Source: a virus. From it: DNA of 30,714 nucleotides. Location: the IMG/VR virus record IMGVR_UViG_3300036401_000829, positions 1 through 30,714 of that record; one strand, written 5' to 3'. A model generated the notes under the pieces. That model saw only the letters and a program-made list of their open reading frames with translations, made no database searches and was not told the DNA's origin. Shown piece after piece: positions 1 to 30,714 of this stretch. How positions within the stretch are numbered: position 1 is the stretch's first letter; the number at the start of each line of letters is the position of its first letter. Both the position numbers and the translations under genes were made by a program.

Positions 1-1038
1 CTACTGTTCCCCTGTGATAGTTCTAAGAGTCGAGTTCCCCGGGCAGATAGCATTGAGCGCTTCCGCTTTTGCGGTTATACGGATTCTGGAATAATAGCGT
101 GACATTTTGATCGACTGGTGACCCGCGATTGACATGATTGTTTCGTCGGGCGCACCCGACTCAAACAGTTTTGTGATGATCTGGTTGCGGAAGTTTCGCG
201 GCTGCAACCACTCCAGCCCTGTTTTTTTGCGCATCGTCCTGAATGCCGACCGTATAAAGTATGGCGACGCCGGCTTGCTCACGTCGTAGGCTCCACGCTT
301 CAGACGATATGGAAAGATATAGTGGTCCGCATGCCACGCTCCCAGACGTTTTGCCCGCTCCACGATCCTGCGCACTTGTTTCGCGGCCACTGCGTTCAGC
401 GGCACTACGCGCGCACGAAATTCATTCTTCACTTTCGTATCAGGTATATGGATTGTCGGCGGCTCGTGCTCCAGAAAGACATGTTTCATCTGCAGGTGCC
501 GCAACTCGATTCCCATCGCTGACGTATTATTCGTGAGCGAGACCGCCCAGTAGGCCACGCTCCAATCCGGGTTCCCTGCCACCACGCGAAAGAATCTTTC
601 TTCTTCTTCCGCGGTCAGGACTTTCGGCGGCGTCCAGTTGGGTAATGGCAGCGGCTTGTAATGCTTTTCGATCAGGTCCCACAAGTCTGCCGCTTTCAAA
701 ATCTGCGCCAGCGTATTCAACTCATGATTCACACAGGAGGCTCCTGCTTCCATTCGCCGCTGCCGCTGGTACTCCAGAAAATGGCCAATATGAATTTGCG
801 ACAGCAGCAAGCCCGCAAACATTTTGCTCAAATTTCGGACATACCATTCATACATTTCGATCGTCCGGGCCTTTTTGCTGTGCATCTTCTTGATCTCCAG
901 CCAGTGCCTGGCTGCATCCTCAAAAGGAAGTGTACGAAACTGCAACGGCGTCATTACTCTCATAGTTTCTGGCCTTGCTTGCGACGCTCCGGCCGTAGGA
1001 GGTAGCCGGGAGGACCGCTTACTTGGGTTCAACGTCAT
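1..1038 (-). CDS. int: Tyrosine recombinase (phage integrase)
   Basis: A 345-residue tyrosine-recombinase-family protein, expected to integrate and excise the prophage by site-specific recombination. The N-terminal half (about 35-125) looks like a SAM-like core-binding domain with a WLEIKKMHSKK segment. The catalytic half starts near 140. Visible active-site candidates are Arg180 (GIELRHLQ), Lys204 (TKVKNEFRAR), Arg284, His307 (AGHQSI) and Tyr316 (SRYYS). Box II, normally HxxR, reads R-N-F-R, so the first histidine is replaced by arginine. The stop codon lies at the very edge of the window but the frame is complete. The start at 1038 has no clear ribosome binding site; Met26 at 963 is an alternative. 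It is the last gene of the minus-strand series, downstream of the lysis genes. No attachment site could be recognised beside it. Confidence 0.9.
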   Translation of the reverse strand: MTLNPSKRSSRLPPTAGASQARPETMRVMTPLQFRTLPFEDAARHWLEIKKMHSKKARTIEMYEWYVRNLSKMFAGLLLSQIHIGHFLEYQRQRRMEAGASCVNHELNTLAQILKAADLWDLIEKHYKPLPLPNWTPPKVLTAEEEERFFRVVAGNPDWSVAYWAVSLTNNTSAMGIELRHLQMKHVFLEHEPPTIHIPDTKVKNEFRARVVPLNAVAAKQVRRIVERAKRLGAWHADHYIFPYRLKRGAYDVSKPASPYFIRSAFRTMRKKTGLEWLQPRNFRNQIITKLFESGAPDETIMSIAGHQSIKMSRYYSRIRITAKAEALNAICPGNSTLRTITGEQ

Positions 1039-1198
1039 TCTATGTGATTCGCAGTTTATTCGCTACAACAAAATCTAGCGCAGCTACGGGGTCGGGACCC
1101 ACAACATATAGTTTGGCCAAAAGCTTGCGACCCACTGCCGACTATCTCGACTTCCGCTATTGCGCTTGCCTCAACAGGCCGCTTGCCTTCGTCGCTTC

Positions 1199-1489
1199 TT
1201 ATCCTCCGACGACCGGCTGCAACGGCGTGTTCACCGGCATGAGCGCCATCACGCTTTCCGGCGTCATCTCTCTGCCTGCCGCATCGTGGGCAGCTTGAAT
1301 CGCAATAGACGCCAGGTTGCCGAATGCCGCTGTCACGCGTTCCATGGTGGCCGCATCAAAGTTGCCCGCTCCGCTTGCCGGTGCCACTGCGCCAAGGATC
1401 TGTTCAATAAACAGCGCTGCATCGGTCACGGTCTTCAATGCCTGTTGCAGTTTGTCTGCCGTGGAAATGGTCGTTGGATTCGTTGCCAA
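1199..1489 (-). CDS. Small hypothetical phage protein (96 aa)
   Basis: A 96-residue protein of unknown function between the holin-like gene and the integrase. The start is TTG at 1489, preceded by GAGGTG at a spacing of about 6, which is why this start is preferred. The sequence is predicted to be mostly helical and alanine-rich (ATMERVTAAFGNLASIAIQ), with no signal peptide or clear membrane span. A gap of 25 bases separates it from the holin-lipoprotein gene, so it probably belongs to the same transcript. Its position suggests a lysis-associated or tail-end accessory role, but no family was recognised. Confidence 0.7.
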   Translation of the reverse strand: MATNPTTISTADKLQQALKTVTDAALFIEQILGAVAPASGAGNFDAATMERVTAAFGNLASIAIQAAHDAAGREMTPESVMALMPVNTPLQPVVGG

Positions 1490-1514
1490 GATTGCACCTC
1501 GTGAAAAGCAGTAT

Positions 1515-2393
1515 TTAGTAATTGGTATTTGGTACTTGGTTGGAAAAGCGGCCTTGATCGTCGCGAAGAGCTGGGGTTTGGTACTTGGTGGAATAACGGC
1601 GATTTATGGCCGCGAACAGTCGTCTATTCTTATTTTGTGGCTGGGCTTCATCCCCTGGAATTGCCGGCTTCAACGACGCAATCGCCGCCATTGGATCGCG
1701 AACATCCGCCAGCCCCACAGCTCCCACTGCCTTTTTCCCCATCAAACCGCGTACCGCATTCAGCAGCGCCGGAAATTGTTCCAGCAATCCCATCACCGCC
1801 GCTTGTTTCTCCTGCAAGGTTGCTGATTTATCTTTTGCCACTTTGGCCACCGCGTAGGCGGCAAAGGCGTCCACGGCGGCAATCTGCGCCTGGCGCGCTT
1901 TCTCCACGGCCTGCTGCGCCTCGCGCGTTTGCGGCAGGTAAAACGCGTGCGGATCAAACCCCGCATCCTGCGTGCCATCCTGTGAATCGGCGGCGCACGC
2001 GTGCCGGATGTCGGCATCAAAGTGGTTGTAGCCTGCCACCGCGCAATCAATCAGCGCCTTGCTCGCTGCTAGTGACGCGTATGTCGTCCGGTCCCACGTA
2101 CTCACGCATCCTGCCAGCAATGCGCATGCAGGGATGGCCACGCACAAGGCCAGCACGCTGCTGATCTTTGTCCAGTCAGTGATGCGCGCGGGCTGATTTC
2201 CCGGCAGGGGCGACTGCTTCAGATACAGCAGCACTGATTTCACGCCAATCACCAGCGCCGCGGCGCCAATTTTCGTCAGGCCAGCTTTGGAAAAGTTAAA
2301 GCTCGCCGGATCCAGTTGCATGGTGGCCAGCGCGGTAATCATTGAGCTGAGCGCAAACACTCCCAGCCCCTTGAACCAGGTTGCAAGGTTCAT
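1515..2393 (-). CDS. Holin-like membrane protein fused to a lipoprotein
   Basis: A 292-residue protein with two parts. Residues 1-65 carry two hydrophobic segments (around 10-25 and 40-58) ending in LLYLKQSPLPG, as in small phage holins. Residues 75-95 form a third hydrophobic stretch ending in the lipobox LLAGC, followed by a polar domain rich in Ala and Gln (about 100-250). A holin of this type would permeabilise the inner membrane for the lysozyme, and a lipoprotein next to it could act like a spanin or Rz1 partner; both roles are inferred. ATG at 2393 has a strong GAGGAG site. An in-frame GTG near the third hydrophobic stretch could start a separate lipoprotein. The last 25 residues are encoded by a chromosomal-type low-complexity repeat, so the C terminus may be a late extension. 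The lysozyme gene lies upstream. Confidence 0.75.
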   Translation of the reverse strand: MNLATWFKGLGVFALSSMITALATMQLDPASFNFSKAGLTKIGAAALVIGVKSVLLYLKQSPLPGNQPARITDWTKISSVLALCVAIPACALLAGCVSTWDRTTYASLAASKALIDCAVAGYNHFDADIRHACAADSQDGTQDAGFDPHAFYLPQTREAQQAVEKARQAQIAAVDAFAAYAVAKVAKDKSATLQEKQAAVMGLLEQFPALLNAVRGLMGKKAVGAVGLADVRDPMAAIASLKPAIPGDEAQPQNKNRRLFAAINRRYSTKYQTPALRDDQGRFSNQVPNTNY

Positions 2394-2726
2394 GGTGTTC
2401 TCCTCTTTTCGATTTAAATTGTGTTTAAGTCCGGATCATTGGGAGCCAGAGGCTCCCGGCGCTTGGCTTTCGCCAAAACTTTTCGCCGCAGATTACGCAG
2501 ATAAAACCTGATCTGAACTTTTTCTGTGCGAATCAGGGGCAAAGACACTTTCGTGAGCAACGCAAATCGGAATTGGTATTCATTCGTAAATTCGCGGCTC
2601 GCTTTTGGCTTTCGGCTCTTGTTCTTGATTCTTGATGGAAGACCTGCCATCCCGAAGCTTTAGCCATGAAATCCTCGGTCTTACAAAAGCCAATAGCCAA
2701 GAGCTAAAGGCCAAAAACCGATTTCC
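2394..2726. other. 333-bp spacer made of dispersed repeat words
   Basis: This gap between the lysozyme and holin-like genes holds no convincing gene. It contains short repeat words seen elsewhere in the window, such as GCCGCAGATTACGCAGAT near 2485 and AGCCAAGAGCTAAAGGCC near 2695, which recurs as GGCCAAGAGCTAAGAGCC near 7551. A palindrome-like GGAGCCAGAGGCTCC lies near 2441. Reading frames across the stretch look like translated repeats. Confidence 0.6.
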
Positions 2727-3236
2727 TCACCCCTCAGCCCTCTTCATCCATCCCGCCAAATTCACAGCCTGGGACGGATTGTTGGCGGCTATGTGCCGAT
2801 AGTGCCACGAGCTGAATTGGCAGAGCAGCCCGTAGAACCTTTGCGGATCAATGGCATTGATGGCCGCTAATGTCTTCGGCCCCATTTTGCCGTCTTCTGT
2901 GAGCTGCTGGCCCTGGGAGTTCATAGCGCGCTGGGCATAGACGGCCGCCTGCCGCACTCCCATGTTCACGCCCATATCAAAAAGCTTGTTTGCCACATTC
3001 TGGTTCTCCACTTCGGCCAGGCGCATGGCGTCCCAGTATTCGCGCTCTTCAATCTTTTCCGCTTCGGTCAACGCATCTTCAGCCGGACCAGTAAAGAATT
3101 CCTCCGGCAGATCAGGATGGAACTTTTCCGCGATGCCAAAGCGCGTCCGCCCGCCTGCATCCACAGTCACCTTGCCGGAACGGGTTGAATCTTCATGCTG
3201 CAGCGTGAACAAAAATGCTGTTTTGAAATCGCCCAT
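2727..3236 (-). CDS. Phage lysozyme, GH108 family, with peptidoglycan-binding C terminus
   Basis: A 169-residue endolysin expected to cleave peptidoglycan at lysis. The N-terminal region has the GH108 signature: a glutamate in LQHEDS (near residue 13), then DAGGRTRFGIAEKFHPDL. This family is the ZliS/secretion-activator type of N-acetylmuramidase. The C-terminal half (about 95-165) resembles a peptidoglycan-binding domain, with EDGKMGPKTLAAINAIDPQ. No signal peptide or signal-anchor is seen, so export would depend on the holin. ATG at 3236 is chosen because GGAG lies eight bases upstream; the frame is open further upstream but would run into the HNH gene. It sits between the HNH endonuclease (34-base gap) and the holin-like gene, completing a lysis cassette. 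Confidence 0.92.
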   Translation of the reverse strand: MGDFKTAFLFTLQHEDSTRSGKVTVDAGGRTRFGIAEKFHPDLPEEFFTGPAEDALTEAEKIEEREYWDAMRLAEVENQNVANKLFDMGVNMGVRQAAVYAQRAMNSQGQQLTEDGKMGPKTLAAINAIDPQRFYGLLCQFSSWHYRHIAANNPSQAVNLAGWMKRAEG

Positions 3237-3270
3237 AACTTTTTCTCCAAAATTGAAATTGGTGTGCCGG

Positions 3271-3834
3271 TCATCCGGAACCGTGATCAAAGCTCATCTT
3301 CGGGAATCGGTATAGAACTAACGGATTCCTGCTTTGGCTGATCGGCAGCGTCGCTCTGAATTGCCGCCGCAGCCAGCTTACGTGGCGCCAGCTCGTGCCT
3401 CTGGCAATACAGGTGATGGTTGCGTGCGTCACTCCATATTCGCGTGCTATGTCACTCACACGTAGCAAGCCTTCCGCCAGAATGGTTTTTATCTTTCTTA
3501 CCTGCTCGGCCGTCAGTTTGGCGCTCCTATGGTTTTCACCCTGCCGGCTCCTGCCTTTCTCCATCATGTCTCTCACGTTGTCCATCATCGTTCCCAGGAA
3601 CAGGTGCTCAGGATTCACGCAGGCCCGGACGTCGCACTTGTGGCAGACCACCAGCCCGGGCGCAATCTCGCCACGAAAGAACGTCCATGCCAGCCGATGC
3701 GCCAGATGCACCTTTCGCTCAAAGCGCACCATGCCATATCCGTCGGCACGTACCTGGCCGCGCCATAGCCAGCATCCGCTCTTCGGCTCGGGACACACCT
3801 TGGCCAGAAATCTTTCTCTTGGAGTAAGTTTCAT
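3271..3834 (-). CDS. HNH homing-type endonuclease with DNA-binding helix-turn-helix
   Basis: A 187-residue HNH_3-type endonuclease. The nuclease core spans about 20-85: GCWLWRG, then AHRLAW, the zinc-binding CHKCD and the CVNPEHLFLG motif with the HNH histidine. A second part (about 105-155) reads AKLTAEQVRKIKTILAEG and IAREYGVTHATITCIARG, a helix-turn-helix like those of free-standing homing endonucleases. Such enzymes cut specific DNA and often spread as mobile genes inside phages. Its place between lysis and accessory genes rather than beside the terminase favours a homing-type role over a packaging role. The C-terminal 30 residues look unrelated to the family. The gene is divergent from the plus-strand secreted protein at 3929. 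Confidence 0.88.
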   Translation of the reverse strand: MKLTPRERFLAKVCPEPKSGCWLWRGQVRADGYGMVRFERKVHLAHRLAWTFFRGEIAPGLVVCHKCDVRACVNPEHLFLGTMMDNVRDMMEKGRSRQGENHRSAKLTAEQVRKIKTILAEGLLRVSDIAREYGVTHATITCIARGTSWRHVSWLRRQFRATLPISQSRNPLVLYRFPKMSFDHGSG

Positions 3835-3928
3835 TGGGTTCTCTTTTCGGGAGAATCTCGCTTTCGCTTTGAGTTGCTGACTTGCGGTATAGACTTTGTG
3901 AAGTCACATTCACAGGACGGAGGCGTTC

Positions 3929-4417
3929 TTGCGGATAGCGTTCATAATGCCTTTTGTCTTATCGTCCATCGTTTTTGCTCGGGCCCAGATGGCAAAGACT
4001 TCTGTCAGCGTGCGGCAGGTCGGGACTGACGCGATTGGCCCACTACTCAAGCAAGCGGTGCAGGCTGAATTGAAAAAATCCGGCATTCCCGGTGCTAATC
4101 ATGCAAATAGCGGCTTCAGACATTTCATCGAACTGGTTACTCTGGATAGCGGAACCCAGAATGGCGAATCGTCCTTCGTGTCCGTAGTGATCACTTCCAT
4201 GACTCCCAACGGCTGGCCTACGCCAGATCTCTGGTACCACAAGGTAGTACTTGTAAAACGCAACGATGTACCGGATATTGCTGCGAGCATGGTCAAGGAC
4301 ATGTGGGCAAGTTGGTGCAACGAGATCAAGAGTTCGCTACGCCCATGCCCAGCAGAAGAGCCGTGGCCGGGAAAACCGCAGCGCCCTGACAACAGGCCAG
4401 TCGAGCGTTCCCGATGA
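3929..4417 (+). CDS. Predicted secreted protein, moron
   Basis: A 162-residue protein on the plus strand, opposite to the late operon, with a probable Sec signal peptide (hydrophobic residues 3-17, cleavage after FARAQ or nearby). The mature part has no recognised domain; it contains LLKQAVQAELKKSGIPGA and a W-rich stretch (WYHKVVLVKRND and MWASWCNEIKSS). The start is TTG at 3929, preceded by GGAGG with a spacing of five bases. It is divergent from the HNH gene, with 94 bases between. Being secreted and antisense to the virion genes, it is best read as a lysogenic-conversion (moron) gene. The function is unknown. Confidence 0.7.
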   Translation: MRIAFIMPFVLSSIVFARAQMAKTSVSVRQVGTDAIGPLLKQAVQAELKKSGIPGANHANSGFRHFIELVTLDSGTQNGESSFVSVVITSMTPNGWPTPDLWYHKVVLVKRNDVPDIAASMVKDMWASWCNEIKSSLRPCPAEEPWPGKPQRPDNRPVERSR

Positions 4418-4446
4418 CGGTCGGCTCTGCCGAGATTCGGCCAATC

Positions 4447-4611
4447 CTAAACACTGGGTGCATGCTTGCCGTTTGCGCTGATGCCCTTACGGTCGGCGAA
4501 ATCAGTCCACATGAGCTTGTGCTGGTACACGATAATCGACAACTTGCGATAAATCCCCAGCAGCACCAGCAGGTTCGCTGCGGTAATAAGATCGGTAAAA
4601 TGAATTTGCAT
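4447..4611 (-). CDS. Small single-span membrane protein (54 aa)
   Basis: A 54-residue protein with one hydrophobic segment (about 6-20, DLITAANLLVLLGIYRKL) followed by a polar tail containing HKLMWTDFADRKGI. ATG at 4611 has a strong GAGGAG site five bases upstream, which argues for a real gene despite the short length. It is on the late strand and lies between two plus-strand accessory genes. Small membrane proteins of this shape occur near phage lysis genes, so a holin or anti-holin role is possible, but this is inference from position and topology only. Confidence 0.72.
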   Translation of the reverse strand: MQIHFTDLITAANLLVLLGIYRKLSIIVYQHKLMWTDFADRKGISANGKHAPSV

Positions 4612-4673
4612 GGATCTCCTCTCTTGAAAGAAATGGTTCACGCAAAACAAAATAGGCGCGGCCTATGTGAATC

Positions 4674-4695
4674 CGGCGGCGCGCTCCGCTAGAAT
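4674..4695 (+). promoter_or_regulatory. Possible promoter for a leaderless methyltransferase mRNA
   Basis: A good -10 hexamer TAGAAT (4690-4695) lies six bases before the GTG start at 4702, so transcription would begin at or next to the start codon. No ribosome binding site is visible there, which fits a leaderless message. The -35 position 17 bases upstream is weak (GTGAAT, 4667-4672). The word TATGTGAATC occurs twice nearby (about 4664 and 4699). Confidence 0.35.
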
Positions 4696-4701
4696 CCGTA
4701 T

Positions 4702-5475
4702 GTGAATCAGGCCGTATCTCACAAATATCGTTTGCTGTTCAAGCTGCTTTTCAGCCGTCCGTCGGAATTTTTTGACCGGGTCAAGACAGCGGCTGAAGGA
4801 ATGGCGTCACCCCCGCAATCTTTCGCTGGGGCCAAAGGGCTTGATCTTGCGGCGATGCTGGATCTGAGTTCGAAATACCTGGGGCTAGACCTGAGCAGCT
4901 TCCTGCATGACCCGAGCGCCGAGGCCATCCGCGAACACATTGCTTCTGAAAGGGCGCTCCTGGAACGTCCTGCATCAGCCGCCATGCATGACGCCGATGC
5001 TGGACTCTCTGAGTTCTGCTATGTGATTTGCCGCGCGCTACGGCCGCGCGTTGTGGTGGAAACCGGAGTGGGCAGTGGAGTGACCACTTCTTTTATCCTG
5101 CAGGCCCTGGCCGCCAACAACGAAGGGCATCTCTGGAGCATTGACCTGCCGCCCATTGGCGCGGAACAGTTTGCCGGCAGCTTTGTGCCCCAACCGCTAC
5201 GCAGCCGCTGGACTCTGCTTCGCGGCCGCTCCCGGGATCTGCTGCCGCTGCTCTTGAACGACCTCCCTGCCCCTGACGTGTTCCTGCATGACAGCCTGCA
5301 TACCACCAGAAACATGACTTTCGAATTCCAGGCCGCATGGCAAAAGATGAATGCCGGCGGAGTTCTTCTTTCCGATGACATCCATATGAGCAAGGCTTTT
5401 GCGCGCTTCATCACCGGCAAGCAGGTCGGCCTGGCGCTGGCCGGCAAACGGTTCGGGGTGGCGTTCAAGCGCTAA
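4702..5475 (+). CDS. Class I SAM-dependent methyltransferase (Methyltransf_24-like)
   Basis: A 257-residue Rossmann-fold methyltransferase. The SAM-binding motif I is VVVETGVGSGVTTSFIL (about 117-133), followed by an acidic position at LWSIDLPP, and later PDVFLHDSLHTTRNM and GGVLLSDDIHMS, all typical of the methyltransferase 24 family. Members often methylate sugars or small molecules and sit near glycan genes; the substrate here is unknown. It is on the plus strand, between two minus-strand phage genes, and ends at a terminator-like hairpin, so it is probably an accessory gene expressed on its own. GTG at 4702 lacks a ribosome binding site. A role in modifying a surface glycan or phage receptor is possible but not shown. 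Confidence 0.82.
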   Translation: MNQAVSHKYRLLFKLLFSRPSEFFDRVKTAAEGMASPPQSFAGAKGLDLAAMLDLSSKYLGLDLSSFLHDPSAEAIREHIASERALLERPASAAMHDADAGLSEFCYVICRALRPRVVVETGVGSGVTTSFILQALAANNEGHLWSIDLPPIGAEQFAGSFVPQPLRSRWTLLRGRSRDLLPLLLNDLPAPDVFLHDSLHTTRNMTFEFQAAWQKMNAGGVLLSDDIHMSKAFARFITGKQVGLALAGKRFGVAFKR

Positions 5476-5504
5476 CCTCCACTTTCTGTATCTTCATTGA
5501 GAGC

Positions 5505-5531
5505 AAATGCAGAATCGGCTTCGGCATTTTT
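5505..5531 (+). terminator. Hairpin terminator after the methyltransferase
   Basis: AAATGC (5505-5510) pairs with GCATTT (5524-5529), with an inner GAA/TTC extension across one mismatch and a TCGGC loop, followed by T residues. It lies 30 bases after the methyltransferase stop and just before the stop of the convergent fibre gene; the A-rich start of the stem could let it work in both directions. Confidence 0.55.
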
Positions 5532-5575
5532 CGAGTGTGTCTCTTCAAGTTTGCGGGGCAACCTACTGAACCATG

Positions 5576-7450
5576 TCAGTTTCCGATCACCCAGTAGTAA
5601 AACGCATAATTGTTCCCGGCGACGCACGTCCCGTTGAGCCCGAAGAGCGCGACGGTCGTCGACATGCCGAAAGTAGCTGCCGGCACTGCGGGAGCAAACC
5701 CGTCCCCCCTAGTAGCCAGACCTACTGGGGCCGTCGGAAAAGCACCGTCGTGAAAAGTTAGCCGAAACCCGGGATTTGCTGATTGTCCTGTGCCCGAGCA
5801 CGCGATCAAAACCGTACCCGCAGTATCATTACCAGAGACCGAGACAACGCTCGCGGTATTGCCCCAACTTCCTAGGCCAAGGCCAGTAATGGCCCAATCG
5901 CCAATCACAACCGGCGTGCCTTGATTCGCTCTCAATCGATTTAATGGAGTAGTTCCGCCCAGCGTTTTGTTGGTCAAGGTGTCCGTCGTCGTCCGTGCAA
6001 CCAAGGTATCTGTCACCGCTGCGGGTAAAGTGAGAATGCCAGCGCCCGCAACTGAGGACGCCTGGACGATCGTATTGCCCGATGTTGCACCTGTCCACCG
6101 GATGCCCTGTGGGCTATTTAGAAAGAGAGTGCCGCCATTTCCTAATTGTATTGAGCTGCCAGCATTGTTCGTGAAGAGAATTCCGCCTGCTGCATCATTT
6201 GTGATGCTAGCTGGAAGGGTTTGCGCAGTAGTTTGGAGGGTAATGCCGCCAGCCGTCGTGATCGTTCCCGTAACGTCTGAAACGTTTGTTTTTGCTCCGG
6301 AACCGAGGAAAACACTGCCGCTAGTATTCCCCTGTACGAACGTGTTGGAATAAGGAGAGGAGTTTGAAATAAAGAAATGGCTTACACCGAGGTTGTCTGC
6401 GATATTAAACGCCGTTGTGCCAGAAACTTGTTTAATCGTCGCAACACCAAGCGTATTAGCGGCACCCATATTTACGTTGCTCAGCGAAGCAGTTCCTGCC
6501 ACGGAGAGCGTTCCTGGAATAATGGATCCGCCACTGCTCTGCATTGGCCCGGAAGAAACTGCATTTGATCCGTCGAACCAAAATTCCTGAGTGCTGCATA
6601 CTCCAGCCGCGCTCGCGATTATTCCCATGTTCAAAACATTGGCGGGCGGAACAAATGTCCGGCCCCCAACTCCGTCCTGGCAGATTTCAAAGGCCAGCGG
6701 CTCGCCGGCCACGGCATTGCTCAGCGTGGAACTGGTCACGTTTCCAGTCAAGGTGAGCTTAAAGGTTGAAGCCGTGGATGCGTCAAATGTGGGCGTGGCG
6801 GAGAAGGTGACTGTGGTCAAGGTCCCCAGGCGGCAATCCGTGCGTGAAGTCCCGGCATTATCGGAACAGGTGAGCCCGGCCATCATATTGAAAGCCGTGC
6901 GCTGCGGCTGGCCTACGCCTGAGCTGAAAATCTGCTGAAGGATGTTCCCCGGAATGTTCGATCCTGTCACGGTCCCGGTGAAAGTGGCGTTGCCGTTGCC
7001 TGAGAGGTTGCCGCTTACTGTTGTCCCGCTCAGCGGGGCCCCTTGCGCAAGATTGGTGGGCGCGTAGTTATCGAAGTTGAAGGTGGCCCCGGTGAAAGAA
7101 ACCAGCGTGTACCGCAACACTTCCTGCCCTGTGCTGGAATCCTTTACCGTGACGCGATAGTAAATTCCCGTGGGCGACGTGTTGGCCGGATTGGGCACGG
7201 TAAAACCCGTGACCACGCCGGCGGTCACGGCGGAGCAATAGCCCCGCTTGAGCGCCTGTCCGCCACCGCCAATGGAAACCGATATCGGGTTGTCGCTCTG
7301 ATCGGTAATCAGAAAGCAGAGCTGGCCGGCGGCAAGCTTGGAGCCGTTGATGTCGATAATGTTGGCCGCTGATACTGTGGTGAGGTTCTGGGCAAATCCT
7401 GAACCACAGAGGACACAGAGGAACACAGAGACAAGAAAAAGTTTCTTCAA
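5576..7450 (-). CDS. Tail-fibre-like protein with N-terminal signal peptide
   Basis: A 624-residue, Ser/Thr/Gly/Asn-rich beta-structured protein. Residues 1-20 form a clear Sec signal peptide (MKKLFLVSVFLCVL, then GSGFAQ). Residues 21-125 look like a beta-sandwich head; the middle has short repeats (SGNLSGNGNATFTGTVTGS) typical of fibre shafts; TDTLVARTTTDTLTNKTLGG (near 500) is a motif frequent in phage tail fibres; the C-terminal 110 residues may be a receptor-binding or trimerisation domain with several Cys. The start is TTG at 7450 with a good AGGAG site. Position after the tail-tip gene fits a fibre. A signal peptide is unusual for a virion protein assembled in the cytoplasm, so a secreted adhesin or surface protein remains an alternative. 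Confidence 0.78.
   Translation of the reverse strand: MKKLFLVSVFLCVLCGSGFAQNLTTVSAANIIDINGSKLAAGQLCFLITDQSDNPISVSIGGGGQALKRGYCSAVTAGVVTGFTVPNPANTSPTGIYYRVTVKDSSTGQEVLRYTLVSFTGATFNFDNYAPTNLAQGAPLSGTTVSGNLSGNGNATFTGTVTGSNIPGNILQQIFSSGVGQPQRTAFNMMAGLTCSDNAGTSRTDCRLGTLTTVTFSATPTFDASTASTFKLTLTGNVTSSTLSNAVAGEPLAFEICQDGVGGRTFVPPANVLNMGIIASAAGVCSTQEFWFDGSNAVSSGPMQSSGGSIIPGTLSVAGTASLSNVNMGAANTLGVATIKQVSGTTAFNIADNLGVSHFFISNSSPYSNTFVQGNTSGSVFLGSGAKTNVSDVTGTITTAGGITLQTTAQTLPASITNDAAGGILFTNNAGSSIQLGNGGTLFLNSPQGIRWTGATSGNTIVQASSVAGAGILTLPAAVTDTLVARTTTDTLTNKTLGGTTPLNRLRANQGTPVVIGDWAITGLGLGSWGNTASVVSVSGNDTAGTVLIACSGTGQSANPGFRLTFHDGAFPTAPVGLATRGDGFAPAVPAATFGMSTTVALFGLNGTCVAGNNYAFYYWVIGN
7399..7435. repeat. 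Dispersed CCACAGAGGACACAGAGG-type repeat inside the fibre signal peptide
   Basis: The plus strand reads GAACCACAGAGGACACAGAG and continues in the same period. This low-complexity word is related to both arms of the inverted repeat at 12142-12213. Here it encodes the hydrophobic core and the end of the fibre signal peptide (residues about 6-17). Confidence 0.7.
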
Positions 7451-7474
7451 TGGAATCTCCTGAAAAAGGGCTAG

Positions 7475-7528
7475 CCGCGAATTTCGCGAATGAACAGAAT
7501 CAGATTCGTTTTCATTGGGTTGATTCGC
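7475..7528. repeat. Inverted repeat upstream of the fibre gene
   Basis: CCGCGAAT at about 7475 pairs with ATTCGCGG at about 7521, enclosing an AT-rich loop with GAATGAACAGAATCAGATTC. It lies in the 125-base gap between the tail-tip stop and the fibre start. It resembles a chromosomal repeat rather than a terminator, because no T tract follows the stem on the minus strand. The same gap holds the word AGGCCAAGAGCTAAGAGCC. Confidence 0.5.
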
Positions 7529-7575
7529 GGCAAAAAAGGTTTGGTCTAAAGGCCAAGAGCTAAGAGCCGATTTTT

Positions 7576-10500
7576 TTACATCTGGGGAAGTTTGTTATTG
7601 CCGGTGCTTCCCGATCCGCCGGTGGTGTTTCCGCCGAGTCCTCCGCTGCTGCCGCCGGTACCGGAGCTATTTACCGTGGTCAATGAGCCTACACGCATCT
7701 GGCCGCGATAGACGGCCTGCACATAATCGTTGTAGTTGGCCCATGCCCGGTGCGTGGCCGCATTGAAATCGTAAGAAATCCAGTAAACCGTGCTGACTTG
7801 CGGAGCGCCCCCGACAACATCGACCGTGTTGATGGTTTGCGCCGGAATGGTCCTGAGAGCGCCCTGGTCTTTCATCTTCCAGGCGGTATAGCTGTTGCCG
7901 ACGCCTGAAGGCCCGAAAATCCTGATGTTGACGGCGGTGCCGGAAACGAATTGTGAATCAATGGTGGCATTGTTGGCCGGCGTCTCATCATGGTTGCCGA
8001 AGATCCCGTTAAAGGCGAAGCTGTAGGCCGTGGCGTTGGCCAGCGATTGTTCCATCAAGCCCTGAGAATTAAAACTGGTGAACTTGAAATAGATCGTCGT
8101 TCCGACAAGAGTGGGATCGGCTTCCCAGACAAACACGCCATCATCGAGCCGGAGAAAGACTGAGCCTGCATTGTGCGTTCCGATGGGCGAGCCGAAGACC
8201 CCGCGCCGCAACCGCGCCGCCACAGTCGCCGTTCCACCCGATGTGTATGCTCCGTTGCCGGTCGATCCGTTCAAGGTGAAAGTGTTCGCTCCCGTGACGA
8301 TAATCACCCATGTTCCATTGGCCGCCGTGTTCCCGCCGACTGAGGCCACTACAACGGTTTCTCCACTGTCGAGGCCATGATTGGCTGCGGTGATCTGAAT
8401 CGGGCTGGCGTTGGTGGCGCCGGTAATGTTTTGCGCTGAACCGTGTGCGCCCAGGTCATACTTAAACGATCCGGTAAGCGTCGCGTCTTCAAAGCTGATC
8501 AGCTCGCCATCGACGTAACAGAGCGTGCGGAAGTTGTCACAGTCAGACTGCGAGCCGGAATTCAGCACTCCGCTGGATTGCGTTACATCGACCGCTAAAG
8601 TGTGCGTGGTGTCAGGATCAGACGAAGATACAAGCTGCGCCGTGACCGCGCCCATGCGCGAAGGGCCGTACATGGTCCCGACCTGAACGTAATTGCTGTT
8701 GTCCGGCGAGAGCCAGACGTGGCAACCGCCCCAATCCTGATTGACCGCCACTCCGCCGGAGGTATAAGCGCCGGAGCCCACGGAATTGTTCAGCGTGAAA
8801 TTATTGGGATCGACAACCGTTACAGTCCAGTTTCCATTGGCCGCGGTATTGCCCAAAACGCCTGAGATGGTTGTTTTCTGGCCGTTCTTGTAGCCGTGAT
8901 TGCTGGCCGTGATCTGGATAGGCGTAGCGTTTGAAGCTGCCGTGATTGCCACCGTTGGCCCGCACACTCCAAGCCACACTTCATAATTTCCTGTCAAGCT
9001 GAGCCGGTCATTGGCTTCAAAGATAATCGGCGTTGCAACCGCGCCGGGATCTGAATTGGCTTGCGTGATAAACCCTGAGCCCGCCTGATGCGGATAGAGC
9101 GTTGGCGCTGCCGTTCCCCAGGGAAAGTCTTCGCAATCCACTTCCAGCTTGCCGGAATCGTCTTCGCGCATGGCCGTGATCCGCACCGGCTTTTTGTTGT
9201 AGCCAAGTTCCGGGATGGTGAGCGTTACCAGGTCCATGGGCTCCAGCAGGTTGAATTGCCAGCCCAGAGAAAACGTGTACGTTGCGCGGATTTCAACCGA
9301 TCTTTTACGCAGCAGATTCGCCGTGAACTTTGCCACAGTGGTGGTGGTGATGGAATGCGCCTGCACCGGCGACGCCTTGCGTAAACCGTAAAGCGCAATC
9401 ATAGCATCATCTTTGTCTTCGGCAACGTCAGGGTTGTAGTCATTGGCGCGATTGGCAAACTCAATCGAAACGGAATTCATCACGTCCGCCACCGATGGCC
9501 GCTTGATCACTACCGGCGTCAAAAGATCAGACGTTGTGAGATCGTAAATGGGCGCGGTGTTGGGAATGAAAGTTGCTCCATTGCCCACAGCCGTTGTATC
9601 GCCATAAGGGATGATCTTCAGAACGCCTTCGCTCCACACCGCTGCGGCATTGGTGATATCGAGAATCTCCTGTATCCAGGCGCTTGCGTCTTTTTGCGCG
9701 TCCAGCACCGGCGAAAGAAAAAGCCCGTTGGCGGTGCAGAAATTCTTGTACTGCGTTAGGTTGCCGATCGACACCACGCCGGTCATGCCGTAGAACTGGT
9801 TCGCCAGCAGGTCCGTGATGATGGCTGAAGGCTCCGCATCCGCTATTCCGGCGCCGAAGGGCAGCACGCCCAATACTTCAAAGCTCAAATTCGGCAGCGT
9901 TCCGGAAGTACCCAGGTCCATGGCGGATGACGCGACGTAAGCGATCCCGTTATAGCCAAGGTCCTGCCCCGGATGCGCTGAGGTCAGATAGCTCCACGGC
10001 GTCTGCGGCCGCGTGCCCAGAAAAACCGTGAGGCTTAGCTTCTGCTGTGGCTGGCCGTTGGAATTGGAATCCGGAATGGAGTAGACGTAGCTTATGGTTA
10101 TCACCTTGCCGGCATCGGCGGCGGAGAAAGTGAATGTTGCGCCTGATTGCGTGAACTGTCCCGCGCCGGGTGAGCTGCCGACTTGCACCATGGGCGTTTG
10201 CTGCGTTCCGGAAATACTAAATGAACCGTCTGAGCCGAAGTCGTTTGGAGTGACGCTCCATGTGTCCGCGCGCCCTACGCCCCGGTGCGAATGAAATACT
10301 CCCGTTCCCGGCGGTGTGACCGTGACTCCGCCGCCGCCGCCCGGCACGGTAAATGGCACGGTGGCGGAAATCATGGTCAATTTACCTTTTGTGTCCCAGA
10401 CATTGTGGATGTTCAGGATCGGCCCCTGGCACAGCGCCATGGCCACGGCGGTCTGATAGGTGTATGTGGTATTGGTTACCGCATTGCCGCCGCCGGAGCC

Positions 10501-10710
10501 CAGCCCTTTGCCTCCGACCTTGGTTGTGCTGGTATGCGGAATGGCCTGAAAGTCGCCTGCCCAGATCAGCCGCGCTGCAATGCGGTTCTGTCCATAGACA
10601 ATTGGGATCACCTGCCCATACGAGCTGGTTTGTACGCGCAACGCGGAAAGTAGATTCGGTTTTGCCGCGAGCGCGTTCTTGCCGCCGCCTTTTCCGCCCA
10701 TCAAAGCCAT
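7576..10710 (-). CDS. Tail-tip/host-specificity protein (gpJ-like, phage-tail_3)
   Basis: A 1044-residue protein, the largest in the window, expected to form the central tail tip that contacts the host. The N terminus (residues 25-100) has the VQTSSYGQVIPIVYGQNR and YTYQTAVAMALCQGPI pattern of the large tail proteins of siphoviruses and gene transfer agents. Residues about 129-212 form an Ig-like insertion (GQFTQSGATFTFSAADAGK). The core at 290-540 includes the phage-tail_3 type region. Two related beta modules occupy 588-656 and 761-829, each ending GNTAANG...TFTL...GAYTSGG; these resemble FCCH-like repeats of phage tip proteins. A Gly/Ser tail ends the protein. ATG at 10710 follows a GGGGG run at long spacing. 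It follows the NlpC/P60 gene by 28 bases, the standard order. Confidence 0.9.
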   Translation of the reverse strand: MALMGGKGGGKNALAAKPNLLSALRVQTSSYGQVIPIVYGQNRIAARLIWAGDFQAIPHTSTTKVGGKGLGSGGGNAVTNTTYTYQTAVAMALCQGPILNIHNVWDTKGKLTMISATVPFTVPGGGGGVTVTPPGTGVFHSHRGVGRADTWSVTPNDFGSDGSFSISGTQQTPMVQVGSSPGAGQFTQSGATFTFSAADAGKVITISYVYSIPDSNSNGQPQQKLSLTVFLGTRPQTPWSYLTSAHPGQDLGYNGIAYVASSAMDLGTSGTLPNLSFEVLGVLPFGAGIADAEPSAIITDLLANQFYGMTGVVSIGNLTQYKNFCTANGLFLSPVLDAQKDASAWIQEILDITNAAAVWSEGVLKIIPYGDTTAVGNGATFIPNTAPIYDLTTSDLLTPVVIKRPSVADVMNSVSIEFANRANDYNPDVAEDKDDAMIALYGLRKASPVQAHSITTTTVAKFTANLLRKRSVEIRATYTFSLGWQFNLLEPMDLVTLTIPELGYNKKPVRITAMREDDSGKLEVDCEDFPWGTAAPTLYPHQAGSGFITQANSDPGAVATPIIFEANDRLSLTGNYEVWLGVCGPTVAITAASNATPIQITASNHGYKNGQKTTISGVLGNTAANGNWTVTVVDPNNFTLNNSVGSGAYTSGGVAVNQDWGGCHVWLSPDNSNYVQVGTMYGPSRMGAVTAQLVSSSDPDTTHTLAVDVTQSSGVLNSGSQSDCDNFRTLCYVDGELISFEDATLTGSFKYDLGAHGSAQNITGATNASPIQITAANHGLDSGETVVVASVGGNTAANGTWVIIVTGANTFTLNGSTGNGAYTSGGTATVAARLRRGVFGSPIGTHNAGSVFLRLDDGVFVWEADPTLVGTTIYFKFTSFNSQGLMEQSLANATAYSFAFNGIFGNHDETPANNATIDSQFVSGTAVNIRIFGPSGVGNSYTAWKMKDQGALRTIPAQTINTVDVVGGAPQVSTVYWISYDFNAATHRAWANYNDYVQAVYRGQMRVGSLTTVNSSGTGGSSGGLGGNTTGGSGSTGNNKLPQM

Positions 10711-10738
10711 ATATACCGACCCCCATCTTTTCTGGTGT

Positions 10739-11239
10739 TTATAACGTGACTTTCATCAGTGAATCGTCGTTGAGTCGACGCGCGGTTTCCATCGCCGCTG
10801 CTAGCCGCATTTCAAAACATTTGTGTTCCCTGCCCAGCAGTTCGCCATCGCGCAAAGCGTCACTCAAAAGAACACCGTGAGGAATGTAAGAGTGGATGAC
10901 GATTGGCCATTCCACCACGATGGCGCCATGTGAGAACGTCCGTCCAAAGCGAAAAACAATGAAGTCTGCCGGCTGTGGCGGAGCTTCTGTTTCGGTCACA
11001 AACTTTTCAATTTCATTCAAGTAAAGTTCTTCACTTCGGTGCAGATGCCACTGGACCGAATAGTGCGGCGGCCTGTATTCTCGCGGCAAAACGCCGCACT
11101 CCTGATATACAGCCAGTGGAAACATGGCGCAATCTGCGCCCGCGCCTTTTACCCGCGCATGATGGTGGTATGGAGTGCCTAGCCACTCTTTGGCTGCGCG
11201 CACAATATTGCTGCGCTGCTCGGTCGTCAGTCGGTGCAT
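10739..11239 (-). CDS. NlpC/P60-family tail peptidase
   Basis: A 166-residue cysteine peptidase of the NlpC/P60 type, as found between DUF2163 and the tail-tip gene in gene transfer agents and related siphoviruses. It probably cuts peptidoglycan during DNA entry. The catalytic cysteine is in GADCAMF (near residue 37) and the histidine in SHGAIVVEW (near 116). The N-terminal helix AAKEWLGTPYHHHARVKG is characteristic of the family. ATG at 11239 with AGAGGG eight bases upstream is preferred over a start at 11296, which would overlap the DUF2163 gene by 44 bases. The stop is 28 bases from the tail-tip start. Confidence 0.9.
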   Translation of the reverse strand: MHRLTTEQRSNIVRAAKEWLGTPYHHHARVKGAGADCAMFPLAVYQECGVLPREYRPPHYSVQWHLHRSEELYLNEIEKFVTETEAPPQPADFIVFRFGRTFSHGAIVVEWPIVIHSYIPHGVLLSDALRDGELLGREHKCFEMRLAAAMETARRLNDDSLMKVTL

Positions 11240-11252
11240 TTTGCAGTCCCTC

Positions 11253-12131
11253 TTAAATAGCGGTTTCCGGCGCCGGCACGTAAGGAAAGCCTTCAAAGTT
11301 CACCAGATTGGAAAACTTGGGGCTGGCGCAGGTGGCCTGGGTTTTGTCGCATCCCGGATAAGCCGTGAATGCATCTCCCGCGGTAGGCGCAAACGGCAGC
11401 GGAGAATTGAAGGTAAAGAACGGGCCACCCGTGGCGAAATATGTCTTTACGGCTTTGACTATTCCGGCGTTCGCTCCCGATGTAAAAGTGATTTGACCGT
11501 TGTCGTAATAACCGTCGCCTTTGGCGGAAAGCGACAGCAGTTTGTTGACCGTGCTTCCAGCCTGTACAACGTTTGCTTCGGCAAAACTGGCTTTAATCAA
11601 TCCGCAGCGCGCGTCAAAGAGCGTATTCGTACATCCAGGTTGCAAGATCACCGCCGGAAGCTGCATGCTCAGGTAAGCCGTGCCGGCATTGACGGAGAGC
11701 TTCGCCGATGAGCGCGTCAGTTCATCCAATGCGCCGATGAAGCCGGAAAACCTCACAACCGTACCAATCTGGTTCGAAGCGGAATCCATGAACAGGCGGT
11801 CGATACGAAATGTCGCGCCGTCGAACAGCCCCTGCCCAATAGCTTGCAGGATCGGCACGCCGTTAATGAGATCGGCCAGGCTGGCTTCGATTGTGACCTC
11901 GAGCGTTGCCACGTCCATGCCGAGCCTCTCTTCAATTGCCGATCGCGCAATATTCGGCGGGCCGGTCAGGAAAGTATTTCCCAGCACCGTAAGGTTCATG
12001 TCCCAGCTTGTGAAACGCAACGTAACGCCATTCTTGAGAGTAATCGTGTAAAGATCGGCCATGCGGATCTCTGTTGCGCTCTGGAGCCAGGTAACCAAAT
12101 TATTGCCGCCGATATTTGTCGGTGTTTTCAT
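11253..12131 (-). CDS. DUF2163/phage_BR0599-family distal tail protein
   Basis: A 292-residue tail protein. The N-terminal two thirds match DUF2163 in character (YTITLKNGVTLRFTSWD, ERLGMDVATLEVTIEA), and the C-terminal part carries the BR0599 signature YPGCDKTQATCASPKFSN with NFEGFPYVP. Conserved cysteines at the end may bind an iron-sulfur cluster or zinc, as reported for the gene-transfer-agent counterpart. It would form part of the tail-tip hub. ATG at 12131 has an AAGGG site; the frame continues upstream into a repeat hairpin and is not used. It lies between DUF2460 and NlpC/P60 genes, as expected. Confidence 0.9.
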   Translation of the reverse strand: MKTPTNIGGNNLVTWLQSATEIRMADLYTITLKNGVTLRFTSWDMNLTVLGNTFLTGPPNIARSAIEERLGMDVATLEVTIEASLADLINGVPILQAIGQGLFDGATFRIDRLFMDSASNQIGTVVRFSGFIGALDELTRSSAKLSVNAGTAYLSMQLPAVILQPGCTNTLFDARCGLIKASFAEANVVQAGSTVNKLLSLSAKGDGYYDNGQITFTSGANAGIVKAVKTYFATGGPFFTFNSPLPFAPTAGDAFTAYPGCDKTQATCASPKFSNLVNFEGFPYVPAPETAI

Positions 12132-12141
12132 ATCAACCCTT

Positions 12142-12213
12142 GAACCACAAGGACACAAAGAAACACGAAGAGGCTTCGCTTTGTGCTCCTTTATGTCCTC
12201 TGTGGTAAAAATC
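12142..12213. repeat. Large imperfect hairpin formed by two inverted dispersed repeats
   Basis: ACCACAAGGACACAAAGAAA in the left arm is the imperfect reverse complement of the right arm ending ATGTCCTCTGTGGT. The arms are about 24 bases long, separated by a loop with GAAGAGGCTTCG. It fills the gap between the DUF2460 stop and the DUF2163 start. On the minus strand no clean T tract follows the stem, so it may be an RNA hairpin rather than a classic terminator. Confidence 0.65.
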
Positions 12214-12215
12214 TT

Positions 12216-12884
12216 TTATTTGCGCACTGAAATCAGCTGCACTTCCTTGCATTCATAGAGATTGAAATAGAAGTTGCTCAATTCAATTCCTTCGCGGGTT
12301 CCACTGGAAGAGCTGCCTCGCGATGTTCCGACATCAAACCGGACGCGGTGCAGGAATGTAAAGTCGGCTGTGATGGAATGTCCTGCCGCTGGCGCATTCG
12401 TAAACTGCACCAGGCCGTTGGTGATGGTGTAAGTATTGGTGGCTTGCGCCGTTCCGTTATCGTAGATGGTCGCTGCCTGGTTCGCCGGATTCTGGCAAGC
12501 TTCCAGAAACCCGCCGACATTGCGCACAAGCTGAAAGTTTTTAGTCGAGCCGTCGCCGGTCCCAATTGGCTGGCCGGAATAAACTGAATCTTCCAGCCGT
12601 TGCGTCAAGTCGCTTTCATTGAGCAGGAAATCATCAAACTGTCCGCCGCGGGCCAGAAAGAAACCGACGAGCGTTTCCAACGGCGTCTGTTCGTTTTCGT
12701 CTCTCGATCTCGGATCGTTCAACAAATATTCATAGGCCAGGGTGAACTCCCAGATCGGGTTCTGGAAGTTCTGCACCCTCACTTCGCGGCCGGCAAGTGA
12801 GGATTGGATTTCTGTTGAGAACGTGGGATTCTTCGTAATGGTCCAGCCCAGGCCCCGAACTTTGGGAAAGAGAAGGTTGCTCAT
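12216..12884 (-). CDS. DUF2460-family distal tail protein
   Basis: A 222-residue protein of the DUF2460 (TIGR02217-like) family, the distal tail component in gene transfer agents and similar siphoviruses. Typical segments are LFPKVRGLGWTITKNPTFST near the N terminus, then WEFTLAYEYL, FFLARGGQFDDFLL and GTGDGSTKNFQLVR, ending VRFDVGTSR...ELSNFYFNLYECKEVQLISVRK. It connects the tube to the tail tip. ATG at 12884 overlaps the tape-measure stop as ATGA, with an AAAGGAG site upstream, so the two are translationally coupled. Confidence 0.92.
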   Translation of the reverse strand: MSNLLFPKVRGLGWTITKNPTFSTEIQSSLAGREVRVQNFQNPIWEFTLAYEYLLNDPRSRDENEQTPLETLVGFFLARGGQFDDFLLNESDLTQRLEDSVYSGQPIGTGDGSTKNFQLVRNVGGFLEACQNPANQAATIYDNGTAQATNTYTITNGLVQFTNAPAAGHSITADFTFLHRVRFDVGTSRGSSSSGTREGIELSNFYFNLYECKEVQLISVRK

Positions 12885-14719
12885 CTTGCTCCTTTCCGCT
12901 TGAGCGCCCGCGTTACTTCATTGGCGATCATGTTGCTGTGCCGGCGGATGTGCCCCTGGAATGACGCTGCATCCACGGCGCTGACAGAGTGGTTTACGAC
13001 CACGGTCACGCCGGAGCCGCCACTTCCCCCACCGCCAATGACGCTACGCATCTGGTTGGCGATTCCCGCCGGCAGCACCATCTCCTGCGGATGCAGCATA
13101 GTGAGCTGATTGTTGGGAACGTAATATTGGCCGCCTTCAGCTGATGCCATCGCCCCAAATCCCAGTACAGCGGTATATGTTCCAGCCGCCAGCAAACCGG
13201 CAATGACCGGTCCCAGAGGCGCTTCTGCTTCATACACTCGCGAGGCTGCGGCTGCCGCGCTGTGATGGATCTTGGCAATCGCATCAGCCAGGCTGATCCC
13301 TTTTGATTCGGCCGCCGCAGAACCGTCCGCTGCAACTTCTCCTTCTTTTTCCGTGGTATGTATTACCAGCATGGCTGCGTGATGCTCAATCCACTTCAGC
13401 ATCATGTCTGCTAGCTTTTGCACCATGGAAATCACCATGTCCGACCACATGTTTTGCCAAGCCTTGGAGAAACTTTCTGTTCCCTTCAGAAGACCACTGA
13501 TGGATTGATCCATGGCGCTCTTGACCTTGGAGAAGAACTGGGTAAGATTCTTTTCTTGGACCCTCAAGCCGTCAGTCTGTGCCTTGGCGCCAACGAGTTC
13601 GCTTTGCGCTTTGATTTTGTTGATCTGGTTCTGGATTTCCTGAACCTTCTTTGGATCTTTGTCCCAGAGTGCCTGGCGTTGCTGCTGGTAATAGATTTCC
13701 AGGGCAAGCTCATCCTGCTTTGCCTTGGCGATCAGAGCGATTTCCTGCTGCTGCGTGATTTTGCCTTTTTCAAAGTCCTGGGTGATAAGTTGGATTTTCG
13801 ATTCGCTGGCGATCTCGGCGACTTCAATCTGGCCCTTATAACTCTCGTCCCAGACCTGAAGTTGTTCATTGGCAGCCTTAATGACAGCATCGTTCTCCGC
13901 TTTGATTGCGGCAAAGTCTGCCGCCATTGCTTGCTGGTTACCCTTTTCGTCAATTGAAATAATGGTCGAAGTGGTTGTATTTACAGTAGCGACTTTGTCC
14001 GTCTGCGCTTTTGCGAATGCGGCCTTACTCTTCTGTGCTTCAGCATTTAGCTCTGATTCGGCGGCGTGTTGCTCTCGGAATGCCTCTTTGAGATTGCGCA
14101 TCTGGGCATTAAGAAGTTTTAGATGCTGTTGTGCAACTCCAAGCGCGTCGTTAAGGCCGGGTATTGCCTTGGCGTTGCCCAGCGCATTAATGAGATTGGG
14201 GTCCGCAGCGTTCTCTTTCGCCTGCTTCAGGTCTCCCGTGAGCGTAAACACCGCCTCGCTGGCATCTTTCAATTCGGACTTCAGCTTTGCGATATCGATC
14301 GCGGTTTTCTGGGACGCGGTCTTGCCCATCTTCTCGAATTCATCATCCAACTTCTTGATATCCGTTGCATAACCCGCGATAACTTGATTTGACGATTTGA
14401 TCTGCGCATCCAGCGCCTTTTGCTCGTCGGTATAGATGAAGGTGTCCGCGATCAGCTTGCTCAGCTTGTCGGTCACATCGGCAATGACCTGAACGAACGC
14501 GATTATTTCGGCCGGGCTGAACGCCAAGCCGAGCTCAACCCCTAAGGTCTTACTCAGTTCGCCCAGAGACTTAAACGCGCCGGCAACATCGCCATCGAGA
14601 GCATGGCTCAGGGCTTCGGCGGCCTCCGTGCCTTCTTTCAGCGAATTGTTGACCTGCTTAAGCGCTTCTTCGGCCCCCGATTGGTCGGCCTGTATCTCGA
14701 TGTTGATGATTTCGGACAT
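12881..14719 (-). CDS. Tail tape measure protein
   Basis: A 612-residue tape-measure protein that would set tail length and take part in DNA ejection. The N terminus (IEIQADQSGAEEALKQVNNS) is the usual tape-measure start. The centre is long alpha-helical coiled coil rich in Ala, Lys, Glu and Gln (about 100-400). A hydrophobic segment near 510-530 (GPVIAGLLAAGTYTAVLGFG) is followed by LHPQEMVLPA (542-551), a motif common at the C terminus of lambda gpH-like tape measures, and a short basic end. With the usual relation of about 1.5 angstrom per residue the tail would be near 90 nm. ATG at 14719 has a GGAG site. It lies directly after the moron terminator and overlaps DUF2460 by four bases. Confidence 0.92.
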   Translation of the reverse strand: MSEIINIEIQADQSGAEEALKQVNNSLKEGTEAAEALSHALDGDVAGAFKSLGELSKTLGVELGLAFSPAEIIAFVQVIADVTDKLSKLIADTFIYTDEQKALDAQIKSSNQVIAGYATDIKKLDDEFEKMGKTASQKTAIDIAKLKSELKDASEAVFTLTGDLKQAKENAADPNLINALGNAKAIPGLNDALGVAQQHLKLLNAQMRNLKEAFREQHAAESELNAEAQKSKAAFAKAQTDKVATVNTTTSTIISIDEKGNQQAMAADFAAIKAENDAVIKAANEQLQVWDESYKGQIEVAEIASESKIQLITQDFEKGKITQQQEIALIAKAKQDELALEIYYQQQRQALWDKDPKKVQEIQNQINKIKAQSELVGAKAQTDGLRVQEKNLTQFFSKVKSAMDQSISGLLKGTESFSKAWQNMWSDMVISMVQKLADMMLKWIEHHAAMLVIHTTEKEGEVAADGSAAAESKGISLADAIAKIHHSAAAAASRVYEAEAPLGPVIAGLLAAGTYTAVLGFGAMASAEGGQYYVPNNQLTMLHPQEMVLPAGIANQMRSVIGGGGSGGSGVTVVVNHSVSAVDAASFQGHIRRHSNMIANEVTRALKRKGAR

Positions 14720-14753
14720 AGCTTGGTTTCTCCAGACACTGTTTTGGAGCAAT

Positions 14754-14778
14754 AAAAAAACAGCCCCGAGAAGGGCTG
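14754..14778 (-). terminator. Rho-independent terminator closing the lipoprotein moron
   Basis: On the minus strand CAGCCC pairs with GGGCTG around a six-base loop and is followed by seven T residues (plus-strand A run 14754-14760). It lies 22 bases past the stop of the second lipoprotein gene and 35 bases before the tape-measure start, so it would stop moron transcription while late transcripts may read through. Confidence 0.8.
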
Positions 14779-14800
14779 CTGAATTAGGCAAAATAAGTGA

Positions 14801-15353
14801 TTAATAGCCTGTAGCTTTTTTTTGAAAGTCGCAGACTTTTTCGTTTTGAATTAGCTCCCTTAAGTTCCCCAAGTCAAAAGAAGCAACTTGCGGGGCTTGA
14901 CCGACAGGGGTGAATTCAAATTTAAAGGTTTTTGCCTTCATCATCTGGTCGAGAAAGCTTTTGGATGTGGATTCGCCCACAGCATTATTTAAGACATACC
15001 AGCCAATCGCATATGGTGCTTCGTCGTCGAACTTGTAACGTATACCCTTCGAACTAACTGGCCCAGAGTCTACGTAGGTCATGACATTCTTCTCGCATAT
15101 AAACCCCATGTTTACTGGACCTTCACGAGAGGTGAGATGAATTGTGTTTGTAGAACGAGTTGTGTATGACACGGTTTTGTGCCCATCCATCTGGTCTGTG
15201 TCCTCAAGGCGCACCCACGCTCCAGGTTTAGGCACCCGCGATCGCTGCTGTGCTGGCAGACTGAGCGGGCGAAGGATTAGGGCTCGCATTATCCTTTTTG
15301 CCCGAACATCCACTAACTAAGAGAGCAATTGACAGTAAAAATAAAGTTCGCAT
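14801..15353 (-). pseudogene. Frameshifted lipoprotein gene (second moron gene)
   Basis: The start of this gene is in a different frame from its body. From ATG at 15353, with GAGG eight bases upstream, the frame encodes a lipoprotein signal (MRTLFLLSIALLVSGCSGKK), a Ser/Pro/Ala linker, and then a TAA at 15228-15230. The downstream domain continues in the next frame to a stop at 14801 (GAWVRLEDTDQMDG, FICEKNVMTYVDSGP, FDDEAPYAIGWYVLNN, MMKAKTFKFEF). Removing one base in the overlap (15230-15298) would give one 183-residue lipoprotein. The beta-rich body vaguely resembles VasI-like and other small periplasmic domains; no firm assignment. It could be a real disruption, a sequencing error or, less likely, recoding. 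It is 94 bases from the first lipoprotein gene and followed by a terminator. Confidence 0.75.
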
Positions 15354-15447
15354 GCACTTTTCCTCAATTTCTATTCGGTTGTCCCTGAAGCTTGCTTTAT
15401 CTCATTCCCTAATCATTTTCATCCGGCTAAAATCCTTGTTTCCCCAC

Positions 15448-16125
15448 CTACGCTGGCCCCCAGCCATTCGCGCCTTTTTTGACGCGAACGCTGCCGGTCC
15501 CGGTGAAGTCTTCCTGAGGCACAGGCAGGGTGAGCTTTTGAAAACCAAAGTCTGGATGGTTTATAGACCGCTGCAGTTCCTTGCGCTGAGGGGGAGCAAG
15601 CATGGGATAAAGTTTTCCGTCCTGGCGCAACTCTCGTCCGAGATCAGTGACGTTCCACTTCCACACAAAGGTGATTTCAGTGGAACTTTCGCCGGGGGTA
15701 ATGGCGGCCACCTTCACCAGTTCCGGTACAGCAACGTTGAAGAAATCGGTTTCGTAATCGCAGCCATTAAGCGGCGGATTGCTCAGATGTCTGCTGCCGC
15801 TCTCTTGAAAAAGCTTTTTTCCTTGGTCCGTAAGCGCCACTTTCCAATACCCATCCCCGTCAGCATTCACCGTGACGTAGCCGGCCGTCTCAGCAAAGAC
15901 CGTAGTGGGTTGCGATTGAGGCGTGAGGTCCAGGGGTAATTCCGCTTGCTGCCCTTTGTCATTCAGGTAAGGGCACTGAGTGCCAACTCGGCCCACATCG
16001 AGGCTGAACCTGGCTGGATTTGAAGATAGAATTCTTTTCGCTAACCCCTCGGCAGTACTCTGATCCAACTTGTTGCTGGAACAACCCAATAAAACAAACA
16101 GCAGCAGGATGCCTGCTTTTCGCAT
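15448..16125 (-). CDS. Predicted lipoprotein, first moron gene
   Basis: A 225-residue lipoprotein with a short signal peptide and lipobox VLLGC (Cys15), so it is probably anchored in the cell envelope. The mature part contains an ADGDGYWKVALTDQGKKLF segment and three further cysteines (CPYL, NGCDYE), with no recognised domain. ATG at 16125 has an AGGAG site nine bases upstream and a promoter-like sequence just before it. It is placed between the tail chaperone pair and the tape measure, where a structural gene would be expected, which marks it as an inserted accessory gene. By analogy with phage lipoproteins such as Llp of T5 it could protect the lysogen from other phages, but that is inference. 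Confidence 0.8.
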   Translation of the reverse strand: MRKAGILLLFVLLGCSSNKLDQSTAEGLAKRILSSNPARFSLDVGRVGTQCPYLNDKGQQAELPLDLTPQSQPTTVFAETAGYVTVNADGDGYWKVALTDQGKKLFQESGSRHLSNPPLNGCDYETDFFNVAVPELVKVAAITPGESSTEITFVWKWNVTDLGRELRQDGKLYPMLAPPQRKELQRSINHPDFGFQKLTLPVPQEDFTGTGSVRVKKGANGWGPA

Positions 16126-16149
16126 GAGCTACTCTCCTTGGAATTGCAG

Positions 16150-16179
16150 ATACTATTGGAATATTTCGCTGGTTGTAAA
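16150..16179 (-). promoter_or_regulatory. Promoter of the lipoprotein moron
   Basis: On the minus strand TTTACA (plus 16174-16179) and TAGTAT (plus 16150-16155) are separated by 18 bases, a good match to a sigma-70 promoter. Transcription would start about 18 bases before the ATG at 16125, leaving room for the AGGAG site. The surrounding 130 bases are AT-rich compared with the neighbouring tail genes. Confidence 0.6.
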
Positions 16180-16257
16180 GATCAAAATTAGCTCTAGAAA
16201 AGAAACGAACATTCTAAAGAGTTCGACCTTGAAGCCGGCGCGTTATGCTTTAAAAAG

Positions 16258-16850
16258 TTAAGCCTTGTAGAGCTGCGGAAGTTTTTGGGTGACACTTCCG
16301 CCAGCGAAAGAGACGGCTTGCGTCAGCTCGTTGAAGGATCCGTCAGTAAAGTTTCGAGTCTTGCCGGTTGTTTTCCGCTTTCCGCCCATGAGATATGCGG
16401 CTACAAGAACGTGAGTCGGCGGATAATCCTTCCAGTAGGCCATAAGATCGTTAAGCTCCCACAAAGTAAGCTTCTCGATCTCAGAAAACGTCCATCCGGT
16501 AGCGGTGGCGACGTGGCCAAAAATAAACGGCCAGTCGGCTATACCGGTACCGGAGTCGGTTCCCCCGCGACCGCCTTTTTCAGACCGGAGACTTCAAGCA
16601 TGGCGTTGAAAAGAACATTGAAATCATCAAACGTAAGGCCGTTCTCAAGCTGCTCTGCGGTTAGGTCCTGGTGCACTTTTCTTACGGCATTCTGGATCAC
16701 GGGCAGATATCGAAGCAACGAAGCCAGTCCGGTGGTTTCCGCGGAAGCTTTTTCCTGGAACAACGAATCGAGCTGGCGTAATTCACCGAGCGTAAGCGAT
16801 GACACCGTAAGTTGTCCCATTGATGTTGGGACAGTTTGCTGCTTAAGCAT
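16258..16850 (-). CDS. Tail assembly chaperone, long form by -1 frameshift (GT-like)
   Basis: The short chaperone frame ends at 16539, but the -1 frame remains open across the overlap and continues to 16258. The extension reads ADWPFIFGHVATATGWTFSE and then EKLTLWELNDLMAYWKDYPP, clearly protein-like and without its own start codon or ribosome binding site; a TTG at the LWELND position is an unlikely start. The fused product would be about 197 residues with a Gly-rich joint. Possible slip sites on the minus strand are GAAAAAG (16575-16581) and GGGGGAA (16560-16566). In lambda and many siphoviruses gpG and gpGT made this way load the tape measure for tail assembly. The tube gene lies upstream; the tape measure lies downstream after the moron. 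Confidence 0.8.
16539..16850 (-). CDS. Tail assembly chaperone, short form (G-like)
   Basis: A 103-residue protein in the position of lambda gpG, directly after the tail tube gene. It contains SLTLGELRQLDSLFQE near the N terminus and TFDDFNVLFNAMLEVSGL near 73-90, features of small tail chaperones in this class of phage. ATG at 16850 has a very strong AGGAGG site. The stop TAG at 16539 is passed by -1 frameshifting in a minority of translations to make the long form. Start sites further upstream in this frame overlap the tube gene and a terminator and are not used. Confidence 0.85.
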   Translation of the reverse strand: MLKQQTVPTSMGQLTVSSLTLGELRQLDSLFQEKASAETTGLASLLRYLPVIQNAVRKVHQDLTAEQLENGLTFDDFNVLFNAMLEVSGLKKAVAGEPTPVPV

Positions 16851-16889
16851 TGATTTCCTCCTGATAAAAATTGGCAAAGCCGATGGATG

Positions 16890-16922
16890 AAAAAAGCGGG
16901 CGCGGCAAGGAACCCGGCCCGC
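16890..16922 (-). terminator. Hairpin terminator between tail tube and chaperone genes
   Basis: On the minus strand GCGGGC pairs with GCCCGC around a loop that can extend the stem, followed by TTTTTT (plus A run 16890-16895). It sits 13 bases after the tube stop. Partial termination here would lower chaperone expression relative to the abundant tube protein. Confidence 0.75.
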
Positions 16923-16935
16923 ATTGGAGAGAGAG

Positions 16936-17688
16936 CTATTCGTTGGAATACATGTCGATGACCTGGCCGGCGGCATTTGCAAAGGCCTCAAAGTCAAACT
17001 CAGGAATGATGAAGTCTTCCTGCTTGGTGGCAAAGCTGAGCTTCGACGCTACAACCGAGTAGAGCAGCACGTTGAATTGGTTGCCGTTGTACACGTTTTC
17101 CAGCAGCACCTGGATAGTCGGCGCAAAGCCCATGAGCTGGTTGGTAATGTTGAGCTGCGATCCAACAGCCGCAAGCGAGTATGTGTAGCTGATAAGAGCT
17201 ACGGCGCCAGCCACGTTATCCGCCGAGGAAAACGTGTAAACGCCGCCTGCGGTGACGGAATACTGTCCCAACACAGGGGCGGAGGCAACGCGGGTAAATG
17301 GGAGCCCGGTGGCCGCGTAACGTACTCCCCAATCCTGCACAAACACGCCTGAGTTTGGCGGGGCAATTGTCACCTGGAAAGGCGTAGCGGGCACGGGGTG
17401 AGATTCGTCAAGAGAAACCTGTTTCATGCCGGCGGGCATCGTCTGCCCGAAGAACAGGTCATTCAGCATTTTGCCGTTGATGGCGGCAAACTTGGATTTG
17501 CCGGTGATCTTGCATTTTCCCCGGGCCACGGCCTCAGGAAACTGCTTTTGTCCGTAAAGCTGCTTGACGTCACCCGATATATCGAGTGACACGTCCTGCA
17601 ACGTTCCGAATTTCATGGGAGTGGGGTTGGCGGCGGTATTACCGCCCACGGGAAAGCCCCACAAGGTGCCTGATCCAAATTCAAACAT
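16936..17688 (-). CDS. Major tail tube protein
   Basis: A 250-residue protein in the tail tube position between the tail completion and chaperone genes. The N-terminal part has tube-like beta segments (FGTLQDVSLDISGDVKQLYG, GKCKITGKSKFAAINGKMLN). Residues about 99-173 form an Ig-like insertion (GQYSVTAGGVYTFSSADN, then ISYTYS) that resembles a segment of the tail-tip protein. The C terminus returns to tube-like sequence (APTIQVLLENVYNGNQFNV, EFDFEAFANAAGQVIDMYS). ATG at 17688 has a strong AAGGAG site. The protein would polymerise to form the tail tube; the insertion may be displayed on the outside. Hairpins flank the gene on both sides. Confidence 0.87.
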   Translation of the reverse strand: MFEFGSGTLWGFPVGGNTAANPTPMKFGTLQDVSLDISGDVKQLYGQKQFPEAVARGKCKITGKSKFAAINGKMLNDLFFGQTMPAGMKQVSLDESHPVPATPFQVTIAPPNSGVFVQDWGVRYAATGLPFTRVASAPVLGQYSVTAGGVYTFSSADNVAGAVALISYTYSLAAVGSQLNITNQLMGFAPTIQVLLENVYNGNQFNVLLYSVVASKLSFATKQEDFIIPEFDFEAFANAAGQVIDMYSNE

Positions 17689-17730
17689 TTTTGTTTCTCC
17701 TTTTGGGGAGCCGGCCCTGCACTCCCATAA

Positions 17731-17758
17731 ATTGAAGGCCGCCGAATGAACGCGGCCT
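17731..17758 (-). terminator. Hairpin upstream of the tail tube gene
   Basis: On the minus strand AGGCCGC pairs perfectly with GCGGCCT around a nine-base loop, followed by TCAATTT. The T tract is weaker than in the other hairpins, so this may be an attenuator or an RNA-stability element between the tail completion and tube genes. Confidence 0.5.
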
Positions 17759-17776
17759 GTGAACTGAAGGTGGTGT

Positions 17777-18229
17777 TTACGCGGTGGTGAGAATTTCTAC
17801 CGGCACAACGGCGAGCGCCATGGAGCCAATAACGTTTTCAACGATCTCTATCTTTCCTTCAATACGGCAATGCGAAACCTTGCCGCCCAGTGACTGCGCA
17901 ATTCCCGGCGTCGCGCTGCGAATGGCCGCTTCTACTGCATCCAGAAGTGAATTCAGTTCGGTGGAAGGGATGGAATTTGGTTCGCTGTCTCCTGCGGTGT
18001 AAATAACGAGATCGACCGCCATTTTGGCGTGAATCGGCAGGCCATTCACGCTGGTTCCCGTCAGCTCGTCCTTTTGCACCTGGTACAGCGACGGACGGTC
18101 CGCGGGCGAGAGCTGCGAAGGATCCTGCCAGCGCCGGCTGACCGTTTTGAACGGACCAGCCGGCGTGAGGAGCGCGCCCTGCAACACGGAGAACAGCGCG
18201 GAATAAATTTGCTCACGAGGAAAAATCAT
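17777..18229 (-). CDS. Tail completion/terminator-like protein
   Basis: A 150-residue protein in the position of the tail terminator (gpU or gp17-like), three bases after the gp10-like gene and before the tail tube. It contains REQIYSALFSVLQGA at the start, HAKMAVDLVIYTAGD in the centre and IEGKIEIVENVIGSMALAVVP at the end, with the alpha/beta pattern of tail terminator proteins. It would cap the growing tube and join it to the head. ATG at 18229 has an AGGTG site of moderate strength. Family assignment relies on gene order and overall pattern. Confidence 0.78.
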   Translation of the reverse strand: MIFPREQIYSALFSVLQGALLTPAGPFKTVSRRWQDPSQLSPADRPSLYQVQKDELTGTSVNGLPIHAKMAVDLVIYTAGDSEPNSIPSTELNSLLDAVEAAIRSATPGIAQSLGGKVSHCRIEGKIEIVENVIGSMALAVVPVEILTTA

Positions 18230-18232
18230 GGG

Positions 18233-18715
18233 TCACACCTGCACCTGTAAGTTCGATCGCACTTGCTGAATCGCTTTTTCCAATAGTTCTGGCAAGACCG
18301 AAGAGAGATCGTCAAGCGTTGGGTGTAAATATGGTCTGGGAGCAAGGTAGGGTCTGCGGCCATTCGCCTTTTTGAATGGCCCGCGTCTCCCGGTATAACC
18401 GCCATATTCGTGAATGCGAGCATATGGCAAATCGGAGCCTATGCTTATTTTGAGGTCAGTACCACTTTCTGACATTTGCAATGACCGGTAGACTGACCAG
18501 AACAGATTACTTGTACGCTGGGTGAGCATGGTGGGATTCGTCGGCCCACCTTCTGGCCCACAGCCATCAAAGTGGTCATTCAATTTATCGAAGAGCGCCT
18601 CTTGCATAAGCGGCCTCAGTGCGGCATATACATGACTGATCAGCGAAGGTGGAAGCTGGACGAGGCGCTCGCGTAACCGCATTAACTGAGAATTGTCCAT
18701 TTGTATGCTAATCAC
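18233..18715 (-). CDS. HK97 gp10-like head-tail joining protein
   Basis: A 160-residue protein of the HK97 gp10/virion-morphogenesis type. Its second half has the signature DLPYARIHEYGGYTGRRGPF and RPYLAPRPYLHPTLDD, in which a Y-A-x-I-H-E-Y-G block and a later R-P-F/Y-L-x-P block are typical. It would form part of the neck. The start is GTG at 18715, overlapping the stop of the connector gene by four bases, with GGAGG eight bases upstream. The next gene begins three bases after its stop. Confidence 0.85.
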   Translation of the reverse strand: MISIQMDNSQLMRLRERLVQLPPSLISHVYAALRPLMQEALFDKLNDHFDGCGPEGGPTNPTMLTQRTSNLFWSVYRSLQMSESGTDLKISIGSDLPYARIHEYGGYTGRRGPFKKANGRRPYLAPRPYLHPTLDDLSSVLPELLEKAIQQVRSNLQVQV

Positions 18716-19284
18716 AGCGCCAACCTCCGGTACTGGCTGAAAATGGCCATGGAACGCGGCGGAACGTCGCCCATATCGAACGAAACGTTTACCTGGCCGC
18801 TCATGCTGTTGGATTTTTCGCCAATGCGCACTCGCTGACGATAGGTCAAGGCGAATGCCTCAATCGCCGCCTGCTTCAAATCGAGCGGCACGCTGGGATA
18901 GCCTGCGGAATACGAAAGCTGAATGTTCTGTACACCGCGGCAGAAGCGAAAGCCGCGCAGCAAGATGCGTCGCCCGTCCCACAGATAACCCGCGGTGGTG
19001 GAAGTAGTCGCCGCCTGAATATTCACACCATCGATGCTGACACTGCTGACAGCGGTGATGGGAAAATTGCGCGGCAGCAGCCGGTCTGAACCATTTCCGT
19101 CATAGTTTTCCGTTAGAGGGCCGAGCACCGACGACAAAATGTGTGGCCGGTCAATGTACTGCAACACTTGCAAGCTGGCGTTGGTGATAAGGCTTTGCAG
19201 AGTAACGTCATCGTTATTGCCCTGGTTGGGCAGCCACGATTTGAGTTCTGCAACGGTGCAAAGATCGTCAGGAGCGGCAGCCAT
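18712..19284 (-). CDS. Head-tail connector protein (gp6-like)
   Basis: A 190-residue connector protein of the HK97 gp6/YqbG type. The N terminus has CTVAELKSWLPNQGNNDDVT and LQSLITNASLQVLQYIDRP, the usual helical start. A beta segment follows (LPRNFPITAVSSVSIDGVNI), then the YSAGYPSVPLDLKQAAIEAF and YRQRVRIGEKS segments common to the family. Twelve copies would ring the portal. ATG at 19284 has a GGAGG site six bases upstream. A hairpin lies between this gene and the capsid gene. Confidence 0.9.
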   Translation of the reverse strand: MAAAPDDLCTVAELKSWLPNQGNNDDVTLQSLITNASLQVLQYIDRPHILSSVLGPLTENYDGNGSDRLLPRNFPITAVSSVSIDGVNIQAATTSTTAGYLWDGRRILLRGFRFCRGVQNIQLSYSAGYPSVPLDLKQAAIEAFALTYRQRVRIGEKSNSMSGQVNVSFDMGDVPPRSMAIFSQYRRLAL

Positions 19285-19341
19285 CGGTAACCTCCAAAAA
19301 GAAGCAGTTCGCAGAGCAACGCTGTTTTGTGAACTAAGAGA

Positions 19342-19376
19342 AAGGCAGTCTGGGCAGAGGGACCTCAGACTGCCTT
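19342..19376 (-). terminator. Strong hairpin after the major capsid gene
   Basis: An 11-base perfect stem, AAGGCAGTCTG with CAGACTGCCTT, surrounds a 13-base loop and is followed on the minus strand by TTTCTCTT. It lies 80 bases past the capsid stop and 58 bases before the connector start. It is the longest stem in the late operon and could restrict readthrough from the highly expressed capsid gene. Confidence 0.75.
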
Positions 19377-19456
19377 CCTTTCTCCTTCAAGCCTGCTGGT
19401 TGGCAGGCGAGGAGCATCGGCGGCGATTCGCGGCAATCAAGCCGCCGATGAATCGT

Positions 19457-20950
19457 TTATCCATTGGCAACGTTGGCAATCACGCCAAGCGAGAACGGTG
19501 CGCGGCAGACGAGGACTTCGTCGGCATAGACGCCATAGACATACTGGCGTGAAACCACGGGCCACTCGATCTGGTAATAGTCGCGGCGGCAGCGGACGAA
19601 AGAGACGTTGTCCACGCCGGAAAGCGGGTACGGGATCTCCGAGCTGTTGAAGAAGATCGTCCCCGGAGCGAGGTTGGGATGGATGCGGATATCCAGGAAC
19701 TGCTGCGTGAACTTGTTCCAGTACTTGGCAATACTGGCGCCGCCCAGCAGAGCTGGCTTGTCGTCTTCCGATCCAGTGCCTCCCGGCAAAGTGAAACGGA
19801 ACAGTGGCACGCCGCCGGAAGCAACGATCTTTTTGTTGATGTTGCGAGCTTCCTGGGAGTTCACCCAGATTTCCGTGGGGCTGAGTCGCTTGTTGTCCCA
19901 GAACCACTGCAAGGCTGTATCAATTTCCAGGATGCCGTTGGCTTGGTCGGCGGTGAGAGTGTTGGCGTCGAGCGAGGCGAAGTAGCCGGCATTGGACTTC
20001 AAGGCCTGCGTGAGAAAGCCATCGAACACCAGCGCGTTGGCGGATCCATCTGTGCCGGAGTTTGCGGCGTTGGCCAACTGCGTGCCCGCAACCGGAGCGC
20101 TGATAGTGGCCTTGTTCACGGTGGTGATAGTGTTCAAGGTCGCAGTTGCCGCGCTGGTGCCGATATACCATGCGTATCCGGCTGCACCTTTCACCGCTGG
20201 CACAGTGGCAACCACTGTCTGCTGGCCTGCGGTAGTAACCGCAGCGGACGATGCAGCGCTGATGGCGCTGGCGCCCGCGCCGTACTGCGTGGAAGTACCG
20301 TCAATGTTGACTCGCGTTACCTGGCCGTAAGGCACGCCACTGATGGAGACGGTGGAATTGGCAAGCGCACGCGCGGTGAGGGCCGTCACGAAAACAAGTA
20401 GGCTCAGTCCGGAGCCGAGTGTTCCACCGTTTGACAACGCAACGGTTGGCGCGGTGGGCGTGCCCAAGGGCATGGATGCATTGCCATTGAGAATCACATT
20501 CTCTTCGCCGATCATGACTGCGCGCAGTAATGACTGGACAAGAGTAGCTTTGTTATCGAACTCTTTGCCGCCGGACCATACTGCTTCCCAGTCGATGGAA
20601 GCTTCCAGTCCGAGCCCTGCGTAAGACGCAACGTAATCTTGCTCAGTGACACTCATTTCCGCCGAGCGACGGCCCGGAGCGACGCCGAGTTCGAAACCCT
20701 GCGTGTTGACGCCGGTAATCGCCTTCCAGCGCGTGGCGAGATCGCCACGGTCGCTTACCTGCCGGGGCAGGCGGTTACGCAGCGGCGTGATGACCGGATA
20801 AAGTTGGAGCGCCGGTCCGCGTAGATCAAACGCGTTCAAGTTGCCAGCCACACCGCTAATCGTGGCCTGGCTAATGGTGGTTTTGTTCAAGGAAGACAGG
20901 TCCGCCTTGTTGAGCAGATCAAACGTCTGCTGACTGAGATCGCCAAACAT
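19457..20950 (-). CDS. Major capsid protein, HK97 fold with inserted Ig/Fn3-like domain
   Basis: A 497-residue major capsid protein. The order of segments fits an HK97-type shell protein: an N-terminal arm (1-50), PLRNRLPRQVSDRGDLATRW (56-75), ASIDWEAVWSGGKEFDNKAT (117-136) and IGEENVILNG, then late segments such as SPTEIWVNSQEARN (357-370) and YVYGVYADEVLVCRAPFSLG at the end. Residues about 165-290 are rich in Ala, Thr, Ser and Gly and include GAAGYAWYIG, as in Fn3/Ig-like modules; this is an insertion and probably exposed outside the shell. ATG at 20950 follows AAAAGGA; a small TTCTCC/GGAGAA hairpin lies just upstream. The protease-scaffold gene precedes it. Confidence 0.88.
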   Translation of the reverse strand: MFGDLSQQTFDLLNKADLSSLNKTTISQATISGVAGNLNAFDLRGPALQLYPVITPLRNRLPRQVSDRGDLATRWKAITGVNTQGFELGVAPGRRSAEMSVTEQDYVASYAGLGLEASIDWEAVWSGGKEFDNKATLVQSLLRAVMIGEENVILNGNASMPLGTPTAPTVALSNGGTLGSGLSLLVFVTALTARALANSTVSISGVPYGQVTRVNIDGTSTQYGAGASAISAASSAAVTTAGQQTVVATVPAVKGAAGYAWYIGTSAATATLNTITTVNKATISAPVAGTQLANAANSGTDGSANALVFDGFLTQALKSNAGYFASLDANTLTADQANGILEIDTALQWFWDNKRLSPTEIWVNSQEARNINKKIVASGGVPLFRFTLPGGTGSEDDKPALLGGASIAKYWNKFTQQFLDIRIHPNLAPGTIFFNSSEIPYPLSGVDNVSFVRCRRDYYQIEWPVVSRQYVYGVYADEVLVCRAPFSLGVIANVANG

Positions 20951-21029
20951 TTTTCTAGTCCTTTTCTCCGCTGGAGAATTGCGGTTTAAAGTTGAATGGA
21001 ACTTTGCGAGAGATCGCGGGTGCGGCGTT

Positions 21030-21944
21030 CTAGCGCAGATATACGGAGGCAGGCTGCGGCTGTTGCAACGTACGCTTGAGCAGCTCATGTACGGTGGGTT
21101 CGCCGGCAGACTTGGCCAGAGCGGGACGCGCATCGTTTTCTTTGGTAACGGTTTGAGTGGGCACGCCGGTGCGCGCCACGCGCGCCGAAGATTCCTGCGG
21201 CGAGACAAGCTTTTCCACCAGTGAGAGGAGATTGGTCAGCGAACGCTGGATCTCCTGGTTATTGCTCTCCATTTCGCTGCGCAAGCCGGCTACTTCCTGC
21301 TCCATTTCAGCCAGCTTGGCGAGCGCAGATGCGGAACTAGCCCGTGCCTTTTCCAATTGCGCTTTGTCATTTGCTTCCAGCATTGTGCTTTGATCTCCTG
21401 TCTTTGCTCCGGAGCGTGAATCGCCCGGGATCTTGTTGATGTCTGTGCGGTGGGTGAACTTACGGACTTCGCAGGTGCCGTCGGCTTTTACGGCGGTGAA
21501 ATGCGCGCCGGGAACGCAAGGGTTATCGACCACGCTGATTTCGACGGGGTTGGCGGTGAAGCGGACATACTCGCCGTCCTTCCATGCATCGACGTAGGCA
21601 CCGCCGATGCTGAAGCCGGTGTAAACGCCGAGCATACACTTCTGCCAGGCGACGCTATCAACAATGCGGGCGCCGACGCGTATCTGTTTTAGATCATCAT
21701 CAAACGCGATTGCGACGAGCTTGCCGACGGCGCTGGGCTCGTGCATTTCACGGACGTTGCCCAGGCTCTTGCCGTCAGTGGCTTTGGAGATTTCGTCACT
21801 CCAGCGTTTGAAATAAGGCTTGGAGGATTGGTAGTCGAAGATTTCGCCTTCTTTGTCGACGATCTCGGCGGTGGCGACGCCCCAGACTTCGTGTTTTGAT
21901 TCGTCGATCTTGGCGATCTGGGCAAAGAGGTTCATGGATTTCAT
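21030..21944 (-). CDS. Prohead protease (S78/XkdF-like) with C-terminal scaffold region
   Basis: A 304-residue protein that combines a capsid maturation protease and a scaffold-like tail. Residues 1-165 resemble the S78-type/XkdF phage serine proteases: WGVATAEIVDKEGEIFDYQS, the likely catalytic His68 (NVREMHEPS) and Ser112 (VYTGFSIGG), and a PVEISVVDNPCVPGA block. Residues about 190-250 form a coiled coil (AQLEKARASSASALAKLAEM), like scaffold or delta domains, and the C terminus is basic and Pro/Gln-rich. Such fusions guide shell assembly and are then cleaved. ATG at 21944 has a GGAG site; the frame is open upstream to 22073 but that segment overlaps a terminator hairpin. Portal and capsid genes flank it. 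Confidence 0.88.
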   Translation of the reverse strand: MKSMNLFAQIAKIDESKHEVWGVATAEIVDKEGEIFDYQSSKPYFKRWSDEISKATDGKSLGNVREMHEPSAVGKLVAIAFDDDLKQIRVGARIVDSVAWQKCMLGVYTGFSIGGAYVDAWKDGEYVRFTANPVEISVVDNPCVPGAHFTAVKADGTCEVRKFTHRTDINKIPGDSRSGAKTGDQSTMLEANDKAQLEKARASSASALAKLAEMEQEVAGLRSEMESNNQEIQRSLTNLLSLVEKLVSPQESSARVARTGVPTQTVTKENDARPALAKSAGEPTVHELLKRTLQQPQPASVYLR

Positions 21945-21953
21945 GTTTGCTCC

Positions 21954-21982
21954 AAAAGAAAAGGCAGCCGTTGGGCTGCCTT
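21954..21982 (-). terminator. Hairpin terminator between portal and protease genes
   Basis: A perfect nine-base stem, AAGGCAGCC with GGCTGCCTT, encloses a four-base loop and is followed on the minus strand by TTCTTTT. The T tract runs straight into the GGAG site of the protease gene. This close fusion of terminator and ribosome binding site suggests an attenuator. Confidence 0.75.
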
Positions 21983-22032
21983 GGTGGGTGATGGTTCCGA
22001 AAATTGCTGATAACTTTCGGCGCGCGTGTCGC

Positions 22033-23481
22033 TCAGGATGACAGCGGTTGAGATTCTGCGCCAGCTTGAACATCTTCTGGCAACTCAGAGTTCTGCTGTG
22101 CGCCTTTGATCTCTAAAGGAAAGATTCCACGCGTGGTGATCACCGCGTTACCCGCACCGATGGGATGCTTGCCCAGGCTTTCACGGACTTCGTCAATGGA
22201 GAGTACGCCGGCGCGGACATAGATGTCATCGATCTTTGCCTGCTCAAGCGGGTTCAAGGTGCGGTCCTGCTCCCAGACAAACTCGATGTCGCTAAAGCCA
22301 AAGTGGCGAGTCACGATGAAGTTGATAGTGTCTGCCAGGTAGCCGAGGATTGGAACAAGACCTTCCGCGGCCGCCTGCTCTACGCTCGTTTCAGCGGTGG
22401 CGCGGTTCATGACGCTAACAAACTGCTGGGGCGAGAGACCGAAGGCATAACAGACGATGCGGGTGATCCATTCGTCGAGCGCGTCTTTCAGCATGGGATC
22501 GCGCGTGAACTGGAGATTGCCGCACTCAGGAACAAAGGTGATACGGCGGCGGCGAGCAGAGTTTCCAGCCAGCGCACTGTCAAACCACTCCTGAAATTCG
22601 CTGATCTGGTCAGCCGACCATTCCTTGGGAACCTGCGCCAGGGCTTCAGGGACATTGCCCTCAGTGTAGTAATTGAGCAGATGAATCTGGCGGCGAAGGC
22701 CGATGTTGATGGTGAGAATGATCTGCTCGACCGGCGAGAAGCCAAAGAACTTGTGCGCTCGCACGTTGCGCGGGCGATAAATGAGCTGGTCGGCAGTGAA
22801 GTCAACGGCCGGCAGGCCTTTGAGGATTTGCTGGTATGCAATGGCCGGAGATGCCGGCGTGCGGCCCATGGCGTCAATCTTGCGTGCGATGGTGGAGCCG
22901 TCAATCACCTCAAGCGCATACAGCGCTTTGCCGGGAGACCACAACTCGCCATCCTGCGAGACGATAGGCACAAGGACAGGCGCATCGAGAACGAGCAGGT
23001 CTTCCAGCAGAAGTCGGACCCACTGTTGCCAGCTATGTTCGCGGTCAGGATAAGAAAAGAAATTTGTCAGCTGCGTGAGGCGCGGGTCTTGCTCTTCATC
23101 GTCATTGCCGCTGATGGCACTGTTGCTGGTGTTGGCGGAGCGTTTGGGCGCGCCGGGCTGCGTCTTCAAACGGAAGGCCCATGGCATGCGGCTGACCTGG
23201 TCTTTACGCGTCTCAATGCAGAGACGTACGAGATCAAACGAATCAGCCAGCGAGCGCATCTGCTCAAAGGAGATAGGCTCCATGTTGCGCGGCTGGATGT
23301 TGATGTTGTAGCCGACGGGGTAATCCAGCGTCCGCGGCGGAGTACCCGCGGGAGCGCTGGGCGACATGGGCAGGTCTGGACCAAACCACACGTCGAGCGT
23401 GTTGCGCAGCTTGCGGCCGACGCGCTCAACGAAGCCAGGCTCGAGCGCAGTAAGTTTTCCGCCATTGAGTGTTTCCGACAT
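22033..23481 (-). CDS. Portal protein
   Basis: A 482-residue phage portal protein of the HK97 gp3/lambda-like class, which forms the ring for DNA entry and exit. Typical segments include SFEQMRSLADSFDLVRLCIE with TRKDQVSRMPWAFRL (near 75-110), the LLEDLLVLDAPVLVPI region, FSPVEQIILTINIGLRRQ, and NRATAETSVEQAAAEGLVPI followed by the C-terminal EFVWEQDRTLNPLEQAKIDD. ATG at 23481 is chosen for its GGGGA site; an in-frame TTG at 23490 has none. The gene overlaps or abuts the small upstream gene. It is followed by a terminator-like hairpin and the protease. Confidence 0.92.
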   Translation of the reverse strand: MSETLNGGKLTALEPGFVERVGRKLRNTLDVWFGPDLPMSPSAPAGTPPRTLDYPVGYNINIQPRNMEPISFEQMRSLADSFDLVRLCIETRKDQVSRMPWAFRLKTQPGAPKRSANTSNSAISGNDDEEQDPRLTQLTNFFSYPDREHSWQQWVRLLLEDLLVLDAPVLVPIVSQDGELWSPGKALYALEVIDGSTIARKIDAMGRTPASPAIAYQQILKGLPAVDFTADQLIYRPRNVRAHKFFGFSPVEQIILTINIGLRRQIHLLNYYTEGNVPEALAQVPKEWSADQISEFQEWFDSALAGNSARRRRITFVPECGNLQFTRDPMLKDALDEWITRIVCYAFGLSPQQFVSVMNRATAETSVEQAAAEGLVPILGYLADTINFIVTRHFGFSDIEFVWEQDRTLNPLEQAKIDDIYVRAGVLSIDEVRESLGKHPIGAGNAVITTRGIFPLEIKGAQQNSELPEDVQAGAESQPLSS

Positions 23482-23482
23482 G

Positions 23483-23650
23483 TCAGGCAATCCCCACTTT
23501 CACGCCCATCACGGCGGAGGTTTCAATGATGAATTCAATCAGAGAGTTTTTACGATACGCGGACTTCATGTGCTCATCCTGAATACGCAGGCCCTCATGC
23601 CAGCGGCATTGGCCTGCGTCATCGATAATGTATTCCCCTGTCCATTTCAT
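23483..23650 (-). CDS. Small hypothetical protein upstream of the portal (55 aa)
   Basis: A 55-residue protein of unknown function. It contains MKWTGEYIIDDAGQCRWHEG and ends IIETSAVMGVKVGIA. ATG at 23650 has a GGGAG site nine bases upstream, which favours this start. The frame is also open for another 96 codons upstream through two copies of a 105-base repeat; since 105 is a multiple of three, the repeats keep the frame, and a 151-residue protein starting at 23938 is possible but less likely. Its stop lies one base before the portal start, so it is probably cotranscribed and coupled to it. Confidence 0.65.
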   Translation of the reverse strand: MKWTGEYIIDDAGQCRWHEGLRIQDEHMKSAYRKNSLIEFIIETSAVMGVKVGIA

Positions 23651-23667
23651 ACTTTGTCGCTCCCATC

Positions 23668-23877
23668 CATAATGTCGCTTCGCTCCAAACCGCTTCCGCA
23701 GCGTTGATAAATCAGGTGTTTTCTGCGCTGCGACAGGCAACTCGGCGAGTGGTCGGCCTCGCTGCTGTGTTTCATAACGTCGCTCCGCTCCAAACCGCTT
23801 CCGCAGCGTTGATAAATCAGGTGTTTTCTGCGCTGCGACAGGCAACTCGGCGCGTAGTCGGCCTCGCTGCTGTGTTT
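23668..23877. repeat. Two tandem copies of a 105-base repeat
   Basis: Copy one spans 23668-23772 and copy two 23773-23877; they differ at only a few positions. Each contains CTCCAAACCGCTTCCGCAGC, TTGATAAATCAGG and CTGCGACAGGCAACTCGGCG. Related words occur in the hairpin at 24069-24117 and near 26931 (GCGTTGATAAATC), so this is a dispersed element, not part of the phage core. Confidence 0.85.
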
Positions 23878-24068
23878 GCTTTTTCATATGTCGCTCTAAA
23901 CTTTTGTGTACTTGAGAAAGCAAAGTGGAATCAATCATGGCTCACGCGATGCTACGGCGGAGCCGTTCCCTCACCCACTCGGTCTCACCCGAAGGCTCGC
24001 CCTCGGAGTTCGGGATGGCAGATCGAGAGTGGAGGGTTTGGAGAAGCTGGGCGCGTGGTCCATCGCAG

Positions 24069-24117
24069 CTCAATTTCCTCGCTGCGCTCCAAGTCCTTTC
24101 GCAGCATTGAAATTGAG
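24069..24117. repeat. REP-like hairpin related to the 105-base repeat
   Basis: CTCAATTT (24069-24076) pairs with AAATTGAG (24110-24117), with an inner CTGCG/CGCAG pair. The inside (GCTGCGCTCCAAGTCCTTTC) is a diverged copy of the core of the 105-base repeat. The preceding stretch from about 23940 carries another chromosomal repeat (CTCGGAGTTCGGGATGGCAG). The secreted-protein gene ends just beyond. Confidence 0.6.
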
Positions 24118-24123
24118 TATGTG

Positions 24124-24663
24124 TTAGTAGCCGACGATGACGCGGTCAGTGCACGTGCCGGCAACAGCAACTTGATTCTTCTCAAAGAATGAGACCGCCA
24201 ATTGCGGAAGGCGGACGGGCGCACCGAGCGTTCCGCTCGTCACAGTGGGAGCAAGTTCGGTTGCGAGGAACGCCTGTTGAGCGCCTGATGTCATGTTGGT
24301 GGCAATGATGTAGCTGTTATAGAAGGTGAAATTCGGGCTCGACTGGCCTTGGTCATCTGCCGTGTAGACGTTCATGACCAGATCAAAGTTCTGGGTGCAG
24401 GACGCGAAGACGGTCATCTTGGTGGCGTCTCCAAGACGGATGATGCTGGTGTTGGGAGTTGCGCCGCCGATGGAAGCAGGCAGAGTGACACCACCGTGCG
24501 CCAGGTCCGTGGGAGAGTAAACAAGATGAGGCATGGGACGCGGCAGCACAGGCTTGCCGTTTTTGTCCATCTCAGGAAACTGGCTGGAAGTTTGAGAGAA
24601 GACGAAAAGGGTGGTGGCACACAGCAGCGCGAGAATAGCGAGGGATGCGGCTTTTTTGTTCAT
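24124..24663 (-). CDS. Secreted protein of unknown function
   Basis: A 179-residue protein with a Sec signal peptide (MNKKAASLAILALLCATTLF, cleavage probably near FSQT). The mature protein is beta-rich and polar: HGGVTLPASIGGATPNTSII, KMTVFASCTQNFDLVMNVYT, NFTFYNSYIIATNMTSGAQQ, with two cysteines that could form a disulfide (ASCTQ and AGTCTDR). ATG at 24663 has a GGAG site; the open frame upstream is a translated chromosomal repeat. It is on the late strand inside the accessory block between terminase and portal. A conversion or virion-decoration role is possible; nothing in the sequence decides this. Confidence 0.75.
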   Translation of the reverse strand: MNKKAASLAILALLCATTLFVFSQTSSQFPEMDKNGKPVLPRPMPHLVYSPTDLAHGGVTLPASIGGATPNTSIIRLGDATKMTVFASCTQNFDLVMNVYTADDQGQSSPNFTFYNSYIIATNMTSGAQQAFLATELAPTVTSGTLGAPVRLPQLAVSFFEKNQVAVAGTCTDRVIVGY

Positions 24664-24754
24664 GATTGTCTCCGTGATTTCTTGATTCCGACAGATTGAT
24701 CGGCACTGATCAGACTTTGCATTTTTGCTGGTTTTGAAAGGCCAAATACATAGG

Positions 24755-24905
24755 TCCTTCGACTCGCCCTCGGATCGCCATGCTCCCCTCGGGCATCGCT
24801 CAGGATGACAAAACAATTTGGATATCGCATTTACTTTTAATTGGCTCACGCCGTGCAGCAGCGGAGCCGTTCCCGAGGGGAGAGAACGCGGGCGAGCCGT
24901 GACGC
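24755..24905. repeat. Pair of chromosomal REP-like repeats
   Basis: CCTTCGACTCGCCCTCGGAT at about 24757 with CGGGCATCGCTCAGGATGAC at about 24789 is a typical palindromic genomic repeat whose translation gives a CHPERCPRGAWRSEGESKDL-like string. A second element, from GGCTCACGCCGTGCAGCAGC to CGGGCGAGCCGTGACGCG (24842-24905), has inverted ends. These run into the 3' end of the zinc-ribbon gene. Confidence 0.6.
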
Positions 24906-25093
24906 GATACTGCACGCAGACGCCTCTTCCACTTCTTTCCCTTTAATCTGGGAAATGGATAGCGTTCATGGTGGCAGTCGAGGCAAAGCGATCGCGCAAG
25001 CACAGACTCGGAACGGCGGTCGTCAGAGTTAAGGGGCGCGTTACATTCTTCACAGCGCGGCGGACCGGCACGTCCGTTATGATCGTGTGCCAT
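24800..25093 (-). CDS. Small zinc-ribbon protein with repeat-derived C terminus
   Basis: A 97-residue protein with two CxxC pairs in the first half: RCEECNAPL and LCLDCHHERYPF, fitting a single zinc ribbon. A basic stretch follows (RLKGKKWKRRLRAVSRHG). ATG at 25093 has a GAGGTG site. From about residue 63 onward the coding sequence coincides with the REP-like element at 24842-24905, so the original protein was probably shorter and lost its stop when the repeat arrived. It may bind nucleic acid, but no function is known. It lies 584 bases from the divergent winged-helix gene. Confidence 0.65.
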   Translation of the reverse strand: MAHDHNGRAGPPRCEECNAPLNSDDRRSESVLARSLCLDCHHERYPFPRLKGKKWKRRLRAVSRHGSPAFSPLGNGSAAARREPIKSKCDIQIVLSS

Positions 25094-25677
25094 GGAAACA
25101 CCTCTGCGCCAGACGCAGGCTGGAGAGCATAGAAAGACCTGAGACGGAGCGGTATTTAGTACTTGATTTGGTATTTGGTGCGTGCAGCCTTAGCTTGAAG
25201 GCTTCAAAGTCAGGGCGTTCAAGCTCGGGTGGTTTGAACCAGCAAAATCTACAGAACCGTTAACTTGTTGATCTTAAAGTTTGGCTCTTTGGAGCGCTTT
25301 TTGACGGTTTTTGGGAACCTATCATTCTGCGATGGAGTAAAAACCCACGTGGGTCCTTGTGCTCTGCTCCCGATGTGAACGCGCATACCAGCCAACCAGG
25401 CGGACGACGCCACAACAAAAGCCCAGAATGAGGTTCCCGCAGCAGACGCAAACGGTACGCCGGCCTTGGAAAGGTTGCAGGCCGTTTGATTAAGCCGGCG
25501 CCGCTCCCGGCTATGCAGAACCAACTTCCGCCCTGCATAGACATCTTATACGACAATCCGCATCGTGAAGTCAATAGAAAAAATCACATTGCCTACTTTT
25601 TTACGAACTTTCCGCGTATTATCGGACATTGTCAACTATTGACAATTATTTAGACACTGCTTAGACTTCAGACACTT
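25094..25677. other. 584-bp intergenic region between divergent accessory genes
   Basis: This stretch holds no gene that I trust. Frames on the minus strand between 25249 and 25574 give composition without domain features and lack a good ribosome site. Near 25152 the words GTATTTAGTACTTGATTTGG and TATTTGGTGCGTGC match the low-complexity word near 1510. The right end carries the palindrome and promoter for the winged-helix gene. The AT content rises sharply from 25560 onward. Confidence 0.55.
25628..25667 (+). promoter_or_regulatory. Promoter with overlapping 19-bp palindromic operator
   Basis: ATTGTCAA-CTA-TTGACAAT (25628-25646) is a perfect inverted repeat with a three-base centre. Its right arm contains a consensus -35 TTGACA (25639-25644); 17 bases later is TAGACT (25662-25667) as -10. 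Transcription would start only a few bases before the ATG at 25678, so the message has almost no leader. A dimeric repressor at the palindrome would block the -35; the winged-helix product itself is a candidate, by inference. Confidence 0.65.
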
Positions 25678-26082
25678 ATGGCGCGCGAAACTTACAAGCA
25701 GGCATACGCGACAGCAAAGCTCGATCTGCTGCAACAACTACAAAAACGAGACGAGCTGGAACAGAAGATCCGCAAGCTGAAACAAACGGTCAAGGCCCTG
25801 GGCGAGTTGTGCGGCGCCGACCCGGAGGAGATCGACAAACTGCTCCTGGTAGAGGGCTTTGCCATTGACGCCAAGCCGGGATTTACCGATTCCATACGAC
25901 GGCTGTTCCGCATACACCAGACTGCGCTTAGCCCGACCGATGTCCGCGAGGACCTGGTGAAGATGGGCATCGGCGTGAGCCAGGTAAATCTTTTGTCGTC
26001 CATTCACACGGTGCTGCGACGCATGGCGGAAGCCGGCGAAATTGAAAAGACAGAGGACGGGGCGTTCAGGTTGCCGGGGTGA
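25678..26082 (+). CDS. Coiled-coil winged-helix protein
   Basis: A 134-residue protein. Residues 10-42 form a charged coiled coil (LDLLQQLQKRDELEQKIRKL). Residues about 70-132 form a winged-helix/HARE-like domain: SIRRLFRIHQTALSPTDVRE, then SSIHTVLRRMAEAGEIEKTE and a final GAFRL wing strand. Such domains bind DNA or act in small regulators. ATG at 25678 has no ribosome site, in keeping with a near-leaderless message from the promoter at 25639-25667. It is on the plus strand against the late operon, followed after 112 bases by the endonuclease III-like gene. It could be a regulator of itself and of that neighbour, but the pairing is inferred. Confidence 0.78.
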   Translation: MARETYKQAYATAKLDLLQQLQKRDELEQKIRKLKQTVKALGELCGADPEEIDKLLLVEGFAIDAKPGFTDSIRRLFRIHQTALSPTDVREDLVKMGIGVSQVNLLSSIHTVLRRMAEAGEIEKTEDGAFRLPG

Positions 26083-26180
26083 AACCTTTCAGGGGCCGCA
26101 GATTTCCGCAGATGAACGCAGATGCTTTTAGCCGCGAATGGACGCGAAAAAACGCGAATCGGAACACAAGTGGCTTATGC
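26083..26180. repeat. Dispersed repeat words between two accessory genes
   Basis: The gap contains GCCGCAGATTTCCGCAGATG followed by AACGCAGATGC and AGCCGCGAATGGACGCGAAA followed by AACGCGAATC. These periodic words recur in shorter form near 2485 and 7475. They also account for the open frame upstream of the real start of the endonuclease III-like gene. Confidence 0.6.
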
Positions 26181-26193
26181 TGTCAGAGACCAA

Positions 26194-26889
26194 ATGCCGG
26201 AATTCAAGAAAATCATTGCAAAGCTTAAAAGCCATTATGGCGCTCCCGCTGTGCCGCCTGCCAAAGGGCCATTCGAGCTGGTGATGTGGGAAAACGCATG
26301 CTACCTGTTGCCGGACGAGCGTCGCGCCGCAGTGTTCGAGGGCCTGCGAAAACAAATCGGGTTGAATGCAAAAGCAATCCTGAAAGCCGATCCCGATTCC
26401 CTGTTAGCGCTGGCCACGATGGGCGGCATGCGTCCCAAGGTGCGCGTTTTCCGCTGGCATGAGATTGCACGAATCACCATGAGCCAGTTTGATGGCGATC
26501 TGGCTCAGATACTCAAGCTGCCCTATGCGCAGGCCAAAAAGGCGTTGAAGCAGTTTCCAAACATTGGCGATCCCGGCGCGGAAAAGATACTGATGTTCTG
26601 CGGCGCATCGCCAGGACTACCGCTGGAGTGGAACGGCTTGCGTGTCCTGACCCGCGTTGGGTACGGACGGTGGCAGAAAAATTATGGCGCGGCGTATAGA
26701 TCTGTGCAAGAGGCGTTGAAACCTGAGCTGCCCCGCAAGGCCGACGCCATTGCCCAGGCGCATCTCTTGTTGCGGCAACACGGCAAAGAAATCTGCCGGG
26801 ATAAATCGCCGCAGTGTTATGAGTGTCCGGTGAAGGAGCGGTGCGCGTATCCGGCGAAGCAGGTCAAGATGTTCAGCCGGGGAGCGTGA
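26194..26889 (+). CDS. Endonuclease III-like HhH glycosylase with [4Fe-4S] motif
   Basis: A 231-residue member of the endonuclease III (HhH-GPD) superfamily. The C terminus has the cluster motif C-x6-C-x2-C-x5-C (CRDKSPQCYECPVKERC). The helix-hairpin-helix region reads LKQFPNIGDPGAEKIL, but the lysine that acts in bifunctional endonuclease III is absent, and the position of the catalytic aspartate appears as Glu in LEWNGLRVLTRVGYG. It is therefore perhaps a monofunctional or altered glycosylase. ATG at 26194 (MPEFKKIIAKL) is chosen because the duplicated fragment at 27141 is conserved from just before this codon and the upstream frame is made of repeats. It follows the winged-helix gene on the plus strand. 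A DNA repair, modification or defence role cannot be told apart. Confidence 0.85.
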   Translation: MPEFKKIIAKLKSHYGAPAVPPAKGPFELVMWENACYLLPDERRAAVFEGLRKQIGLNAKAILKADPDSLLALATMGGMRPKVRVFRWHEIARITMSQFDGDLAQILKLPYAQAKKALKQFPNIGDPGAEKILMFCGASPGLPLEWNGLRVLTRVGYGRWQKNYGAAYRSVQEALKPELPRKADAIAQAHLLLRQHGKEICRDKSPQCYECPVKERCAYPAKQVKMFSRGA

Positions 26890-27016
26890 TTTGTGCTGCA
26901 AGGGAAAATTCCATTTTAAAATCCATTGACGGCGTTGATAAATCCGCTTTGATACCTTGGGAGGCTGAAGCCGTGTTGTGTCGCCCCTACGGGGCTCGAA
27001 TCTATTTTCAGCCTTC

Positions 27017-27096
27017 TCGGCTCGCATGCGCTCGCCTTCAGGGTGGGCTAACCTGTGGTCGCGCCTAACGGCGCTTGGCGTTTCGTGCTGGTAGCA
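27017..27096. repeat. REP-like element, copy 1
   Basis: The element runs from GGCTCGCATGCGCTCGCCTT through CAGGGTGGGCTAACCTGTGG to GCGCCTAACGGCGCTTGGCG. The GCGCC-TAAC-GGCGC part is a perfect hairpin. Copy 2 at 27210-27286 is about 90 percent identical by eye, with short deletions. Confidence 0.75.
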
Positions 27097-27140
27097 TTGC
27101 GTCACTGGATAATGTTTGTCTACTCAGGATGACAATCCAA

Positions 27141-27240
27141 GTCAGACACCAAATGCCGGAATTCAAGAAACTGATTACGGAGCTCAAGTTCTTTCATCGC
27201 CTACCCTTCCCGGCTCGCATGCTCGCCTTCAGGGTGAGCT
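27141..27240 (+). pseudogene. Truncated 5' fragment of an endonuclease III-like gene
   Basis: Bases 27141-27188 closely match 26182-26229, the start of the endonuclease III-like gene. The frame from ATG at 27153 gives MPEFKKLITELK, against MPEFKKIIAKLK in the intact gene. After about twelve codons the similarity stops and the sequence enters REP-like copy 2; the frame closes at TGA near 27240. This appears to be the remnant of a second, paralogous gene cut by deletion or repeat insertion. The substitutions are codon-like, so the copy was probably a paralog rather than a recent duplicate. Confidence 0.7.
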
Positions 27241-27286
27241 GACCTGTGGTCCGCCTAACGGCGCTTGGTGTTTCATGTCGGCAGCA
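27210..27286. repeat. REP-like element, copy 2
   Basis: From GGCTCGCATGCTCGCCTTCA through GGGTGAGCTGACCTGTGGTC to CGCCTAACGGCGCTTGGTGT, a slightly shortened version of copy 1. It lies immediately after the truncated endonuclease III-like fragment, in the same orientation as copy 1. Confidence 0.75.
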
Positions 27287-27524
27287 GTTGAGTCAATCGA
27301 TAATCGCCCACCTGTTCCCACAGGAATTTATTTTTCATAAATATCAATCTTATCGAGCACATTTTCGAGAAAATGTTTTCGAGCTGGTGAAGGCTCGCAT
27401 CCTGAGAGATATGAGTTAACGCCTGCCTACACTTCCGGCTTCGTATTCCCAACCCAATACACGAAAACCGCGCGCGTTGGAGACCGCGGATCGCGCCGTG
27501 AGCGGATGTTAGTTGCCGCGATTG

Positions 27525-27673
27525 CTAGTGTGGTGTCTCACAAATACCTTTACAACGAGTTGGGCCGATACTTGCTTGCCCAAAAGATTATTCCGCGCAG
27601 CCAAGGGCGGCTGCGGTCCACAATGATTTGTTATTGCATGCATTGTCGAGTTATTTCAGAGACACCACACTAG
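27525..27673. mobile_element. MITE-like element with perfect 15-bp terminal inverted repeats
   Basis: CTAGTGTGGTGTCTC (27525-27539) and its exact reverse complement GAGACACCACACTAG (27659-27673) bound a 149-base non-coding element. Inside the ends the similarity continues imperfectly (AAATA after both arms). The flanks share TTG on both sides; alternatively the palindromic CTAG is itself the target duplication and the inverted repeat is TGTGGTGTCTC. A GGGCGGCTGCGG stem-like part lies in the centre. No transposase gene is present nearby, so it would be non-autonomous. Confidence 0.65.
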
Positions 27674-27703
27674 TTGGTCCAACAGGCACAAGGTCCCTCG
27701 CTC

Positions 27704-29716
27704 CTATTCGGGCGCTGAAGAAACCGCGCCCTCAGTGACGGAGCTCGGGATGACGGCTGGATTGGGGTTCGCCACTTCTTGACCTTGTGCCGTCATTTTT
27801 GGGATCTCCTCACCCACTAATTGGCGATTCGAGAAGAGTAAATCTAACCGCTCAATCTCCTTACGCGCCCACACAGCCGGAGGTTCGTTTTCAGATCCGC
27901 TCCATCTTGCCACAGCCTCATTCAATGCTCCACGGATTTCCGGATACTGTTTGGCGTTGCATTGGATATGACTGCCTTGAGCGACGGCGTCCATCACGTT
28001 ACGCCTCAGTACCGAATCTGCAGGCGAGGGCGCTTGCGGTCCATGGTCTTTTTTTGAGGCGCGTTCCGACTGCTTGATGATTCGTCCGGGCGCAACTTCA
28101 CCTGTGGCCTGCTGGCGATAGAACTCAACAATGCCGCCGCCGAGGCGGCTACGCATATAGATGAGAGCCTGCGAGGTGGCATCGATGTCATCATCATGCG
28201 CGGCCTTGGGAAACGTGCAGATGTTATGCAGATAGTCTTCTATCCAGGTGCAGCCGAAAACCTGCGGATCTGGGAGCTCAATGCTGCCGGATTCCCAGAG
28301 GGGCGCGGTGGCCTGGGCGCGGCCGATCTTGCCGCCTTCAGGATTGACAGCCACGACGCCGGGAATTTCTTTCCGCAACTCACTGATAATGGCTGGGCCG
28401 TTGGCCTTGTCTTCAATCAGCACGGCTTGGGCCTGCGGATACTTGGCATGGCAAGCCTTGATGGCGGCCATGGTGGGGCCAAAATCAAGCCGGTCATACG
28501 TGCGGTACGGCAGCATAAAATATTTTCCACCGGAGCGCCCCCACACCTGCCCGGCGACAAAGTCATTCTCCTGACCGCCGCTGAAGGTGCAGTCCCAGGA
28601 CTGGACCATGAACTCAAATTTCTCCGGCATCTGCCGATAGAAGCGCACCCACTGGCGCTTGATGATGCCGCCATCGAGCGGCGCAGGCGTTTGCTGGTAT
28701 TGTCCGTTGAAGGCCCAACTACCCATGCCGACGCGCTGGCTATCCAGAAAAGATTGCGGCAGACGCGCCGACCAGAGCAGGTCGCCGGCTTTCTGGTTTA
28801 CGACTTTCTTGGATTCAGGAAATTCCCACGGCTGATCTTTCTCTGCGACTGCGGGCAAGCTGACATGCTTCCAGCGGCTGCTTTCGCGGGCAAGGACGTG
28901 GCCGGTTAGATCAAGCTCATGCAGGCGCTGCATAATAATGATCTTTATGCCCTTGGCTGGATCATTGATCCGGCTGCGAAACGTAGTATCAAAGCGCAGG
29001 TTGACCGCTTCCCTTTCCACCTGGCTGATGGCCTGTTCCGGGTTGAGCGGATCATCAAAAATGAGGATGTCACCGCCCATACCGGTGGCTGTTGCCTGCA
29101 TGCCGGTGGAGAACATGGCACCCCGCGAAGAATTCCCATAGTGGCTTTTTACGTTCTGATCACGCGACAGCGTGAAGACGCTGGCCCACTCTTTCTGGTA
29201 CCACTCTGACTCAATAATGCTGCGGCGGAAAATGCTGTGCTGTGTGCTGAGCTTCTCAGAGTATGAAACGAACATGAACCGGCATGATGGCTTGCTGATC
29301 CAGACCCATATGGGGAAAAAGACGGAGATCAGCAGGCTCTTCATGGTCCGGGGAGGAACGTTAAAGATGATGCCTTCAAGATCGCCACAAACATCTTTAA
29401 AGTTCCCGTCCCTGATCAACGTGAGGTATTCACAGATGAGATCAAGATGCCAGTTCCAGACGAGAGTACTGACAGGTTCAAGGATGGGCCAGGCTTCTTC
29501 CACGAAGGCCCTAAGAGAGAGGTTGCGAATGCCAGACTGTTTTGCTGGTTCTGCCGCCACTTCAACTCCAGGCGGCGGAGCGCCACCCAATAGCGGGCCA
29601 GGAGCAGGACTTGACTGAAGTTGAAGCACATTACCGGAACTGCGACTCGCGTGGCTCTTTGCTGTCTCACGTTTGCTTTTGCGGTCATTTTTTTGCAAAC
29701 CTTGTTTTCCAGTCAT
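27704..29716 (-). CDS. terL: Terminase large subunit
   Basis: A 670-residue large terminase of the TIGR01630/Terminase_6 kind, the motor and nuclease that packages DNA. The ATPase half has a Walker A-like PPRTMKS (121-127), a variant of the common PPRHGKS, and Walker B ILIFDD (217-222). The nuclease half shows acidic residues in QSWDCTF (Asp375), LIEDKANGP (Glu435, Asp436) and HDDDIDAT (508-513). The first 60 residues are basic and Pro-rich, and residues about 545-670 form an extension beyond the usual nuclease end, possibly a small domain for another packaging partner. ATG at 29716 has AGGA upstream; the frame is open to 30211 but overlaps the previous gene. No small terminase was recognised. 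Confidence 0.92.
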   Translation of the reverse strand: MTGKQGLQKNDRKSKRETAKSHASRSSGNVLQLQSSPAPGPLLGGAPPPGVEVAAEPAKQSGIRNLSLRAFVEEAWPILEPVSTLVWNWHLDLICEYLTLIRDGNFKDVCGDLEGIIFNVPPRTMKSLLISVFFPIWVWISKPSCRFMFVSYSEKLSTQHSIFRRSIIESEWYQKEWASVFTLSRDQNVKSHYGNSSRGAMFSTGMQATATGMGGDILIFDDPLNPEQAISQVEREAVNLRFDTTFRSRINDPAKGIKIIIMQRLHELDLTGHVLARESSRWKHVSLPAVAEKDQPWEFPESKKVVNQKAGDLLWSARLPQSFLDSQRVGMGSWAFNGQYQQTPAPLDGGIIKRQWVRFYRQMPEKFEFMVQSWDCTFSGGQENDFVAGQVWGRSGGKYFMLPYRTYDRLDFGPTMAAIKACHAKYPQAQAVLIEDKANGPAIISELRKEIPGVVAVNPEGGKIGRAQATAPLWESGSIELPDPQVFGCTWIEDYLHNICTFPKAAHDDDIDATSQALIYMRSRLGGGIVEFYRQQATGEVAPGRIIKQSERASKKDHGPQAPSPADSVLRRNVMDAVAQGSHIQCNAKQYPEIRGALNEAVARWSGSENEPPAVWARKEIERLDLLFSNRQLVGEEIPKMTAQGQEVANPNPAVIPSSVTEGAVSSAPE

Positions 29717-29765
29717 CGATTTTCCTGTCTTTGATTCCAGCCATGGGTTCCCGACGCGTGGGCCC

Positions 29766-30275
29766 TTACCCCTGAAACGACGCAGAGGACATTTGCTGCT
29801 GATCAAGCGTTTCAGCCGGCAAGGCCGCTTCACTTTCAACTTCGAAATCACAATCAGATCCGTCGTCGAAAGAAGGGAGGGTTGCAATGTTTTTACGCCA
29901 TCCGACATAAAGGGCAGTTTTGACTCGATGAGAGCCCGCGGCGTATTCCCAGATGGCAGTCCCATTGATGTTGCAGCTGGTATCACGCAGATAAGTAATT
30001 TTGGCAAATGTGAGCTGCAAGGCGTTGTTCTGATGAATGAACCTAGCCATTCCGTCTCTGACGAGGTTGACGGCCGACCTGAACCTGACAGTGAAGGCAG
30101 GAGTAGCGGGATAAGCACGCTCGCACAGCACAGCCTTGCCCTGACTGCACCGTGCGCATGGATCTGACACACAATGCGCGTGAATGGCGCAGGTATAGCA
30201 CGGGTGGCCAAGAAGGCATGGAGAGAGCAACGTTAGCTGATGCATTCGATATACGGGTACAAAATACTGGGACAC
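29766..30275 (-). CDS. Cys-rich protein upstream of the terminase
   Basis: A 169-residue protein with a cysteine cluster near the N terminus (HPCYTCAIHAHCVSDPCARC, then VLCERAYP), which could bind zinc. The central part reads MARFIHQNNALQLTFAKITY and INGTAIWEYAAGSHRVKTAL, beta-rich and protein-like, and the end is acidic. GTG at 30275 has a GGAG site; ATG at 30050 (MARFIHQ) is an alternative that would drop the cysteine cluster. It ends 49 bases before the terminase start. The small terminase is normally in this position, but the sequence does not show the expected helix-turn-helix, so the role stays open. Confidence 0.65.
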   Translation of the reverse strand: MSQYFVPVYRMHQLTLLSPCLLGHPCYTCAIHAHCVSDPCARCSQGKAVLCERAYPATPAFTVRFRSAVNLVRDGMARFIHQNNALQLTFAKITYLRDTSCNINGTAIWEYAAGSHRVKTALYVGWRKNIATLPSFDDGSDCDFEVESEAALPAETLDQQQMSSASFQG

Positions 30276-30394
30276 TGGATGTTTCTCCGCAAAAGTTCCA
30301 AGGTTGTTTGATTGCGCTGGTGCGGCGCTGTGACAGTTGTTGCGGTGCAGATTCGATGTGGCGTGGCACAGTGATTGTGCTGCGGCTTTCCCGT

Positions 30395-30694
30395 TTAGGA
30401 ACTGTCGACTTCACAATCAAGACGCGAATCCCACCGCGTGGGCTCAATGATGTGAACCTGATAAAACGGAAGGCTTCTTGATGTGAGTCCAGATCCGAGC
30501 AGGACGAAGGTGCACTCCCGGCCACATTCCGGACAGGCGATGACTGCTTGCGTGGGGAGTTGTGTGATTGCCTGGCGGACAGAGCCACAACGAGAGCACG
30601 AGAGAGCAATATAGATACAGGGAGACAACGTGGGCTGGTGAGACGCGGATTGAAGATCATCGAGCGCCGAACCGAGCAGGGACGAACGCTGCAT
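30395..30694 (-). CDS. Zinc-ribbon protein, possibly 5'-incomplete
   Basis: A 99-residue protein with two CxxC pairs (LSCSRCGSVRQ and IACPECGREC) spaced 22 residues apart, a standard zinc ribbon. The end is polar (LPFYQVHIIEPTRWDS). ATG at 30694 has no ribosome site and the frame stays open to the window edge, so the true start may lie outside. It is 119 bases upstream of the Cys-rich gene on the same strand. Zinc ribbons like this are found in many small phage proteins; the function is unknown. Confidence 0.6.
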   Translation of the reverse strand: MQRSSLLGSALDDLQSASHQPTLSPCIYIALSCSRCGSVRQAITQLPTQAVIACPECGRECTFVLLGSGLTSRSLPFYQVHIIEPTRWDSRLDCEVDSS

Positions 30695-30714
30695 GGAAGC
30701 TGAGAACGGTTCAT

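Follow-up and report, generated by a model that had tools for sequence, protein, structure and literature searches.

What are two plus-strand genes doing inside the minus-strand late operon of a temperate phage, and is the glycosylase-like product of the second one a broken enzyme or a working one? The DNA analysed, hereafter the window, is the 30,714 nt IMG/VR virus record IMGVR_UViG_3300036401_000829, and its source belongs to a group of temperate phages of soil acidobacteria. Across the whole window the minus strand carries terL, portal, major capsid and tail genes and a tyrosine integrase, the last of these at the left edge. The initial annotation had described a winged-helix gene (wH) followed by an endonuclease III-like gene (EG) on the plus strand within this operon, and we recovered both ORFs with terL and portal flanking them (Table 1). 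The start of EG given there is the one conserved among relatives, while a longer 255-residue ORF from 26122 is not kept in them. Elsewhere in the window, a further plus-strand ORF of 257 residues (4702-5475), methyltransferase-like by eye only, sits between minus-strand tail-side and lysis-side genes and is possibly a second accessory gene. A minus-strand ORF (23483-23938) contains two near-identical copies of 30-odd residues (QRGRLRAELPVAAQKTPDLSTLRKRFGA) and resembles a translated dispersed repeat. An intergenic repeat lies between EG and terL in two copies that are 85% identical (27012-27113 and 27205-27304), is also present in L101, L103 and L104, and is probably a dispersed repeat of host or phage.

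Table 1. Positions of the features discussed, numbered from the first letter of the window.
Feature	Position	Strand	Remarks
Portal protein	22033..23490	-	next identified structural gene past the other island border, downstream side
Candidate structured RNA	25466..25545	-	80 nt, two hairpins; start of leftward transcript
Divergent leftward promoter candidate	25545..25574	-	TTGACT (25574-25569), 18 bp, TATAAG (25550-25545)
Perfect inverted repeat TTGTCAA-CTA-TTGACAA	25629..25645	.	covers the -35 box
Rightward promoter candidate TTGACA-17-TAGACT	25639..25667	+	-35 at 25639-25644, -10 at 25662-25667
wH	25678..26082	+	134 aa; first and most constant cargo-island gene
EG	26194..26889	+	231 aa; HhH-GPD/[4Fe-4S] DNA glycosylase relative
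Remnant, 5' end of a second EG copy (MPEFKKLITELK...)	27154..27192	+	
Terminase large subunit (terL) ORF	27704..30211	-	one border of the cargo island, upstream side

Using a BLAST-type search we found DrEndoIII-1 (DR2438; NF053634; PDB 4UNF) to be the top known match of EG (6.8e-12, and 1.9e-13 by profile). An AlphaFold2 model, which is a prediction built from 20 rather close sequences, gave a confident HhH-GPD fold (pLDDT 89.7, pTM 0.84), with DrEndoIII-1, Nth and MutY as its best PDB folds in Foldseek. We built a tree of 57 HhH-GPD proteins, in which the phage, chromosomal and deep members of the EG family together formed a single clade (support 100/99) that adjoins the DR2438-like proteins (93/84), with the Nth, MutY and MagIII-like clades separate from it; the deepest family member, L057, carries a long-branch warning. 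The closest known protein by clade, sequence and fold is DrEndoIII-1, which has the [4Fe-4S] cluster as well and is described as mostly monofunctional (PMC9268735). It differs in that DR2438, like most of its clade, retains the Lys and Asp that are discussed below. No family assignment above cut-off was obtained in PHROGs, Pfam, NCBIfam or PADLOC, with EG scoring 20.9 bits against the nth cut-off of 211.7 and 47.5 bits against the curated NF053634 (DR2438-type) cut-off of 400. Likewise, a Pfam search for PF00730 did not report the window EG itself, and the deep family member L045 came close to that cut-off. The EG branch is apparently uncatalogued.

Examination of the active site showed that the lysine column of Nth (Lys120, in the HhH hairpin) is occupied in EG by Pro127, within a G125-x-P-G-A motif common to most of the family. 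In the Asp138 column, where Nth and MutY have Asp, EG carries Glu145; Asp itself is found there in L005, L012, L045, L049, L050 and L052. All four cysteines of the [4Fe-4S] loop C-x6-C-x2-C-x5-C are present (C201, C208, C211 and C217). The initial annotation had read the protein as an altered relative of endonuclease III, with the iron-sulfur motif, no catalytic lysine and Glu for the key Asp, and each of these features held up. Tree and careful alignment both disagree with an ordinary Nth bearing the lysine, since EG falls outside the Nth clade and has none; fold and iron-sulfur loop are what it shares with Nth, from which it differs in lacking the lysine and in having Glu33 and Glu145.

Glu33, part of a WEN motif, aligns with MutY Glu37/43 when compared with the E. 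coli and acidobacterial MutYs, in a column that is Thr or Val in Nth and Thr/Ser in DR2438-like proteins, and Asn147 falls in the column of MutY Asn140/146. Together with R150 and the four cysteines, both residues are invariant in 20 close EG relatives and nearly so in the wider family, while in the distant paralogues L053 and L055 (P145) Glu33 and the 145 carboxylate are both gone, a sign that these two work together. In MutY, the base is protonated by Glu43, Asp144 serves to stabilise the cation, and Asn146 forms bonds with both Asp144 and the backbone (PMC12871665). As these MutY-type catalytic positions are kept, EG resembles a monofunctional glycosylase and not a broken bifunctional one, and the equation of a missing lysine with a dead enzyme was rejected because the MutY-type residues are conserved across the family. 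Judged by its residues, the altered EG should not be read as degenerate, its Glu being one state of a family-wide Glu/Asp position that has MutY-like partners.

The likeness to MutY extends to Glu 37/43, the carboxylate at 138/144, Asn 140/146, the absence of Lys and the [4Fe-4S] cluster. However, MutY forms a separate clade, and EG has Glu145 instead of Asp. Against a MutY-like reading there are also Pro127, where MutY has Tyr/Ser, YLL in place of the QQT wedge, and the absence of the 8-oxoG-reading C-terminal domain, as EG ends shortly after its iron-sulfur loop. With this domain and the wedge missing, the substrate of EG need not be adenine. EG represents a well-bounded glycosylase branch with a predicted catalytic set unlike that of every clade compared here, and its natural variants (E/D at 145, and the paralogues without both acids) make the mechanism directly testable.

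We compared 11 islands that are readable from terL to portal, window included. wH is present in ten of them, and EG spans its full length in seven, survives as a remnant in L099 and L102, and is missing from L100 and L104. One full-span copy has a stop after residue 168 (L098/L020), and in another (L106/L024) the active-site loop is enlarged by a tandem insertion that keeps the frame. In L024, where EG spans 6001-6810, the insertion adds two 17-residue units to this loop, the one bearing Glu145. As several phages (L016, L020, L099 and L102) have a broken EG or have lost it, the gene is dispensable. Three islands also contain a phosphoesterase (PF04185) operon, before or after EG. Besides the PF04185 protein, this operon encodes a small protein rich in Lys and another that begins with a signal-like stretch and is possibly located in the outer membrane (L020 2728-5769, L021 2656-5677, L023 2527-5557 and L019 6976-9975). 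In L024 a toxin-antitoxin pair of HipB-HipA type follows EG (7005-8605). In the outgroup phages L108-L111, terL and portal lie close together without wH or EG.

Given these varying contents, EG is exchangeable cargo and wH the constant gene of the island. The two had been proposed as an accessory pair, and they do occur together in 10 of 11 phage EG loci, but the pair is not obligate: wH occurs without EG, L023 has EG without wH, and chromosomal EGs have no wH. As a variable insertion that is absent from related phages and has a candidate promoter of its own, the island resembles a moron or lysogenic-conversion cargo, which it also matches in its orientation opposite to the surrounding late operon and in its captured host gene. 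For Acidobacteriota, a soil phylum that is abundant but little studied, it provides an example of a DNA-repair-type enzyme among the interchangeable cargo of phages.

We found EG at 15 genome loci, mostly in acidobacterial MAGs, with one isolate (Bryocella elongata) and one Rhodanobacteraceae record. Two of these (L002, L016) belong to prophages of the same type as the window and the other 13 are chromosomal. No wH was detected near EG at any of the 13 chromosomal loci, so the wH-EG pairing belongs to the phage lineage only. The chromosomal neighbours are ordinary metabolic genes, and the three chromosomal EG genomes checked (G001-G003) also contain Nth and MutY relatives. The phage EGs group in a single clade (100/99) that lies within the acidobacterial chromosomal copies, for which a single capture from an acidobacterial chromosome is the simplest reading. 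No other EG-family gene was found in the two prophage-bearing MAGs, which may be incomplete. Likewise, INPHARED phages and PLSDB plasmids yielded no close EG, the best plasmid relative being 35% (Gemmatirosa). For the phage copies, dN/dS was 0.03-0.08 (about 0.05) with synonymous sites near-saturated, and for wH it was 0.04-0.20; this strong purifying selection on both marks wH and EG as real genes.

Upstream of wH, the initial annotation had reported a strong promoter with a palindrome over its -35 box, and we confirmed both, with an exact palindrome and 10 of 12 consensus positions matched, a strong promoter by consensus. The wH ATG lies 10 bp past the -10 box, so the wH mRNA may be nearly leaderless. 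Perfect repeats with 7-bp arms and a spacer of 0-3 number only nine in the window, and 0.04 are expected per 130 bp. Across 19 relatives the element TGTCAA-N3-TTGAC is exact in nine, has one mismatch in five, is reduced to five-base arms in one and is lost in four. TTGAC, TTAGACA, TTAGACT and ACACTTATGGCGCG are nearly or fully invariant in the same relatives, and the left arm of the palindrome varies. Furthermore, an opposing minus-strand promoter-like site (TTGTCA/GATAAT) overlaps the palindrome, so its symmetry may reflect two back-to-back -35 boxes and not an operator. A role as the wH operator was downgraded on account of this overlap and of the four relatives in which the left arm is gone. 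The predicted structure of wH has a long coiled-coil-like N-terminal helix and a C-terminal winged helix (model pLDDT 82.6). Its fold search returned Fur/Zur-like winged helices, none with E <= 0.001, and wH matched no PADLOC model. Autoregulation of the island by wH is plausible, but the repression of EG suggested in the initial annotation found no support here.

Taking the observed island anatomy, family, residues, purifying selection and ancestry together, we consider it reasonably probable that this is a lysogenic-conversion cargo island encoding a monofunctional, MutY-like base-excision glycosylase. In the late operon of temperate acidobacterial phages, a moron-type island would have entered between terL and the portal side. 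From its own rightward promoter the island would express wH, a small DNA-binding protein by which it is probably autoregulated. Exchangeable cargo would come after wH, here EG, captured once from an acidobacterial chromosome. EG would most likely be an active monofunctional base-excision glycosylase, in which Glu33 may protonate the flipped base or place the water, Glu145 may stabilise the sugar cation, and Asn147 may hold the Glu145 carboxylate and the DNA backbone, as in MutY. Lyase chemistry would not be expected, as there is no lysine. The likely benefit would be repair of damaged DNA, either the lysogen's or the phage's.

A related and possible reading, to which we give less than even weight, keeps the cargo island and treats EG as a separate monofunctional HhH-GPD branch in which a body like that of EndoIII-1 is joined to a MutY-like Glu/(Glu or Asp)/Asn site, and whose base specificity has no known counterpart in Nth, MutY or MagIII. 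Temperate phages of acidobacteria would distribute it as conversion cargo, perhaps for use against a lesion particular to the host or against a modified base of foreign origin.

Could EG instead have lost catalysis and act as a DNA- or lesion-binding protein, such as a scaffold, a DNA charge-transfer partner or a transcription factor? The missing Lys, the acid changed to Glu and Pro127 in the HhH hairpin would fit, as would the relative DrEndoIII-3, which has a solved structure and for which EndoIII activity was not detected. However, E33, E/D145 and N147 are kept together even in distant members and lost together only in L053 and L055, and position 145 is D or E in several lineages, the pattern that a working carboxylate would give, so we judge loss of catalysis unlikely.

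The initial annotation had also suggested a defence role. In one form of this idea EG would act like Brig1 and Brig3 and cut modified bases out of the DNA of rival phages. Base removal of this kind by glycosylases is an established means of defence (PMC11078745, PMC13160076). Lysogens are often protected by cargo of their prophages, one island contains HipBA, and EG is lost and regained as accessory genes are. Brig1 and Brig3 are likewise DNA glycosylases in accessory DNA, although this is an analogy only: they have the fold of the uracil-DNA-glycosylase superfamily and sit in defence islands (PMC11078745, PMC13160076), whereas EG is HhH-GPD. The suggestion found no backing in PADLOC, where EG has no match, or in the metabolic chromosomal neighbours, which share no defence context, and the very low dN/dS is atypical of an arms-race weapon; a Brig-like role appears quite unlikely. 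Modification or hypermodification of the phage's own bases is highly improbable: EG is phage-borne and has a base-flipping fold, but no modification genes were identified in the window, the nearest relatives are bacterial chromosomal genes, and sister phages that share the structural genes lack it. That EG is an ordinary endonuclease III acquired by the phage, as its fold and iron-sulfur motif might suggest, can be dismissed as extremely improbable given its position outside the Nth clade, the absent Lys, Glu33, the low nth score and the Nth and MutY relatives already present in three chromosomal EG genomes.

Beyond what is typical of moron cargo, the island has a second late-type promoter copy and a structured RNA. 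Both TTGAC and the TATA block of the leftward promoter, which immediately precedes the RNA, are conserved in 22 aligned phages. In the RNA hairpins pairing is kept in 98.8% of cells, with four pairs changed on both sides, and the covariation score was reached by none of 500 shuffles, while slid controls fail. Rfam gave no match for the RNA. A covariance model detected the element not only in the islands but upstream of terL as well, in the island phages L002 (9580-9651) and L107 (957-1028), in the island-less L109 (1526-1605) and weakly in L108. Weak genome matches of the model (20-25 bits) lay mostly in GC-rich sequence and were set aside as probable chance. We infer that the RNA is a leader of the late operon and that a second copy of promoter and RNA arrived with the island or was retained by it, so that genes past the opposing cargo are still transcribed. 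The neighbouring RNA is thereby a second testable object, namely RNA-based control of a phage late operon. The HK022 putL RNA is ~70 nt (PMC9378689), and the two are alike in size, in having two stem-loops and in their promoter-proximal place; no homology is claimed, and by this analogy the RNA is possibly a put-like late-operon leader.
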